IMG/VR virus record: IMGVR_UViG_3300045885_000475
Span: 1 to 53,027 of that record
Origin: a virus
Reading direction: 5' to 3' (one strand)
DNA length: 53,027 nucleotides
Positions 1-53,027 of this stretch are shown piece by piece. A model generated the notes under the pieces. It worked only from the letters and a program-made list of their open reading frames with translations, ran no database searches and was not told the DNA's origin. The position numbers were made by a program, and so were the translations under genes. The first letter of the stretch is position 1, and every line of letters begins with the position of its first letter.

Positions 1-27
1 CTACGGCCTCGTGACGACGGCGGCGGG
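1..27. repeat. Terminal overlap, copy 1
   Basis: These 27 bases are identical to 53001-53027. A tail-fibre frame stays open and in phase across the join, so this is an assembly overlap of a circular or circularly permuted molecule rather than two biological repeats. Confidence 0.95.
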
Positions 28-1378
28 GAGCGGCACCCATCGCAACCTCAGCATCGGAACGAGTGGCGGCAACAAGCACTTGTACTTCCAGGCGAACGGC
101 TCCCAATACTGGCTCGTGTCCGGTTTCGGCGGGCACATTCTCTCCAACTCCGACAACAACTTGGACGTCGGGGCATCGGGCGCGAACCGGGTGCGGACGC
201 TCTACTGTGGCACGTCCGTGGTGATCGGCACCAACCCGGCCACTTCCGGCAACATCCGGCTCGCCAACGGCGCCGGGATCTTCTGGCGCAACGCGGCGAA
301 CACTCAGAACATCCAGGGCATCGCGGTAGGCTCGTCGGATCAGGTGCAGATCGGTGACGGGACGAACGACGCGGGCGGCATCCACTTCTCCACGGCGGGC
401 AACCTTGTAGAGCAGCGGCGCACCACGAATGCCCAAGCCTTCCGCGTCTACAACACGTTCACCGACGCGAGTAATTACGAGCGTGCTATCTTCTCCTGGG
501 GTAGCAACGAGCTTAACATCGGCGTCGAGAAGGCTGGCACCGGAACCGCTCGCCAGATCAACATTGTCACGAATGGTACGGCGCGGTGGAATTACGGGGC
601 CACGTCAGGCCACTACATCGCGAACGCAGACAACACCTACGACATCGGGTTGAGTGGGAATAACCGGCCTCGCACCACCTACATTGCGACGTCGACCATC
701 ATCGGCACCGGCTCCAACTTCGTCACGATCGTTCCGGCGAACGGCGCGAACTCGGCCCTGGTGATTGAGACGGCGACCGCCACCAACAACCTCGGCCACA
801 TCCACATCGCCGGTTCCGCTTCCGCCCAGATCGGCTTCGACCAGACGAACGGCGCGGCTGACAATCAGGTGTGGGATATCCTCGTCTCGTCGGAGCAGTT
901 CAAGTTCCGAGCTGTAAATGACGCTGCATCCGTCGCAACGAACTGGCTGCTTGTCGAGCGCACGGGGACGACGATCGATTCGGTCCAGTTCCCGAACAGC
1001 AATGTCCTGATCGGGACCAGCACGAACCCGTCAGCCGGCGGAGGCAAGGTCCTCGTCCTCGGGGACAACGGCGGCAACCCGACCATGGGCTCGAATACCG
1101 CCGGGTTCTTTGCCAAAGACGTGGCGGGGACCGTAGAGGCGTTTGCCATCGACGAGGGCTCGGTCGCGAACCAGCTGACCTCGCACAACCCCAAGACAGG
1201 GGAGTGGTGGATCAACACCTACTTCCTCGCGGAGAACAAGCACAAGACTTTCCACGTCGAGCGGTTCCTGCGGGACCTGTGCGAGCTGGTCCCCGAGATC
1301 AAAAGCAGGATCAACATCGACAGCTACTGGGAGGTCACGGAGGCCTTCTCTCATCTTGATTCCGAGGTTCTTGTCTAA
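2..1378 (+). CDS. Tail fibre protein, C-terminal part (continues from 51337 across the circular junction)
   Basis: This is the distal part of a long receptor-binding tail fibre. The frame enters at base 2 without a start and joins the frame that begins at 51337; together they encode about 1013 residues. The sequence is rich in Gly, Asn, Thr and Ser, with beta-repeat signatures. Blocks such as FTDASNYERAIFSW and DNNLDVGASGANRVRT recur in diverged form (FTDASNYARLQL, DNTYDIGLSGNNRPRT), which is typical of trimeric phage fibres. The last 60 residues are charged and may form a trimerisation or chaperone-like tip. A small gene follows after 20 bp. Structural role is confident; the receptor is unknown. 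Confidence 0.85.
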   Translation, partial: YGLVTTAAGSGTHRNLSIGTSGGNKHLYFQANGSQYWLVSGFGGHILSNSDNNLDVGASGANRVRTLYCGTSVVIGTNPATSGNIRLANGAGIFWRNAANTQNIQGIAVGSSDQVQIGDGTNDAGGIHFSTAGNLVEQRRTTNAQAFRVYNTFTDASNYERAIFSWGSNELNIGVEKAGTGTARQINIVTNGTARWNYGATSGHYIANADNTYDIGLSGNNRPRTTYIATSTIIGTGSNFVTIVPANGANSALVIETATATNNLGHIHIAGSASAQIGFDQTNGAADNQVWDILVSSEQFKFRAVNDAASVATNWLLVERTGTTIDSVQFPNSNVLIGTSTNPSAGGGKVLVLGDNGGNPTMGSNTAGFFAKDVAGTVEAFAIDEGSVANQLTSHNPKTGEWWINTYFLAENKHKTFHVERFLRDLCELVPEIKSRINIDSYWEVTEAFSHLDSEVLV

Positions 1379-1398
1379 CTCTATTTCTTGGAGGAGCC

Positions 1399-1710
1399 AT
1401 GCTGACCGCGTCGGACATGCAGCCGGAAGGGGGCACGCTGGTGATCCAGTTCGGCCCGGATGGGAAAGTCGCCCGAAGCAACTTCAGCGGGAAGGCGCTG
1501 GTGAAGTTGCCCGAGGGCATCGACGCCGTGCGGGCGAAAGCGTACCAGGGGGCGGCGAAGTCGTCGGAATTCGCTCCGCCCTGGAGCGCGGAGTCCCTGG
1601 CGTTCCTGAACACGATCGGACCCAAGCTGAACGCGATCGCCTGCGGGGACGCCGCCAAGAAGCTGAACGCCGAGGCCCAGCAGCCTGAGAGCGGCGGGGA
1701 AACGGTCTAA
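1399..1710 (+). CDS. Small hypothetical protein downstream of tail fibre
   Basis: The product is 103 residues with no recognised domain. The ATG is preceded by a good GGAGGAG site. The N-terminal half (residues 10-40) looks like a small beta domain (GGTLVIQFGPDGKVARSNF) and the C-terminal half is helical. Lying directly behind the tail fibre, it could be a fibre assembly chaperone, which often sits there, but no sequence signature proves this. Confidence 0.6.
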   Translation: MLTASDMQPEGGTLVIQFGPDGKVARSNFSGKALVKLPEGIDAVRAKAYQGAAKSSEFAPPWSAESLAFLNTIGPKLNAIACGDAAKKLNAEAQQPESGGETV

Positions 1711-1748
1711 CGAGAGGATTCGAGGATCCCATTTTAGGAGACGGGGAC

Positions 1749-2408
1749 ATGGCCAAGACCGTGGAAGTGACTGCAACGGCGTACGTGTGGAACTGGATCT
1801 TCCCGCGCCTGGCGGCATTCGAGCTCCCGGAATCCCTGGGGGAGGGCGACGGGAAGGACTTCGATGAGATCCAGCGCGCAATCGTGAAGACCGAATGCGC
1901 GGAAGCGGTGAAGGAGTTCAAGGCCTTCTCGCACTACGCCCAGCAGCTCGGGGCGAAGAACAGGGTCATCTTTGGGCACAAGGAGGACTGGAAGGAGACC
2001 GAGTCCCTGCCGGAGGCCTTCGGGGAGGAGAAGTCCCGCAAGAAGAAGCGGAAGGACTTCGAGCACCTCAACCCCGAGAAGTCCTACACCCTCAAGTTCA
2101 ACAAGGATGCGCGCAGCGGCCTGACGTGGTTCTTCCTGACGCTGCTCTCCCCGCCCGTGATGATCGAGCGCATGATCGGGCGGAACGAGAAGCCCGTGCA
2201 GATCCCGTCCCACGACGCGGCCACGCCCATCCAGGCCGAGACTTTCATCTGGCCCATCGTGAAGCAGCTCGGCCGAGAGAAGGCCATGCGCGAAGCCCTC
2301 GGCCTGGACAACTCGCAGAAGAAGCGGGCCTGGGCGGACGACGAGGACGAAGGGGTGCCGGTCCCCACCAAGACCGGCAAGGGAGAGGAGAAGCTGGCCG
2401 AGGTCTAA
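1749..2408 (+). CDS. Hypothetical protein of the tail/host-interaction region
   Basis: The product is 219 residues, starting at an ATG behind the recurrent TAGGAGACGGGGAC leader. It is soluble and highly charged, with a lysine-rich stretch around residues 95-105 (EEKSRKKKRKDF) and an acidic tail. No family is recognised. It may be non-structural: it lacks the beta-rich composition of its neighbours, and its stop codon abuts the next start (TAA-ATG), indicating translational coupling. Confidence 0.6.
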   Translation: MAKTVEVTATAYVWNWIFPRLAAFELPESLGEGDGKDFDEIQRAIVKTECAEAVKEFKAFSHYAQQLGAKNRVIFGHKEDWKETESLPEAFGEEKSRKKKRKDFEHLNPEKSYTLKFNKDARSGLTWFFLTLLSPPVMIERMIGRNEKPVQIPSHDAATPIQAETFIWPIVKQLGREKAMREALGLDNSQKKRAWADDEDEGVPVPTKTGKGEEKLAEV

Positions 2409-3083
2409 ATGCGCAACCCCAACATCGCCGGCCGCAAAGAGCTGGTCGCCCATCGCCGATTCGTCACCGGCGTGACGGCGAGCGTGCCGGCCTACAAGGA
2501 GGTCGACCAGGCCGAGAACAAGGAGTGGCTTGTCGACGTCTACATCGGCCCGCTCGAGGACGTCACGCAGAACATCATCCGGGACGTCCCGATCGCGCCC
2601 TACGCGCGCCAGCTGATCGGGGACGTCCGGCAGCCGGTCCTCCTCGAGCGCTCGAAGCAGGGGAAGTACTCGGTGATCGGCCGCTCGAAGGAGCTCCCCG
2701 CCGGCTTCCAGCTCCCGGAGGGATCCATCCTCGAGCCGACGTACCACCGGATCGAGTACAACTACTCGAAGCTCCGGCTCTCCTACGTCGCGGACCTTGA
2801 CTACGAGCTCGAGGCCTGGGGGGCGAAGGAGTGGGAAGATCCCGGCCTTCCCTGGCAGGCCGTCACCGTCTCGAACGCCTTCGGCCGCGCGATCATCGGC
2901 CCTGGGGTGGCCGCCGAGGACCTGGCCCCCTTGGTCGACCCCGTGCCAGTCACCACGACCACCACCAAGCACCTCCTCGTCAAGCCGTTTACCTGGGGGC
3001 CCGGAGGAGATCCGGACGCGCTCGTCTGGGGGACGACCCCCTGGGGGGCCATGAACCAGAAGACCCTCGAACTCGTGGAATAG
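2409..3083 (+). CDS. Putative minor structural protein
   Basis: The product is 224 residues and starts immediately after the previous stop, so it is probably translated by re-initiation. It is mixed alpha/beta, with aromatic-rich segments around residues 115-145 and a run of six threonines near residue 180 that looks like a linker before the C-terminal domain. No family is recognised. Its position between fibre and other virion genes suggests a virion component. Confidence 0.55.
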   Translation: MRNPNIAGRKELVAHRRFVTGVTASVPAYKEVDQAENKEWLVDVYIGPLEDVTQNIIRDVPIAPYARQLIGDVRQPVLLERSKQGKYSVIGRSKELPAGFQLPEGSILEPTYHRIEYNYSKLRLSYVADLDYELEAWGAKEWEDPGLPWQAVTVSNAFGRAIIGPGVAAEDLAPLVDPVPVTTTTTKHLLVKPFTWGPGGDPDALVWGTTPWGAMNQKTLELVE

Positions 3084-3093
3084 GAGACCGTCC

Positions 3094-4116
3094 ATGCCGC
3101 TCAGCCTGACGCCGATCCCCGCCGGAAGCACGAGCTACCCCGCGATCGTGCAGGCGAACTGGGACGCGATCGAGTCTTTCTGCAACCAGCTCGCCTCCCA
3201 GATCCTGGCGGCCGCCGGGGACGGCGCCGATCTCATCCTGGACGTCTTCGACCGGCCGGGCCTGGTCGGATCGACGAGCTACGTGCTCGACCTCGAGAAC
3301 TACGCGGGCGGCGCCGAGATCGACATCGGCCACCGTCCGACCGCCAACCCGGCGCTCGGGGAGCAGGACACGTCGATCGCGTGGGGGATCTTCGGGGGAC
3401 AGCGGGCCCGCGTGGTCCAGAACGAGGACGTCACCCTGAACGCCGGCGGGATCATCGCCGGCCTCCCGAAGACGATCTACGTCGGGATCCCGTCCGACGG
3501 CACCGCCCAGCTCTTCGAGGACAATACGACGCCGAACGTCCTCTACATCTACTCGATGTGCTGGAACGGGTTCTCGCTCACCGAGTTCAAGCGCCTGGCG
3601 CCCATCCTGCCGGGGTACTCGCTCCTGCAGCGGGTGGTTGCGGCGCCACGGGAGGTCCGGGCGAGCGATGAAGTGACCGACTTCCTCGAGCACGACGAGG
3701 CCCGCACGATCCTGGTCACCCCGGGCGACGCGGCCGACAACGAAATCGGGGTCCACGGCTCGCGCGAGATCCTGGGCTTCTTCGTCCACTTCCCGCAAGG
3801 GGACGAGGAGGGCGGGCTCTGGGCGCCGGCGGGCGAGGACAACAAGCTGACCCTCAAGATCCAGTGCGAGGGCGAGGACTGGACGGAGGAGTTCGAACTT
3901 GACGCCTCGATCGACGGTGGCAACTTCGTCCAGGTCGCCCTCCACGCCGACGTGGCCGACAAGCGGTACGCCACCGAGGCCATCCGGTTCAAGCTGGTCA
4001 AGGTCTCGATCGGCGGGGACGTCGTCTCCGCCGGCAGCTTCGACTGGGGCTACTACTGGCGGCCCATGATCGGGACGGAGATCCCGGTCGACACGAACGA
4101 GATGGACCTGATCTAG
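3094..4116 (+). CDS. Putative structural/tail appendage protein
   Basis: The product is 340 residues, starting at an ATG behind TAGGAGACCGTCC. The first 30 residues (PLSLTPIPAGSTSYPAIV) resemble N-terminal attachment segments of phage fibre and appendage proteins, followed by a region with alternating Gly and hydrophobic residues and a beta-rich C-terminal domain (about 200-330). No enzymatic motif is visible. A role as a secondary fibre or appendage subunit is inferred from context and composition. Confidence 0.55.
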   Translation: MPLSLTPIPAGSTSYPAIVQANWDAIESFCNQLASQILAAAGDGADLILDVFDRPGLVGSTSYVLDLENYAGGAEIDIGHRPTANPALGEQDTSIAWGIFGGQRARVVQNEDVTLNAGGIIAGLPKTIYVGIPSDGTAQLFEDNTTPNVLYIYSMCWNGFSLTEFKRLAPILPGYSLLQRVVAAPREVRASDEVTDFLEHDEARTILVTPGDAADNEIGVHGSREILGFFVHFPQGDEEGGLWAPAGEDNKLTLKIQCEGEDWTEEFELDASIDGGNFVQVALHADVADKRYATEAIRFKLVKVSIGGDVVSAGSFDWGYYWRPMIGTEIPVDTNEMDLI

Positions 4117-4147
4117 CGGACGGACTTCGGAGAGGAGGGTAGAGGCC

Positions 4148-4474
4148 GTGGACGAAGAGACCAAGAGGTACCTGGAGGCGACGCAGAAGTCCGTGGAGAC
4201 GGGATTCAGCCGTCTCGAGGGGAAGGTGGACGCCGTCGCCAAGCAGCTCCACGATCACGTCGTCGAGAGCGCGGTCCGCTGGAAGGAGGTGGACGCGCGG
4301 GCTCGCTCCGCGCATCACCGGATGGATGCCCACCTGACCGAACACCAGCGGACCGATGAGCGGCGGTTCCAATCTCGCCTCCAGGGAAGAGGCATGGTCA
4401 TCGCCGCCTGGGTCGCGATCGGGACGACGATCGTGACGCTCGTCGTGACGATCATCCTGGCCTTCTACAAGTAG
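4148..4474 (+). CDS. Coiled-coil membrane protein, holin/XhlA-like
   Basis: The product is 108 residues with a GTG start behind GGAGAGGAGGG. Residues 1-75 are a charged helix with coiled-coil character, and residues 83-106 form a single C-terminal transmembrane segment ending in a short basic tail. This architecture (amphipathic N-terminal helix plus C-terminal anchor) is that of XhlA-type lysis accessory proteins and some phage holins. No endolysin is recognised next to it, so a lysis role is plausible but unproven. Confidence 0.55.
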   Translation: MDEETKRYLEATQKSVETGFSRLEGKVDAVAKQLHDHVVESAVRWKEVDARARSAHHRMDAHLTEHQRTDERRFQSRLQGRGMVIAAWVAIGTTIVTLVVTIILAFYK

Positions 4475-4505
4475 CGGATTTCAGGGGAAGAAAGGAGACG
4501 AGGTT

Positions 4506-5006
4506 ATGGCAGCCACCGTCGAAATCGACGAGGCCAACGGCGCGGGAGAAACCCTCTCGCACAACGTGGCGAACTGGAACTTCGGGGCGAATGACGAGAA
4601 GGAGGTCGTCCCCGCCACCTATCCCATCGTTGCCGGACAGAACAGCTACACCAAGTACTGGAAGCTGCACGTCACCGCGATGGGCGGGTCGAACAAGATC
4701 GACAACCTCCAGGTCTGGAAGTCCGCCGGCGCCTACGTCACGGGCGAAGGAATCCAGTGCTCGCTCCGGACCTCGAGCTACGCGGCGCCGACCTACGCGA
4801 CGCCGACCCAGTCGACCTACACGGATCAGGCGATGCCGACGGCCGATCCCGCGGCCGCGAATTACGGCATCGGCGGGTCCCTCTCGGGCTCGCTTACCGG
4901 GGCTGGGTCGAGTGACTATCTCAAGGCGCAGCTGCAGACGACGGGCTCGACGCCTCCCGGCAACGTCAACCAGAAGACCTTCACGATCCAGTACGACGAG
5001 CAGTAG
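4506..5006 (+). CDS. Putative structural protein, Ser/Thr/Gly rich
   Basis: The product is 166 residues, starting at an ATG behind GAAAGGAGACGAGGTT. The composition is beta-rich with many Ser, Thr, Gly and Ala residues and no Cys-rich or catalytic motif; it resembles capsid or tail decoration domains. It ends just before the inserted LAGLIDADG gene. The function is not recognised. Confidence 0.5.
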   Translation: MAATVEIDEANGAGETLSHNVANWNFGANDEKEVVPATYPIVAGQNSYTKYWKLHVTAMGGSNKIDNLQVWKSAGAYVTGEGIQCSLRTSSYAAPTYATPTQSTYTDQAMPTADPAAANYGIGGSLSGSLTGAGSSDYLKAQLQTTGSTPPGNVNQKTFTIQYDEQ

Positions 5007-5022
5007 GAGGGCCTCATGGCCA

Positions 5023-5520
5023 ATGACCATGACGGTCGCTGATCTTGCCTGGGCTGCTGGCCTCATAGACGGTGAGGGATGCTTCTCGGTCGGGGCCTCG
5101 CCAACTAGGTCCTCGATCAGCACTCGGCTGCGTCTCCGTGTTGTACTGTCGGAACTCCCGTCGAATCTCGATGCACTTAGAAAGCTTCAGTCGATGTTCG
5201 GAGGAACCATTCGCAGCAGACCGAGGCAAAAGTCCTGGAGGACAGGCGCTCGGGACCAGTGGGAATGGTGCCTGAGCGGTGATCGCTCAGTCGACGCAGC
5301 AGCACTTCTTTCCCGGTACCTGGTGATCAAGAAACAGACCGCAAGGCTGTACCTCCAGATCGCCACGCTCAGGAAACTTCCCGTCGTCGACCTCAGGGAA
5401 CTTCTAACCTTGAGAGACCAGCTCAATTATCGCCCAGCCACCCGCCATCCGAACTACTTGACGGCCGAGGTTCTCTTGAAAGGGAGGGCAATCCAATGCC
5501 CGAGATCGATCGGCATGTAG
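5023..5520 (+). CDS. LAGLIDADG homing endonuclease (free-standing)
   Basis: The product is 165 residues if translation starts at ATG 5023 (or 5029). The single LAGLIDADG motif (WAAGLIDGEGCFSV) lies at residues 10-23 with the acidic metal-binding position intact, followed by the typical mixed alpha/beta body. One motif implies a homodimer. The gene is visibly less GC-rich than its neighbours and has different codon use, a sign of transfer. Its frame begins inside the sequence served by a good upstream site (AGGAGGG before ATG 5016), whose own frame stops after eight codons, which suggests insertion next to the start of a former gene. It overlaps the next gene by 25 bp. No intron or intein boundaries are seen. 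Confidence 0.85.
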   Translation: MTMTVADLAWAAGLIDGEGCFSVGASPTRSSISTRLRLRVVLSELPSNLDALRKLQSMFGGTIRSRPRQKSWRTGARDQWEWCLSGDRSVDAAALLSRYLVIKKQTARLYLQIATLRKLPVVDLRELLTLRDQLNYRPATRHPNYLTAEVLLKGRAIQCPRSIGM

Positions 5521-5948
5521 CTCCCAAAGAGCCCCGACCCTGGACCCCTCACTGGTGGGCCAAGATCGGGCCCGTCGTCCACGAGGGCGACGGGATCCTG
5601 GCGCCGGAGGTCTTCAAGCAGAAGGGGCTGCTCGAGAGCTTCGAGGCCTTCATCGAGCCTCGCCAGCTCCGGATCCGCGTCGACCTCCGGACCGGGAACA
5701 TCTACTTCAACAACCGCCTGGAGGTGCGGCCTGACCTGGCGCCGGGCACGCCGCTTCGGCTCATCTGGTTCCGGAGGATGCGGAAGGAAGTCCATCAATT
5801 CGACAAGAGCCTGACCATCCCCTTCGAGACTCGCTTCTACGGAATCGGATGGCAGGCGACTGTCGGCGGCCGAAATCTCAAGCTCGGCTTCATGATCTCG
5901 AGCGACGGCCGCCTCGAGCCGGGCCTGCCGGAGAACGCTCCGAGCTAG
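5496..5948 (+). CDS. Hypothetical structural protein
   Basis: The product is 150 residues. ATG 5496 follows AAGGGAGGG, and the start lies inside the 3' end of the homing endonuclease gene. The protein begins with a Pro/Trp-rich segment (PRPWTPHWW) and continues as a basic, beta-rich domain with many Arg-hydrophobic alternations. No family is recognised. The next gene starts 3 bp after its stop, so the two are probably co-expressed. Confidence 0.55.
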   Translation: MPEIDRHVAPKEPRPWTPHWWAKIGPVVHEGDGILAPEVFKQKGLLESFEAFIEPRQLRIRVDLRTGNIYFNNRLEVRPDLAPGTPLRLIWFRRMRKEVHQFDKSLTIPFETRFYGIGWQATVGGRNLKLGFMISSDGRLEPGLPENAPS

Positions 5949-5951
5949 ACG

Positions 5952-7733
5952 ATGGCCGTCTTCGGCTACGACACCATCGGCGGCTCGACCGCGTCGATCG
6001 CGGCCAACAACAAGCGCTTCTGGAAGTTCGTCGCGCCGGTGGGAATCGACCAGGTCGACGCGATCTCGGTCTACATGGACCGGAGCGCCACGGGCAGCGG
6101 TTACGCGATCGACGGCGCCATCTATGCCGACAGCTCCGGGTCGCCCGGCGCCCTGATCGCGAACAGCGCTATCCAGATCCACTCGAACATCGCCCGCAAC
6201 TCCCCTGCGTGGTACTCGGTGAACTACGGCACCAAGCCGACCCTCACTCCCGGAAACACCTATTGGATCGGCGTCCTCGCGACGAAGGCCGCCATCACCT
6301 ACCACGACGCGGGAGGCACGAACCAGCAAGCCTCGCGCGCCGATACTCTCCCCTTTGACGACCCATTCGGAGCCAGCCCCACCTTCGCCAACAACAAGGG
6401 CTCGTGCTACCTCACGTACACGATCGTCCCGCAATCCACCACCAAGAATTCTGATGCCCGGGTCAAGACCACCCAGTCCGTCACCAAGAATTCCGACGCG
6501 CGCGTTCTCACGACCCAGCAGACGAGCAAGACCTCGGACGCGCGAGTCAAGGTCACCCAGAGCCTCACGAAGACATCCGATGCCACGGTGGAGGCCGGCG
6601 CCCAGACCAACGAGATCCAGAAGCTCTCGGACGCCAGGATCCTCACGACGCAGTCCACCTCGAAAACCTCCGATGCCCGGGTGAAGATCACCCAATCGGC
6701 CGAGAAGGTCTCGGACGCGCGCGTCCTCAAGACGCAGGAGCTGACCAAATCCTCGGACGCCGCGGTCTTCGCGACAGTCGAGGCCTCGCGGCTCTCCGAC
6801 GCGAGGGTCCTCAAGACCGGGGAGCTCGCCGTCGCCTCCGACGCCCGGGTCCTCCTGACCCAGAGTGCGAGCAAGACTTCCGATGCGCGCGTCCTCACGA
6901 CCGCCACCCTGGCCCCCACTTCGGACGCGCGGATCCTGACGACGCAGCAGCTCGCCAAGCTGAGCGATGCAGCCGTGTTCCGGACCATGTCGCTCGAAGT
7001 CGCATCCGACGCTCGGGTCCAGGGCGATGTCGATACCTTCGAGATCCTCAAGACCTCCGACGCCCGAGTGCTACTGACCCAGGGGCTCTCGCGCACCTCC
7101 GAAGGTCGGATCCTAGCGGCTCAGGCCCTCGAGATCGATTCGGCCGCGCGGGTCAAGAAGACGGGCCAGCTCGCGCAGGTCTCCGACGCGGCCGTGAAAC
7201 TCGTAGGCAGCATCGAGATCTTCTCTCAGGCGCGCGTGATCCTGGAGGGCGGGGCCTGGCTGGTGAAGCGAACTCTCCTCGACGGCTCGATCGTCGAGGT
7301 GCCAATCCGATACCCGGTCGTCAACGTCCAGGTCCGGACCCGGCTGACCCGGCGCGAGATCTCGTCATTCCGGATCCGGAATTACATCCTGTCGGCCAAC
7401 TTCCACGATCTCCAGGAGCGCCGACGAAACCTGACAGTCCGTCTGCTCCTCGAGGACGGCTCGCCCGTCAACCTCGAGGGTGCCGCGGCCCAGTTCATCC
7501 TCGAGAACTACGATTTCACGCAGGTCTTGAGCGCGCCCGCCGAGGTCCTGAGCGCGGCCGCGGGGGCCGTGCGCTACTGGTACCGACCGGGAGACATCCC
7601 GAAGGAGGTGCGATACACGGCGAAGAGGAAGAAGTTGGGCCAGTGGCTGGCCGGCCACTTCCGCGTCGACTGGCCCGACCAGACGTTCCTGGAGTGGCCG
7701 CTCGATCGACGGTTCGACGTTCGGATCCATTAG
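5952..7733 (+). CDS. Modular tail/baseplate fibre with 14-residue repeats
   Basis: The product is 593 residues in three parts. Residues 1-160 form a beta-sandwich-like domain. Residues 167-438 hold about 19 tandem repeats of a 14-residue unit with consensus SDARVLTTQxxxKT. Residues 440-593 are a globular domain with RNLTVRLLLEDGSPVNLEG and a DIPKEV...GHFRV pattern, reminiscent of the BppU-type baseplate upper-protein domain. The protein is likely an extended spacer fibre joining a carbohydrate-binding or virion-anchoring head to a docking domain. Repeat number may vary between relatives because the 42-bp units can recombine. Confidence 0.7.
   Translation: MAVFGYDTIGGSTASIAANNKRFWKFVAPVGIDQVDAISVYMDRSATGSGYAIDGAIYADSSGSPGALIANSAIQIHSNIARNSPAWYSVNYGTKPTLTPGNTYWIGVLATKAAITYHDAGGTNQQASRADTLPFDDPFGASPTFANNKGSCYLTYTIVPQSTTKNSDARVKTTQSVTKNSDARVLTTQQTSKTSDARVKVTQSLTKTSDATVEAGAQTNEIQKLSDARILTTQSTSKTSDARVKITQSAEKVSDARVLKTQELTKSSDAAVFATVEASRLSDARVLKTGELAVASDARVLLTQSASKTSDARVLTTATLAPTSDARILTTQQLAKLSDAAVFRTMSLEVASDARVQGDVDTFEILKTSDARVLLTQGLSRTSEGRILAAQALEIDSAARVKKTGQLAQVSDAAVKLVGSIEIFSQARVILEGGAWLVKRTLLDGSIVEVPIRYPVVNVQVRTRLTRREISSFRIRNYILSANFHDLQERRRNLTVRLLLEDGSPVNLEGAAAQFILENYDFTQVLSAPAEVLSAAAGAVRYWYRPGDIPKEVRYTAKRKKLGQWLAGHFRVDWPDQTFLEWPLDRRFDVRIH
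6450..7265 (+). repeat. Tandem 42-bp coding repeats (about 19 x SDARV unit)
   Basis: About nineteen consecutive units of mostly 14 codons each begin with Ser-Asp-Ala-(Arg)-Val. Two units are 17 codons long. Later units are more diverged (SEGRI, SAARV, SQARV). The period is constant at the protein level but synonymous codons vary, so the array is old and selected for protein structure rather than a fresh DNA duplication. Confidence 0.85.
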
Positions 7734-7755
7734 GGGAAGAAAGGAGAGTGGGAGT

Positions 7756-8466
7756 ATGCGCATTCTCATCGTGTTGTTAGGTGTAGTCGCCGGCGGCGCC
7801 GCCGGCTGCGTGACGTCGGGGACGCACACGGAGGGCGACCGCCAGGTCAACACGCAGACCTTCGGAGCCGCGGAGGTCGCAAGGTCCTCCATGGAGGAAG
7901 CCCAGAAGGCGCTCCCGGAGGGCTCGACCGGCTGGACCATGCTCGGCGTCGGGATCCGGGCCGCGGTCGACATCCAGAAGAACGCCCAGCAGCAGGAAGA
8001 GGTCCACGGCCCGCCGAAGGAGCCCAAGCCCTACACGGCCGAGAACGCGGCCGCGGCGCGGGATCTCTCGACAAAGGAGCACGCCGAAAGCGGCCTGACG
8101 AAGATCCTCGTCGGCGCCGGCGGGATCGTAGCCGGCTTGGCCGGCGCCTGGTTCGGGATGCCTTGGCTCGCCCAGTTCTTTCCCAAACTGGCGGGGAAGT
8201 GGGGCGTGATCGGGCAGACCGGGATCCAGATCGTCACCGCCCTGCGGAAGAAGTCCGAGGAATCGGGCGGAAGAATCGGAACGAAGGAGCTCCTGGCGAT
8301 CGCCAAGGAGTACAACGTCACCGCAGGCGTGCAGGACTTGGTGAAGAAGGAGGCGTCCGCCCTCGAGGCGAAGCTGGGCTACACGCCTACCGTGAAGCTC
8401 GAGGAGCCCGCCGCGGAGCCTGCGGCTTCGCCTCCAGCTCCACCCCCCGTTCCCGTCGGTACGTAG
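7756..8466 (+). CDS. Lipoprotein with internal hydrophobic segment
   Basis: The product is 236 residues. The N-terminus is a short lipoprotein signal: hydrophobic residues 3-16, then a lipobox ending in GAAGC with Cys at about position 18. A second hydrophobic stretch, ILVGAGGIVAGLAGAWFG, lies near residue 118, and the C-terminus is Pro/Ala-rich. The two membrane-directed elements fit a spanin-like or superinfection-exclusion lipoprotein. The gene is the last of the rightward block and is followed by a terminator. A lysis (outer-membrane fusion) role is inference. Confidence 0.6.
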   Translation: MRILIVLLGVVAGGAAGCVTSGTHTEGDRQVNTQTFGAAEVARSSMEEAQKALPEGSTGWTMLGVGIRAAVDIQKNAQQQEEVHGPPKEPKPYTAENAAAARDLSTKEHAESGLTKILVGAGGIVAGLAGAWFGMPWLAQFFPKLAGKWGVIGQTGIQIVTALRKKSEESGGRIGTKELLAIAKEYNVTAGVQDLVKKEASALEAKLGYTPTVKLEEPAAEPAASPPAPPPVPVGT

Positions 8467-8477
8467 ACCCGTCTCGG

Positions 8478-8526
8478 CGGCCCGTCCCGTGTGCAGACGT
8501 CTGCAGCGGGGCGGGCCGTTTCACTT
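8478..8526. terminator. Bidirectional terminator hairpin between convergent genes
   Basis: Twelve base pairs (one G-U) between 8478-8489 and 8507-8518 enclose the 14-bp palindrome TGCAGACGTCTGCA (8492-8505), followed by TTTCACTT. It separates the rightward gene ending at 8466 from the leftward gene ending at 8521. Confidence 0.65.
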
Positions 8527-8907
8527 CTGGAACCGCAGGCGCCAGATCGGGGCGTCGTCGACGGGCTGCCCCTCCGCGATCGCGAGCAGCTCGTAGTCCC
8601 CCGGCGCGTCGACCTCGAGGTGCCCCTCGACGAAGCCCGGGAAGGACTCCGAGCCGTCGCGGGGCTGCCCGGGCACCTTCCCCGAGATCTCGGCGACGAC
8701 GGCCCCCCGCGAGGAGAGCAGGCGGACCGCCACGCCGAACTCGTGCTGCCCCTCCTCAATGCCCTCCAGGAGGAAGACCGCGGCGATCGGGACGTGCGTC
8801 GCCGGCGGCCGCCAGGGGAGCGGATCCAGGTAGAGGTTCACGGCGTGGTGGGTGCCGTTGGCCTGGTGGACCAGCCGCTCGCAGGCCATGAGCCAGGTGA
8901 TCCGCAC
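8521..8907 (-). CDS. Small phage protein, DUF6941-like; paralogue of the gene at 42693-43154
   Basis: The product is about 128 residues if started at GTG 8907; an upstream in-frame ATG at 8973 would add 22 residues. The shorter start is preferred because the sister gene at 43154 starts at the equivalent GTG (VRIDW versus VRITW) and both have the same promoter at the same distance. Shared features include the opening VRIxW, a DPLPxP motif followed by a small insertion and xIPI. The pattern fits a DUF6941-type phage protein of unknown function. It is transcribed alone, convergent to the tail operon and divergent from the toxin-like gene. It probably belongs to genes expressed in the lysogen. 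Confidence 0.6.
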   Translation of the reverse strand: MRITWLMACERLVHQANGTHHAVNLYLDPLPWRPPATHVPIAAVFLLEGIEEGQHEFGVAVRLLSSRGAVVAEISGKVPGQPRDGSESFPGFVEGHLEVDAPGDYELLAIAEGQPVDDAPIWRLRFQK

Positions 8908-8916
8908 GCCGGCGGA

Positions 8917-8945
8917 TGGTCGCTCGAGCCGGCGCCGGCTGTCAA
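8917..8945 (-). promoter_or_regulatory. Promoter for the leftward gene 8907-8521
   Basis: On the minus strand TTGACA (8945-8940) is followed by 17 bases and CGACCA (8922-8917). The GTG start lies 9 bases further, so the message would be leaderless or nearly so. The same arrangement, with CTCGAGCGACCAT conserved, precedes the paralogue at 43154. Confidence 0.6.
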
Positions 8946-8958
8946 CGAAAGGGACGAA

Positions 8959-8980
8959 TGGCAGAAATGGCAATCTGCCA
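8959..8980. promoter_or_regulatory. Inverted repeat, operator candidate
   Basis: TGGCAGA and TCTGCCA form perfect 7-bp arms around 8 bases. The site lies between two divergent promoters, in the one clearly AT-richer stretch of the region, and upstream of a gene pair that includes an XRE regulator. It is the natural place for that regulator to bind. Confidence 0.5.
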
Positions 8981-9008
8981 GCATTTATCGCGAAATATGC
9001 AATCCATC

Positions 9009-9036
9009 TTGAATATTACACGTCACATTGTATACT
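9009..9036 (+). promoter_or_regulatory. Sigma70-like promoter for toxin/regulator operon
   Basis: TTGAAT (9009-9014), 16-bp spacer, TATACT (9031-9036). Surrounding DNA is AT-rich compared with the genome. The transcript would start near 9043 and lead into a good ribosome site (TAGGAGACAGACCC) before ATG 9078. Confidence 0.7.
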
Positions 9037-9077
9037 CTCGGGCGTCTTAAGGGGCAGAGGTAATAGGAGACAGACCC

Positions 9078-9467
9078 ATGGAAGTCGTCAGGCGCAAGAT
9101 CGAGGCCGGGGCGAAGTGGTCGTTGTCGTACCTCAAGGTGGCGGCCGAGGAAGGCCGAAAGATCCTCACGCAGGACGTGCAGTATGACCACGCGGTCGAC
9201 CAGGTGGAGCTGCTGGCCTGCGAGGACGACCCGACGCACCCCAAGGCCCTCCTCGAGGTGCAGCAGCACGGCGACTTCTACGAGCTTAAGGAAAAAGGCG
9301 GGGTGCTGCGGAAGATCAACCTCCGGGTCTACTTCATCCTGGTGGACAGGCCGACGAAGACCCTGTGGGTGATCGGGTGCTACAAGAAGGAAGACGAAGG
9401 GCAGACGCCCAGGCAGATCGTGATCAAGATGAAGACGCGCGCGAAATATGTGAGGGACAGGCTGTAA
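9078..9467 (+). CDS. RelE/HigB-like (Gp49/DUF891-type) putative toxin
   Basis: The product is 129 residues. The C-terminal half carries the family pattern: basic strand KINLRVYFILVD, strand LWVIGCYKK, then TPRQIVIKMKTRAKYV, matching the HigB layout of KK...TP..EI..A. In this family the protein is an mRNA interferase that acts on translated messages. It is longer than usual, with an N-terminal helical extension (residues 1-30). It is followed after 37 bp by an HTH gene, the reversed toxin-first order of HigBA systems. It may serve plasmid-like maintenance or superinfection control. Enzyme activity is inferred. Confidence 0.65.
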   Translation: MEVVRRKIEAGAKWSLSYLKVAAEEGRKILTQDVQYDHAVDQVELLACEDDPTHPKALLEVQQHGDFYELKEKGGVLRKINLRVYFILVDRPTKTLWVIGCYKKEDEGQTPRQIVIKMKTRAKYVRDRL

Positions 9468-9504
9468 GGGGGCGGTGGACCAAGTGCAGTACGTGGGAGG
9501 AGAT

Positions 9505-9975
9505 ATGAGCCTCATGAAGGTGGACTCGGAGCGAGTGGTGCAGCTCGCAAAGATGGAGGAGATGGTGCTCGCCATCCTCCTCGATAGGATCGCGAAGCTG
9601 CCGAAGGAGGGCCAGGAGGACCTCGCGGAGTTGATGGACCTCTTCAGCAAGAGCACCACGAAGAAGGAGAGGGAGGAGATCCTGGAGTCGATGAAAGAGC
9701 TGCTCCAGCCGTCGTTGATCGGCGAGCTGGTCCAGGGTCCGATGCCGAAGTCGGGCACGAAGGACCTGGAGAACCGCGCCGCGTACCTGGGGCAGAAGAT
9801 CAAGGAGCTGCGCGCGAAGAAGAGCATGACCCAGGAGGACCTGGCCGAGCTCTCGGGGATCCCGCAGAGCTACATCAGCCGGCTGGAGGCGGGCCAGCAC
9901 AGCCCGTCGCACGCGACGCTGGAGAAGATCGCCCAGGCGCTGGGCGTCGACGTCCACCAGATCGACTACGAATAG
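9505..9975 (+). CDS. XRE-family HTH regulator / HigA-like antitoxin, possible lysogeny repressor
   Basis: The product is 156 residues from ATG 9505, chosen because GGGAGGAGAT lies directly upstream; an in-frame GTG at 9475 lacks a site. Residues 1-80 are helical and acidic, likely a dimerisation or toxin-binding part. Residues about 95-150 form a classic HTH_3 domain (KKSMTQEDLAELSGIPQSYI, then SRLEAGQHSPS). The gene is co-transcribed with the toxin-like gene and ends at a strong terminator. No other repressor is recognised in the genome, so it may double as the CI-type regulator acting at the inverted repeat 8959-8980. That dual role is inference. Confidence 0.75.
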   Translation: MSLMKVDSERVVQLAKMEEMVLAILLDRIAKLPKEGQEDLAELMDLFSKSTTKKEREEILESMKELLQPSLIGELVQGPMPKSGTKDLENRAAYLGQKIKELRAKKSMTQEDLAELSGIPQSYISRLEAGQHSPSHATLEKIAQALGVDVHQIDYE

Positions 9976-9997
9976 TCGCACGAGGCGGGAAAGAAAG

Positions 9998-10025
9998 GCC
10001 CCGGTGATGAGCCGGGGCTTTTTTT
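9998..10025. terminator. Strong, probably bidirectional intrinsic terminator
   Basis: GCCCCGG (9998-10004), 7-nt loop, CCGGGGC (10012-10018), then seven T. An A-rich stretch upstream supplies T's for the opposite strand. It ends both the regulator gene and the convergent integrase gene, whose TAA stop lies in the T tract. Confidence 0.9.
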
Positions 10026-10899
10026 ATGCCCGCGGGTGCGCTCGCCGGAGGACCTCCCGGAGCCGGCCCAGGGCGACGTGCGTGTACCGCTGGGTGCTCG
10101 TGATCGACTTCTGCCCCAGGAACTCCTGGACCTCCCGGAGGTTGGCGCCCCGCTCCAGGAGGTGCGTCGCGATCGAGTGGCGGAACATGTGGGGGTGCGC
10201 CGGCCCCTCCACGCCGGCGCGCGCGGCCGCCTTCACCACGACGTCGCGGAAGGGCGTGTAGCTGATCCGCGTGCCGCGGCTCGAGATGAAGAGCGCCTGC
10301 TCGTGCTCGCGGCCGCGGCGGTGCAGGATCTTGGCGCGCTCGGGGAGCCAGGCGGCGATCGCGTCGAGCGCCGGCCGAGTGAGCTGGAGGAGGCCCTCCT
10401 TCCTTGGCTTCTGGACGACGGTGGCCAGCCCCGTCTCGAACGACAGGCGGTCGAGGTCGATCCGCCGAACCTCACGCTCGCGGCCGCCGGTCGCGTAGAG
10501 CGCCTCGAGGATGGCGCGGTTCCTCAGGTTGTGGGCGCCGCCGATCACGCGGGCGACCTGGTCCTCCGTCCAGTAGTCCGGGAGCTGCTCCTCGAGCTTG
10601 ATCGGATCCAGGTCGTCGCAGGGGTTCGCCGGCACGAGCCCCTCGCGCTTCAGGTGGTGATAGAAGCAGCGGACGGCGACGATCCCGTCCTTGATGGTCT
10701 TCGAGGTCTTCTCCTCCTGGCGCTGGTGCAGGATCCAGCGCTCAAGGAACCGGAAGTCCACGGCGAGCGTGTCGACGCCCGTGAAGGCGAGGTAGGCGCA
10801 GAACGCTTTCAGCTTGGACCCATAGACCCGGATGGTGTCCGGCGCGAAGTTGCGCGCCAAGAGGTACCGCCGCCAGCTCTCGACCAACGCCGAGAGCAT
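10024..10899 (-). CDS. Tyrosine recombinase (XerC/D-like integrase)
   Basis: The product is 291 residues from ATG 10899; a TTG at 10920 would add seven. Residues 1-95 are the SAM-like core-binding domain (FAPDTIRVYGSKLKAFCAYL). The catalytic domain has Arg140 (ATGGRERE), Lys164 (VVQKPRKEG), His237-x-x-Arg240 (HMFRH), and nucleophile Tyr272 (TQRYTHV). The usual His/Trp of the LGH motif is Gln263 (LGQKSITST), a tolerated but less common variant. It should catalyse integration/excision or dimer resolution of the circular genome. No excisionase is certain; 29622-29876 is a weak candidate. No obvious attP core is seen next to the gene. Transcribed leftward, alone. Confidence 0.9.
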   Translation of the reverse strand: MLSALVESWRRYLLARNFAPDTIRVYGSKLKAFCAYLAFTGVDTLAVDFRFLERWILHQRQEEKTSKTIKDGIVAVRCFYHHLKREGLVPANPCDDLDPIKLEEQLPDYWTEDQVARVIGGAHNLRNRAILEALYATGGREREVRRIDLDRLSFETGLATVVQKPRKEGLLQLTRPALDAIAAWLPERAKILHRRGREHEQALFISSRGTRISYTPFRDVVVKAAARAGVEGPAHPHMFRHSIATHLLERGANLREVQEFLGQKSITSTQRYTHVALGRLREVLRRAHPRA

Positions 10900-11059
10900 G
10901 GCGGACCGAGCTTCCGCCAAAAATCCCCAGCTGCTGCCCGCACCCTACCCTTTTCCCCTGCGGGCGAACCACTCTCCACGTTGCAAGCCACGGAAGCCCC
11001 GGTCGCCTGATCTACGTTCAACGCATTTTGGAAATTTCGGTTCGGGAAAATAATTTCTC
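10900..11059. other. Non-coding region between integrase and early promoter
   Basis: No gene is supported. The half nearest the integrase is GC-rich and contains its untranslated leader. The half from about 11020 is AT-richer (GCATTTTGGAAATTTCGG, then GGGAAAATAATTTC) and would suit regulator or integrase binding. An attP site could lie here, but no diagnostic core with inverted arms is visible. Confidence 0.5.
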
Positions 11060-11087
11060 TTGACACACTCGAGCCATGCGGTAGTCT
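11060..11087 (+). promoter_or_regulatory. Early rightward promoter
   Basis: A perfect -35 TTGACA (11060-11065), 16-bp spacer and TAGTCT (11082-11087). The predicted start is near 11094, exactly where the first helix of the structured leader begins. It should drive the whole early operon to the terminator at 29896. Confidence 0.75.
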
Positions 11088-11093
11088 CATCAC

Positions 11094-11309
11094 CGGAGAC
11101 AAGCGCGTGATGATTCAGAGCCCGGCGACTCCTGCCCGCCCACCGGTCGTAGCGCTTGTCTCCAACACGCCTGTGGCCGGTGGGGCAGGGCTCGGCGGGC
11201 TCGATTTGGCGGGTCAGGCTTCCCATCAGGCGCGGCCGGAATAGTTGAAAGTCTCGGACTTCGACTAGTCGGCCCCTGATGGTGAAGCCTCCCGCAACGG
11301 GAGGCAGCA
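11094..11309 (+). ncRNA. Highly structured early leader RNA (candidate cis-regulatory RNA)
   Basis: Directly after the promoter lies a chain of perfect helices. P1: 12 bp, 11095-11106 with 11152-11163, enclosing 45 nt. An alternative to P1: 11132-11137 and 11141-11146 pair with 11177-11188 (12 bp, 3-nt bulge). P3: 11223-11230 and 11234-11238 with 11270-11282 (13 bp), capped by 11243-11253/11257-11266 with a 3-nt loop. P4: GCCTCCCG (11287-11294) with CGGGAGGC (11298-11305). P4 contains the Shine-Dalgarno of the gene starting at GTG 11310. The arrangement is that of a leader whose refolding frees or hides the ribosome site. No match to a named riboswitch or phage RNA class was recognised. Confidence 0.6.
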
Positions 11310-11696
11310 GTGGTAGTGCGAGACGGGGAGGGGGCTTCCAAGAAATCCCCCTCTGAGGGCCCATGTGACCTCCGACCCACGGAGGCCCTGGTCGGGCCCT
11401 TTCAATCTTCGGGCCCGGTCATCCGGGTGGTCTGCAGGCGCTGCGGCGCCGTCCTGAGCGAAGGGGAGCCCGGGGCGGTCGAGCAGCTCGTGGTGTGCGG
11501 CCGCTGCGACCGGGACACCAGGCCGGCGCAGCAGCGCGAGTACTTCCCGGCCGTCCCCCAGGAGCCCCGCCGGTCGATCGAGGAGCAGACGTTCCTCGCG
11601 TACCTCCGGGGCCTGGGCCTCGAGGCCCTGCCGGTGATCCTCCTCGTCCCCACGGCCCTCCTCTGGGCGGTCAGCGCCCGGGCGGTGCTGGCGTGA
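11310..11696 (+). CDS. Zinc-ribbon protein with C-terminal membrane segment; first early gene
   Basis: The product is 128 residues. GTG 11310 is chosen because GGGAGG ends five bases upstream; that site is paired in the leader hairpin 11287-11305. Residues 1-36 are low-complexity and overlap further RNA helices. A CRRCGAVL...CGRCD zinc ribbon follows at about 42-66, and the C-terminus (about 104-126) is one hydrophobic helix. An alternative start is GTG 11427, just before the ribbon. It may anchor a nucleic-acid or protein-binding ribbon to the membrane. Function not recognised. It overlaps the next gene (GTGA). Confidence 0.55.
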   Translation: MVVRDGEGASKKSPSEGPCDLRPTEALVGPFQSSGPVIRVVCRRCGAVLSEGEPGAVEQLVVCGRCDRDTRPAQQREYFPAVPQEPRRSIEEQTFLAYLRGLGLEALPVILLVPTALLWAVSARAVLA

Positions 11697-12061
11697 GCGA
11701 GCACACTCCTGGCCCCTGGACCTGGCAGCGCGGCGAGAAGTGGCACCGGCTCCACGGCAAGGGTCCCGACGGCAAGCCGGTGACGATTCTCCGGGCGGCT
11801 CAGAACAACGGGCCGGTCATGACTCCGGCCAGGCGGTCCGACCAGGACCTCATCGCGGCCGCGCCCGATCTCCTCGCCGCCCTCCAGAGGTACGTCGACG
11901 CCTACCAGGGCTACATGGATGGACGCGAGAACGCGAGCGAGATCGCCGCCGCCGAACTCCAGGCTCGGCGCGCGATCGCCAAGACGGCGCCCCCCCCCAC
12001 GGGCTCCCTGACCTCCGCGGGCCCCTCCTTCCTCCCCCGGCCGAGTGGAGGTGACGCGTGA
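11693..12061 (+). CDS. Ead/Ea22-like phage protein
   Basis: The product is 122 residues, with a GTG overlapping the upstream stop by 4 bp. The N-terminus HTPGPWTW and the central DQDLIAAAPDLLAALQRYV are the hallmarks of a widespread early phage family (Ead/Ea22-like, unknown function) that occurs in early operons of lambdoid and other phages. The C-terminus is Pro/Ser-rich, encoded partly by a run of cytosines near 11991. Confidence 0.7.
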   Translation: MSEHTPGPWTWQRGEKWHRLHGKGPDGKPVTILRAAQNNGPVMTPARRSDQDLIAAAPDLLAALQRYVDAYQGYMDGRENASEIAAAELQARRAIAKTAPPPTGSLTSAGPSFLPRPSGGDA

Positions 12062-12237
12062 AGAACGCCTTCGACTCCGGCTTCTGTACGGCGACCCGTT
12101 GCCGCACGTTCCTCGAGCCCGGCCAGGGCGAGCAGTTCCAGCGGCCTGACGGCACGATCGACCGCTTCTGTCGGCGCCACGCCCAGGAGGAGTACTCCAC
12201 CCCCGAGCTGCAGACGTCTGCGGAGGTGCGGTCGTGA
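12058..12237 (+). CDS. Cys-rich mini protein
   Basis: The product is 59 residues, linked to both neighbours by 4-bp GTGA overlaps, the usual coupling in this operon. Two Cys early (FCTATRC) and a later FCRRHAQ provide a C-x4-C...C-x2-H zinc site. Near its 3' end the DNA contains the palindrome TGCAGACGTCTGCG (12209-12222). Function unknown. Confidence 0.6.
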   Translation: MKNAFDSGFCTATRCRTFLEPGQGEQFQRPDGTIDRFCRRHAQEEYSTPELQTSAEVRS

Positions 12238-12422
12238 GCAACCTCCCGCGCGAGATCCGGATCGTCTGGGACTGCCTCTGCGGCGCCCATTGGTCGACGA
12301 CCTTCGACCTCAAGGCGCGCCCGCATGGCCGGACCCACCAGTGCTCCCTCTGCAAGCGGACGCTCGAGATCCACCGGCCGCGCCTGGTCGACCTCACGCC
12401 GCCGGCGGGAGGTGCCCGGTGA
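12234..12422 (+). CDS. Zinc-ribbon mini protein
   Basis: The product is 62 residues with a GTG start in a 4-bp overlap. CLCGAHW and CSLCKRT form a CxC/CxxC ribbon typical of phage early proteins that bind nucleic acid or host enzymes. Its stop overlaps the start of the nuclease gene, so the two are translationally coupled. Function not recognised. Confidence 0.65.
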   Translation: MSNLPREIRIVWDCLCGAHWSTTFDLKARPHGRTHQCSLCKRTLEIHRPRLVDLTPPAGGAR

Positions 12423-13240
12423 CGGAGAAGCTGATCGAAGTCCGCCAGTCCGCGCTCAACGACTTCGAGCTCTGCGGCGAGATGTTCCGCCGGAAGCACA
12501 TCGAGAAGGAGGCGGCCCCGCCTGGGACAGCCGCGCTCCGCGGCGGCGCCGTCCACGTCGGCGCGCAGAAGAACCACGAGCACAAGAAGGCCCAGGGCGC
12601 CGACCTCCCGAAGAAGGAGATCATCGAGATCGCCGTCGCCGGCCTCGAGGAGAAGAAGGCGAAGGAGGGCTTCCGGCTCACGCCCGAGGAGATGGGCGCC
12701 GGCGTCCGGACCACCCTGGCGCGGACGGTCGAGTCGGTGACGACGCTCACCGGCCTCTACGCGGACAAGGTCGCGCCGGCGATGAAGCCCGACCTGATCG
12801 AGCAGGAGGCGAAGTTCATCCTGCCGAACGGCGTGGTCTTCGGCGGCCGTCTGGACCTCTCGACCTCCGACAACCGAGTGAAGGACCTCAAGACCTCCGG
12901 GCGATCGAAGAGCCAAAAGGACGCCGACGACTCGCTCCAGGGGACGCAGTACTGGCTGCTTTTCACGAAGCTCAAAGGTCACGAGCCCGCGGGCTTCGAC
13001 CTTGAGGTCCTGGTCGACCTCAAGACCCCCAAGCACCAGCACATCGAGACGCACCGGACCCGGAAGGACGTCGAGGTCCTCATCAACCGCGCCAACGTGA
13101 TGCTCAAGTCCAACCAGCTCGGGATCTTCGCGCCGGCCGCGGTCGGCTCCTGGATTTGCACGCCCAAGTGGTGCCCCTTCTGGGATTCCTGCCCCTTCGT
13201 GAACTCGGAGCGGATGAAGGCCGCGGAGGCGCAGGAATGA
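12419..13240 (+). CDS. PD-(D/E)XK nuclease, RecB/Cas4-like
   Basis: The product is 273 residues from GTG 12419. The RecB-nuclease signature is complete: Cys19 in the N-terminal LxxC segment, His46 (GGAVHVG), Asp146 (GGRLDLS), Asp156-x-Lys158 (KDLKTS) and a QxxxY motif (174-178). Three further Cys at 247, 252 and 258 (ICTPKWCPFWDSC) with Cys19 make a likely 4Fe-4S cluster, as in Cas4 and AddB. It should be a single-strand exonuclease that prepares ends for the annealing protein encoded two genes downstream. Confidence 0.85.
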   Translation: MTEKLIEVRQSALNDFELCGEMFRRKHIEKEAAPPGTAALRGGAVHVGAQKNHEHKKAQGADLPKKEIIEIAVAGLEEKKAKEGFRLTPEEMGAGVRTTLARTVESVTTLTGLYADKVAPAMKPDLIEQEAKFILPNGVVFGGRLDLSTSDNRVKDLKTSGRSKSQKDADDSLQGTQYWLLFTKLKGHEPAGFDLEVLVDLKTPKHQHIETHRTRKDVEVLINRANVMLKSNQLGIFAPAAVGSWICTPKWCPFWDSCPFVNSERMKAAEAQE

Positions 13241-13704
13241 TCGGTCAACGCTTTGGCCGCTGGGAGGTCCTCGCCTTCGCCGGAGTGACGGCGTACCACG
13301 CGCGCGTCTGGGCGTGTCGCTGCGACTGCGGCCGCGAGGGAAAGGTCCTGGAGCAGAACCTGAAGCGAGGAAAGAGCGCCCGCTGCAAGGCGTGCCACAA
13401 CAAGGCGGCCGCGACTCGGCACGGCGGCTCGACCACACCCGAATACCTGATCTGGGGGACGATGATCCAGCGCTGCACGAACCCCAACGTGCGGCGCTGG
13501 GTCGACTACGGCGGCCGCGGCATCCAGGTCTGCGACCGCTGGCGCAACTCCTTCGAGGCTTTCTTCCAGGATCTCGGCCCCCGCCCGAGTCCCGAGTACT
13601 CCATCGACCGCATCGACAACGACGGGAACTACGAGCCCGGCAATGTGCGCTGGGCTACGGCAGAAGAACAGGCCAACAATCGCCGGCCTCGGCAGCCGGC
13701 CTGA
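13237..13704 (+). CDS. HNH homing endonuclease with N-terminal zinc finger
   Basis: The product is 155 residues, with an ATGA overlap with the nuclease gene. Cys27, 29, 31, 50 and 53 form a zinc-binding module. The HNH core is IDRIDNDGNYEPGNVRWAT (about 123-141), then QANNRR. It is related to the reverse-strand protein at 48376-48918, with which it shares the YEPGNVRWAT core and the zinc part. Free-standing HNH genes of this type cleave relatives lacking the insertion. Base composition is similar to the neighbours, so the insertion may be old. Confidence 0.88.
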   Translation: MIGQRFGRWEVLAFAGVTAYHARVWACRCDCGREGKVLEQNLKRGKSARCKACHNKAAATRHGGSTTPEYLIWGTMIQRCTNPNVRRWVDYGGRGIQVCDRWRNSFEAFFQDLGPRPSPEYSIDRIDNDGNYEPGNVRWATAEEQANNRRPRQPA

Positions 13705-13718
13705 GAAAGGAGACGGAT

Positions 13719-14825
13719 GTGGCGAACGGAAAGACGGCGGTAGCGGGCCCGATGACCGACTCCGAGGAACTGCCCTCGATGCCGGCGGATCTCCTGGCGC
13801 AGGGGAAGTCCCTGATGAAGGCGGGGACGCCATTCGTGACGGCGATCTCCGTCCAGAAGCCCCGGGACCTGGACAAGGTGGTGGCGGCGATCGACCGCGA
13901 GGCCGAGTACGCCGGCGACTCCTTCTGGTATGGGTGGGTCGACAAGAAGGGCAACCGGATCGAAGGCCCGTCGATCGGCCTGGCCAACAGCCTCGCGCGC
14001 GAGTGGACGAACTGCGCGGTGACCTGCGCCCTCGAGGAGAACGAGGAGGCGTTCTACATCACCTCCCGGTTCATCGATCTCGAGAAGGGTTCGCAAATGG
14101 AGCGCATCTTCCGTCAGCGGAAGAACTCCGTCGCGGGCAACTTCGACCCCGACCGCAAGCTCGACATGGCGCTCCAGATCGGAAGCTCCAAGGCGATCCG
14201 GAACGTCGTGTGCAACTCGGTCCCGCGGTGGCTCGTCGAGCGCGCGATCGAGAAGGCGAAGCTGGCGGTCCAGAAGAAGATCGACCCCAAGAAGCTGGAC
14301 GAGCACAAGGCGAACGCGCTCGCTTTCTTCAAGAAGTACGGCGTGACCCAGGAGCAACTGGTCTTCAAGGCCGGGAAGCCCATGGCCGAGTGGACCACGC
14401 GCGAGATCGCCGACTTCCAGGCCGACGCCAAGGCGCTGCAGAACGGCGAGGCCTCGGTCGCCGACCTCTTCCCCTCCCCCGAGACGAAGGCCCCCGAGGG
14501 CCCGATCACGGGCAAGGCGGTCGCCGACGCCATCATGCCCGACAAGCCCGCGGAGGCCGCCCCGGAGGCGGGCCCGAGCGCCGAAGAGCAGGAGCGGATC
14601 CGGCTGCGCGAGATCGCGTCCACCAAGGCGATGCAGTGCAGCTGGTGCGGCGGCCTCTACGGCGCCGACACCGTCGAGGAGATGGACGCGCACATCGAGA
14701 AGGACCACCCGGGCAAGCCGACCTCCGGTCGTCCGAAACCCACCCCCTCGACTCAGAAGGCTCCGGCGGCGCCCTCCAAGGCCCCGCCGGCGAAGCCGGG
14801 AGGCCCTGGCCTCTTCGGCTCGTAG
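13719..14825 (+). CDS. Putative single-strand annealing/recombination protein with C2H2 finger
   Basis: The product is 368 residues from GTG 13719 behind GAAAGGAGACGGAT; the ATG two bases earlier opens a frame that stops at once. Residues about 60-190 resemble phage recombinase-like proteins that carry GPSIGLANSLAREW followed by a conserved Arg/Lys-rich block (KAIRNVVCNSVPRWLVERAI). These occur beside RecB-like nucleases. A linker follows, then CSWCGGLYGADTVEEMDAHI ending in a second His, a C2H2-like finger near residue 305, and a Pro/Ala-rich tail ending GLFGS. It likely binds single-stranded DNA and promotes annealing. Family assignment is from pattern memory. Confidence 0.6.
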   Translation: MANGKTAVAGPMTDSEELPSMPADLLAQGKSLMKAGTPFVTAISVQKPRDLDKVVAAIDREAEYAGDSFWYGWVDKKGNRIEGPSIGLANSLAREWTNCAVTCALEENEEAFYITSRFIDLEKGSQMERIFRQRKNSVAGNFDPDRKLDMALQIGSSKAIRNVVCNSVPRWLVERAIEKAKLAVQKKIDPKKLDEHKANALAFFKKYGVTQEQLVFKAGKPMAEWTTREIADFQADAKALQNGEASVADLFPSPETKAPEGPITGKAVADAIMPDKPAEAAPEAGPSAEEQERIRLREIASTKAMQCSWCGGLYGADTVEEMDAHIEKDHPGKPTSGRPKPTPSTQKAPAAPSKAPPAKPGGPGLFGS

Positions 14826-14841
14826 GCCGAGCCTCAACGAA

Positions 14842-14871
14842 GGAGGGCTCCTCCACAGCGGGGAGCCCTCC
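14842..14871 (+). promoter_or_regulatory. Strong intergenic hairpin
   Basis: A perfect 10-bp stem GGAGGGCTCC/GGAGCCCTCC with a 10-nt loop, between the recombination protein and the next gene. There is no T tract, so it is more likely an RNA-stability or attenuation element than a terminator. Confidence 0.5.
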
Positions 14872-14886
14872 GGTGGAGGCTCGACC

Positions 14887-15222
14887 ATGACGAACATGCA
14901 GCAGCCGGGCCCGCGCGACCTGGAGCGCCGGCTCAAGGAGCAGGGGCTCATGCTGACCCGGCTCAAGCGCGAGCGCGAGCAGATCGAGGAGGACCTGGTC
15001 GCCGCGCAGCTCGACAGCCAGCTGACCGGAGACAAGTACCTCCGGGCCGATGACAAGCGCACCAAGGTCCGGATGGAGCTGGAGCGGCTCACCACCTTCA
15101 TCAAGCTCAGGCACTGGTCGACCCACCCGAAGCACAAGCGTCGGCCGGCCTACGGCTGCGACTTCTGCGCGCAGATCGCGTCGGCCGAGAAGGTTAAGCA
15201 CGAGACGGGTCCGGAATTTTGA
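14887..15222 (+). CDS. Coiled-coil protein with CxxC
   Basis: The product is 111 residues. Residues 10-80 are a strongly charged, heptad-like helix, and the C-terminus has HWSTHPKHKRRPAYGCDFCA with one CxxC. No family is recognised. It sits between the annealing protein and the SbcC-like ATPase and could be an accessory subunit of either; its last codons overlap the TTG-containing leader of the ATPase gene. Confidence 0.6.
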   Translation: MTNMQQPGPRDLERRLKEQGLMLTRLKREREQIEEDLVAAQLDSQLTGDKYLRADDKRTKVRMELERLTTFIKLRHWSTHPKHKRRPAYGCDFCAQIASAEKVKHETGPEF

Positions 15223-15233
15223 AGGAGACGGGC

Positions 15234-17498
15234 ATGCGCGTGACGACGAAAGGCTTCAAAGCGCACGACGCGGACCACGAGCTGGCCGCGCTTACGGTGC
15301 TCTCCGGGCCGAACGGCTCGGGCAAGTCCACGATCGCGGATGCGGTCCGCTTCGGCGCGCTGGGGTACATCCCCGCCCTGGGGAAGCGGCCGGTGGACAC
15401 GGCGGTCCTGATGGCGAACGGCGGGCTCCAGGTCGAGATCTCGCTCGACGACGGCCGCACGATCGCGCGCGGGCTGTCCCGGACCGACAAGGGCTACACG
15501 CAGACGGCCGAGGCCTCCTGGATCCGGAACGCGAAGCCCCAGGAGACGGGGAAGGCGATCCTCGGGCTCTTCGGCGCCGAGGAGCAGGACGTCGCCGAGT
15601 GCCTGGACATTCGCCAGCTGCTCGCCGCGACGCCCAACCAGCGGGCTTCCCGCCTCGAGCAGCTGCTCTCGGCCGGCCAGCGGCCCGCGGAGGAGAAGGC
15701 CGCGGCGGTCGCCCGCCTGGTCGTGATGCGCCTGGCCGACACGACCGAGGAACGGATGCCGGCGAACTACCTCCAGGCGATGCCCATGGTCCCCGAGCGC
15801 CAGCAGCAGGTCCTCCGGGAGATCGCCGGCATGCTCAAGGCGAAGATCTTCGAGGCCGGGATCCCGGGCGCGCTCGACTGGGCGAAGGAGGAGAAGAACC
15901 GGGCGGCCGACGGCCTGAAGAAGAAGACGGCCGCGGAGTACGAACTCAAGAAGCGGACGCTCGAGGTCGTCGAGCCCGACGAGCGCGAGATCTCCCGCCT
16001 CGAGGCCGAGCGCGGGAAGCTCCAGCGGGAGCTGGGGTCGCTCGACGCGCGACACGGCGCCTGGGCCACCCTCGCCCAGCGCCGGCGAGGCCTCGAGGAG
16101 TCGCTCGGGGGTGTGCGCGACTACGTCGACATGGCAGAACGGCAGCTGGTCGACGCCGAAGCCGTCCACGGGAAGGCGATCCAGGACCTCGAGGAGAGCC
16201 GGAAGACCATCGCCGGCGCCCAGGCGGCCCTCAAGCTGCCCGCCGCGGCCGACTACTCCAAGGCCGAGGCGATCGAGATGGAGTGCCGCGAGATCGCGGA
16301 GCAGGCCCGGGCGATCGAGTTCCCCGAGGTCCCCACCGTCGAAGCGGCCGCAGCGAAGGTCGAGGCCGCGCAGCGCGAGATCGAGCGCGCCAAGTCCTCG
16401 AGCTGGTCGGAGGTCCTGGAGATCGCCGAGAAGATCGCAGACGTCTGCACGACGAAGGGCGCGAAGGACGCGACGGCCAAGCCCCTCAAGCGCCTCCGGG
16501 AGCTGGCCCGCGCCGGCCTGGGGTCCGATCCCGAGGAGCTGAAGCACGCCCTCGACCTGGCCAAGCACGACCTCAGCACCCTCGAGACGAAGCGGTCGAA
16601 GGCGCAGAAGGAGCAGCTCCAGCTCTCGGCCCAGGTCGACGAGCTGAATGCCCGGGAGCGGAAGCGCTTCGCCGAGGCCCAGCAGATCCGAACCGCCGTC
16701 GCCGACGAGTGGCGGAAGGCGAGCGAAGCCTATGAGGCCAGGCGCCGCGAGCTGCTCGACATGAGCCAGCGCGCGGAGAACCAGATCGAGACGCACCGCC
16801 GCGCCCTGGCGGCCGCGCGGGAGCAGAAGGCCACGGTGGACCGCCGCCAAGCATCCCTCGTGGACCAGCTGCGCGGCATGGGCGAGGCCCAGGAGGCGCC
16901 GCCCGACCCGAAAAAGGTCCGGGAGGACCTGGCGGCCGTGAGCCAGCAGCTGCAGCGCCTGGTCGACGCCCGGGCGGTCCACAAGGAGATCCACGTCGTC
17001 CTCGACTCGATCGAGGAGGCGAAGGCCGAGCGCGACGTCTACGCCGGCGTCGAGTGGGCCCTCCAGCGCCAGCGCGAGGTCGAGATCTCGGAGGCCGGCG
17101 GGCCCCTCCTCCGGACCGCCCGCGAGTTCCTCCAGGCCGCCGGCCGGCGCGAGGAGCCCTTCATCCGGGCGGCCTCGGGCCTCTGCGCGATCGGGTGGAA
17201 GACCCCCGAGGGCCGCGAGGTCCAGATCCAGGCGCTCTCGGGCGGCGAGTGGTGCGTCTACGCGGCCGCGCTCACGGCCGGCGTGGTCCTCGCCCGCCCT
17301 TCGGCGGTCAAGGTCCTCCTGGTCGAGGCCGGCGAGTGCGACGAGGTCCACTTCGCGCAGCTGCTCGCCGGGATCCGCAAGGTCGCGGACGAGGGCCGGG
17401 CCCTCACCGCGGCGATCGTGATGACTCCCCGGGCCGTCAAGACGCGGCCCGAGGGCTGGAAGGTGATCGAGACGGAGCTTCAGAAGGCGACGGCATGA
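15234..17498 (+). CDS. SbcC/Rad50-like SMC-type ATPase
   Basis: The product is 754 residues. ATG 15234 is chosen for its GAAGGAGACGGGC site. Walker A GPNGSGKST is at 25-33, a long coiled-coil region spans about 220-620, the ABC signature ALSGGEW is at about 667 and Walker B VKVLLVEAGE at about 692. No CxxC zinc hook is evident at the coiled-coil apex. The protein is shorter than bacterial SbcC (about 1000 residues). It probably processes DNA ends with the nearby PD-(D/E)XK nuclease, since no SbcD partner is seen. Translation is coupled to the next mini gene (ATGA). Confidence 0.85.
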   Translation: MRVTTKGFKAHDADHELAALTVLSGPNGSGKSTIADAVRFGALGYIPALGKRPVDTAVLMANGGLQVEISLDDGRTIARGLSRTDKGYTQTAEASWIRNAKPQETGKAILGLFGAEEQDVAECLDIRQLLAATPNQRASRLEQLLSAGQRPAEEKAAAVARLVVMRLADTTEERMPANYLQAMPMVPERQQQVLREIAGMLKAKIFEAGIPGALDWAKEEKNRAADGLKKKTAAEYELKKRTLEVVEPDEREISRLEAERGKLQRELGSLDARHGAWATLAQRRRGLEESLGGVRDYVDMAERQLVDAEAVHGKAIQDLEESRKTIAGAQAALKLPAAADYSKAEAIEMECREIAEQARAIEFPEVPTVEAAAAKVEAAQREIERAKSSSWSEVLEIAEKIADVCTTKGAKDATAKPLKRLRELARAGLGSDPEELKHALDLAKHDLSTLETKRSKAQKEQLQLSAQVDELNARERKRFAEAQQIRTAVADEWRKASEAYEARRRELLDMSQRAENQIETHRRALAAAREQKATVDRRQASLVDQLRGMGEAQEAPPDPKKVREDLAAVSQQLQRLVDARAVHKEIHVVLDSIEEAKAERDVYAGVEWALQRQREVEISEAGGPLLRTAREFLQAAGRREEPFIRAASGLCAIGWKTPEGREVQIQALSGGEWCVYAAALTAGVVLARPSAVKVLLVEAGECDEVHFAQLLAGIRKVADEGRALTAAIVMTPRAVKTRPEGWKVIETELQKATA

Positions 17499-17617
17499 CA
17501 ACCTGCGTTCGATGCGGCGCCGCCGAACACGGCGCCGCTTCATGTTGGGTTTGCCACGCGGCCTGGCGCCGGCAGGGGTGGCACTGGTGGTGCCCGATCT
17601 GTCCGTGCCTGAATTGA
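17495..17617 (+). CDS. Mini zinc protein (40 residues)
   Basis: The product is 40 residues, overlapping the ATPase gene by 4 bp. It is almost entirely metal-binding and aromatic residues: CVRCGAAEHG, SCWVCHAAW, CPICPC. Three CxxC-type pairs could bind one or two zinc ions. Function unknown; coupling suggests it is made in proportion to the ATPase. Confidence 0.6.
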   Translation: MTTCVRCGAAEHGAASCWVCHAAWRRQGWHWWCPICPCLN

Positions 17618-17633
17618 GAAAGGAGACGGGGAC

Positions 17634-19109
17634 ATGACCACGGAAATCGCCAAGGTGGAGTTCAAGCAGATCCAGCTCGAGGACCTCAAGGAGTCGCCCT
17701 ACAACCCGCGCCGGTCGTTCGACGACGACACCCTTAAGGAGCTGACCGACAGCATCAAGGCCAAGGGGATCCTGTCACCGCTCCTCGTCCGGGCGGTGAA
17801 CAACCACTTCGAGATCGTCGGCGGGGCCCGGCGCTACCGGGCGGCGAAGAAGGCCGGGCTCAAGTTCGTGCCCTGCACCGTCCGAAAGTTCACCGACGAC
17901 GAGGCCCTCGAAGCCGCGGTCATCGACAACCTTCAGCGCCAGGACGTCGCGCCTCTCGAGGAGGCCCGCGGCTATCAGGAGCTGCTCAAGCGCGGGCACA
18001 AGGTCGAGGACCTGGCCAAGAAGACCGGGAAGAGCGAGCGGTACATCTACGCGCGCCTCGAGCTGCAGAAGCTCGCTCCCGCGGTCCAGCGGGCGCTCGA
18101 CGACGGGAAGATCACGGCGAGCCACGCCCAGGAGATCGCGCGGCTCGACAACGAGGAGGACCAGAAGGAGGTCCTCGAGAAGGCGGTCGTCGAGGTCTAC
18201 GAGAACGACACCGGAGTGGGCGAGGGGCTGCTCGTCGAGCCGAAGTACGGCGACACCGGGGGCATGGGCGACCTCAAGGCGACGGTGAGCATCCGCGACT
18301 TCAAGAAGATCGTCGACGCCAAGAAGGTCGGCGCCGACCTGGTCGCCCAGCTCGACGCCCTCAAGGTCGCCGGTCACAAGGCCGCGCTCGTCACCGAGGA
18401 CAGCTGGTACCACCAGAGCAAGCAGGTCGTGACGAGCGGGAAGTGGAGGAGGCAGGGTCCCGGTCACTGCAAGTTTCCCGCGAAGGGCGTGCTCGTGGAC
18501 GACAAGAACCGCGGGAAGGTGATCGACATCTGCCTCACGACGAACTGCCAGAAGCACTTCAAGAACCACCCCGTCGGTGGACCGAGGTCGCCTCAGCAGG
18601 AGGCCCGCGAGAAGGCGGCCGCGGAGAAGCGCGCCCGGGAGGAAGCCGCACGGAAGGCCAGGGAGGAGCTCGAGAAGAAGATCAAGCTCGAAGCGTACCG
18701 CCAGATCTGCAACAAGGTGCGCGAGGTCCCCAAGCTCGCGCTGGCGCAGGTCCTGGCCGAGGCGATGCACCACGCGGCGCCGCACCTGGACGCGCTGTTC
18801 CCGGGGATCACGAACGGGACCACGCAGACCCAGGCGAAGAAGATCCTGACGTTCAAGCCGATCCAGCTCGCGCAGCTCGCGATCGGGATCGTCTGCACCG
18901 CCGACATCCAGGGCTGGACTTGGCAGCGAGACCTGCGCCTGGGCGACTTCACGAAGGAACTGGGCATCAACTACGCCGCCCTCGAGAAGGGCATCCGCGG
19001 GAAGTTCGCGGCCGAGAAGCGCGAGCAGGAGAAGCAGGCCAAGATCGCGCGCGACGCGCTCGGCGGCATCAAGGCGAAGAAGCTGAAGGCTCCCAAGAAG
19101 AAAAAGTAG
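17634..19109 (+). CDS. ParB-family protein with long C-terminal extension
   Basis: The product is 491 residues, starting behind GAAAGGAGACGGGGAC. The ParB/Srx CTPase-type domain occupies residues 10-105, with NPRRSF (24-29), GGARRYRA (63-70) and DNLQRQDVAPLEEA (98-111). A KorB-like HTH follows at about 120-145 (VEDLAKKTGKSERYIYARL). Residues 320-350 are a charged coiled coil and the C-terminus is lysine-rich. There is no ParA gene in the genome. It may partition a circular prophage, or act as a transcription or replication regulator as orphan phage ParB proteins are thought to do. Confidence 0.85.
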   Translation: MTTEIAKVEFKQIQLEDLKESPYNPRRSFDDDTLKELTDSIKAKGILSPLLVRAVNNHFEIVGGARRYRAAKKAGLKFVPCTVRKFTDDEALEAAVIDNLQRQDVAPLEEARGYQELLKRGHKVEDLAKKTGKSERYIYARLELQKLAPAVQRALDDGKITASHAQEIARLDNEEDQKEVLEKAVVEVYENDTGVGEGLLVEPKYGDTGGMGDLKATVSIRDFKKIVDAKKVGADLVAQLDALKVAGHKAALVTEDSWYHQSKQVVTSGKWRRQGPGHCKFPAKGVLVDDKNRGKVIDICLTTNCQKHFKNHPVGGPRSPQQEAREKAAAEKRAREEAARKAREELEKKIKLEAYRQICNKVREVPKLALAQVLAEAMHHAAPHLDALFPGITNGTTQTQAKKILTFKPIQLAQLAIGIVCTADIQGWTWQRDLRLGDFTKELGINYAALEKGIRGKFAAEKREQEKQAKIARDALGGIKAKKLKAPKKKK

Positions 19110-19187
19110 GAGCCACCCGGGGGTACGGGTCTGGGTCTGGGGCAGAGAGGGACCGCGGGAGAGAGAACGGGAACGCGACCGGGGAGA

Positions 19188-19213
19188 GGGAAGAGGCCAG
19201 TACGGCTCTTCCC
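19188..19213 (+). promoter_or_regulatory. Intergenic hairpin in purine-rich spacer
   Basis: GGGAAGAG (19188-19195) pairs with CTCTTCCC (19206-19213). It lies in a 130-bp purine-rich spacer after parB. There is no T tract on the plus strand; a partial terminator or processing site is possible. Confidence 0.4.
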
Positions 19214-19239
19214 CGAAAAATTCGGCGAGAGGGATAGCA

Positions 19240-19902
19240 GTGGTCGGAGAGAGAGCGACAGCGGCCGCGAGCGCGGCCACGGCACCGGATCAGGAGAAGA
19301 AGCTCTTCCCCTGTTCCGAGTGCGACTTCATGACCGAGGACCTCGGCCAGCTCGGCGAGCACCTCGAGGCCCATCGGGAGGTCACCGCCCCCACGCCGCC
19401 CACAACTCGCGGCAAGCCCACGTCGGCACCTTGCTCCAAGGGCTGCGGCCGCCACTTCCCCTTCAAGCACGGGCGCGCGGACCGCGAGCAGCGCCAGCAC
19501 GAGCAGATCTGCGACGGCCGGCCGCCCATCGTAGCGGCGCCGCCGGCCAAGAAGGACGAGACGGGGACGAACCCCAAGGAGGAGGCGGTGGCGAAGAAGG
19601 CGAAGTGTTCGAACTGCGGCGAGATGGTCTCGATGCACCCGCCGGCCAGGGCGCGGCACCTTAAGCGATGCACGCGCGGCGCGGGCGCCGGCGAGAAGAG
19701 CCGCGAGGAGAAGGAGCCCCTCGTCGTGGTCGACAAGGACCAGCCGACGCTCCCGATCCGCGATCGCGTGATCGCGATGCTGGAGCTTGAGGAGGAGCGG
19801 CTCTCGCAGGAGCTGGGCCGCACGAAAGCGATGCTGCGCGCGGTCCGCGACGCGGCGCCCGATGAGGGGGGGGGTGATACCCGCCCTACGAACCGGAAGT
19901 AG
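19240..19902 (+). CDS. Triple zinc-finger protein
   Basis: The product is 220 residues with a GTG start. Three metal modules are separated by Pro/Lys-rich linkers: a textbook C2H2 finger (CSECDFMTEDLGQLGEHL, then EAH; C-x2-C-x12-H-x3-H) near residue 25, a CSKGCG...H...C module near 64-92, and a C2HC module (CSNCGEM...HLKRC) near 120-142. The last 50 residues are a charged helix. C2H2 fingers are uncommon in phages. Probably a DNA- or RNA-binding regulator; target unknown. No clear ribosome site precedes the GTG. Confidence 0.6.
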   Translation: MVGERATAAASAATAPDQEKKLFPCSECDFMTEDLGQLGEHLEAHREVTAPTPPTTRGKPTSAPCSKGCGRHFPFKHGRADREQRQHEQICDGRPPIVAAPPAKKDETGTNPKEEAVAKKAKCSNCGEMVSMHPPARARHLKRCTRGAGAGEKSREEKEPLVVVDKDQPTLPIRDRVIAMLELEEERLSQELGRTKAMLRAVRDAAPDEGGGDTRPTNRK

Positions 19903-19952
19903 CCGCACCTTTCGCCAGGCGGCCTGAACCCCGAGAGACCGAAGAGGAGCGC

Positions 19953-20507
19953 GTGATTCGAGAGTTGACGCCCAGGATCCGGAAGCTCGCGGCCCGCGTG
20001 GGCGCGAAAGGCGCCGTCGACGCCGACGACTTGGTCCAGGCGGCGCTCATCCAGGTCCTCCGCGCGCGCCGGCGGTTCGACCCCGCGAGGGGCACGAGCT
20101 GGCGGACGTTCGCCCTCACGCGCGCCCGCTTCGCCATGCTCGACGAGCTCCGGGAGGTGGACCACGTCCCTCGCCTCGAGCGGATCCGCGCCAAGCGCGA
20201 GGGCCGGAAGCTTCCCCGGATGCTCTCCATGCAGACGTCGGACACCCGCCTCGTCCCTCGAGATCTCCCGGACCTCGTCCCCTGTGGTCCGGTAAGCGCG
20301 GCCGTCGCCGGCGACCTGTGGGCGACCCTCCCCACCCTGGTCGGCCGGCGGCGGGCCCGCGTCCTCGAGGCGTACTACCGCCACGGCTTCAACCTGAAGA
20401 AGCTCGGGCGGATCCTCGGCATGAGCGAGTCCCGCGCGTGCCAGCTGCGCCAGCAGGGCATCGAGCGCCTGCGCGCCCACCTCGAGAAGAAGGAGTCCAC
20501 GTCATGA
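19953..20507 (+). CDS. Phage-encoded RNA polymerase sigma factor (FliA/sigma70-like)
   Basis: The product is 184 residues with a GTG behind GAGGAG. Region 2 (about 22-74) includes DADDLVQAALIQVLRARRRF and TSWRTFALTRARFAMLDELR, and region 4 (about 135-175) includes the HTH LKKLGRILGMSESRACQLRQ. Region 3 is short, and region 1 is absent. Such factors redirect host polymerase. Encoded in the early operon, it is a candidate activator of late promoters such as the one at 29957. The stop overlaps the next start by 4 bp. Confidence 0.8.
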   Translation: MIRELTPRIRKLAARVGAKGAVDADDLVQAALIQVLRARRRFDPARGTSWRTFALTRARFAMLDELREVDHVPRLERIRAKREGRKLPRMLSMQTSDTRLVPRDLPDLVPCGPVSAAVAGDLWATLPTLVGRRRARVLEAYYRHGFNLKKLGRILGMSESRACQLRQQGIERLRAHLEKKESTS

Positions 20508-21172
20508 TCTCGCACAGCGGCATCTGGCTCACGCCCGACACGGGCCTTGTCCCCTCCCCGCACGACATCGCGGTCCACATGGGCCGGATCACGCGCTACG
20601 CCGGCGCGATCTGGTGCCCGCTCCTCTGCCATTCGGTCTTCGTGGGCGAGCTCGCGTGGGGCACGCTCCTCCTCGAGGCCCAGGGGAAGCCGTTCGACTA
20701 CCAGACCTGGGCGTGGGCCCTTCTCCACGACGCCCACGAGACGTTCATGGCCGACATCCCCCGGCGATGGAAGATCCCGGAGCGGAAGGCTCAGGAACAC
20801 GAGGCGGACCTGCGCCTCATGGCGGCGTACGGCCTGGTCGACCGGGAGATCAACCACGTCCTCATCAAAGCCTGCGACGAGATCGCACTCATGGCCGAGG
20901 CCGTGGTCCTGGACCTCCCCGGCTTCCGGGAGAAGTACTGCATCGAGCAGAAGCTCGCGGAGTTCCCGGAGCCGACCGAAGCCGAGACGGACCTCATGCA
21001 GGCGCTCATCGGCTCGGACTTCTACCGCGCGCCGGCCTGCCTCGATTCACGATCGACGGCTGTCGTCGGGTTCGCCCTGGTCCTCGAGCTGGTCCGCAAG
21101 CGCGAGCTAGAAGGGGCACTCCACGCCTTCCGCTCGCTCCTCAACCGCGTCCTCCCGGAGGTGCCGGCATGA
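20504..21172 (+). CDS. HD-domain phosphohydrolase (YfbR-like nucleotidase)
   Basis: The product is 222 residues. Metal ligands are His43 (CHSVFV), His75-Asp76 (LLHDAHETFMADIPR) and an Asp near 134 (CDEIALMAEA), the H...HD...D pattern of HD hydrolases. The close spacing and the sequence after HD match YfbR-type 5'-deoxynucleotidases found in phages, which tune nucleotide pools during replication. Coupled by ATGA overlaps on both sides. Confidence 0.8.
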   Translation: MISHSGIWLTPDTGLVPSPHDIAVHMGRITRYAGAIWCPLLCHSVFVGELAWGTLLLEAQGKPFDYQTWAWALLHDAHETFMADIPRRWKIPERKAQEHEADLRLMAAYGLVDREINHVLIKACDEIALMAEAVVLDLPGFREKYCIEQKLAEFPEPTEAETDLMQALIGSDFYRAPACLDSRSTAVVGFALVLELVRKRELEGALHAFRSLLNRVLPEVPA

Positions 21173-21318
21173 GGTGGACGTGGGAAGAGATCGAGCTCTG
21201 GAAGCGGGCGCTGTACGCCTTGGCGACGACGAATCAGCCCGTCGATTACGACCTCTATCACTTCTGCGGCGAGTGGCTCGCCTCCTTGACCCTCGACGCC
21301 CCCGAGGTGCTGGCATGA
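21169..21318 (+). CDS. Mini protein, 49 residues
   Basis: The ATG overlaps the stop of the HD gene and its own stop overlaps the next ATG. It begins with an aromatic helix (MRWTWEEIELWKRAL). No Cys motif and no family recognised. Coupled translation supports it being real. Confidence 0.55.
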   Translation: MRWTWEEIELWKRALYALATTNQPVDYDLYHFCGEWLASLTLDAPEVLA

Positions 21319-21611
21319 GCGCGCCCAACCCGTCGAAGGCCGGCCGCGGGATCTGCAAGGGCTGCGGCGCCGCCATCATCTGGATCAAGAACGAGCGCGG
21401 CAAGCCCGAGCCGTTCGACGCGAAGCCCACCCGAGTACTCCATCTGGAGGGCGACAAGCAGATTGACCCGCGCGTCACGTTCACGGTCGGTAACTTCCCT
21501 CTCGAGCCTTGGGCGGGCCAGGACTGGGAGCTCGACGTCGCCCACCTGCCCCACTTCGTGAGCTGCCCCGTCGCCGATCGCTTCCGCAAGCCCAAGGAGC
21601 CGCGGCCATGA
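21315..21611 (+). CDS. Zinc-ribbon phage protein
   Basis: The product is 98 residues. It opens with CKGCGAAIIWIKNERGKPEP, then FDAKP, a pattern common in small early phage proteins whose function is unknown; a further Cys (VSCPVADRF) lies near the C-terminus. Both ends overlap neighbours by 4 bp. Confidence 0.65.
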   Translation: MSAPNPSKAGRGICKGCGAAIIWIKNERGKPEPFDAKPTRVLHLEGDKQIDPRVTFTVGNFPLEPWAGQDWELDVAHLPHFVSCPVADRFRKPKEPRP

Positions 21612-21889
21612 AGCCCCTCGAGTGGCTCCGATCGATTTACCGCCGCGTCACCCGGGTGGAGTACCCGCCGGTGGCGGCCTCCTTCCACTGCTCGGCCTGT
21701 GGTCGGCTGAGCAGCACTGACAAGGTCGACGCAGAGGGCCGCTGTTACCGCTGCCGGCCCCACGACCACGAGTGCTCGCGCTGCGGCGCCGCCTGGCACC
21801 ACGTGCCCGGTGCCTTTCCGTGTCGGACCCATCACCGCGCGCCGTGCGGCGGATGCGCCGGCGCTGAATTCCCGGAGGCGCATCCATGA
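21608..21889 (+). CDS. Multi-CxxC zinc protein
   Basis: The product is 93 residues. Four CxxC pairs (CSAC, CYRC, CSRC, CGGC) plus HHVPGAFPCRTHH give two probable zinc ribbons after a short N-terminal helix. Part of the ATGA-coupled string; function unknown. Confidence 0.6.
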   Translation: MKPLEWLRSIYRRVTRVEYPPVAASFHCSACGRLSSTDKVDAEGRCYRCRPHDHECSRCGAAWHHVPGAFPCRTHHRAPCGGCAGAEFPEAHP

Positions 21890-22332
21890 TGAGTCACGAA
21901 CGCTTCAACGAGCTGCTCGCGGGGCCGCTCCACCACCCGCTGCCGCACTTCATCGTCTCGCGCCTGGTGCTGGCGCTCAAGCACGTCGTCGACGCGACGG
22001 GCGACGCCGGCGAGAAGGCCCTCGAGGAGTACTGCGCGGCGCGCGAGGGTGAGCCGCACGGCGAGATGGTCGACGACGGAGACGGGGACCCCTTCATCAA
22101 CGGCGCCGCGGACATCACGCCGCTGCCCACGGACCGCGTGTTCGACGACAGCCCCGACGCGGGGCACCCCGACTGCCTTTGCTCGCGCTGCGGGAATCTG
22201 ATTGACGAGAAGACGCTCGCGATCCGCGCCTGGCCCGAGGGAGGCAAGGAGTACCGGTACCACCCCGCCTGCGTGGGTCTGGGGCAGGTCCCGCACGAGG
22301 AGGTCGAGAGCGAGCCGGAGGACCTGCCGTGA
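21886..22332 (+). CDS. Hypothetical protein with CLCSRCG motif
   Basis: The product is 148 residues. The N-terminal 60 residues are helical (MMSHERFNELLAGPLHHPL), the middle is acidic, and residues 105-130 carry CLCSRCGNLI with a later YHPAC, a C-C-H-C zinc site. Overlaps both neighbours by 4 bp. Not recognised. Confidence 0.6.
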   Translation: MMSHERFNELLAGPLHHPLPHFIVSRLVLALKHVVDATGDAGEKALEEYCAAREGEPHGEMVDDGDGDPFINGAADITPLPTDRVFDDSPDAGHPDCLCSRCGNLIDEKTLAIRAWPEGGKEYRYHPACVGLGQVPHEEVESEPEDLP

Positions 22333-22637
22333 GCAGAAGCCAGCCCCTCGACCCAAGGAAGCGCGGCCGCCTCGAGCCCTACCGCATGGCCTCGACTCGT
22401 GCGGCGCTCCTCAAGCTCGGCTGCACGGTGACTCCCGGCCCGGACGGGTTCCGCTCCTTCAGCGTGGTCTTCCCGAGCGGCCGGCGCTTCAACTTCTGGC
22501 CCTACTCGGGCTGGTTCGCCGGCAAGACGCAGGGCCGTGGCTTCGAGAACTTGGTGAAGGCGGGGGCCGCGGCCGTGGAGATCTCGCCGGCGACCTGGCC
22601 GCCCCCCCCCCAAGCCGTTCCCAGGAATCTCGAGTGA
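22329..22637 (+). CDS. Small hypothetical early protein
   Basis: The product is 102 residues with a GTG in a 4-bp overlap. Residues 20-80 look like a compact alpha/beta fold (ALLKLGCTV...FRSFSVVFPSGRRFNFWPYSG). It ends with a Pro run encoded by a cytosine tract. A 63-bp spacer with small GC hairpins follows before the next strong ribosome site. Confidence 0.55.
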   Translation: MSRSQPLDPRKRGRLEPYRMASTRAALLKLGCTVTPGPDGFRSFSVVFPSGRRFNFWPYSGWFAGKTQGRGFENLVKAGAAAVEISPATWPPPPQAVPRNLE

Positions 22638-22700
22638 CGAACGTCCGCCGGCGGTCGGCGGGCTGGAGATAGAGGACCTGCACTGAAAGGAGACGGGGCC

Positions 22701-23003
22701 ATGGCGCAGAAGAAGCTGCCCGGGTTCACGGAGATCGAGGACGACGTGGTCGAGGACCTCGCGAAGGACTACCGGGACATGACCGACAAGTGGCTCGCCG
22801 CCCAGAAGCCGGCGCTCGAGAAGGAGAAGGAGCTCCAGGCCGCGATCGCGAAGAACAAGAAGATCCTCGAGGCCGCCCGCAAGCACCCCAAGGGCAAGGT
22901 CAAGGTGGGCGGCGTCCTCCTCACGATCGCCCCGCCGACCGACACGCCGAAGGTGCGCGTCAAGATCCTGAGCGAGGAGGAGGAAGAGGAGGCGGCGGAG
23001 TAG
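22701..23003 (+). CDS. Acidic-tailed helical protein
   Basis: The product is 100 residues, starting behind GAAAGGAGACGGGGCC. A long charged helix (residues 10-65) is followed by a short beta part and a C-terminal run of Glu. Acidic tails are seen in single-strand-binding and recombination accessory proteins; it lies directly before the resolvase. No family recognised. Confidence 0.55.
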   Translation: MAQKKLPGFTEIEDDVVEDLAKDYRDMTDKWLAAQKPALEKEKELQAAIAKNKKILEAARKHPKGKVKVGGVLLTIAPPTDTPKVRVKILSEEEEEEAAE

Positions 23004-23006
23004 TCG

Positions 23007-23492
23007 ATGGACGCAGCCGCTCACAACAAGAAAACCCCCGGGGCCCGCGCCGATCGTCTCTGGATGGTCGGCGCGGGCGTCATCCACGGTCTGATCCACG
23101 GGCCTCTGCCGAACAAGTCGAACGCGAAGCGCATCGGCAAGATCCGCGGCCGCTGGATGCTCTTCCAGGACGAGACGGTCCGGGACTACATCGAGCAGTT
23201 CGAGACCGCGGTGTGGTCGAGCTTGGGCAAGATCGAGCCGCTCCCGCCGGACGCGAAGCTCTACTTCAAGGCCACGGTCCACCAGCAGAACATGCTTCGG
23301 GACCTCGACTGCGAGCTCCTGCCGGACCTCCTCCAGCGGTTCAACCTGATCGCGAACGACCGTGCGATCTGGCGCAAGGAGTACGAGCGCCGCCTGGACA
23401 AGGAGAACCCGCGCGTCGAGTTCGAGCTCGGGCCCTGGCGGCTGCCGGGCGAGGTGGACCTGTTCGATTCAACGAGAGAGGGCGACCGATGA
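23007..23492 (+). CDS. RusA-like Holliday-junction resolvase
   Basis: The product is 161 residues. The central segment LRDLDCELLPDLLQRFNLIA followed by NDRAIW matches the RusA pattern of D-x-D-N-L-K-x-x-x-D-x-L...D-D-x-x-V, with acidic metal ligands at about 97, 99 and 103 and the late Asp. RusA-type enzymes resolve branched replication intermediates before packaging. It overlaps the initiator gene by 4 bp. Confidence 0.75.
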   Translation: MDAAAHNKKTPGARADRLWMVGAGVIHGLIHGPLPNKSNAKRIGKIRGRWMLFQDETVRDYIEQFETAVWSSLGKIEPLPPDAKLYFKATVHQQNMLRDLDCELLPDLLQRFNLIANDRAIWRKEYERRLDKENPRVEFELGPWRLPGEVDLFDSTREGDR

Positions 23493-24523
23493 GCCGAGGC
23501 ATGAAGGTCATGGTGGATCCCGCGTTCCCGGACCACCGCAAGGTCCGCGCGCTCGGTCGAGCCCTCGGCGTCGACCCGATGCAGGCCCTCGGCCACGTCG
23601 TCGCGCTCTGGTGCCGCGTGATGAAGGAGTGCCCAAGCGGGGACATCCGGGCCTGGGACGACCACGACATCGCCGACGCGGCGCACTGGAGGGGCGACGC
23701 CAAGAAGCTGGTGACGGCCCTCCGCTCGAAGCCCATCCGCTTCCTCGAACGCGACGAGGTGCACGACTGGGTCGACGAGCAAGGAGACCTGGTCGCGCAG
23801 CGGGAGTCGTGGCGAAAGGAAAAGGCGCGCCAGCGTGCGGCGGCAAGGGCGAAGGCTGTCCACGAAGACAGCCCCGGTTGTCCACCCCAGACAGATGCCT
23901 GTGGAAACCCTGTGGAAGTGTCCGGAAAGACAGGGGGGGGTGTCCTACCGGAGTCCGGTCTCTCCGTTCCCTTCCCTTCCCGTACAACAACAAGCCCTTC
24001 CGTGCCTGTTGTCGGACATCGACGCGCGCGGGCGTCTACGTCTACGCACGTAGAGGGGACCCCCCTTGCGGGGGGTACGGGGGACGCGGACAGGCTTGTT
24101 GTTGCTGGGGACGGGGGGGCACCAGTATTGGACGGCCTGCTCGCCCAGGTTTCCCACCCCCATTCCCTGCAGCTCCTCAAGGACGCCGGGGTCCGCGGGG
24201 ACGTCGCCGACCGCTTCGCCCGCACCAAGCCCGTGGGCTACGTGCTGGCCGTCGTCCAGGCCGCGCGCGAGAAGGAGAACCCCGGGGGGTACGCGGTCAC
24301 CGTGCTCGAGAAGGACTACCCGGCGCCGGCGATGAACGGACCGGCGAACGCCCTGGAACGGGAGGCCCTGGTGAAGGCGCTCGCGGCGGCGGACGGGGAG
24401 CGCCGCACCCGCCTGGCCAAGCACTTTGCGGCGGGGCGACCGGCGCCCGAGCGGCGCCCGGACGAGAGCGAGGACGAGTACTTGCGGCGGATCCAGCGCG
24501 AGAAGTCGGAGGGCTCGAAGTGA
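23489..24523 (+). CDS. Replication initiator / replisome-organiser-like protein
   Basis: The product is 344 residues. Residues 1-115 resemble the winged-helix N-terminal domain of phage replisome organisers (VDPAFPDHRKVRALGRALGV, ... WRGDAKKLVTALRSKP ... WVDEQGDLVAQRESWR). Residues 120-225 are a low-complexity Pro/Gly/Ser linker whose DNA is full of repeats and DnaA-like boxes. The C-terminal 115 residues are helical (VGYVLAVVQAAREKENP) and may load the host helicase. This is the lambda O layout, with the origin inside the gene. No phage helicase or primase accompanies it. Confidence 0.7.
   Translation: MSRGMKVMVDPAFPDHRKVRALGRALGVDPMQALGHVVALWCRVMKECPSGDIRAWDDHDIADAAHWRGDAKKLVTALRSKPIRFLERDEVHDWVDEQGDLVAQRESWRKEKARQRAAARAKAVHEDSPGCPPQTDACGNPVEVSGKTGGGVLPESGLSVPFPSRTTTSPSVPVVGHRRARASTSTHVEGTPLAGGTGDADRLVVAGDGGAPVLDGLLAQVSHPHSLQLLKDAGVRGDVADRFARTKPVGYVLAVVQAAREKENPGGYAVTVLEKDYPAPAMNGPANALEREALVKALAAADGERRTRLAKHFAAGRPAPERRPDESEDEYLRRIQREKSEGSK
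23856..24104 (+). other. Candidate replication origin inside the initiator gene
   Basis: Four DnaA-box-like 9-mers cluster in 64 bp: CTGTCCACG (23856), TTGTCCACC (23878), TGTGGAAAC (23900) and TGTGGAAGT (23911). An inverted repeat TGTCCGGAAAGACA follows at 23919, then a G8 run. A perfect 12-bp inverted repeat CAACAACAAGCC/GGCTTGTTGTTG (23985-23996, 24093-24104) encloses two hairpins, TCTACG..CGTAGA and ACCCCCC-TTGC-GGGGGGT. The encoded protein is only a linker here, so the constraint appears to be on DNA. Confidence 0.6.
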
Positions 24524-24774
24524 AGAAGCGACGCGCGACGCCTGTCTATCTGAACCCGCGGCGCGACTGCCCGGACTGCCAGGGTGCCGGGTGGGTGGTC
24601 AGCAAGGACGCGCCGGTCCGGATCCCGGAGGGCGCGAAGGCCTCGAGCTACTCGCCGCCGCTCGTCCGGTGTCGCTGCACGATCCCGGGAGTGCAGACGC
24701 CTGCGGAGCCGATGCCGCCGGCCGAAGTCGTCGACCAAGCGCGGCGCGCGAGCGGAGAGCGGGAGGAAGCCTGA
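24520..24774 (+). CDS. Zinc-ribbon protein (DnaJ-like CxxCxGxGW)
   Basis: The product is 84 residues with a GTG overlapping the initiator stop. CPDCQGAGWVV and CRCTIPG form one zinc site of the DnaJ zinc-finger style. A Pro-rich C-terminus follows. The DNA contains a TGCAGACGCCTGCG copy of the genome's recurrent palindrome. Function unknown. Confidence 0.65.
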   Translation: MKKRRATPVYLNPRRDCPDCQGAGWVVSKDAPVRIPEGAKASSYSPPLVRCRCTIPGVQTPAEPMPPAEVVDQARRASGEREEA

Positions 24775-25043
24775 TGCCGCACTGCGAGCCATTCGTGGAC
24801 CCGAAGAGCGGCGCCCGGGGCTTCATCTGCGGCCGGCGACGGGGGAAGCGCGAGCCGTGCTTCGTCCGGGACTGCCGACGCCCGGGCGAGGTCCTCTGCG
24901 ACTGGCTCCTGGTGCCCAACCGGCCGGGCCGCGGCGAGGTGACCTGCAGTCGGCTCTGCTGCCGGATCCACGCCCGCCACCTGGGCGAGGACAAGGACTA
25001 CTGCCTCGAGCACGCGCTGCGGAAAAGGAGGGAGGAGGCTTGA
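24774..25043 (+). CDS. Cys-rich protein
   Basis: The product is 89 residues, start and stop sharing a base with neighbours (TGATG). Nine Cys are spread over the chain (CGRRR, CFVRDC, CDW, CSRLCCRIH, CLEH), consistent with two zinc sites. Not recognised. Confidence 0.6.
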   Translation: MPHCEPFVDPKSGARGFICGRRRGKREPCFVRDCRRPGEVLCDWLLVPNRPGRGEVTCSRLCCRIHARHLGEDKDYCLEHALRKRREEA

Positions 25044-25279
25044 TGGTCGAGATCCTGATCGGCGTAGTCGTCGTGGCCGTGATCCCCCTCCTGCAGTGGC
25101 TGGCCTGCAAGGGGGCGGAGGCCATGGAGCGGGCCCGCTGCGCCGCGATCGTGGCGAACCAGATCTGCGTCGGGCATCAGAGGTTCCCCAACCTGGTCGA
25201 GCGGACGCTGGGCCGGTGCTCTTCCTGCGACCGGCTCCACGACGCGCTGCGCGAGATCACGCGGAGGAAGGACGAATGA
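25043..25279 (+). CDS. Small membrane protein with CxxC
   Basis: The product is 78 residues. Residues 2-22 are a hydrophobic helix (MVEILIGVVVVAVIPLLQWL), followed by a soluble part with CSSCDRLH. One-span protein with the ribbon probably cytoplasmic. Coupled to neighbours. Function unknown. Confidence 0.55.
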   Translation: MVEILIGVVVVAVIPLLQWLACKGAEAMERARCAAIVANQICVGHQRFPNLVERTLGRCSSCDRLHDALREITRRKDE

Positions 25280-25509
25280 AACCGCCACCGAAGCCCCACC
25301 CCGAGCAGCTCGAGGAGCTGGACCTCGAGCGCTGTCCCTTCTGCAACAGCGGCGGTCCCTTGGTCTCGGCGATGTGCTCGACGGCGATTCGGGAGTGCTG
25401 GGGCTTCTGTTCGGTCTGCCGTGCGACGGGCCCGGTGCAGCAGACCCTCGAGGCCGCGGCGGAGGCGTGGAACAGGCGGGCGAGAATCGGAAAGGAGACG
25501 GGGAAGTGA
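25276..25509 (+). CDS. Lar-like restriction-alleviation protein
   Basis: The product is 77 residues. CPFCNSGGP near residue 20, CSVCRATGP near 46 and the ending AAEAWNRRA match the Lar family (CPFCG...C..CG..G...A...WN.R). Lar of Rac modulates type I restriction, so this may protect the phage genome. Assignment is by motif only. Confidence 0.7.
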   Translation: MKPPPKPHPEQLEELDLERCPFCNSGGPLVSAMCSTAIRECWGFCSVCRATGPVQQTLEAAAEAWNRRARIGKETGK

Positions 25510-26966
25510 ACAAGCTCACGATCGGCACGCTGGCGGACGGCAAGCCCTTCACGCTGCCGGCGGACCTGGGCGACAAGAAGTTCGCGTTTCTGGCCCAGTC
25601 GAAGAAGGGCAAGACGTACGGCCTGGGGGACATCCTTGAGGAGCTGACCGACGCGCACCGGCCGTGGTCTGCCTTCGACCCGGGGAGCAACCTGTGGGGC
25701 CTGCGGGTCATGCCCGACGGGAAGCCGAGCGGCCTCCCGATCGTGGTCATGGGCGGGGACCATGGGGACCTTCCGCTTGAGAAGGACGCCGGCGAGCGGG
25801 TGGCCGAGGCCTTCATCGCCACGCCGACGTGCCTCGTGATCGACGTGTCCTTCGAGTCGAAGACGACCGTCCGCAAGTTCGTGACGGACTACTGCAACGG
25901 GCTCATGCGGACCAGGGCGCCAGGCGGCCGCGTTGTCTTCTTCGAGGAGGCGCCCGAATTCGTCCCCCAGAGGGCGAACTACCCGGGGATCCAGGTCTGC
26001 AAGGCCGCGGTCGACCGCCTGGTCCGGATCGGCGGCAACTTCGGCTACGGGACCTGGCTGATCTCGCAGCGCTCGGCCACGATCGACAAGGACGTCCTCA
26101 GCCAGTGCGAGGCCCTGATCGTCATGGGCCTCACCGACACGCGCGACCGGAAGGCCGTGAAGGAGTGGATGGTCGCGAAGGACATCGACCAGCGGATGGC
26201 GCAGTGCTTCGAGGAGCTCGGCTCCCTCAAGCCGGGCGAGGCCTGGCTCTGGTGGCCCGGCGAGGACCGCTTCGAACGATTCACCTTCCGGAAGCGTCGG
26301 ACCCTGCACCCGCGGGAGATGCAGAAGCTCGGCCTCAAGCCCGCCGCGGTGGAGCTCGGGGACGCGCGGCTGTTCGTCGAGCGGCTCAAGAAGGAGCTGA
26401 CGAAGACCGTCGCCACGGTCTCCGAGTCGAAGATCGTCAAGAGCGCACGCGCGATCGCCGAAATGGCGAAGAACCCCGAGCTCAAGCAGGTCCTCGTCGA
26501 GGCGAACGCCGGCGTATCCAAGGCTTTGGGCGAGGCCTCCGCGCAGATGAAGGAGCTCCGTGACCAGGTCGCCGAGCTCGCGCTCGAGAACGGGAGACTC
26601 AAGAGCGAGGTATCGCAGCAGCGCGGCCGCGCCGACGCCGCCGAGCGCCGCCTCGAGGCCGTCCGCAAGCACCTGCGGCCGCAGTACGACGCGCTCGCGG
26701 CGCTGTTCCAGGACCTGGGCGAGGCCTCGCCGGCGGGCGTGGTCGACCGCGGGCCCTACCAGCTGCTGCTCGAGAAGGCTCGGGCGCGGGGCTGCGGGAA
26801 GATGCTCGAGGTCCTTCTCGATCGCCCGCAGCTCACGAAAAACCAGCTCGGGATCCTCGCCGGCGTGCCGGCGGCCAAGTCCACGTTCCGCGCGTACATG
26901 GCCTGGCTCAAGCGGGCCGGCCTGGTGGAAGTCGAGGGGGACAGCGTGAAGCTGAGGGCGGTATGA
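25506..26966 (+). CDS. HerA-like ATPase with C-terminal coiled coil and winged helix
   Basis: The product is 486 residues with GTG behind GAAAGGAGACGGGGAA. Walker A AQSKKGKT (30-37), Walker B-like CLVIDVS (109-115), FFEEAPEFVP (145-154) with catalytic Glu, and YGTWLISQRS (181-190) plus DKDVLSQC follow the HerA order. Residues 325-415 are a coiled coil, and 440-486 a winged-helix DNA-binding domain. HerA rings translocate DNA for end resection or packaging-like pumping. No NurA is present; the PD-(D/E)XK nuclease at 12419 may be the partner. Confidence 0.8.
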   Translation: MNKLTIGTLADGKPFTLPADLGDKKFAFLAQSKKGKTYGLGDILEELTDAHRPWSAFDPGSNLWGLRVMPDGKPSGLPIVVMGGDHGDLPLEKDAGERVAEAFIATPTCLVIDVSFESKTTVRKFVTDYCNGLMRTRAPGGRVVFFEEAPEFVPQRANYPGIQVCKAAVDRLVRIGGNFGYGTWLISQRSATIDKDVLSQCEALIVMGLTDTRDRKAVKEWMVAKDIDQRMAQCFEELGSLKPGEAWLWWPGEDRFERFTFRKRRTLHPREMQKLGLKPAAVELGDARLFVERLKKELTKTVATVSESKIVKSARAIAEMAKNPELKQVLVEANAGVSKALGEASAQMKELRDQVAELALENGRLKSEVSQQRGRADAAERRLEAVRKHLRPQYDALAALFQDLGEASPAGVVDRGPYQLLLEKARARGCGKMLEVLLDRPQLTKNQLGILAGVPAAKSTFRAYMAWLKRAGLVEVEGDSVKLRAV

Positions 26967-27154
26967 GCACCGAAGCCGACTTCAAGGACCTGCAGATCCG
27001 GTGCAAGGACTGCGAGCAGTACTTCGAGCACACGGCCGGAGCCCAGAAGTTCTTCGCCGACCGCGGCCTCGAGCAGCCGAAGCGGTGCGCTCGGTGTCGC
27101 GAGGCCCGGCGCCGGTGGAAGGATGAGCAGAAGGCGAGGGAGGGCGGAGCATGA
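26963..27154 (+). CDS. zf-trcl-type zinc-ribbon protein
   Basis: The product is 63 residues, with an ATGA overlap with the ATPase gene. RCKDCEQYFEHTAGAQKFFA and CARCREARRR are the signature of a conserved small zinc-binding domain (C-x2-C...F..T.G.Q.FF...GL..P.RC..CR). Likely nucleic-acid binding. Confidence 0.75.
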   Translation: MSTEADFKDLQIRCKDCEQYFEHTAGAQKFFADRGLEQPKRCARCREARRRWKDEQKAREGGA

Positions 27155-27402
27155 AGCTGATCGAGACGGCCTGGCAGGACTACCTGGCGCGCGTGATCCC
27201 GCCGGATGCGCCCCCCGTTCAGGTCCAGGAGTCCAAGCGCGCGTTCTTCGCGGGCGCGAACGCGGTGTGGAAGACGCTCGAGGCCTCGTTCCAAGCGGGC
27301 GACCCGAACAAGGAGCCCACCGACGCGGATTGCGCGATCCTCGAGTCGATCGACAAGGAGCTCCAGGAATTCTGCGACGCCGTGCTCCGGGGTGACGCGT
27401 GA
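27151..27402 (+). CDS. Small helical phage protein
   Basis: The product is 83 residues, predicted all-helical with ESKRAFFAGANAVWKTL in the middle, a pattern seen in small early phage proteins of unknown role. Overlaps both neighbours by 4 bp. Confidence 0.6.
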   Translation: MKLIETAWQDYLARVIPPDAPPVQVQESKRAFFAGANAVWKTLEASFQAGDPNKEPTDADCAILESIDKELQEFCDAVLRGDA

Positions 27403-27875
27403 AGCGCTGGGCCACGTTCGACCCCGACCGCCGCTTCCGCTACGTCCTTGGGCGCGAGTGGATCCCGGAGAAGCCCGCGTGCGCCATGGTCGGGCTCAAC
27501 CCGTCGATCGCGGATGACCAGGCCGACGACCCGACGATCCGGCGCGCGATCGCGTTCTGCGATCGCTGGGGCTACGGCCGGCTCCTGGTGGTCAACCTCT
27601 TCGCTCTCGTCTCCACCGACCCCAAGCGCCTGGTCCAGGTGCCGGATCCTGTCGGGCCGGAGAACGACCGCTTCCTCCTCGGGGCGGCCGACGAGGCCTC
27701 GCTCGTCGTGGCGGTGTGGGGCGCCGGCGGCGAGCTCTACGGCCGGGCCCAGGCGGTGACCGAGCTCCTCGCGAAGCACCCCCTCAAGTGCCTCGGCCGG
27801 ACGAAGGAGGGCCACCCGCGCCACCCGCTCTACCTGCGCGGAGACACGGCGCTCGAGGACTGGAGGAGAGCGTGA
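27399..27875 (+). CDS. DUF1643-domain protein
   Basis: The product is 158 residues with a GTG start. MVGLNPSIADDQADDPTIRR (residues 30-49), LVVNLFAL.STDP, VVAVWGAGG and the ending CLGRTKEGHPRHPLYL are the diagnostic segments of DUF1643, a family common in phages and restriction islands. Biochemical role unknown. Confidence 0.85.
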   Translation: MKRWATFDPDRRFRYVLGREWIPEKPACAMVGLNPSIADDQADDPTIRRAIAFCDRWGYGRLLVVNLFALVSTDPKRLVQVPDPVGPENDRFLLGAADEASLVVAVWGAGGELYGRAQAVTELLAKHPLKCLGRTKEGHPRHPLYLRGDTALEDWRRA

Positions 27876-28024
27876 AGCGGCGCCGGCGTCGGACCCTCTG
27901 CCCCTGCGGCTGCGGCCAGGCCAAGCGATTCGCCCAAGGCCATGGCCATCGCATCTACCGCCCGGGGGGATGGAATGCCCACGAGCCGAGCTGGTATCGG
28001 GAGCGGGAGAGGAGGCGCGCGTGA
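27872..28024 (+). CDS. Mini zinc-knuckle protein
   Basis: The product is 50 residues, basic, with CPCGCGQAKRFAQGHGHRIY forming a C-C-C-H-H site. Arg-rich ends suggest nucleic-acid contact. GTGA overlaps on both sides. Function unknown. Confidence 0.6.
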   Translation: MKRRRRRTLCPCGCGQAKRFAQGHGHRIYRPGGWNAHEPSWYRERERRRA

Positions 28025-28212
28025 AGCCCCTCGATGTCTTCTGCCGCACCTGCCTTGCCAGCCCGGGACAGGCCTGCCGCTCGATCGTGCCCTGGATGCA
28101 GGGGATCAAGCACGGCTCGGGATCAGTCTGCCAACCGCACGTCGCCCGCCGCGCGGCCGCGTCGGGCCTTCGCACCGTCGGGTCTAGTGAACGAAAGGAG
28201 ACGAGATGCTGA
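28021..28212 (+). CDS. Zinc-finger mini protein
   Basis: The product is 63 residues. CRTCLASPGQACRS followed by two His (HGSGSVCQPH) matches the CPxCGAxPGxxC pattern of small phage zinc proteins. Its last codons overlap the ribosome site and start of the next gene. Confidence 0.65.
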   Translation: MKPLDVFCRTCLASPGQACRSIVPWMQGIKHGSGSVCQPHVARRAAASGLRTVGSSERKETRC

Positions 28213-28391
28213 CCCACCTGGAGTTCGAGCAGTTCAAGCGCGCGCTCAACCATCTCCGCAGCGAGAAGGAGAGCAGCTACGAGAGAGGGCCGGTGAAGCG
28301 CGAGGACGTCCTCGAGGTCCTCTTGCCCTACGTCGAAGGCTTCAAGCCGCCCAACCCGCACCCGGAGCCGAAGGCAGAGACGCCGGCGTGA
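28206..28391 (+). CDS. Small hypothetical protein
   Basis: The product is 61 residues, starting behind GAAAGGAGACGAG. Helical N-terminus (MLTHLEFEQFKRALNHL) and Pro-rich tail. Not recognised; the strong initiation site supports expression. Confidence 0.6.
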   Translation: MLTHLEFEQFKRALNHLRSEKESSYERGPVKREDVLEVLLPYVEGFKPPNPHPEPKAETPA

Positions 28392-28792
28392 GCACGGGGG
28401 AGAGGATGATTGACATGACCGCGAACCCGGCGCACGACGGGAACCCGTTCGCCTGGACGAAGTGCGGGCACTACGTCCAGCCTAAGGGCCCCGAGGACTG
28501 CGCGACATGCCTCCGTGAGCAGCTGGCCAGGGCGCAGGACCTCCTCCTCGAGCGGGCCCGCCAGGCTGAGGAGCTGCTCCGGGAGCGGGATCAGGCGCGT
28601 GCCGCCCTGTTCGGAACGAACGAAGACTTCCTGGACCGGGCGGTCCTCTGCTGCGCCATCGACGCCTTCCTCGCCGGCGCCGACGCTCAGTTTCAGCTGC
28701 TCAAGCGGTGGCAGGAGAACGGCACGAGCGCTGGCCTCTCTGGCAACGTCCTCGAGGTCGCGCGCCAGATCGTGCGGAGAGGCACGCCGTGA
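28388..28792 (+). CDS. Coiled-coil protein with N-terminal zinc site
   Basis: The product is 134 residues from GTG 28388; ATG 28406, behind GGGGGAGAGG, would be six codons shorter and is equally possible. KCGHYVQPKGPEDCATC gives a zinc site, followed by a helical coiled coil (LAR...ERARQAEELLRERDQ). Function unknown. Confidence 0.55.
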   Translation: MSTGERMIDMTANPAHDGNPFAWTKCGHYVQPKGPEDCATCLREQLARAQDLLLERARQAEELLRERDQARAALFGTNEDFLDRAVLCCAIDAFLAGADAQFQLLKRWQENGTSAGLSGNVLEVARQIVRRGTP

Positions 28793-29172
28793 GGTACTGC
28801 GCCTGCACCCACCCCGAGGAGCTCCACGCCGAGGACGGCGCGGGCTACTGTTTCGCCGAGCAGCTCAACGGGCAGCCGTGCCCGTGCGAGCGCTTCCGGC
28901 CGCAGTCCAGCGAGGCACGAGGCCTGGCCGAAGCGGTGGGCGATGACGTCCGCCGCGACGTCGAGCGACGAGTGGTCTGGTTCGCGAGGACCTGCGCGAG
29001 CCGCGAGGGGTCTCTGCCTTTCGTGATCCTCGCGTGGACGCCCGAGGGCCCGGTCGCCTTCGAGCTGATCTTCGACAACGGGACGTGGCTCTACCAGTCG
29101 GTCTTCGTGATCGAGCTAGCCGGCGTGCCGGCGCAGACGTGGCGTGTGGAGATCGCGAGGAGGAAGGCATGA
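28789..29172 (+). CDS. Hypothetical protein with N-terminal Cys/His cluster
   Basis: The product is 127 residues. The first 40 residues (YCACTHPEELHAEDGAGYCF, then PCPCERF) resemble a zinc module found alone in actinophage-like small proteins; residues 50-127 form a beta-rich domain. Coupled to both neighbours. Confidence 0.55.
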   Translation: MRYCACTHPEELHAEDGAGYCFAEQLNGQPCPCERFRPQSSEARGLAEAVGDDVRRDVERRVVWFARTCASREGSLPFVILAWTPEGPVAFELIFDNGTWLYQSVFVIELAGVPAQTWRVEIARRKA

Positions 29173-29471
29173 GCGCCCCGAAGCTGAGCGCCGCCCAGCG
29201 CGCACGCCTGATCCACCAGCAATCAAAGGACCTGGCTCTCCGCATGAAGGAGGAGCTCCAGGCCCGCCTCAAGTACCAGATCCGGCAGCGGATCCAGGAC
29301 GTGCTCAACGCCCTCGAGCTCGAACGGCAGCTCGACGAGCAGCTCGCGCGGACGAGGACCTGGTCGCCCGCCTGGTGGAGCCTGCTCAAGCAGATCGACC
29401 GCGTGCGGACTCAGCTCTGCGAGTGGAAGGGGATCCAGGTCCTGCAGCGGATGAAGAGCGGCGGTTTATGA
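29169..29471 (+). CDS. Helical hypothetical protein
   Basis: The product is 100 residues, nearly all helix with many Gln, Arg and Leu (RLKYQIRQRIQDVLNALELE). A dimeric coiled coil is likely. No family recognised; ATGA overlap with the upstream gene. Confidence 0.55.
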   Translation: MSAPKLSAAQRARLIHQQSKDLALRMKEELQARLKYQIRQRIQDVLNALELERQLDEQLARTRTWSPAWWSLLKQIDRVRTQLCEWKGIQVLQRMKSGGL

Positions 29472-29490
29472 CACCGGAGAGGGGGGAGGC

Positions 29491-29625
29491 ATGTCGGACG
29501 ACGAGCGTGAACCCTGGAGCCACAGCGGCAAGCAGAAGGTGATCGAGATCCTCGTCGCGATCCTCTTGGTGGTCGGCATCGTCGCCGGCCTGATGGTGCT
29601 GTCGTGGGCGATCTCCCCGCGATGA
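29491..29625 (+). CDS. Single-span mini membrane protein
   Basis: The product is 44 residues, ATG behind GGGGGGAGG. A charged, hydrophilic N-terminus (residues 1-16) precedes one hydrophobic helix (residues 18-39, IEILVAILLVVGIVAGLMVL) and a short C-terminus. Size and layout fit a small holin, exclusion or inhibitor protein. The next gene starts within its stop (ATGA). Confidence 0.5.
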   Translation: MSDDEREPWSHSGKQKVIEILVAILLVVGIVAGLMVLSWAISPR

Positions 29626-29876
29626 ACCGCGGGGCGGAGGCGGTCATGGGGGAGAGGGCAGTAGGACCGGAGGACGATTACCTGGTGGGGTGGAAGACGA
29701 TCGCGTGCTTCCTCCTCGAGATTCCGCCGGACCGGGAGCTGACCGACTCGCAGCTCGAGAGGCTCAAGAAAAGGCTCTATCGGACGGGCCTGCGCTTCGC
29801 CCGCCTGGGCGGGGACGTGTACGCCACAAGGGCCGTTTTGATCGCTCTTCGAGATCGTCTTATCGGGACACGCTGA
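29622..29876 (+). CDS. Putative small DNA-binding protein, last early gene
   Basis: The product is 84 residues from ATG 29622 (alternative ATG 29646). LVGWKTIACFL and the basic helix LERLKKRLYRTGLRFARLGG, then DVYATRAVL, look like the helix-turn-helix plus wing of MerR/excisionase-type proteins. As the last early gene before the packaging operon it could be an excisionase or a late regulator. Both are guesses. Confidence 0.5.
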   Translation: MNRGAEAVMGERAVGPEDDYLVGWKTIACFLLEIPPDRELTDSQLERLKKRLYRTGLRFARLGGDVYATRAVLIALRDRLIGTR

Positions 29877-29940
29877 CCGAGGCCCAATCGGCCGTTCTGC
29901 CCGTGTAAACGGGGAGATTTTCATTTCTGTCGGGACACGC
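29863..29940 (+). repeat. 11-bp direct repeat flanking the early terminator
   Basis: TCGGGACACGC occurs at 29863-29873 and 29930-29940, 67 bp apart. The second copy lies 16 bp upstream of the late promoter's -35. Possible activator-binding sites. Confidence 0.5.
29896..29921 (+). terminator. Early-operon terminator (family copy 1)
   Basis: TCTGCCCGT (29896-29904), GTAA loop, ACGGGGAGA (29909-29917), then TTTT. One mismatch in a 9-bp stem. The sequence CCCGTGTAAACGGGGAGATTT is shared with the terminator at 41865. Confidence 0.75.
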
Positions 29941-29956
29941 CGCAGGCCCTCCCAAT

Positions 29957-29985
29957 TTGACCGCCCGCTCTCCATGCCCCATAAC
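29957..29985 (+). promoter_or_regulatory. Late (packaging/head) promoter
   Basis: TTGACC (29957-29962), 17-bp spacer, CATAAC (29980-29985). ATG 29994 begins 8 bases after the -10, so the message may start at the start codon (leaderless); no Shine-Dalgarno is present. Confidence 0.65.
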
Positions 29986-29993
29986 CCGTGTGC

Positions 29994-30518
29994 ATGGACG
30001 TGAGCGACGGCCACACCAAGAACGGGAACGGCCACGCCGAATCCCAGCCGCAGTCGCTGCCGTCCGCCGTTGCGCCCCCGGCAGGGGGCCCGGTCGGGGA
30101 TCCCGCCGAGGGACCTCCGGCCGGACCTCTCGCCGTCAGGAACGAGAAGGGCCAGTTCCTCCCCGGTGTCTCCGGCAACCCCGCGGGCTCAAACGGCGGC
30201 CGCCGCGACGAGCTCCGGACCAAGTTCTTCGAGGGCTTCGTCGCCTGGTTCAACGGGGAGTTCAAGCAGTACCCGTCCCGGCGCGCGATGCAGATCGCGC
30301 ACCAGCACTACGCGCAGCTGTGGAAGGCGGCGTGCAAGGATGGCTCGCGGTTCAACCACCTCCTCGACAAGCTCATGGAGTGCGCGACGCCGCCGGCGGC
30401 CGGCAAGGGCGACGGCGTGACGATCAACAACACCTTCGAGTCCACGATCGCGATGCTCCGCGCCGAGCGCCAGGCGGCCGCGGCCCGCCGCCCGGGCCTG
30501 GAGGACCTCGAGGAGTGA
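29994..30518 (+). CDS. Terminase small-subunit-like protein (DUF5681-type)
   Basis: The product is 174 residues from ATG 29994; GTG 29988 is an alternative that lies closer to the -10. After a Pro/Gly-rich N-terminus, NEKGQFLPGVSGNPAGSNGG (about residues 49-68) is the DUF5681 motif, which is characteristically encoded just before terminase large subunits. A helical domain (residues 72-125) may bind the packaging site. It overlaps terL by 4 bp. Confidence 0.7.
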   Translation: MDVSDGHTKNGNGHAESQPQSLPSAVAPPAGGPVGDPAEGPPAGPLAVRNEKGQFLPGVSGNPAGSNGGRRDELRTKFFEGFVAWFNGEFKQYPSRRAMQIAHQHYAQLWKAACKDGSRFNHLLDKLMECATPPAAGKGDGVTINNTFESTIAMLRAERQAAAARRPGLEDLEE

Positions 30519-32152
30519 TCGTCTTGACCGCTCTCGCCCTCGGCTCGGTCTTCTTCAACCCGGGCGAGTTCATCGAGACCTTCCTGTGGATCCGCAACAA
30601 GCGCGACGCGATCGTGCCGCTCCAGCTGAACCCGACCCAGAGGAAGACCCTCGAGATCCGCCGGCAGACGATCCGCTCGGGGAAGCCGCGGCGCTGGATC
30701 ATCCTCAAGGCCAGGCGCCAGGGCCAGACGACGCTCTGGCAGGCGCTCAACTTCCACACCGTGTGCACGAAGCCGAACACGCGCTGCGTCACGCTCGGGC
30801 ACGAGACCGAGGCGACGGAGCAGATCTTCCAGATCGCGGACCTCTTCTGGAAGCGGATGCCCAAGGAGTTCCGGCCCGCGCGCCTGACGGAGCACGACAA
30901 GCGCGACCTCGAGTTCCCGGGCCTCAACTCGATGTTCTACATCGGCACCGCGGGGAAGAAGGGCTTCGGCCGCGGCACGAACGTCACACGGTACCAGGTG
31001 ACGGAGCTCCCGCACGCGGGCGGCACGCGCGCGGACCACGAGAGCCTGATGGCCGGCCTCGACGAAGCGGCGCAGGAGGGGGAGGGAGTACTCGAATCGA
31101 CCCCGGCCGGCGTCGGGGATCTCTTCCACGAGACCTACCAGGGCGCGAAGGACGGCGCGAACGACTGGACGCCGATCTTCTTCCGCTGGTTCGACGACCC
31201 GACGTATCGCAAGATCCTGGACGCGGCCGCCCGCCGCGAGCTCCTCGCCTCCTACACCGACGAGGAGAAGGACCTCGTCCGGAAGCACGCCCTCGAGCCC
31301 GAGCAGATCGCCTGGCGCCGGCAGATGCAGCGGAAGCGCGGCCGCCTGGCGCCGCAGGAGTACCCCGAGGACGACGTCACCTGCTTCCTCCTCTCCGGGC
31401 ACTGCTTCTTCGATCGACTGCTCCTGGCCGCCATGAAGCTCCGCGCGCCCGAGCCTGTCGAGAACGCCTGGCCCGACGAGGAGGGAACCGCCCAGCTCCG
31501 GATCTGGAAGCGGCCGCTCGGGGGCCACGAGTACGCCGCCGGCGGGGACGTGGCCGAGGGGATCCGCGGTGGGAACTACAGCTCCCTCATCGTGCGCGAC
31601 GTGAAGACCCTGGAGCCGATGGCCACACTCCGCGGGCACTGGAAGCCCGAGGAGTTCGGGAAGCGGTGTGCGGACGTCTGCACGAAGTTCAACGGGGCCC
31701 TCCTCGCGATCGAGCGGAACAACCACGGCCATTCGGCGCTCAATACGCTCCAGAACCAGGTCGACTACCGGAATCTCTACTGGCACGCCGAGTATGACGC
31801 GAAGGGCGGCGGCCGGAGCCAGGTGATCGGCTGGGCCACCACGCCGAAGTCCCGCCCGATCATGCTCGACCACTACCGGGAGCTCGTCGAGAGCGGCCAG
31901 GCGCCGCTGTGGGATCCCCGCGTGATCGACGAGTGCTCGACCTTCGTGAAGCAGGAGGGGAAGCGCGAGACCTACGCCGCGGAGGACGGCTGCCAGGACG
32001 ACTTGGTCATCGCCGACGCGATCTGCCTGCAGGCGCGCGAGTCGGCGCTCGGTGAGCGGAGCGAGGTCGGCGCCGGCTACGACCCGGCGGCTTACCTCGA
32101 GGCGACGGGAGGCCCCATGTTCCCGTCCGGCGGGGGGAACCTCTTCCCATGA
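30515..32152 (+). CDS. terL: Terminase large subunit
   Basis: The product is 545 residues with a GTG in a 4-bp overlap. The ATPase has a deviant Walker A, KARRQGQTT (65-73), with Gln where GKT is usual, and Walker B-like YQVTE (160-164). The coupling segment QEYPEDDVTCFLLSG is at about 281. The RNase H-like nuclease has Asp345 (AAGGDVAEG), Glu400 (LLAIERNNHG) and an Asp near 505 (CQDDLVIADAI). It pumps and cuts DNA during head filling. The circular permutation of the assembly fits a headful enzyme. Confidence 0.93.
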   Translation: MIVLTALALGSVFFNPGEFIETFLWIRNKRDAIVPLQLNPTQRKTLEIRRQTIRSGKPRRWIILKARRQGQTTLWQALNFHTVCTKPNTRCVTLGHETEATEQIFQIADLFWKRMPKEFRPARLTEHDKRDLEFPGLNSMFYIGTAGKKGFGRGTNVTRYQVTELPHAGGTRADHESLMAGLDEAAQEGEGVLESTPAGVGDLFHETYQGAKDGANDWTPIFFRWFDDPTYRKILDAAARRELLASYTDEEKDLVRKHALEPEQIAWRRQMQRKRGRLAPQEYPEDDVTCFLLSGHCFFDRLLLAAMKLRAPEPVENAWPDEEGTAQLRIWKRPLGGHEYAAGGDVAEGIRGGNYSSLIVRDVKTLEPMATLRGHWKPEEFGKRCADVCTKFNGALLAIERNNHGHSALNTLQNQVDYRNLYWHAEYDAKGGGRSQVIGWATTPKSRPIMLDHYRELVESGQAPLWDPRVIDECSTFVKQEGKRETYAAEDGCQDDLVIADAICLQARESALGERSEVGAGYDPAAYLEATGGPMFPSGGGNLFP

Positions 32153-33618
32153 GGAGGAAGCGCCCCGTCGCCCTGGCCTCGAACGCCGGTCCCGGCAGCG
32201 CCGGCGAGCCGATCACCGAGAGCCTGCTCCGGCAGTACCTCTTCGGCGAGACGAAGGTCTCGGCCGACATCGCCGACCTGGTCGGCAACTTCAACCCGAA
32301 GTACATCAACACGAAGACCCGCCTCCTCATGCGCGAGGATCCCGTCGTCGCTTTCGGCATGGCCATCCAGGAGTCCGTGATCCTGAACATGAACTGGACG
32401 GTCGAGTCGAAGGACCCGGAGATCACGGCCTTCGTCGACGCGCTCATGAAGCCGATCTACCGCGCGCTGGCCGTCGCGTCGGTGAACGCGATGGGGCTCG
32501 GCCGCCAGGTGGTCGAGAAGCTCTGGGACGTCCAGCCCCTCGAGTTCGAGGTGAAGGACGGCGGGATGAAGCGCCTTCCGAACGCCTGGATCTACCGCGG
32601 GTTCAAGGCGATCGACCCGCAGACCTGCACCCTCCTCGTCGACCACGAGCGGGACGAGTGGGCCGGCGTCGAGCAGATCGTCGCGACGAACAGCGCCGAC
32701 CGCAAGGCCGTCGGACCGGACCAGGTCGCCCTCTGGAGCTTCCGGAAGGAACGTGTCTTCGGGAAGCTGCAGGGCTGGCCGCTGCTCAACCAGGTCTACG
32801 AGCCCTGGTGGTTCAAGGTCGCGCTCTCGCTCCTCGCGAACCGCTACTTCGAGCGCCGTGCGGATCCGCAGGCGGTCGGCCGCGGGCAGAAGACGATCGA
32901 CGTGGGCGGGAAGCCCGTCGACGGCTTCGCCTGGCTGATCCGGCAGATGCTCGCGATGCGGTCCGGCGGGAGCGTCGTCCTCCCGAACGACCTGGTCAAG
33001 GGCACCAACGACAAGTTCGCCTGGGCCCTCGATTACCTGATGGACGACAAGCGCGGCGACATGTTCCAGGACCGGATCGACGCGCAGGACCTCCAGATCA
33101 CCCGCGGCCTTCTCCTGACCGACGAGGCGGGCACGTCCCAAGAGATGGGCGGCCGGGCGCGGAGCGAGACGCACCTCAAGACGCTCGGCGGGGTCCAGGA
33201 GGGCTTCCAGAAGGAGTTCCTCGAGGACTTCGTCAACCCGCAGATCGTGACGCCGGCCGTGATCTTCAACTACGGGGAGGAGCGGGCCCGGAAGGCACAG
33301 GCGAAGCTCACGACCGGCGGCCTCACCGTCGAGCAGAAGACGCTGCTCGGCGAGGTCCTGAAGGCCATCCTCCTCGCGGACCAGCTGAACAAGCAGGGCA
33401 AGCGCGTCTCCGTCCTGCAGCTCCTCAACGTCCGCGCGATCCTGGAGCACCTGAACATCCCCGCGCAGAGCGAGGAGGACGTCCAGGAGGCCGTCGACAA
33501 CGCGCCCGAGGAGCCGGCCCTGGGCGTGCCCGGAGACAAGCCGATCGAGATCGACGAGGAGACCGAGCGCGGCGCCACGAAGGAGCTCGTCAAGGTCGGC
33601 GCGGCGGATCCCGAATGA
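32149..33618 (+). CDS. Portal protein (DUF935/Mu gp29-like)
   Basis: The product is 489 residues, ATG overlapping terL. The pattern of early helices (LMREDPVVAFGMAIQESVIL), WTVE, the stretch around residues 210-245 (WPLLNQVYEPWWFKVALSLL) and the late SETHLKTLGGVQEGFQKEFL is that of Mu-like portals. It forms the dodecameric channel for DNA and docks the terminase. Confidence 0.85.
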   Translation: MRRKRPVALASNAGPGSAGEPITESLLRQYLFGETKVSADIADLVGNFNPKYINTKTRLLMREDPVVAFGMAIQESVILNMNWTVESKDPEITAFVDALMKPIYRALAVASVNAMGLGRQVVEKLWDVQPLEFEVKDGGMKRLPNAWIYRGFKAIDPQTCTLLVDHERDEWAGVEQIVATNSADRKAVGPDQVALWSFRKERVFGKLQGWPLLNQVYEPWWFKVALSLLANRYFERRADPQAVGRGQKTIDVGGKPVDGFAWLIRQMLAMRSGGSVVLPNDLVKGTNDKFAWALDYLMDDKRGDMFQDRIDAQDLQITRGLLLTDEAGTSQEMGGRARSETHLKTLGGVQEGFQKEFLEDFVNPQIVTPAVIFNYGEERARKAQAKLTTGGLTVEQKTLLGEVLKAILLADQLNKQGKRVSVLQLLNVRAILEHLNIPAQSEEDVQEAVDNAPEEPALGVPGDKPIEIDEETERGATKELVKVGAADPE

Positions 33619-33713
33619 CGAAAGATTCGCCGGCGGTTTGCCGGCAGCGGGCGGGGCGCGTTCCCCGCGGGCGGGGGCATCGCCCCTAGCCTCCTGGAAG
33701 AGAGGAGCCCAGC

Positions 33714-34340
33714 ATGGCGCGAGTTCGGTTCAAGGGTGGGAAGGCGGTCGGGGCCATCCACCTGGCCAACAACACGATCGTGGACGGGGACTTCTTCACG
33801 ATCGGGAACAAGGTCTACGAGTTCGACGACAACGCGTCGGTCACGGCGGGCCGTGTCGCGATCACGATCGGTGGCTCGGCGGCCCTGACCCGCGACGCCA
33901 TCATCGCCGCGATCAACGCGAACAAGCCCTCGAAGCCCGTGACGGCGGTCATCGACCCGAAGAACGCCTCGGGCGAGAAGATCAACCTGTTCGCCGACCA
34001 GGTCGGCGCGGCGGGCAACATCGTCCTCACCGAGAACGTGGCCGACGCGGGCTTCACCGTCCGGGCGGCCACCCTCGAGGGCGGCGAGAACGGCGGCGAG
34101 CAGACCATGGCGCGGGGCGAGTACACCGTGAAGACCATGGACGTCACGGCCGACAACGTGATGATCGAGACCGGCCTCACGTCGCCCCGGTTCGCCATCG
34201 TCCAGGCCCGGTCGTCCGCCGGCGTCCCCAAGGCGCACACCGCCGAGATCTCGATCTCGGGGTCGAAGATCCGGCTCAACTTCGCCGGCGCCACGGATCT
34301 CGCGGCGACCGACGTGGTGACCTGGATCGCCTGGGAGTAG
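33714..34340 (+). CDS. Putative virion structural protein
   Basis: The product is 208 residues behind GAGAGGAGCCC. N-terminal DGDFFTIGNKVYEFD and the following ADQVGAAGNIVLTE resemble a repeat-like beta domain found in phage head and other surface proteins; the rest is beta-rich. It sits between the portal and MuF genes, with a strong hairpin behind it, which may raise its abundance. Decoration or head fibre role is possible. Confidence 0.6.
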   Translation: MARVRFKGGKAVGAIHLANNTIVDGDFFTIGNKVYEFDDNASVTAGRVAITIGGSAALTRDAIIAAINANKPSKPVTAVIDPKNASGEKINLFADQVGAAGNIVLTENVADAGFTVRAATLEGGENGGEQTMARGEYTVKTMDVTADNVMIETGLTSPRFAIVQARSSAGVPKAHTAEISISGSKIRLNFAGATDLAATDVVTWIAWE

Positions 34341-34366
34341 CCCAGACGGCCGCACTGCGGTCATTC

Positions 34367-34395
34367 GAGGCCCCCGGGCTCCACCCCGGGGCCTC
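34367..34395 (+). promoter_or_regulatory. Strong intergenic hairpin
   Basis: GAGGCCCC pairs with GGGGCCTC, with a further 3 bp inside, around a CTCCA loop. There is no T tract. Probably an mRNA-stabilising or partial-termination element behind the structural gene. Confidence 0.5.
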
Positions 34396-34419
34396 CTGTG
34401 AAGGCAGAAGGAGACGCGC

Positions 34420-34617
34420 ATGCAGCAGGTGGCGGACCTGACGGAGCTCCGGGCCCTCGTGGGCCACGGGGAGAACGAGCTCGTCTTCGTACGGGATCTG
34501 GGCTCGACCTATCGGTACGACCCTGCGTCCCTCGAGGAGGACGACTCGGACCAGTTCGTGAAGCCGACCAACGTGGGCCCGGCCGTGCATCCCGGGCGCT
34601 GGGTTCTCGCCTCGTAA
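34420..34617 (+). CDS. Small protein related to the tail-fibre N-terminus
   Basis: The product is 65 residues behind GAAGGAGACGCGC. The segment STYRYDPASLEEDDSDQFVK and the ending GRWVLAS closely parallel residues 30-75 of the tail fibre at 51337 (ERYLFDPASTEEDDGDEV ... GRWI). This small beta domain occurs at the base of many phage appendages, so the protein may be a head-attached adaptor. Confidence 0.65.
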   Translation: MQQVADLTELRALVGHGENELVFVRDLGSTYRYDPASLEEDDSDQFVKPTNVGPAVHPGRWVLAS

Positions 34618-34632
34618 CCGAAGGAGATCGCC

Positions 34633-34986
34633 GTGAACAACGCGCTCTTCCCCGTCCTGGCAGACCCCGGGGACGCTCTCACGCCGGACGCCGGCGCCGA
34701 CATCCTCGAGACGGCGATCACGCCCGGCGCCAAGGGGTACTCCTGGCTCCTCGTCCAGATCGAGGTCGACACGCCGACGATCATCACCATGACCAGCAAG
34801 AAGGTGAACACCGGCGAGACGCCGGTCGAGAGCGAGATCTGGAGTGGCGACTCCGGGCCCGACATCGAGGCGAACCGGGTCCATACGTTCCGCGTCCTCG
34901 CTCACTCGGACTACCAGTACAACTTCCGCCTGGCCGACGCGGTGGGCGTGAAGCGGTTCCTGGTGGCGGGGCACAAGGAGGGATAG
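34633..34986 (+). CDS. Small structural protein
   Basis: The product is 117 residues, GTG behind GAAGGAGATCGCC. All-beta pattern with alternating hydrophobic residues (LLVQIEVDTPTIITMTSKKV). Probably a head decoration or fibre domain. Its TAG stop shares a base with the next GTG. Confidence 0.55.
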   Translation: MNNALFPVLADPGDALTPDAGADILETAITPGAKGYSWLLVQIEVDTPTIITMTSKKVNTGETPVESEIWSGDSGPDIEANRVHTFRVLAHSDYQYNFRLADAVGVKRFLVAGHKEG

Positions 34987-36122
34987 TGGCCGCTTCGCGC
35001 GAACTCCAGGCCTTCCTCTCCTCCGACGGGGTCGTCGCGGCGCTCGATCGCCACTACGCCCGCGTCATCGAGCGGATCCTGCAGGAGCTCGCCGCCGGCA
35101 TTTCCCGCCCTGGCGCCTCGCGCGCGCGCGACCTCCTCATCACGCTCCGGGACCTGGTCGCCCAGCTGGACCCGAAGAAGGACTCGTTCGTCCGGACCTG
35201 GATCCGCGAGCGGCTGCCGCAGGCCTTCATCCTGGGCGACAAATCCGCCGTCCGCCAGGTCCGGGAGGAGCTCGAGAAGGTGACCGCGGAGAAGCGGGCC
35301 CTGGTCGGCGACCTGAACCGCTCCTTCACGGCGGTGAACACGCTCGCCCTCCGCGCGATCGTGGCGGCCATGGAGGACCGCCTGGTCGACGCCGCGCGCC
35401 AGGTCCTCACCACCTCGAGCTTCGCGATCCGGCGCACGCAGCTCATCCTCCACCAGGACCAGGCCGTGCGCGAAGCCGTGACCGGGGGCATCATCCGCGG
35501 CGCCGCCGGCCGCGAGATCTCGGACGACATCGCCCGGATCATCCTGACCGGAGAGGCCGACCGGGAAGCGCTCCAGCGCCTGCGCGCGCGGGGGTTCCAG
35601 AGCGACTCGATCGCGCTCTACAAGCGCCTGTCCGAGGGCCAGTTCATCAAGGTCGGCGACCGCAATTTCAACGTCCGCGCCTACGCCAACCTGGTCGCGC
35701 GGACCATGCCGCGGGAGGCCCACCGGGTGGGCACCGTCGTCAGGCTGCAGCAGAACGGCATCGACCACGTCCGGATCTCGCAGCACAAGCAGGTCGAGAT
35801 CGACGAGTGCACGCCGTTCGCCGGCCGGGTGTACTACATCGGACCGCTGCCCCAGGATCCGCTCGGCTTCCCGCACCTCAAGCAGGTGACGAACGGCGGG
35901 CCGCCTTGGCATCCGCACTGCATCCACGTCGTGGAGCCGTTCGTCGCGGTGCTCAAGCCGCAGTCGGCGATCGACGCCGCGCGCGCGGACGCGGAGCTCC
36001 TCCCCCGCCGGTTCCTGGGGAAGACCGCCGCGGAGGTCCGCGATCTGGTCCACGCGCTCGACGAGAACGAGCTCAAGGCGATCGCGCCGAAGGGCATGGG
36101 CGACATCAAACCCGCTGCGTAG
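34986..36122 (+). CDS. MuF-like minor head morphogenesis protein
   Basis: The product is 378 residues with a GTG start. The N-terminal two-thirds is helical; residues 255-315 carry the Phage_Mu_F signature (ISQHKQVEIDECTPFAGRVY ... PPWHPHCIHVVEPF) with its conserved Cys/His positions. These proteins sit inside the capsid near the portal and are ejected or help procapsid assembly. No toxin domain is fused at the C-terminus. Confidence 0.85.
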   Translation: MAASRELQAFLSSDGVVAALDRHYARVIERILQELAAGISRPGASRARDLLITLRDLVAQLDPKKDSFVRTWIRERLPQAFILGDKSAVRQVREELEKVTAEKRALVGDLNRSFTAVNTLALRAIVAAMEDRLVDAARQVLTTSSFAIRRTQLILHQDQAVREAVTGGIIRGAAGREISDDIARIILTGEADREALQRLRARGFQSDSIALYKRLSEGQFIKVGDRNFNVRAYANLVARTMPREAHRVGTVVRLQQNGIDHVRISQHKQVEIDECTPFAGRVYYIGPLPQDPLGFPHLKQVTNGGPPWHPHCIHVVEPFVAVLKPQSAIDAARADAELLPRRFLGKTAAEVRDLVHALDENELKAIAPKGMGDIKPAA

Positions 36123-36132
36123 GAGACGAACC

Positions 36133-37332
36133 GTGAAGAAGCAGCTCCTGGTCCTGGCGAAGGGGGACTTCCTGTCCCAGGGGTCCGGCCGGTTCGCGAA
36201 GGAGATCGCGCACGTCGGAACGTGGATCCACCCGGGGACCGGCCAGACGATCACGTTCACGCCCGAGCGGATCGAGAAGCTGGCCGCGGCAAACGAGCGG
36301 TACGTGAAGAACGGGAACAAGATTCCTTTCCCCGACGGCCACAGCTTCAAGAGCGTCGACAACCTCGGCCACTGGCCCGGCCCCTTCATGCTCGAGAAGG
36401 CGGCCGGGAAGTTCATGGGCGTCGTCGACGTGAAGGACGCGAAGGCGCTCGAGAAGCTGTCCGCGAAGGCGATCACGGGCGTCTCAGCGCTGATCGAGTT
36501 CAACGTCACCGACCCCACAGGCGCGACCTACGAAGAGGTCTGCACGCACATCTGCGCGACCGAGTACCCGGTCATCACCGGGCAGGAGGGCTTCATCGAG
36601 CTCGCGGCGAAGGACGCAGCTCACGACCTTTACATCCCCGAGGAACTTGCGGGCGGTTCGCCCGAGAAAGGAGACCAGATGGATCCCAAAAAGCTGGCGC
36701 TGGCGCTCGGGCTGGACCCGGAGAAGGCCACCGCCGACCAGGTCCTCGAGGCCGCCACCAAGGCGGGCCAGGACCTCAAGCTGAGCCGCGAGAGCATGAC
36801 GGCCCTGTCGGCCGAGCTTTCGAAGCACGGCCTCAAGCTGGACGGCGGAAAGCTCCTCAAGGTGGAGCCCGTCTCAGCCGACACGCTCGACCTCTCCGTG
36901 AAGCCGGAGGACGACGCACAGACGATCGCGATGAAGACGGAGCTCCTCTCGCACCGCGTGGGCGCCGCGAAGGGCCGCGTGGAGAACGCCAAGTCCGAGG
37001 CCGACCGCCTGGTGAAGGAGGGCCTGGTCCCGCCCGCCATGCAGGGCGAGCTCGCGGAGCTCCTCTCGATCGGGAACGAGGCGTCGGCCGTGGCGCTCTC
37101 GTCGGACGGGAAGGCGATCATCCAGAAGACCGTCCGGGCTTCCGAGATCCTGGGCAAGATCTTCAAGGCCATCCCTGGGATCCTCAAGCCCGGCCTCCAG
37201 CGCCTGTCCACGGACCCCGCGGAGCAGGGCGGGGACAACAAGGACCCCGAGGCCCTGGCCGCCAAGGGCGCCGAGATCGCGCGGAAGGCGCTCGGCAAGC
37301 CTGCCAAGAAGGAGACCGCCGGGGCGAAGTAG
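36133..37332 (+). CDS. Head maturation protease with C-terminal scaffold (Mu gpI-like)
   Basis: The product is 399 residues, GTG behind TAGGAGACGAACC. The N-terminal half resembles the Mu-type protease: GTWIHPGTGQTITFTPERIE, then DGHSFKSVDNLGHWPG near residue 75 with candidate catalytic His, and KAITGVSALIEFNV near 115. Residues 183-399 are a charged helical scaffold. An internal start at 36679 would produce the scaffold alone, as in Mu gpI/gpZ and lambda C/Nu3. Confidence 0.8.
   Translation: MKKQLLVLAKGDFLSQGSGRFAKEIAHVGTWIHPGTGQTITFTPERIEKLAAANERYVKNGNKIPFPDGHSFKSVDNLGHWPGPFMLEKAAGKFMGVVDVKDAKALEKLSAKAITGVSALIEFNVTDPTGATYEEVCTHICATEYPVITGQEGFIELAAKDAAHDLYIPEELAGGSPEKGDQMDPKKLALALGLDPEKATADQVLEAATKAGQDLKLSRESMTALSAELSKHGLKLDGGKLLKVEPVSADTLDLSVKPEDDAQTIAMKTELLSHRVGAAKGRVENAKSEADRLVKEGLVPPAMQGELAELLSIGNEASAVALSSDGKAIIQKTVRASEILGKIFKAIPGILKPGLQRLSTDPAEQGGDNKDPEALAAKGAEIARKALGKPAKKETAGAK
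36679..37332 (+). CDS. Scaffold protein from internal start
   Basis: ATG 36679 is in frame within the protease gene and follows GAAAGGAGACCAG, the same initiation signal used by many genes here, at ideal spacing. The product (217 residues, MDPKKLALALGLDPEKATAD...) is helical and charged, ending in a Lys-rich segment, the classical form of a capsid scaffold that binds coat protein through its C-terminus. Confidence 0.75.
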   Translation: MDPKKLALALGLDPEKATADQVLEAATKAGQDLKLSRESMTALSAELSKHGLKLDGGKLLKVEPVSADTLDLSVKPEDDAQTIAMKTELLSHRVGAAKGRVENAKSEADRLVKEGLVPPAMQGELAELLSIGNEASAVALSSDGKAIIQKTVRASEILGKIFKAIPGILKPGLQRLSTDPAEQGGDNKDPEALAAKGAEIARKALGKPAKKETAGAK

Positions 37333-37405
37333 CCCCGTCATGGAGACGCTCGAGGGGTGGTCCCTCGGCGGTTGAGAAAGCTCGAATGACCGAAGGAGGT
37401 CACGC

Positions 37406-37852
37406 ATGAACCCGGAACTGGGCCAGGACGCGATCCCCGGCATGGGGCCGCGGGTGGACGGCACCTCGCGCACCTTCCTCGCGCACTCGCACTACGAGAC
37501 GCGCGGCATCATCATCGACGCCGACACGGAGGACGACGGCAACGACCCCACGACCAAGCTCCGCGCGGGCCTGGTCCTCGTCAAGGTGGTCGCCGGCCCC
37601 AACGTCAACAAGTTCGTCCACTCCGAGCACGCCGACGCGCCGGCCGACGCCGACATCACCGAGGCGGTGATCCTGAACGGCAAGGACGTGAACCTCCTCG
37701 ACAAGGCGAGCGAGCCCGAGGACAAGGTCGCGACGGGCGTCTTCCACGGCCTCGCCGACGAGGACAAGGTGTTCTTCGGGACGGCCGTCGGCGCGCGGAT
37801 CGCCGCGATGAAGGCGGCGATGCCGCTCGTGGCCTTCGTCAAGAAGGACTAG
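37406..37852 (+). CDS. Head decoration protein (lambda gpD-like)
   Basis: The product is 148 residues behind GAAGGAGGTCACGC. Placed between scaffold and major capsid as in lambda-like head operons; the beta-rich chain with LRAGLVLVKV and VILNGKDVNLLDKA is typical of decoration proteins that stabilise capsid threefold sites. Assignment from order and composition. Confidence 0.75.
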   Translation: MNPELGQDAIPGMGPRVDGTSRTFLAHSHYETRGIIIDADTEDDGNDPTTKLRAGLVLVKVVAGPNVNKFVHSEHADAPADADITEAVILNGKDVNLLDKASEPEDKVATGVFHGLADEDKVFFGTAVGARIAAMKAAMPLVAFVKKD

Positions 37853-37932
37853 GCCTCGCGCGCGGGCACGGGCCTGTCGCCCGGGCGCCCTGACCTTGGG
37901 GGAACGGAAGACCTGACGGAGGACCGACAACC

Positions 37933-38949
37933 ATGGACCTCGACCTTCTGACCTACGAATCCCTGATGGGGATGATCAACGAGTTCGAGCAGGAGGAGCT
38001 GACGCTCCTCAACTCCGGGATCTGCCCGGACGAGAGCGACCTGACCCAGAGCTTCGTGTGGGACATCCTGGGGATCCCGCGCGACGTCTTCAAGTTCCAG
38101 AGCAAGCACTCGGCGTCCGACGAGCGGAAGCTGGTCGTGATCGGGCAGCAGACCGCCCGGCCGGCCACGACCTTCCTGAACAAGAAGCTCACGGCGTCGC
38201 AGTGGCAAGACCTGCGGAGCCCGGGCAGCAACGCGCGGCAGGCCGCGGCCGCGAGGCAGATCGCCCTCGACCTCAAGGACCTGGACGACGCGATCGCGCG
38301 CCAGGACGAGTTCATGATCGCCGGCGCCCTGCAGGGCCAGCTGGACATCACGATCCACGACATCGCCGTCTCGATCGACTACGGCATCCCCGTCGCGAAC
38401 GTCTTCGGGCTGGCCCTCGGCGGCGATCAGCAGATCGCGGTCGACTGGTCGGACGAGTCGGCCAAGATCGGCGACGATGTGCGTCGGATGATCCTCGCCG
38501 GCTCGCACAGCTCCGGCCGTACCATGCGTCACGCCTGGACCTCGGGCAAGATCCTGGAGCACATCCAGGCGAGCCAGGAATTCCAGGAGAAGGTCGGGAA
38601 CACCGAGAGCGGCGCCCAGGTCTTCCGCGAGGGCACGATCGGCCGCTTCAAGGGCCTCGACTGGCACCGCCTCGACCACTCCTTCCTCGACGGCGCGACT
38701 CCGACGCCATACTGGGACGAGAACACGGTCGTCCTCACCCCGAACCCCGACCGCGCGTGGCTCTCGATGCTGCGCGGCGGCCAGATGATCCCGACGAACG
38801 ACGGCCGGGGCCTCCAGGAGGTCCTGGGCAAGGCGGCCTGGGCGGGGATGATGAAGGATCCCCCGGCGATCGCGCTCTACCTGCGCGACGTCCGGATCCC
38901 CGCGCTCAAGCTCCCCGGCGCCGTGGTCAAGGCGACGGTGACCGCGTAA
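37933..38949 (+). CDS. Major capsid protein (lambda gpE-like)
   Basis: The product is 338 residues. Length, position after decoration gene, and the C-terminal half (EGTIGRFKGLDWHRLDHSFL ... PNPDRAWLSMLRGG) match the GPE family of major capsid proteins with the HK97 fold. A strong hairpin follows the stop and should protect this abundant message. Confidence 0.85.
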   Translation: MDLDLLTYESLMGMINEFEQEELTLLNSGICPDESDLTQSFVWDILGIPRDVFKFQSKHSASDERKLVVIGQQTARPATTFLNKKLTASQWQDLRSPGSNARQAAAARQIALDLKDLDDAIARQDEFMIAGALQGQLDITIHDIAVSIDYGIPVANVFGLALGGDQQIAVDWSDESAKIGDDVRRMILAGSHSSGRTMRHAWTSGKILEHIQASQEFQEKVGNTESGAQVFREGTIGRFKGLDWHRLDHSFLDGATPTPYWDENTVVLTPNPDRAWLSMLRGGQMIPTNDGRGLQEVLGKAAWAGMMKDPPAIALYLRDVRIPALKLPGAVVKATVTA

Positions 38950-38950
38950 C

Positions 38951-38980
38951 GCGAGGCTCTATCCATTGCGCTACGGCCGC
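38951..38980 (-). other. tRNA 5'-half-like fragment
   Basis: Read on the minus strand, GCGGCCGTAGCGCAATGGAT plus AGAGCCTCGC is the acceptor strand and D-arm of an Arg-like tRNA. The anticodon arm and 3' half are absent, so it is not a functional tRNA. It may be an old integration scar or attachment core. It lies between capsid and connector genes, far from the integrase. Confidence 0.5.
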
Positions 38981-39009
38981 GCCCGGGGGAGCTAGCAACT
39001 CCCCCGGGC
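38981..39009 (+). terminator. Post-capsid hairpin
   Basis: A perfect 11-bp stem GCCCGGGGGAG/CTCCCCCGGGC with 7-nt loop, right after the major capsid gene. With no T tract it may only attenuate transcription or stabilise the capsid mRNA. Confidence 0.5.
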
Positions 39010-39034
39010 TGGCGTGGCGGTGAACGAGGAATAG

Positions 39035-39535
39035 ATGGACATCATCGCGACCCCCTCCGACCCCGAGGCGAATTCGTACCTCGACCTCGAGGAGGCGGAC
39101 GAGCTGATGTCGGCCTTCCTGCACGCCGACGAGTGGGACGCCTTCGAGGAGGAGCAGACGAAGCGGCTCCTCATGACGGGGACGCGCCTGATCGACGCGT
39201 ACACGGTCTGGGGCGCGCCCAAGATCGCCGGCCAGGCGCTCGCCTTCCCGCGCGAGGTGGACCTGGTGGACGAGATCCCGAAGGCCGTCAAGCTTGCCCT
39301 CTGCGAGTACCTCGACTACATGTCCGACGGGACCATGGTCGCGGTGAAGAAGCTGCAGGCGGAGGGCGTGACGTCGGCCTCGATGCTGGGACAGTCCTCG
39401 AGCATGGAGAAGGATCCCTCGCAGCTCCCCGCGGGCGCGCGGAACATCCTCGACAAGCTCCTCCAGCAGGGCAACGTGCCCGCCTTCGGGAACCCCGAGT
39501 ACTGCGGCGACGATCCGAACCAGCTTTTCACGTAG
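39035..39535 (+). CDS. Head-tail adaptor (DnaT-like/gp6 connector)
   Basis: The product is 166 residues. NSYLDLEEADELMSAFLHAD, W(D)xFEEEQTKRLLMTGTRLID, then QALAFPREVDL and IPKAVKLALCEYL match the phage adaptor family annotated as DnaT-like, which caps the portal. Correct position after the capsid gene. Confidence 0.8.
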   Translation: MDIIATPSDPEANSYLDLEEADELMSAFLHADEWDAFEEEQTKRLLMTGTRLIDAYTVWGAPKIAGQALAFPREVDLVDEIPKAVKLALCEYLDYMSDGTMVAVKKLQAEGVTSASMLGQSSSMEKDPSQLPAGARNILDKLLQQGNVPAFGNPEYCGDDPNQLFT

Positions 39536-39541
39536 GCCTAC

Positions 39542-39925
39542 ATGCTCGACGCACTCTTCCGGGAGACGGTGACGCTGAGGCGTCTCGCGGTCGGCACGCG
39601 CCAGACCGACGGCGCGGCCGGCTACGAGATCGTCGTCGACGACGCCGAGGTGCCCGTGCAGATCCGGTGCCGCATCGAGCGCCGGCGCCGCCGCCTCATC
39701 ACGAAGGAAGGCGTCGAGCTCGAGGGCGACGCCACGATGGTCCTCAAGCGGCCGGCGTCGATCGAGATCTCGGAGGAGGACGTCGTGGTCGACCGGAACG
39801 GCCAGGCCTGGAAGATCCTCCGGAAGGAGAGCTCCGACTCGTTCTTCGGCGCCGGCGAGTACTTCCGGCTCGATCTCCAGGAGACCACGATTGAGGTGCC
39901 GGCGAACGACGGGGAGGGCGATTAG
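39542..39925 (+). CDS. Head closure / head-tail joining protein
   Basis: The product is 127 residues. Beta-barrel-like pattern beginning LFRETVTLRRLAVGTRQTDG, as in SPP1 gp16-type stoppers, with the usual late VVVDRNGQAWKI strand. Only a weak ribosome site is visible, 6 bp after the previous stop. Confidence 0.7.
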   Translation: MLDALFRETVTLRRLAVGTRQTDGAAGYEIVVDDAEVPVQIRCRIERRRRRLITKEGVELEGDATMVLKRPASIEISEEDVVVDRNGQAWKILRKESSDSFFGAGEYFRLDLQETTIEVPANDGEGD

Positions 39926-40540
39926 GTGGCCGCGCCCTTCGTCGTCCTGAACGCCGGCGCCGTCCGCGGGATGGTGCAGAAGGTGAACGGCGCGCTCGAC
40001 CAGGCCCAGGCGCGGGTCCTCGAGGCCACGAAGCAGGCGATGAACGAGATCTCGCACGACATCATCGCGGACGCGCAGAGCCGGATCAACAACCGCTCCG
40101 GCGGGACATCAGAGCGCGCCACCGTCGAGGAGGTGGTCGTCAGCGGGGAGGAGATCTCGCAGCGGTTCGGCTTCAACGTCCGTCACGGCCGGCAGCTCGA
40201 CCAGGGCGGCGAGATCCTGCCCGTGAAGGGCAAGCTCCTGGCGATCCCGCTCGACCCGGTCCTGACGGCCGCCGGCGTCGCGCGCTACTCCAGCCCCCTC
40301 GAGGAGCCGGACCTGGTCCTGGTCAAGATCAACGGGAAGCTCTTCCTCGTGAAGCGGGACGAGCGCGGCGGCCGCTTCAAGGGCCGCGACCTCCTCCGGT
40401 TCCACTGGCAGCTCGTCCCGAGCGTGGAGCAGCCCGGGACGAAGTTCTTCTCCGGCGCCGTCGACGCTCGCAAGGCCGACGTCCCGCGCGTGATTGGCGA
40501 TCGGGTGGGCCAGCTGCTGGGCGGCGGGGGTGCCCGATGA
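39926..40540 (+). CDS. Tail completion / neck protein (HK97 gp10-like)
   Basis: The product is 204 residues with a GTG start. A helical N-terminus (QARVLEATKQAMNEISHDII) followed by beta strands and GRQLDQGGEILPVKGKLLAI, and position before the tail terminator, fit neck/virion-morphogenesis proteins. Overlaps the next gene by 4 bp. Confidence 0.65.
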   Translation: MAAPFVVLNAGAVRGMVQKVNGALDQAQARVLEATKQAMNEISHDIIADAQSRINNRSGGTSERATVEEVVVSGEEISQRFGFNVRHGRQLDQGGEILPVKGKLLAIPLDPVLTAAGVARYSSPLEEPDLVLVKINGKLFLVKRDERGGRFKGRDLLRFHWQLVPSVEQPGTKFFSGAVDARKADVPRVIGDRVGQLLGGGGAR

Positions 40541-41049
40541 CGGCGGAACTCCAGATCGAGCTGACCGGCTTCGAGAAGGCCCTGGTCGAATGGCTGGGCC
40601 AGACCTTCAGGTTCTCGAACCCATCTCTCAAGGACATCCCTCTCGCGGCCGGCCGTCACTTCTTCGTGAACTACCTCCCCACGGCCGACGCGATCGCCAG
40701 GACCGCCGCGGCCGACTCCTTCCCGCCGATCGGGCCCAAGGAGCCCGCGATCGCGCTCTACACGAGCGCGGGCCCGGGCTTCCGGCAGTCCTCGAGCCGC
40801 GGTGGAAAGCACGACAACGCGGTCCAGTTTGTCCTTCGCGTCTCGGTCTCGTTCGAGCATGCCAAGGAGCTGCTCGAGGAGCTCTTCGAGCACCTGGTCG
40901 CTCACGCGCGCGGCAAGCGGATGGGGAGCTTCATCGTGAAGGCCACAGTCCCCGTCCAGCGCCCGACCGCCTTCCAGCGCCAGGGCGACGACCGCTACTT
41001 CGCCTCGTCTTCGATCCGCTTTCTCTACGTCTCTTTGCCTGAAGCATAG
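40537..41049 (+). CDS. Tail terminator-like protein
   Basis: The product is 170 residues, lying between the neck protein and the tail tube gene, where tail terminators reside. Mixed alpha/beta with VQFVLRVSVSFEHAKELLEE. Assigned by gene order. Confidence 0.6.
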   Translation: MTAELQIELTGFEKALVEWLGQTFRFSNPSLKDIPLAAGRHFFVNYLPTADAIARTAAADSFPPIGPKEPAIALYTSAGPGFRQSSSRGGKHDNAVQFVLRVSVSFEHAKELLEELFEHLVAHARGKRMGSFIVKATVPVQRPTAFQRQGDDRYFASSSIRFLYVSLPEA

Positions 41050-41061
41050 GAGGAGCCTTCC

Positions 41062-41859
41062 ATGGTCGACCAGAACGTCCGCGCCGCCGACCCGAGGAAC
41101 TACGGCGTCCCCGAGAAGGTCAGCCTCTGGATCCGGAACAAGGGTTCGACCGATCCGGCCGACTGGAAGGACCTGGGGAGCGTGATCGACGTCTCGATCA
41201 CCCCGGAGATCGAGCGTCTGGAGCACTTCGCCAACCGCCGCGGCGCCCGGGCGAAGGACCGCGAGGTCATCAGCTCCCGGAAGATGACGATCGACTTCTC
41301 GATCGAGGAAGTCAACCTCCACAACCTCCAGCACGCCTTCCAGGACGGCGAGGAGTCCGACTCGGCCACGAAGGACTACAAGGACGGCCGGATGTACCCG
41401 AACCCCGGGACGGCCGGCACGATCGAGCTCGGGGACACGAACGTCAAGAACGTGGTCGTCCGGGACGGCAACCTGGACGGGGACGTCGAGGCCGTCTTCA
41501 CCGAGGGGGTCGAGTACTCCGTCGACCTGGCGAACGGCATCGTGACCATCCTGGGCGGCGGTCTGGCGGACGAGGAGGTCGTGCCCGAGGTCCACATCTT
41601 CTACGAGAAGGAGGTCACCGTCACGACCTTCCAGCTCTTCCCGGGCACGGAGATCGAGGTCGAGGCCCAGTTCCAAATCGTGGGCGCCGGCGTCGTGAAG
41701 CAGATCTACACCCTGCCGAACGCCGTGCTCCGGAACAACGGCGCGATCTCGATCGGCGACGGGTCGACCTGGCAGTCGATCCCGCTCACCCTCGAGGCAC
41801 TGGTGGACGCCACGGGCGAGCTCGGGCAGGGCGCGATCGTGAACGAGGGCGAGCTGTAA
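41062..41859 (+). CDS. Major tail tube protein
   Basis: The product is 265 residues behind TAGGAGGAGCC. Beta-rich with GSVIDVSITPEIERLEHFAN and SRKMTIDFSIEEVNLHNLQH near the start, typical of siphovirus tube proteins, and a final conserved-looking domain. Followed directly by an intrinsic terminator, as is common after this highly expressed gene, and then by the frameshifted chaperone. Confidence 0.85.
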   Translation: MVDQNVRAADPRNYGVPEKVSLWIRNKGSTDPADWKDLGSVIDVSITPEIERLEHFANRRGARAKDREVISSRKMTIDFSIEEVNLHNLQHAFQDGEESDSATKDYKDGRMYPNPGTAGTIELGDTNVKNVVVRDGNLDGDVEAVFTEGVEYSVDLANGIVTILGGGLADEEVVPEVHIFYEKEVTVTTFQLFPGTEIEVEAQFQIVGAGVVKQIYTLPNAVLRNNGAISIGDGSTWQSIPLTLEALVDATGELGQGAIVNEGEL

Positions 41860-41864
41860 CGGGT

Positions 41865-41889
41865 TCTCCCCGTGTAAACGGGGAGATTT
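41865..41889 (+). terminator. Terminator after tail tube gene (family copy 2)
   Basis: Perfect 9-bp stem TCTCCCCGT/ACGGGGAGA, GTAA tetraloop, TTT. Shares 20 bases with the early terminator at 29896. Would lower tail-gene expression relative to head genes. Confidence 0.8.
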
Positions 41890-41890
41890 C

Positions 41891-41904
41891 TGCAGGCGTC
41901 TGCA
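41891..41904. promoter_or_regulatory. Palindrome TGCAGGCGTCTGCA
   Basis: Near-perfect 14-bp palindrome between the terminator and the chaperone ribosome site; related copies at 8492 and 46618 are also intergenic. Candidate regulator-binding site. Confidence 0.4.
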
Positions 41905-41923
41905 GGTGGGAAAGGAGACGGGG

Positions 41924-42343
41924 ATGAGTGAGACGGGCGGCGAGCTCCCGGGGGCCCTGGCGAAACGGGAGCGGGTGGTCCAGCTCGAGGACGGCGGCTC
42001 GGTCGTCGTCCGGCGCTGGAACTGGGCGCGCGAGCAGGCGGCGCTAGATCTCGTGATGAGCCTGATCGGGAAGGTCGACTGGAAGGAGCTCTCGGGCGGC
42101 GACCCCTTCGCGTCGGCCGCTTCCATGATGCGCGTGGTCGGGAGGCACCTTGCGGACCTGGTGAAGCTCTCGATGAGCCCCGACGACTTCGCCGGCTGGG
42201 ACGACATGGCCCCGATCGATCGCGCCACGATCTTCGAGGCGATCTTCGACCTGAATCGGATCGGGGATTACGCAAAAAAAGTCAAGGGGGCCCTGAGCAA
42301 GTTCAAGTCCGGCCCGGCCAACGGACAGAACGGCTCTCCATAG
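41924..42343 (+). CDS. Tail assembly chaperone, short form (gpG)
   Basis: The product is 139 residues behind GAAAGGAGACGGGG. Helical protein with the position and size of siphovirus gpG. At codons 117-119 the message has GCA AAA AAA G, a canonical slippery site, and the -1 frame is open to 42690, giving the longer gpGT form that bridges tape measure and tube. Confidence 0.9.
   Translation: MSETGGELPGALAKRERVVQLEDGGSVVVRRWNWAREQAALDLVMSLIGKVDWKELSGGDPFASAASMMRVVGRHLADLVKLSMSPDDFAGWDDMAPIDRATIFEAIFDLNRIGDYAKKVKGALSKFKSGPANGQNGSP
42274..42280 (+). promoter_or_regulatory. Programmed -1 frameshift site (A AAA AAA)
   Basis: The heptamer is in the zero frame as A_AAA_AAA and is followed by GTCAAGGGGGCCC, a GC-rich stretch that may fold. 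The -1 frame downstream has no stop for 137 codons. Confidence 0.9.
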
Positions 42344-42690
42344 AGAGCGCCCTGGGCCTCCTGGCATCCCGTGGTATCTGCAGCCTGGCCGAGGTCCTCG
42401 ACTGGAATGGATCCTGGACGAGGGAGTTGATCGAGCTCATGGTTCCCGTGGCGATCGAGCAGCAGGCGGAGGAAGCCCGCCTCCAGTTCGCCGCCGTGCA
42501 GGCGGCCGCAGGGAGCCTCTTCTCCAAGGAGGCGCCCAAGGCCTTCCTCGACAGCATCGAGAAGATCCGCGACGCCGCGCGCAGCTCGCAGGCGGGCGCG
42601 CGCGGGCCCGCGAGCCGGGGCGCCGCGGCCGCGGAAACTCTGATCTCCGGCTTCGCCCAGGCGGGCATCAGGCTCGGGAGGAAGAGGTGA
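42280..42690 (+). CDS. Frameshift extension of tail chaperone (gpT part)
   Basis: Read in the -1 frame from the slippery site, this adds 136 residues to the first 119 codons of the chaperone, giving a 255-residue gpGT. The extension begins SQGGPEQVQVRPGQ and ends with a helical, Ala-rich segment (PVAIEQQAEEARLQFAAVQA). An ATG at 42427 lies inside but has no ribosome site, so frameshifting is the better explanation. Confidence 0.88.
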   Translation, partial: SQGGPEQVQVRPGQRTERLSIESALGLLASRGICSLAEVLDWNGSWTRELIELMVPVAIEQQAEEARLQFAAVQAAAGSLFSKEAPKAFLDSIEKIRDAARSSQAGARGPASRGAAAAETLISGFAQAGIRLGRKR

Positions 42691-42692
42691 GA

Positions 42693-43154
42693 CTAGCGTT
42701 CATCATCGCCTCTGTCGTCTTCAACGTCTGTTCGGGCTTCCAGGACTCGGATGATCCAATGTGGCGCAAGCCCCGGAGTGAATGCGGGGCCTACTGGCTG
42801 CAGGATGTAATCGCCGGGGGCGGGCGGCTGGAAGGACAGATGCGAAGTCAACATGAGTGGGGCGGAAAGGTCTGTCCCAAGCGCGGGGCGCAGAATGGGA
42901 GGGGAAAAGAACGTCTCAGCTCGGATGAACTGGCCGGAGCGGATCTCGTCAGCCATTTCATTGAGGATCAAGATCCGGTTGTCCTTGGTGAAGTTGTAGT
43001 CCGCGGAGGTCCAGGCCCGGATGTAGACGGTAATCGGGATTCCATATTTTGCATCCGGAAATGGCAGTGGATCCGCCAGGATGGCTTCGGCGTTCAACTC
43101 CCGGTTCTCACCGCGCGAGATCTTTCGAGCCACAACCATCCAGTCGATTCGCAC
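42693..43154 (-). CDS. Reverse-strand moron, paralogue of the gene at 8521-8907
   Basis: The product is 153 residues from GTG 43154. VRIDW at the start, DPLPFPDAKYGIPI in the middle and the overall length resemble the protein at 8521, so both belong to one DUF6941-like family. It lies opposite to all surrounding tail genes, has its own promoter, and sits in DNA that is less GC-rich than its surroundings. Such cassettes are usually expressed from the prophage. Role unknown; host fitness or exclusion is possible. Confidence 0.65.
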   Translation of the reverse strand: MRIDWMVVARKISRGENRELNAEAILADPLPFPDAKYGIPITVYIRAWTSADYNFTKDNRILILNEMADEIRSGQFIRAETFFSPPILRPALGTDLSAPLMLTSHLSFQPPAPGDYILQPVGPAFTPGLAPHWIIRVLEARTDVEDDRGDDER

Positions 43155-43162
43155 GCCTGGAA

Positions 43163-43191
43163 TGGTCGCTCGAGTGGCGAGCTCGAGTCAA
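43163..43191 (-). promoter_or_regulatory. Promoter of the moron gene 43154-42693
   Basis: On the minus strand TTGACT (43191-43186), 17 bases, CGACCA (43168-43163), then 8 bases to GTG 43154. CTCGAGCGACCAT is identical to the element before the paralogue at 8907. Confidence 0.6.
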
Positions 43192-43535
43192 CGGTCGCGC
43201 TTGTCGCGCAATTCTTCGATCTTGCGACGCGCAGCCTCGTCCGCTTCCTTTTTGGCGGCGGCCCTGCGCGCCTTTCCCTCCGGCGTATTCCACTCGGCTC
43301 GAACCTTCCGCATCTCCTCCATGTGCTTCGGGATGCAGGTCTCCATGTCACACCAAGCTGGATCCGTGGACTGGTCGGCGAAATCTCGATGCCACCGGAA
43401 GGACTCCATCCATCGGATCTGCTCGAGGAGCGCGCGGGAGTCGTCCGCAGGCTTCTCGGATTGCAGGGCCGAGGTAGTGGTTGGAATGGCGATCGCGAGC
43501 ACCAGAAGTCCAAGGGTACCGATTACCGCTTTCAT
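43188..43535 (-). CDS. Secreted moron protein with signal peptide
   Basis: The product is 115 residues. ATG 43535 is chosen because GAAAGGAGG lies 8 bases upstream. Residues 1-24 form a Sec signal (MKAVIGTLGLLVLAIAIPTT) with likely cleavage after SALQS-type residues. The mature part has two Cys (WCDMETC) and a charged C-terminal helix rich in Lys, Glu and Arg. A periplasmic or exported role, for example superinfection exclusion, is plausible. It overlaps the promoter of the next moron gene. Confidence 0.65.
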   Translation of the reverse strand: MKAVIGTLGLLVLAIAIPTTTSALQSEKPADDSRALLEQIRWMESFRWHRDFADQSTDPAWCDMETCIPKHMEEMRKVRAEWNTPEGKARRAAAKKEADEAARRKIEELRDKRDR

Positions 43536-43561
43536 CCCACGCCTCCTTTCGAGCACTGCGA

Positions 43562-43567
43562 AGTATA
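43562..43567 (-). promoter_or_regulatory. Possible -10 (TATACT) for the secreted moron
   Basis: Minus-strand TATACT lies 27 bases upstream of ATG 43535; the same hexamer is used at 9031. No good -35 is seen at the proper distance. Confidence 0.3.
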
Positions 43568-43593
43568 CGACTGTTTGAACTTCATGGTGACCC

Positions 43594-45180
43594 GTGGCTG
43601 AAGAATTTCAAGCCGGTTCCGTCGTCGTCGAGCTCAAGGCTCAAATCGAGAGCCTCCGGAAAGGTGTCACCGAGGCCAAGTCGGTCATGGAGCGGCTTGG
43701 GCGGGGCGTCCAGACCGCTGCCGGCACCATCAACCGGGCCGGTCAGCAAATGACCCAGACCTTCGACGTGGTCGAAAAGAGGACCCTCAGGTTTGCCGCT
43801 CGAGTGGCGACGCTCACCAATCGACTCCTCGGTCTCCAGGTCGTCATGAACAACTTCGGCAGCCGAATCCAAGGCGGGGCCTTCGGACGTCCGTTACAGG
43901 TCGCCACCGATGCGCTTACCACTTTCGCCGGCATCGTGTCAGTCTTCCCCAATAAGATCGGTGTCGCGGTCGGCGTGCTCGCAGCGTTGGGCACCGTTCT
44001 GGCAAATCTCCTTGGTCCGACGGAGGCTCAGCGGAAGGAGATCGAGCGACTGGGGCAGGAGATTGAGGATCTCGCCAAGGCGCGTCGGGCTCTCGAAACG
44101 GCCGCCACCCGAGGGGCTGAGGACAAGAAACTGCGCGATGAATTCCGCATCGGCAACTTCGGAGAGCGTTTCGAGAAGGAGAACCGAGACCTTGAGGCCA
44201 CCCTCAAGGAACGTGAGCGCCTGATTCAGAAGATGATCCTCCTTACGGAGGAGATCGACAAGCGAGCGGCGGCGGCCGGAACGTTAGAGGGCGCGGAGGC
44301 GCTAATTCTCCAGCTTGGTCAGGAGCGAGTCGAGACCGTCAGCGCCCTCGCCGAAATCAACCGCATCGCTCAGGACCAGCAGCTCGCGAAAGCGCTCCGG
44401 GACGCGCGCACCGAGCTCGCTGACCTGAACAAGGAGCTCGGTGCGGGTCGCTCCACGGCGGACCTCTTCTTCCGGACCGGACTGCTCGATCCGATCTCCC
44501 GCCTGCGCGCGGAAGTCAGCATCACCGAGAAGGAGCTGACCACACTGATCGAACTGCAGCGCAAGCTGGAGGCGATCAAGCCCGGCGCCGGCGCAGAGCT
44601 CTCCACCAGCATCGGAACCGCCACGGACGCGGTTCGGCGGGCCCGCGCGGAGGTCGTGCGCGCGGAAGAGGTCGACCGCATGGCGACGAACTTCTCCTCC
44701 GCCATCGGCCAGGGCATCGTCGACGGGATCCTGGCGGGCGAGTCCGCCCTAGAGACGCTCGCCGGTGTGGGCAAGAACCTCTTCGAGAACTTCCTGCGCG
44801 ACAGCGTGAACCAGTTCCAGACGTGGATGACCGACGCCTTCAAGGCAATCACGGGCGTCGCCGGTGCCGAGTTCGGGGCCCTCTTCGGGGCGCTCGCCGG
44901 CGTCGCCGGGTTCTTCCTCTCAAAGAAGGGGGAGGAGAGCGCGCGGGAAACCTTCAACAACGTGCGGTCCAACATCGAGAGCTCACAGCAGGTCCGCGGC
45001 GTGGTCGCGGGTCCGACGAACGTGGCGATCGCGGCCGTCGGCGAGAACATCTCCCGCGCGTTCGAGCCCTCGAGGCAGCTGCTCGCGGCGATCCTCGAGC
45101 AGATCCGGCAGATCAACCAGAAGACCGGCCGCGGCGGCGGCATCGGCGGATTCCCCGCGGTGACGGCCCCCACGACATAG
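43594..45180 (+). CDS. Tape measure protein
   Basis: The product is 528 residues with a GTG start and no clear ribosome site, perhaps because the moron cassette was inserted just upstream. Helical throughout, with hydrophobic segments near 110-150 (IVSVFPNKIGVAVGVLAALG) and 435-455 (GALFGALAGVAGFFL) that may enter the host membrane, and long charged helices between. Position after the chaperone and length-determining role are standard. It is short; a tail near 80 nm is expected. The N-terminal half is less GC-rich than the C-terminal half. Confidence 0.85.
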   Translation: MAEEFQAGSVVVELKAQIESLRKGVTEAKSVMERLGRGVQTAAGTINRAGQQMTQTFDVVEKRTLRFAARVATLTNRLLGLQVVMNNFGSRIQGGAFGRPLQVATDALTTFAGIVSVFPNKIGVAVGVLAALGTVLANLLGPTEAQRKEIERLGQEIEDLAKARRALETAATRGAEDKKLRDEFRIGNFGERFEKENRDLEATLKERERLIQKMILLTEEIDKRAAAAGTLEGAEALILQLGQERVETVSALAEINRIAQDQQLAKALRDARTELADLNKELGAGRSTADLFFRTGLLDPISRLRAEVSITEKELTTLIELQRKLEAIKPGAGAELSTSIGTATDAVRRARAEVVRAEEVDRMATNFSSAIGQGIVDGILAGESALETLAGVGKNLFENFLRDSVNQFQTWMTDAFKAITGVAGAEFGALFGALAGVAGFFLSKKGEESARETFNNVRSNIESSQQVRGVVAGPTNVAIAAVGENISRAFEPSRQLLAAILEQIRQINQKTGRGGGIGGFPAVTAPTT

Positions 45181-45189
45181 GAGAGAGCG

Positions 45190-46011
45190 ATGAGCACCTA
45201 CAGCTTAGTGCGTCGGGGAGTGATCAGCCTGACCTCGGCCGATGCCGGCACGTCTAAGGACGTCGACATTTCCGGCGCCGTCAAGACCGGATCGGCGATC
45301 GTGGTCTCGAGCATCCGCTCGAATCGGAAGCCGGTCAAGGTCCAGCGCGGCCAGATCGCCGTGACGGAGGCCGCGACCTCCCCCGCAAACGCCGCAATCA
45401 CCGCCGTCGCGGCGCTCGCCCAGGCCTACGTCGTCGCCACCGTGCGCGAGAAGCGAGCGGGAGGGATCGGCGCGACCGTGAAGCTCTCCGCGGTCGACCA
45501 GGTGCGCCTCGAGTGGCTGGGGGGCGCCCTGGGCGCCGGCGAGGACATCGTGGCGGAATTCGAGGTGGTCGAACATCTCCTGACGCGCCAGGCCGCGACG
45601 ATCCGGCTGCTCGACGTCGACACGGTCCGGGTCGAATGGGACACGGCGCTCGAGGCGGGCGAGACGATCACCGTCTCATACGAAGTCTATGACGTGGAGG
45701 ACCTGGGCGACAGCCTCCAGGAGATCCTCTTCCGGCTCCAGAAGATGCTCGCCATCCAGGGCGAGAATTCCATCACCGACCTGCACACCTACGATGACGC
45801 CGGCAACCCCACGCAGTTCCGCGTCCGGGCGTTCGACACCAAGGACGACGCCGAGGCCGCGACGATTGACCTTCCCGCCGGCGACGCCCTCCAGGGCGGC
45901 GAACTCTCCCGGTACCTGGTCACCTTGGACTGGAGCACGGCGAAGAACCGGCCGCTCTCCATTCTATCGGTCCGCACGCATCTCCTGACACCCACGCCGG
46001 GGGTGAGCTAG
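45190..46011 (+). CDS. Tail tip / distal tail-like protein
   Basis: The product is 273 residues following the tape measure. Beta-rich, with two similar VRLEW/VRVEW strands (TVKLSAVDQVRLEWLGGALG; TIRLLDVDTVRVEWDTALEA), suggesting an internal duplication of an immunoglobulin-like domain. It could be the distal tail protein or a decoration of the tube. Confidence 0.6.
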   Translation: MSTYSLVRRGVISLTSADAGTSKDVDISGAVKTGSAIVVSSIRSNRKPVKVQRGQIAVTEAATSPANAAITAVAALAQAYVVATVREKRAGGIGATVKLSAVDQVRLEWLGGALGAGEDIVAEFEVVEHLLTRQAATIRLLDVDTVRVEWDTALEAGETITVSYEVYDVEDLGDSLQEILFRLQKMLAIQGENSITDLHTYDDAGNPTQFRVRAFDTKDDAEAATIDLPAGDALQGGELSRYLVTLDWSTAKNRPLSILSVRTHLLTPTPGVS

Positions 46012-46013
46012 GC

Positions 46014-46610
46014 ATGTGGCGTCCGAACACCCTCCTGGGATTCCGCCCGGCCGGCTGGCCGCAGCTGGTCAATCCCCGCGTGCCGTTCTCGCGGCCGACA
46101 CGGAATGCGGATCCCCGCCTGAACCCGGAGACGGGCGGCGGCCGTCGGATGACGCACCCGTACCTCGACGACATCGTCTACCCGGAGAACCCCACCCGGA
46201 TCACGAACTTCGACTACGACCGGATCCGGAAGGTGCCCACGGTCCTGACCAAGACGGCCGGCGGGACGGCGGTCGCGCAGTTCCCCGAGTTCGCGGACGA
46301 CGTCCCGATCACCGAGATCTGGGAGGCGAAGGACCTCTCCACGATCGTGGACCTCTACCGGCTCTTCCGGGAGTACCTGACGTCGACGCTGCCGACCGGG
46401 CGGTACATCGGCTGGCAGCCGCGGGACCTCTCTCCCTACAACTACTTCGTGGAGCTCCTGGACGTGCGCCTGGGCCAGGGCGAGGAGCACGTCGTCGAGG
46501 AGCTCGGCCACCGGGAGCCCTACATGATGCGCGAGTCGCTCCAGGTCCAGTTCAAGCTGATCCAGGAGGCCAAGGCGCCCGCCGGCGCCATGGTGTTCCT
46601 CGGGCTCTGA
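46014..46610 (+). CDS. Tail protein
   Basis: The product is 198 residues, 2 bp after the previous stop. It has a Trp/Pro-rich start (MWRPNTLLGFRPAGWPQL) and a later helical-beta region (EIWEAKDLSTIVDLYRLFRE). Similar aromatic starts occur in distal tail proteins of environmental siphoviruses. Function inferred from order only. Confidence 0.55.
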   Translation: MWRPNTLLGFRPAGWPQLVNPRVPFSRPTRNADPRLNPETGGGRRMTHPYLDDIVYPENPTRITNFDYDRIRKVPTVLTKTAGGTAVAQFPEFADDVPITEIWEAKDLSTIVDLYRLFREYLTSTLPTGRYIGWQPRDLSPYNYFVELLDVRLGQGEEHVVEELGHREPYMMRESLQVQFKLIQEAKAPAGAMVFLGL

Positions 46611-46617
46611 AAGCTTC

Positions 46618-46631
46618 TGCAGTCGTCTGCA
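46618..46631. promoter_or_regulatory. Palindrome TGCAGTCGTCTGCA
   Basis: Intergenic copy of the 14-bp element, 8 bp after a stop codon and 20 bp before a start. One central mismatch. Confidence 0.4.
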
Positions 46632-46651
46632 CTCGAGAGGAGGTGATCGGA

Positions 46652-46927
46652 ATGGTGCAGGTGAAGTTGGGCCAGCAGGTCACGTACGTGGATCCGTCGG
46701 GCAAGGCGTGCCCGGCGATCGTGACCGCCGCCTGGTCGTGGACGACCGTGAACGTCGTCTTCGTGAGCCCGGAGGCCTCGAAGACGGACAGCTACGGCCG
46801 CCAGATCGAGCGGGCCACGTCGGTGGCGCACGCCTCGACGCCGGGGCGCGCGTTCGGGAACTACTGGTACGCCGAAAGCGCCGACGAGAAAGTCGACGCG
46901 GGCTATCAGCCCGACCCCAAGATGTAG
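46652..46927 (+). CDS. Small tail-region protein
   Basis: The product is 91 residues behind GAGAGGAGG. A small beta-barrel-like pattern (VKLGQQVTYVDPSGKACPAI, then VTAAWSWTTVNVVFV) resembles the SH3-like proteins found in tail-tip operons. Not assigned to a family. Confidence 0.55.
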   Translation: MVQVKLGQQVTYVDPSGKACPAIVTAAWSWTTVNVVFVSPEASKTDSYGRQIERATSVAHASTPGRAFGNYWYAESADEKVDAGYQPDPKM

Positions 46928-46990
46928 GCGCCGGCCCCTCACGCGGGAACCGATGAGGGACCTGCCGCGGGGCCCCTTGGAGAGAGACGG

Positions 46991-48382
46991 ATGATTATTC
47001 AGTCGCATGGCGGCCAGCCCACCCCGGACCACGCTCGGATCCACCGCGCCGGCGAGCCGCGGCTCCGGCATCCGATCCCCGCCCTGGTCAACGCCGTCGA
47101 GAACGCGAACCTCGTCGTCAACAAGCAGGCGGGGACGCTCAACCGCGGGGGCTCGCACCCGGGGAACCCGATCCTCTCGGGTCTCGGGGTTCGCGCCCAG
47201 CTGGGCATCGGAACCGCCGATCGGCTCCTGGGTGTCTACCTCTTCCAGGACCGCGGCCAGCTCGGCAACAACCTGATCAGCCAGGTCGCCCACGGGCCCC
47301 TCTTCGCGACGCTCGACTTCCAGGCGGGAAGCGGCCAGACGGTCGCCGGCACGCCGGCTACGGGAGCGAAGAAGAACTTCCTCCGCTGGCAGACGAAGGC
47401 CGGCGCCGCGGAGCGCGAGTTCTGGATCAAGTCCTACGACTACGACGTCGTGGCGGTAAAGCAGCTCCCCTGCCTCGATCCGGAGACGCTCGACCCGGTC
47501 GAGATCGAGGCGGAGATCATGAACCCGGGCAACCCCTGGCTCGATCTCCCGATCGACTTCATGGTGTCGTGGAACGACGAGTTCCAAGTCCTCCACCGGC
47601 GCGCCGACGGGGACGAGGAGGTCGGGTTCCTCAAGGCCTACGGCGGGGCGAAGTTCGTCTCGTTCTTCGACACCACGCCCGGGACGGAAGGCGTGGGGGT
47701 CGAGGTCAACCCCGTCACGCAGGACGTCATCTACAACCGCCACAAGATCCAGGTCCAGAACACGGTCGGCCTGAAGGAGATCACCGTCCGGTTCCGGTCG
47801 AAGGAGGGCTCGCTCTACTTCGTCGACGTCAATATTCTTGTGCGAGTTGTGGACCAGGAAGAAACCTGCGTCAAGCCATCAGTAGAGGGCTGCACTGCGC
47901 TCTATCTTAAGGCCGGGACTGCGCTCCCGGCCGGTCTCCCAAATGCGCCGAGTGTCCCGGACGTCCAGGTTACGGAAGGGACCGAGGATGAGCCCCTCGA
48001 CCAGGACCTGCTCTTCGTCACAATCAGGTCGGCGACGGCCGGGGGGGCTCCCAAGCTGCGCGTCCGGAAGTGGAAGTACGTCCAGTCCGCGGCCGCGCTC
48101 GCTGGCGCGGTAATGGTCCAGGTGGGCAACGACGAGGACTATCTCCCGCTCAGCTCGGGCTCTTCGACCCCGGATGAGGATCCGCCCTACCAGGCGCCGA
48201 AGCGTTTGACGGTTGCGTTCTCGGTTAGCCAGCTCTCTGCGGACTTGGTCGCCTTCCTTACCGTGCAGGCCTTGGACGCCCCGTCGCTCTCGGAGCCAAT
48301 CCTAATCGCAGCCGCACGGGCGCGGGATATTTCATACCTGCCTGCCGGCTCAGTTGGGGGAGGTCCAGTATGCGGCTATTGA
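46991..48382 (+). CDS. Large tail-associated protein, composite composition
   Basis: The product is 463 residues. Residues 1-275 are encoded by DNA typical of the phage; from about 47825 (residue 279 on) the DNA becomes less GC-rich with different codon use. The C-terminal part (TALYLKAGTALPAGLPNAPS ...) may therefore have been replaced by recombination, perhaps by co-conversion next to the HNH gene. The stop overlaps the 3' end of that gene by 7 bp. Beta-rich; possibly a tail-tip or adhesion component. Confidence 0.55.
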   Translation: MIIQSHGGQPTPDHARIHRAGEPRLRHPIPALVNAVENANLVVNKQAGTLNRGGSHPGNPILSGLGVRAQLGIGTADRLLGVYLFQDRGQLGNNLISQVAHGPLFATLDFQAGSGQTVAGTPATGAKKNFLRWQTKAGAAEREFWIKSYDYDVVAVKQLPCLDPETLDPVEIEAEIMNPGNPWLDLPIDFMVSWNDEFQVLHRRADGDEEVGFLKAYGGAKFVSFFDTTPGTEGVGVEVNPVTQDVIYNRHKIQVQNTVGLKEITVRFRSKEGSLYFVDVNILVRVVDQEETCVKPSVEGCTALYLKAGTALPAGLPNAPSVPDVQVTEGTEDEPLDQDLLFVTIRSATAGGAPKLRVRKWKYVQSAAALAGAVMVQVGNDEDYLPLSSGSSTPDEDPPYQAPKRLTVAFSVSQLSADLVAFLTVQALDAPSLSEPILIAAARARDISYLPAGSVGGGPVCGY

Positions 48383-48918
48383 TTTTTCGGGCGGCGGTTG
48401 TTGCGTCGATTATTGGCTTGCTGTTTCGGAGTGGCCCAGCGGACATTCCCAGGCTCGTAATGGCGTTCGTTATCGATCCGATCGATCTGATGGCGGCGAG
48501 ACGGCCTCAGTCCGACGTGGCGGAAGAAGCAAGCGAAGGACTTGCGCCACGCCACATGTATTCTGATTCCGGCAGCGCCATATCGGGCGAAGCTGCGATG
48601 CTCCGGATTCTCGCAACGCTGGATGATTCCCCTCCAAACCCTGTATTCCGCCTTTCTGGACCTACCGTGCGTTCGGTTGGCGAATCCCCGCTTGCGAGCG
48701 ATTCCTCTTCTGATGCAGCCACAGCTACGCGTTCTCCGGCCGATGAGGTTTGCAGAGAGCGCGTGGATCTTTCTGCCGCATCGGCATCGGCACAGGTAGT
48801 AGGTTCCATTCACCGTCGGTCTCGAGCCGAGCGCCTTCACAACAGTCAGTCTAGACATCCTTGCGCCAGGGGAGAGCTTGAGTCGACTCGGAAACCTAAC
48901 CGGCCGGTAGGTGATCAT
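48376..48918 (-). CDS. HNH homing endonuclease (reverse strand)
   Basis: The product is 180 residues, ATG 48918 behind TTGAGGAG. Zinc module CRCRCGRK (43-50) with SCGC (66-69), then HQIDRIDNERHYEPGNVRWA (143-162) and QQANNRR. The same architecture as the protein at 13237. It lies against the direction of the tail genes in less GC-rich DNA, indicating recent arrival. Confidence 0.88.
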   Translation of the reverse strand: MITYRPVRFPSRLKLSPGARMSRLTVVKALGSRPTVNGTYYLCRCRCGRKIHALSANLIGRRTRSCGCIRRGIARKRGFANRTHGRSRKAEYRVWRGIIQRCENPEHRSFARYGAAGIRIHVAWRKSFACFFRHVGLRPSRRHQIDRIDNERHYEPGNVRWATPKQQANNRRNNRRPKNQ

Positions 48919-48950
48919 CGACTCCTCAATATATCACGAAGAGACTGCCG

Positions 48951-49685
48951 ATGGTAGTTGGCGGTCGTCCCCTCGTCACGGTCGTCTGCCCGACCTACGG
49001 CCGGCCGCAGTTCGTCGAGCAGGCGGTCCGCCTGTTCCTCGCGCAGACGTGGACGCGGTCGGAGCTGATCGTTATCGACGACTCGCCCAAGGACCTCCAG
49101 TGCTCGATTGCCTCGAGCCCGCGCGTCAAGGTCGTCCGCCTCGACCACAAGGTGACCCTGGGGGAAAAGCACAACCTGGGGCACGAGCTCGGCCAGGGCG
49201 ACGTCTTCGCCTACCAGGATGACGACGATTTCTTCGGGCCGCGGCGTTTGGTGAAGCAGCTCGAGCCGATCGTCCTCGAGGAGGTCGAGGTCGTGGGGAT
49301 GCTCCGGGACTACGTCCTGGTCCTCCCGACCTGCAGCTGGTTCAAGTTCAACTACGCGCCCCTGCCGGCGAAGGCCTGGATCGGGAACGGCCTGGCCAAC
49401 TTCAAGCTCCCGTTCCACGACGGGACCGCGATGTACACCCGGCACGCCGCAGAGCTCGGCGTGGTCCACCCCGCGCTCGACATGAACCAGAAGGTCCAGT
49501 TTCTCAACGGCCTTGCGGACCTGGGCGTGCGGTGGAAGGCGATCCCCACGGAGCAGCATTTCGTCTACGTGCGCCACGGCAGGAACACCTGGCAGTTCAA
49601 CGAACAGCGGCGCCTGGTGCCCACCGGCCGGCCGCACTGGTTCACCACGACGATGCAGGCCTGGTACGAGGGGAGGGCCGCCTGA
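48951..49685 (+). CDS. Family-2-like glycosyltransferase
   Basis: The product is 244 residues. VVCPTYGRPQFVEQAVRLFL, IVIDDSP (Asp43-Asp44) and YQDDDDFFGPRRL (residues 89-100, DxD-type) define a GT-A fold, with KHNLGHELGQGD between. It lies between tail tip genes, so it may glycosylate virion proteins or modify host surface sugars to block superinfection. It begins 32 bp from the divergent HNH start and has only a weak ribosome site. Confidence 0.85.
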   Translation: MVVGGRPLVTVVCPTYGRPQFVEQAVRLFLAQTWTRSELIVIDDSPKDLQCSIASSPRVKVVRLDHKVTLGEKHNLGHELGQGDVFAYQDDDDFFGPRRLVKQLEPIVLEEVEVVGMLRDYVLVLPTCSWFKFNYAPLPAKAWIGNGLANFKLPFHDGTAMYTRHAAELGVVHPALDMNQKVQFLNGLADLGVRWKAIPTEQHFVYVRHGRNTWQFNEQRRLVPTGRPHWFTTTMQAWYEGRAA

Positions 49686-51340
49686 TGGCTCGCGCGCTCC
49701 TGCCCGGCTCCAGGCTGAACGAGATCTCGGGCTCCCTCAAGCGCTACCCGGGCTTCCAGGTCCTCGTCTGGGATCCCGATTTCGTCAGCATCAACGAGGT
49801 GGCCGCCGGGACCGTCCAGGAGGCTCCGCTTGACATCACGGATTGGGTCCTGTCCGTGCGGTACCAGGAGAACATCGGATTCGAGAATGGCGACGACCCC
49901 ACTTTCCCGAGTGTGACGATCACGTTCCGCCGCGTGCCCGGGCGGATCTTCCGGGAGGGGTGGATCGCAGACCGAGTCATCGTCCGGGTCCTGCAGGGGG
50001 ACCTCCGGGTGAAGCGGGACGAATGGCTCCCGATCTTCACGGGCACCTTCCGCGGCCGCGCCGGCAACAACCCGGGGACGCGGGCGGACCTGTCCGAAGG
50101 CCTCGAGGCGACCGCCTACGGCCGGGAGGAACGGTACCTCAACCTCCAGGTCACCACGGAGAAGTTCCCCCAGAACACCGACGTGGGCGAGATCGCCTTC
50201 GAGATCGCCCGGACCCACATGGACCTCGGCCAGGACGAAATCCTTTTCGGCGCGCAGGGCTACCGCTCGCAGCACGTCTCGAACCAGATTGTGGAGCTCC
50301 CCGCCCTTGAGGCGCTCTACCAGTGCCTGTTCCCGGTGGGGAAGAAGCCGAAGTTCGACTCCACGGGGCGCCTGGTCGCCGTCGACGTGAACCTCGACAA
50401 GCCGGCCGCGCGGATCTTCTCCGCCGGCGACCTGACGATCGCCTCCAAGGTGGCCAGTCCGAACGACGTCGAGGTGGCGAACCACGTCATCCTCCGAGGC
50501 CTCGACCACACGCTCTCGAAGGTGATCCAGGAGGCGCAACTCCTGGTCGAGCTCGACGTCACGACGGGCTTCTTCGACAGCGAGTTCGAGCGCCGTGTTT
50601 TCTACTCGCAGGACCACAGTCAGCGGGCCCAGGACACGTACGTGGTCGAGAAGAAGCGGATCCGGTGGAGCGATTCCACCTGGACGGAGAAGGATGAGTT
50701 CTCCGGGGTCCTCGAGATCGACACGAGGTACCTGCGGAACGTCCGGGCGATCATCTTCGTGGCCTGGCTCGCGACCCAGATCTTCGTCGCGATCATCGAC
50801 CTCTTCTTCCAGGGCGAGGGCGCGGCTTCGATCATCACGACCATCTTCGGCATCAACGTCACCCTGGCGACGCTGCGCTTCATCCTGCAGATGGCCTCGA
50901 TCGTGACGCTCGCCCTGCTCCTTTGGGCCATGAACTTCATCGGCCGAGGCCACTATCAGGTCTGGGGCAAGCGCTTCGAGTTCGTCTACCAGGAGCTCGT
51001 CAGCGATGCCCGCCTGGTCGGCCTCCTGCCGGAGGAGCTGCGCCTGGTCGAGTACCGGAACGACTTCCTCTCGACGATGGAGGTCCTCGACGCGCGCGCG
51101 AAGGACCTGCTCCGCCGCGAGCTCGTGAAGAACCAGCTCCACGAGATCACGCTGGTCGACGACCTCCTCCTCGAGGTCGACGACATCATCGAGGACCAGG
51201 CCGGCAGCCGGTACTACATCCTCTCGGTGGACAAGGAGCTCCGGCGCGGCGCCGCGCCGCTCATGACCCTGACCACCTGGAAGGTGTGGGATGCAGAGAC
51301 GGCCGCGATCGAGGCCGCGGCCACGGGGGCGGAAGCATGA
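49685..51340 (+). CDS. Tail hub/baseplate protein with internal membrane segments
   Basis: The product is 551 residues. The N-terminal 300 residues look like a siphovirus hub (DITDWVLSVRYQENIGFENG ... EIAFEIARTHMDL). Residues about 355-420 contain two long hydrophobic helices (IIFVAWLATQIFVAIIDLFF and ITTIFGINVTLATLRFILQM with a third stretch LALLLWAMNFI), which is unusual in a hub and suggests insertion into the host membrane. The C-terminus returns to hub-like beta structure (VDDIIEDQAGSRYYILSVDK). ATGA overlap with the fibre gene. Confidence 0.7.
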   Translation: MARALLPGSRLNEISGSLKRYPGFQVLVWDPDFVSINEVAAGTVQEAPLDITDWVLSVRYQENIGFENGDDPTFPSVTITFRRVPGRIFREGWIADRVIVRVLQGDLRVKRDEWLPIFTGTFRGRAGNNPGTRADLSEGLEATAYGREERYLNLQVTTEKFPQNTDVGEIAFEIARTHMDLGQDEILFGAQGYRSQHVSNQIVELPALEALYQCLFPVGKKPKFDSTGRLVAVDVNLDKPAARIFSAGDLTIASKVASPNDVEVANHVILRGLDHTLSKVIQEAQLLVELDVTTGFFDSEFERRVFYSQDHSQRAQDTYVVEKKRIRWSDSTWTEKDEFSGVLEIDTRYLRNVRAIIFVAWLATQIFVAIIDLFFQGEGAASIITTIFGINVTLATLRFILQMASIVTLALLLWAMNFIGRGHYQVWGKRFEFVYQELVSDARLVGLLPEELRLVEYRNDFLSTMEVLDARAKDLLRRELVKNQLHEITLVDDLLLEVDDIIEDQAGSRYYILSVDKELRRGAAPLMTLTTWKVWDAETAAIEAAATGAEA

Positions 51341-53027
51341 GCCTGCTCGTCATGCGTCTCGTCTCGGCCTACTCGATCGACGAGATCCGGGCCATCCCCC
51401 ATGAGGATCGCCGACGGACCGAGGTGATCCTGCGGCCCTCCAACGAGCGGTACCTCTTCGACCCCGCCAGCACGGAAGAGGATGACGGGGACGAAGTCCT
51501 CGAGCCTGACGACGCCGGCTGCACCTGCTGCGCGGAACAAGGCCGCTGGATCAAGGACTTCGACGAGGAGCCTGTCGGTTTCCCCACCGCCGATCTCCTC
51601 GGAACCCCGAACCAGGTCAGCCTCTCCGCGAGCGGCGAAGACGTCCTCGTGGGGGATACGGACATCACTCTCTCGCTCCCTCAGGACATCCACTCCGGAG
51701 CGAGCCCCACGTTCGCATCGCTCAGTCTGACGGCCGCGACGAACCAGATCGTCCTCGACAGCGACGCGATCCTGACCGGCACGATCACGATCGCCACCCT
51801 CACGGCTTCGAGAATCTGGACCTTGCCGGATGCGGACGGAACGCTTCTGATCGGATCAGGAGTCGCCGGCCAGGTCGCCTATTGGAGCGACGCGAACACG
51901 CTCGCGGGCGATGCGGGCCACACCTTCAACTCTGCGACCGGGCTAATGACTCTCGGCAAGAGCGGCGTGTCGGCAATCTTCCGCGTGTTTGCGTCCGACG
52001 GGGTGAAGTACACGCAGTTCTACGCGGACGGGATCAACAACAACGCGAGCAGGTCGTTCCAGTTCGGAGCGCAGGTCAGCGCGGTCGAGCCCTTGAACAG
52101 CGGCGGCGCGAACCTCGGCGGGTCCGGAGCCGAGTGGAAGGACATCTACGCCGTCGACGGCCTAGGGACGGCTTCGCTCACCTGGGCAAGCTCCAAATTG
52201 ACGATCACGGCGACCCCTGGCGCTCAGCTCCGGCTGGCCTACGACGGGAGCAACTATACCGAGATCACGACGAACTCCTCTGGCCGGACCACCTTCACCA
52301 ACACCGGCAACATCATGTTCTTCGATCAGACTTCCGCCGGTGGAACGACGACCTGGGGGGCGCTCAATCGAAGCACTGCGGCAGGCTCCAACTGCATGCT
52401 CCAGGTGTCCACGAACAGCGGGACGGCGGGCGACCCGTTCATTCTCTTCGAGATCGACGGCGTTTCCAACTGGACCATCGGCCCAAGAAACAGCGTCGGC
52501 GACGAGTTTAGGATCAGCCCTGGCGCGACTCTGGCGACGGCCCCGCATTTCACCATCGCCACGACCGGAGCCACCACGATCCACCAGTGGCTCAACGCCG
52601 GCACCGCCACCGCCGCGACCGCGCAGGGTCAGATTGCCTTCAGCGCGCAGACCTTTGGGCCGACGGGCGCTCTTGCTGCCACACCCACCTACAGCTTCGT
52701 GGGGAATACGAATACCGGCATTTACGGAATTGCTAGCGGCTTCCGCGCTAGCACGGCGGGTACGGGCCGTTTCCAGTGGAGCACGGCGGCTTACGTGGTT
52801 TCCTCGGACATCTACCTGGGGTGGATTGACACCACGTCCATGGAAACGGCCACGGTGCACGATGTCCGTCTCTACAGAGACGCCGCTGCGCAGCTCGCTC
52901 TTCGGAACGGCACCACGGCGGCGCAAAGTTTCTTCATCTACGAAACCTTTACCGACGCCTCCAACTACGCCCGCCTTCAGCTGACCACCCAGGCAGGGGA
53001 CTACGGCCTCGTGACGACGGCGGCGGG
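51337..53027 (+). CDS. Tail fibre protein, N-terminal part (continues at base 2)
   Basis: The gene starts at ATG 51337, overlapping the hub stop, and remains open to the window end; in the circular genome it continues to 1378. Residues 1-75 are a small adaptor-like domain related to the protein at 34420. A fibre shaft with SGASPTFASLSLTA and WTLPDADGTLLIG, frequent in phage fibres, follows, then several beta-repeat blocks. Residues 45-75 include CTCC, unusual for a fibre. Total about 1013 residues. It determines host binding. Confidence 0.88.
   Translation, partial: MSLLVMRLVSAYSIDEIRAIPHEDRRRTEVILRPSNERYLFDPASTEEDDGDEVLEPDDAGCTCCAEQGRWIKDFDEEPVGFPTADLLGTPNQVSLSASGEDVLVGDTDITLSLPQDIHSGASPTFASLSLTAATNQIVLDSDAILTGTITIATLTASRIWTLPDADGTLLIGSGVAGQVAYWSDANTLAGDAGHTFNSATGLMTLGKSGVSAIFRVFASDGVKYTQFYADGINNNASRSFQFGAQVSAVEPLNSGGANLGGSGAEWKDIYAVDGLGTASLTWASSKLTITATPGAQLRLAYDGSNYTEITTNSSGRTTFTNTGNIMFFDQTSAGGTTTWGALNRSTAAGSNCMLQVSTNSGTAGDPFILFEIDGVSNWTIGPRNSVGDEFRISPGATLATAPHFTIATTGATTIHQWLNAGTATAATAQGQIAFSAQTFGPTGALAATPTYSFVGNTNTGIYGIASGFRASTAGTGRFQWSTAAYVVSSDIYLGWIDTTSMETATVHDVRLYRDAAAQLALRNGTTAAQSFFIYETFTDASNYARLQLTTQAGDYGLVTTAA
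53001..53027. repeat. Terminal overlap, copy 2
   Basis: Identical to bases 1-27; marks the circular closure of the assembly. Confidence 0.95.

Follow-up and report, generated by a model that had tools for sequence, protein, structure and literature searches.

To our knowledge, only a handful of phages (P4, P1/P7 and N15) use RNA for prophage immunity, and every phage in which recombination is known to switch the early genes has a protein repressor. In P1 and P7, the c4 antisense RNA shares a transcript with its target. Structured leaders can also work in cis, precedents being RNase III leaders and the put hairpins of HK022, an antiterminator RNA that acts in cis through conserved sequence. 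In P4, the CI RNA is processed from the leader and has two pairing targets, the upstream seqA and the downstream seqC, leading to premature termination (PMC4825925). In mycobacteriophage BPs, immunity depends on integration, and attP lies inside the protein repressor gene (PMC4557955).

The window analysed here, the whole 53,027-bp stretch of IMG/VR record IMGVR_UViG_3300045885_000475, is a temperate phage of an uncultured bacterium with genes for terminase, portal, head and tail. Bases 1-27 are identical to 53001-53027, an end repeat of 27 nt suggesting that the map is probably circular and complete. A tyrosine recombinase (integrase) gene on the minus strand (10024-10920; Phage_integrase, E 1.9e-34) is divergent from the early promoter, and no gene lies in the interval between them. 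The early operon comprises genes for a zinc-ribbon-like protein (11310), phrog_1273 (11693), a phage exonuclease (12416), an HNH endonuclease (13234-13701, between the exonuclease and RecT genes), a RecT-like protein (13704), an SMC/AAA protein (15219), ParB (17634) and a sigma factor (19953). Single-protein searches of IMG/VR and GTDB with the integrase, major capsid protein, terminase and first gene found no relatives. Two syntenic IMG/VR relatives, L203 (a 50-kb contig) and L205 (45 kb), were found with an alignment of the AAA protein to a distant homologue. Their exonucleases are 85% and 66% identical to that of the window, and their AAA proteins 52% and 49%; L203 is collinear over most of its genome, and the conserved part of L205 is the early module. 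Both have the order integrase (minus strand), promoter, leader and first gene, the integrase (33-38% identity) keeping its place and strand. The HNH gene is apparently missing from both relatives, where the exonuclease and RecT genes adjoin.

The early promoter of the window, TTGACA N16 TAGTCT, occupies 11060-11087 on the plus strand (-35 box at 11060-11065, -10 box at 11082-11087), with an expected +1 at about 11094. A simple sigma-70 scan of the window did not list it because its -10 box is weak, and it is credible because both relatives have matching promoters (TTGACA N16 TATACT in L203, TTGACT N16 CATAAT in L205), in which TTGAC is invariant. A sequence-only reading of this DNA had proposed the promoter and a structured regulatory leader for the early operon and had recognised no named RNA class, and on these points the analysis agrees with it. 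The leader (11094-11330) folds at -123.8 kcal/mol, against -102.4 ± 4.5 kcal/mol in dinucleotide shuffles (z -4.75), and shows strong compensatory change in the relatives; its structure is beyond chance and supports a regulatory RNA of the early operon. Rfam covariance models, that of C4 antisense RNA among them, gave no match above the gathering score for the leaders of the window, L203 or L205, and comparison of the leader with the phage collection found no similar sequence.

The conserved feature of this leader, as seen in the aligned sequences, is the pairing of its 5′ end with the loop of a hairpin. The predicted 5′ end of the transcript, here called seqA (GGAGACAAGCGC, 11095-11106, plus strand), is a perfect complement of seqB (GCGCTTGTCTCC, 11152-11163, plus strand), which lies in the apical loop of hairpin A, and the pair is the only inverted repeat of at least 12 nt within 10800-11500. 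The corresponding segments are GATGAGCAAGGGC/GCTCTTGCTCATC in L203 and GTGACACACGCGA/TCGCGTGTGTCAC in L205, where seqA measures 13 nt rather than 12. In all three phages seqA starts 6-7 nt after the -10 box, and seqB is found 42-49 nt beyond seqA, where a hairpin of about 30 bp has its apical loop. This 12-bp helix had been named earlier as only one among several; it is present, and its pairing is what the three phages conserve. Covariation among relatives, by which the stems were to be judged, is seen for this helix: over an alignment of 13 pairs, the three phages are 100% paired; at 8 positions both partners differ between phages, no pair is lost and one is G-U (in L203), counts that come from three leaders, and thus from few events, and from strands selected because they pair. 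Independent of that choice of strands are the fixed places of seqA, at +1, and of seqB, in the hairpin A loop, and the fact that both relatives showing them were found by protein similarity. None of 500 shuffles matched the pattern of pairing and change, and slid registers are 24-63% paired. The longest complementarity to the 5′ end is 12-14 bp in the three leaders, whereas shuffles average 7; the observed lengths are attained in 15, 1 and 1 of 2000 shuffles, respectively. An exact-match descriptor, run with strict settings on both strands of 2.97 Mb of collected sequence, matched the window, L205 and one more place that overlaps coding frames, suggesting that this anatomy of seqA, seqB and hairpin is rare. 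The three genomes hold no further exact copies of seqA or seqB. Dispersed operators or stoperators were considered and rejected, as the window has no more near matches to seqA than chance would give.

Two strong hairpins fill the leader downstream of seqA. Hairpin A (11118-11202, plus strand) has about 30 bp and an apical region at about 11147-11174 (z -5.96, reached by 0 of 200 shuffles), with counterparts at 4694-4802 in L203 (z -6.6) and 4950-5053 in L205 (z -5.8). Hairpin B is a long inverted repeat (11209-11295, plus strand; z -7.16, again reached by 0 of 200 shuffles) and the most extreme plus-strand fold of the window after GC correction. The chain of helices that the sequence-only reading described is thus present, but its helices do not all form together: seqA/seqB competes with hairpin A, and the Shine-Dalgarno hairpin with the base of hairpin B. 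The seqA/seqB helix and hairpin A are mutually exclusive in nested folds, the only kind that a folding program without pseudoknots returns; a pseudoknotted state may also exist, in which seqA remains bound to the loop while hairpin A has formed no more than its upper part. A full leader in which the seqA/seqB helix is imposed is about 10-11 kcal/mol less stable (11 in the window). In minimum free energy folds of the growing transcript, seqA and seqB are paired from about 70 nt in all three phages (76 nt in L205), and hairpin A displaces them at a transcript length of 100-105 nt in all three.

By analogy with the CI RNA of P4, we propose that the leader acts as a cotranscriptional switch for self-directed, sequence-specific control of the early operon, a reading to which we tentatively assign a probability of roughly 0.4. 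Starting from the observed anatomy, its conservation, the compensatory changes and the predicted order of refolding, we infer transcription of the leader, processing of a small RNA, action in trans, a regulatory output and immunity. In the emerging transcript, the 5′ end (seqA) would first pair with the downstream seqB. When transcription has passed the 3′ arm of hairpin A (at about +100), this hairpin would take over, free the 5′ end and show seqB in its loop. Through this loop a short RNA with hairpin A could then bind newly made early transcripts at their 5′ end, which would block their seqA/seqB helix and lower the early operon through termination or lost translation. The early operon would be held down in this manner in the lysogen, if the analogy with P4 is sound. 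The need for seqA and seqB to match would let related phages diverge in these sequences and thereby in immunity. A search of the window, L203 and L205 found no Peptidase_S24-type repressor (the control for this search was detected in 12 of 14 genomes), which, with the lack of any gene between integrase and promoter, supports RNA-based control. An XRE-type HTH gene is present elsewhere in each of the three genomes, and its protein could serve as a repressor in these phages.

The likeness to P4 begins with the arrangement: both are temperate phages in which a segment near +1 is complementary to a downstream segment of the leader, the matching pair would set specificity, and seqB is predicted, in the window, L203 and L205, to be presented in the loop of a stable hairpin. 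The P4 sequence has an 8-bp match, CCGGCGAT (8406-8399) with GTCGCCGG (8266-8259), at the places where its seqA and seqB are expected. Unlike in P4, the match here measures 12-13 bp rather than 8 and stands exactly at +1, with its partner in the loop of a 30-bp hairpin about 45 nt away. A search for seqC, a second target downstream of the RNA, found no loop pairing better than shuffles, and for want of a seqC, of sequence homology and of an Rfam match the leader falls outside the P4 system. The antisense RNA and its target would lie on one transcript, as with c4 of P1 and P7, but the target here would be the transcript's own 5′ end rather than an antirepressor message. If correct, our proposal would describe an independent form of RNA immunity in an uncultured lineage, with the first 12-13 bases of the transcript as target and a loop 45 bases on as effector. 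Such a design would be simpler than those of the known RNA immunities, the system reducing to about 110 nt. The leader RNA is real and conserved, with a predicted switch between 5′ end and loop; that its mechanism is P4-like we consider plausible, at a little short of even odds.

The main rival to this proposal is a switch that works purely in cis, with seqA/seqB giving way to hairpin A in order to set timing, pausing, antitermination or transcript stability. Its appeal lies in the refolding order, which is a property of one molecule, in the two stable hairpins placed in tandem directly after the early promoter, as in put of HK022, and in the failure to find a second trans target. A cis helix alone, however, has no need of near-complete turnover of letters with its partner held in a hairpin loop, and the three leaders have no put-like conserved sequence in common; here, unlike in HK022, the letters turn over and the 5′-end/loop pairing is retained. 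Against our own proposal, a U-tract after hairpin A is clear in L203 only, partial in L205 and absent in the window, so that intrinsic termination is not conserved. Sequence cannot separate trans action from a purely cis switch, and we regard the latter as possible, though on the improbable side of even odds.

A different objection arises from the neighbouring integrase gene. If seqA and seqB were inverted protein sites (integrase arm sites or a repressor operator) and hairpin B an integrase core site, the RNA fold would be a by-product of DNA elements. Besides the adjoining integrase, two details fit such an arrangement: L203 has a tRNA 5′ half at this place, and hairpin B of L205, TTCGCCGGTA-GCAAGG-ATTATCGGCGAA, resembles a recombinase core site. 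We nevertheless consider it unlikely. First, the centre-to-centre spacing of seqA and seqB varies across the three phages (55, 57 and 62 bp) and is out of helical phase. Second, a 30-bp hairpin always carries the complement in its apical loop, and the site is without further copies. Finally, plus-strand folds are more stable than minus-strand folds and contain more G-U pairs (8, 10 and 5 in the three phages, against 3, 6 and 3), and a G-U pair occurs within seqA/seqB of L203; this stability and the G-U excess on the transcribed strand favour an RNA over a DNA palindrome.

The tRNA segment of L203 is of interest in itself. Positions 4846-4881 of that phage, between hairpin A and the first gene, are the reverse complement of a tRNA 5′ half, with matches in 6 of 6 bacterial genomes tested, most of the scanned loci being called tRNA genes. 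A 32-nt form, with at most 2 mismatches, occurs in 8 of 294 Planctomycetota genomes (two of the matches perfect) and in 0 of 399 Pseudomonadota genomes, and the five loci at which ARAGORN calls a tRNA at the match are tRNA-Val(GAC). These matches suggest the host phylum of L203; the uncultured lineage concerned is probably one of Planctomycetota. Integrase attachment sites are usually marked by such a tRNA match, and L203 4846-4881 is probably an attP inside the leader. As a candidate attP it is unusual in corresponding to the 5′ half of the tRNA rather than the 3′ half. Hairpin B of the window and L205 occupies the place of this tRNA-Val 5′ half, and an attP at hairpin B in these two phages is a conjecture; searches of plasmids and of the 294 Planctomycetota genomes gave no convincing attB match for either. 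Exonuclease searches for lysogens returned only 28-30% identical proteins or nothing.

With a probable attP within the leader, integration of L203 would sever the early promoter from the early genes: one end of the prophage would keep the promoter with seqA and hairpin A, and the early operon would lie at the opposite end. It is conceivable, although we think it doubtful, that RNA immunity in these phages is coupled to integration in this way, the integrated promoter driving a small RNA that acts through its loop on the early leader of superinfecting phage of the same type and silences it, with no need for a protein repressor. The lytic operon would lose its promoter on integration and regain it on excision, and the promoter at the prophage edge would become a dedicated gene for the small RNA. 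The resemblance to BPs is one of logic only, namely that the attachment site lies in the immunity region and integration alters regulation, which is likely for L203. Unlike the attP of BPs, that of L203 probably lies in noncoding DNA, in the leader that separates the first early gene from the early promoter. If an attP in the leader holds beyond L203, recombination itself would turn the early genes off.

The sequence-only reading had placed the output of the leader in its last helix, where the ribosome site of the first early gene would be hidden in response to a ligand, a protein or the state of the host. The hairpin concerned, GCCTCCC-GCAAC-GGGAGGC (11287-11305, plus strand), does exist and holds the Shine-Dalgarno GGGAGG that precedes GTG 11310, but the Shine-Dalgarno is predicted to be about 34-52% unpaired and is not locked. 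It shares 11287-11293 with the base of hairpin B, and the two alternatives are isoenergetic (-123.8 against -123.7). Similar small hairpins precede the GTG at 4941-4955 in L203 and at about 5092-5111 in L205. A translational riboswitch or protein-bound leader could exploit the 7-bp hairpin of the window, an equal-energy rival of the base of hairpin B, as a switch, and small hairpins stand before the GTG in all three leaders. Sequestration as the conserved output is not supported, however, being a roughly 50:50 equilibrium in the window, with the Shine-Dalgarno predicted to be mostly open in L203 and L205. Riboswitch aptamers retain unpaired sequence, whereas the relatives have no conserved unpaired core and the three leaders share little unpaired sequence beyond short flanks of helices. 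This turnover argues against a ligand riboswitch, and ligand sensing is not supported; the leader also matches no Rfam class. On present evidence the leader is not a riboswitch, and the wider explanation through a hidden Shine-Dalgarno seems to us highly improbable. An exact search for the Shine-Dalgarno hairpin returned one unrelated contig, in which a hairpin of GCCTCCCGCAACGGGAGGC separates two genes.

The first early gene (11310-11696, plus strand) encodes a CxxC zinc-ribbon-like protein of 128 aa with a hydrophobic C-terminus and no Pfam match; its counterparts lie at 4959-5240 in L203 and 5112-5552 in L205. GTG 11310 is a plausible start but not a secure one, because GC3 is low in the first 40 codons (0.72 in window 11310-11430, compared with 0.98 over the remaining codons; 0.63 against 0.91 in L203). 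The real start may lie further downstream, or RNA structure may limit codon choice. Directly after the GTG stands hairpin C, GAGGGGG...CCCCCTC (11324-11358, plus strand), whose counterpart in L203, GAGAGGGGA...TTCCCCTCTC (about 4978-5016), has changed letters.

Several further elements were noted in these genomes. In the window, 9078-9975 holds the gene of a small protein followed by that of an XRE protein with a C-terminal HTH; by eye, the pair looks like a HigB/HigA-type toxin-antitoxin, the small protein having no Pfam match above the cut-off. Between the convergent XRE and integrase genes, GCCCCGG...CCGGGGC followed by a T-run (9999-10026) is likely a terminator. Terminase alignments reached only 47% identity, and the most collinear of the contigs collected at that stage, the relative G021, ends before the leader. 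A very strong hairpin (14790-14886, z -5.0) occupies the gap preceding the gene at 14887 of the window, and in G021 the gap upstream of the AAA gene likewise seems to be structured.
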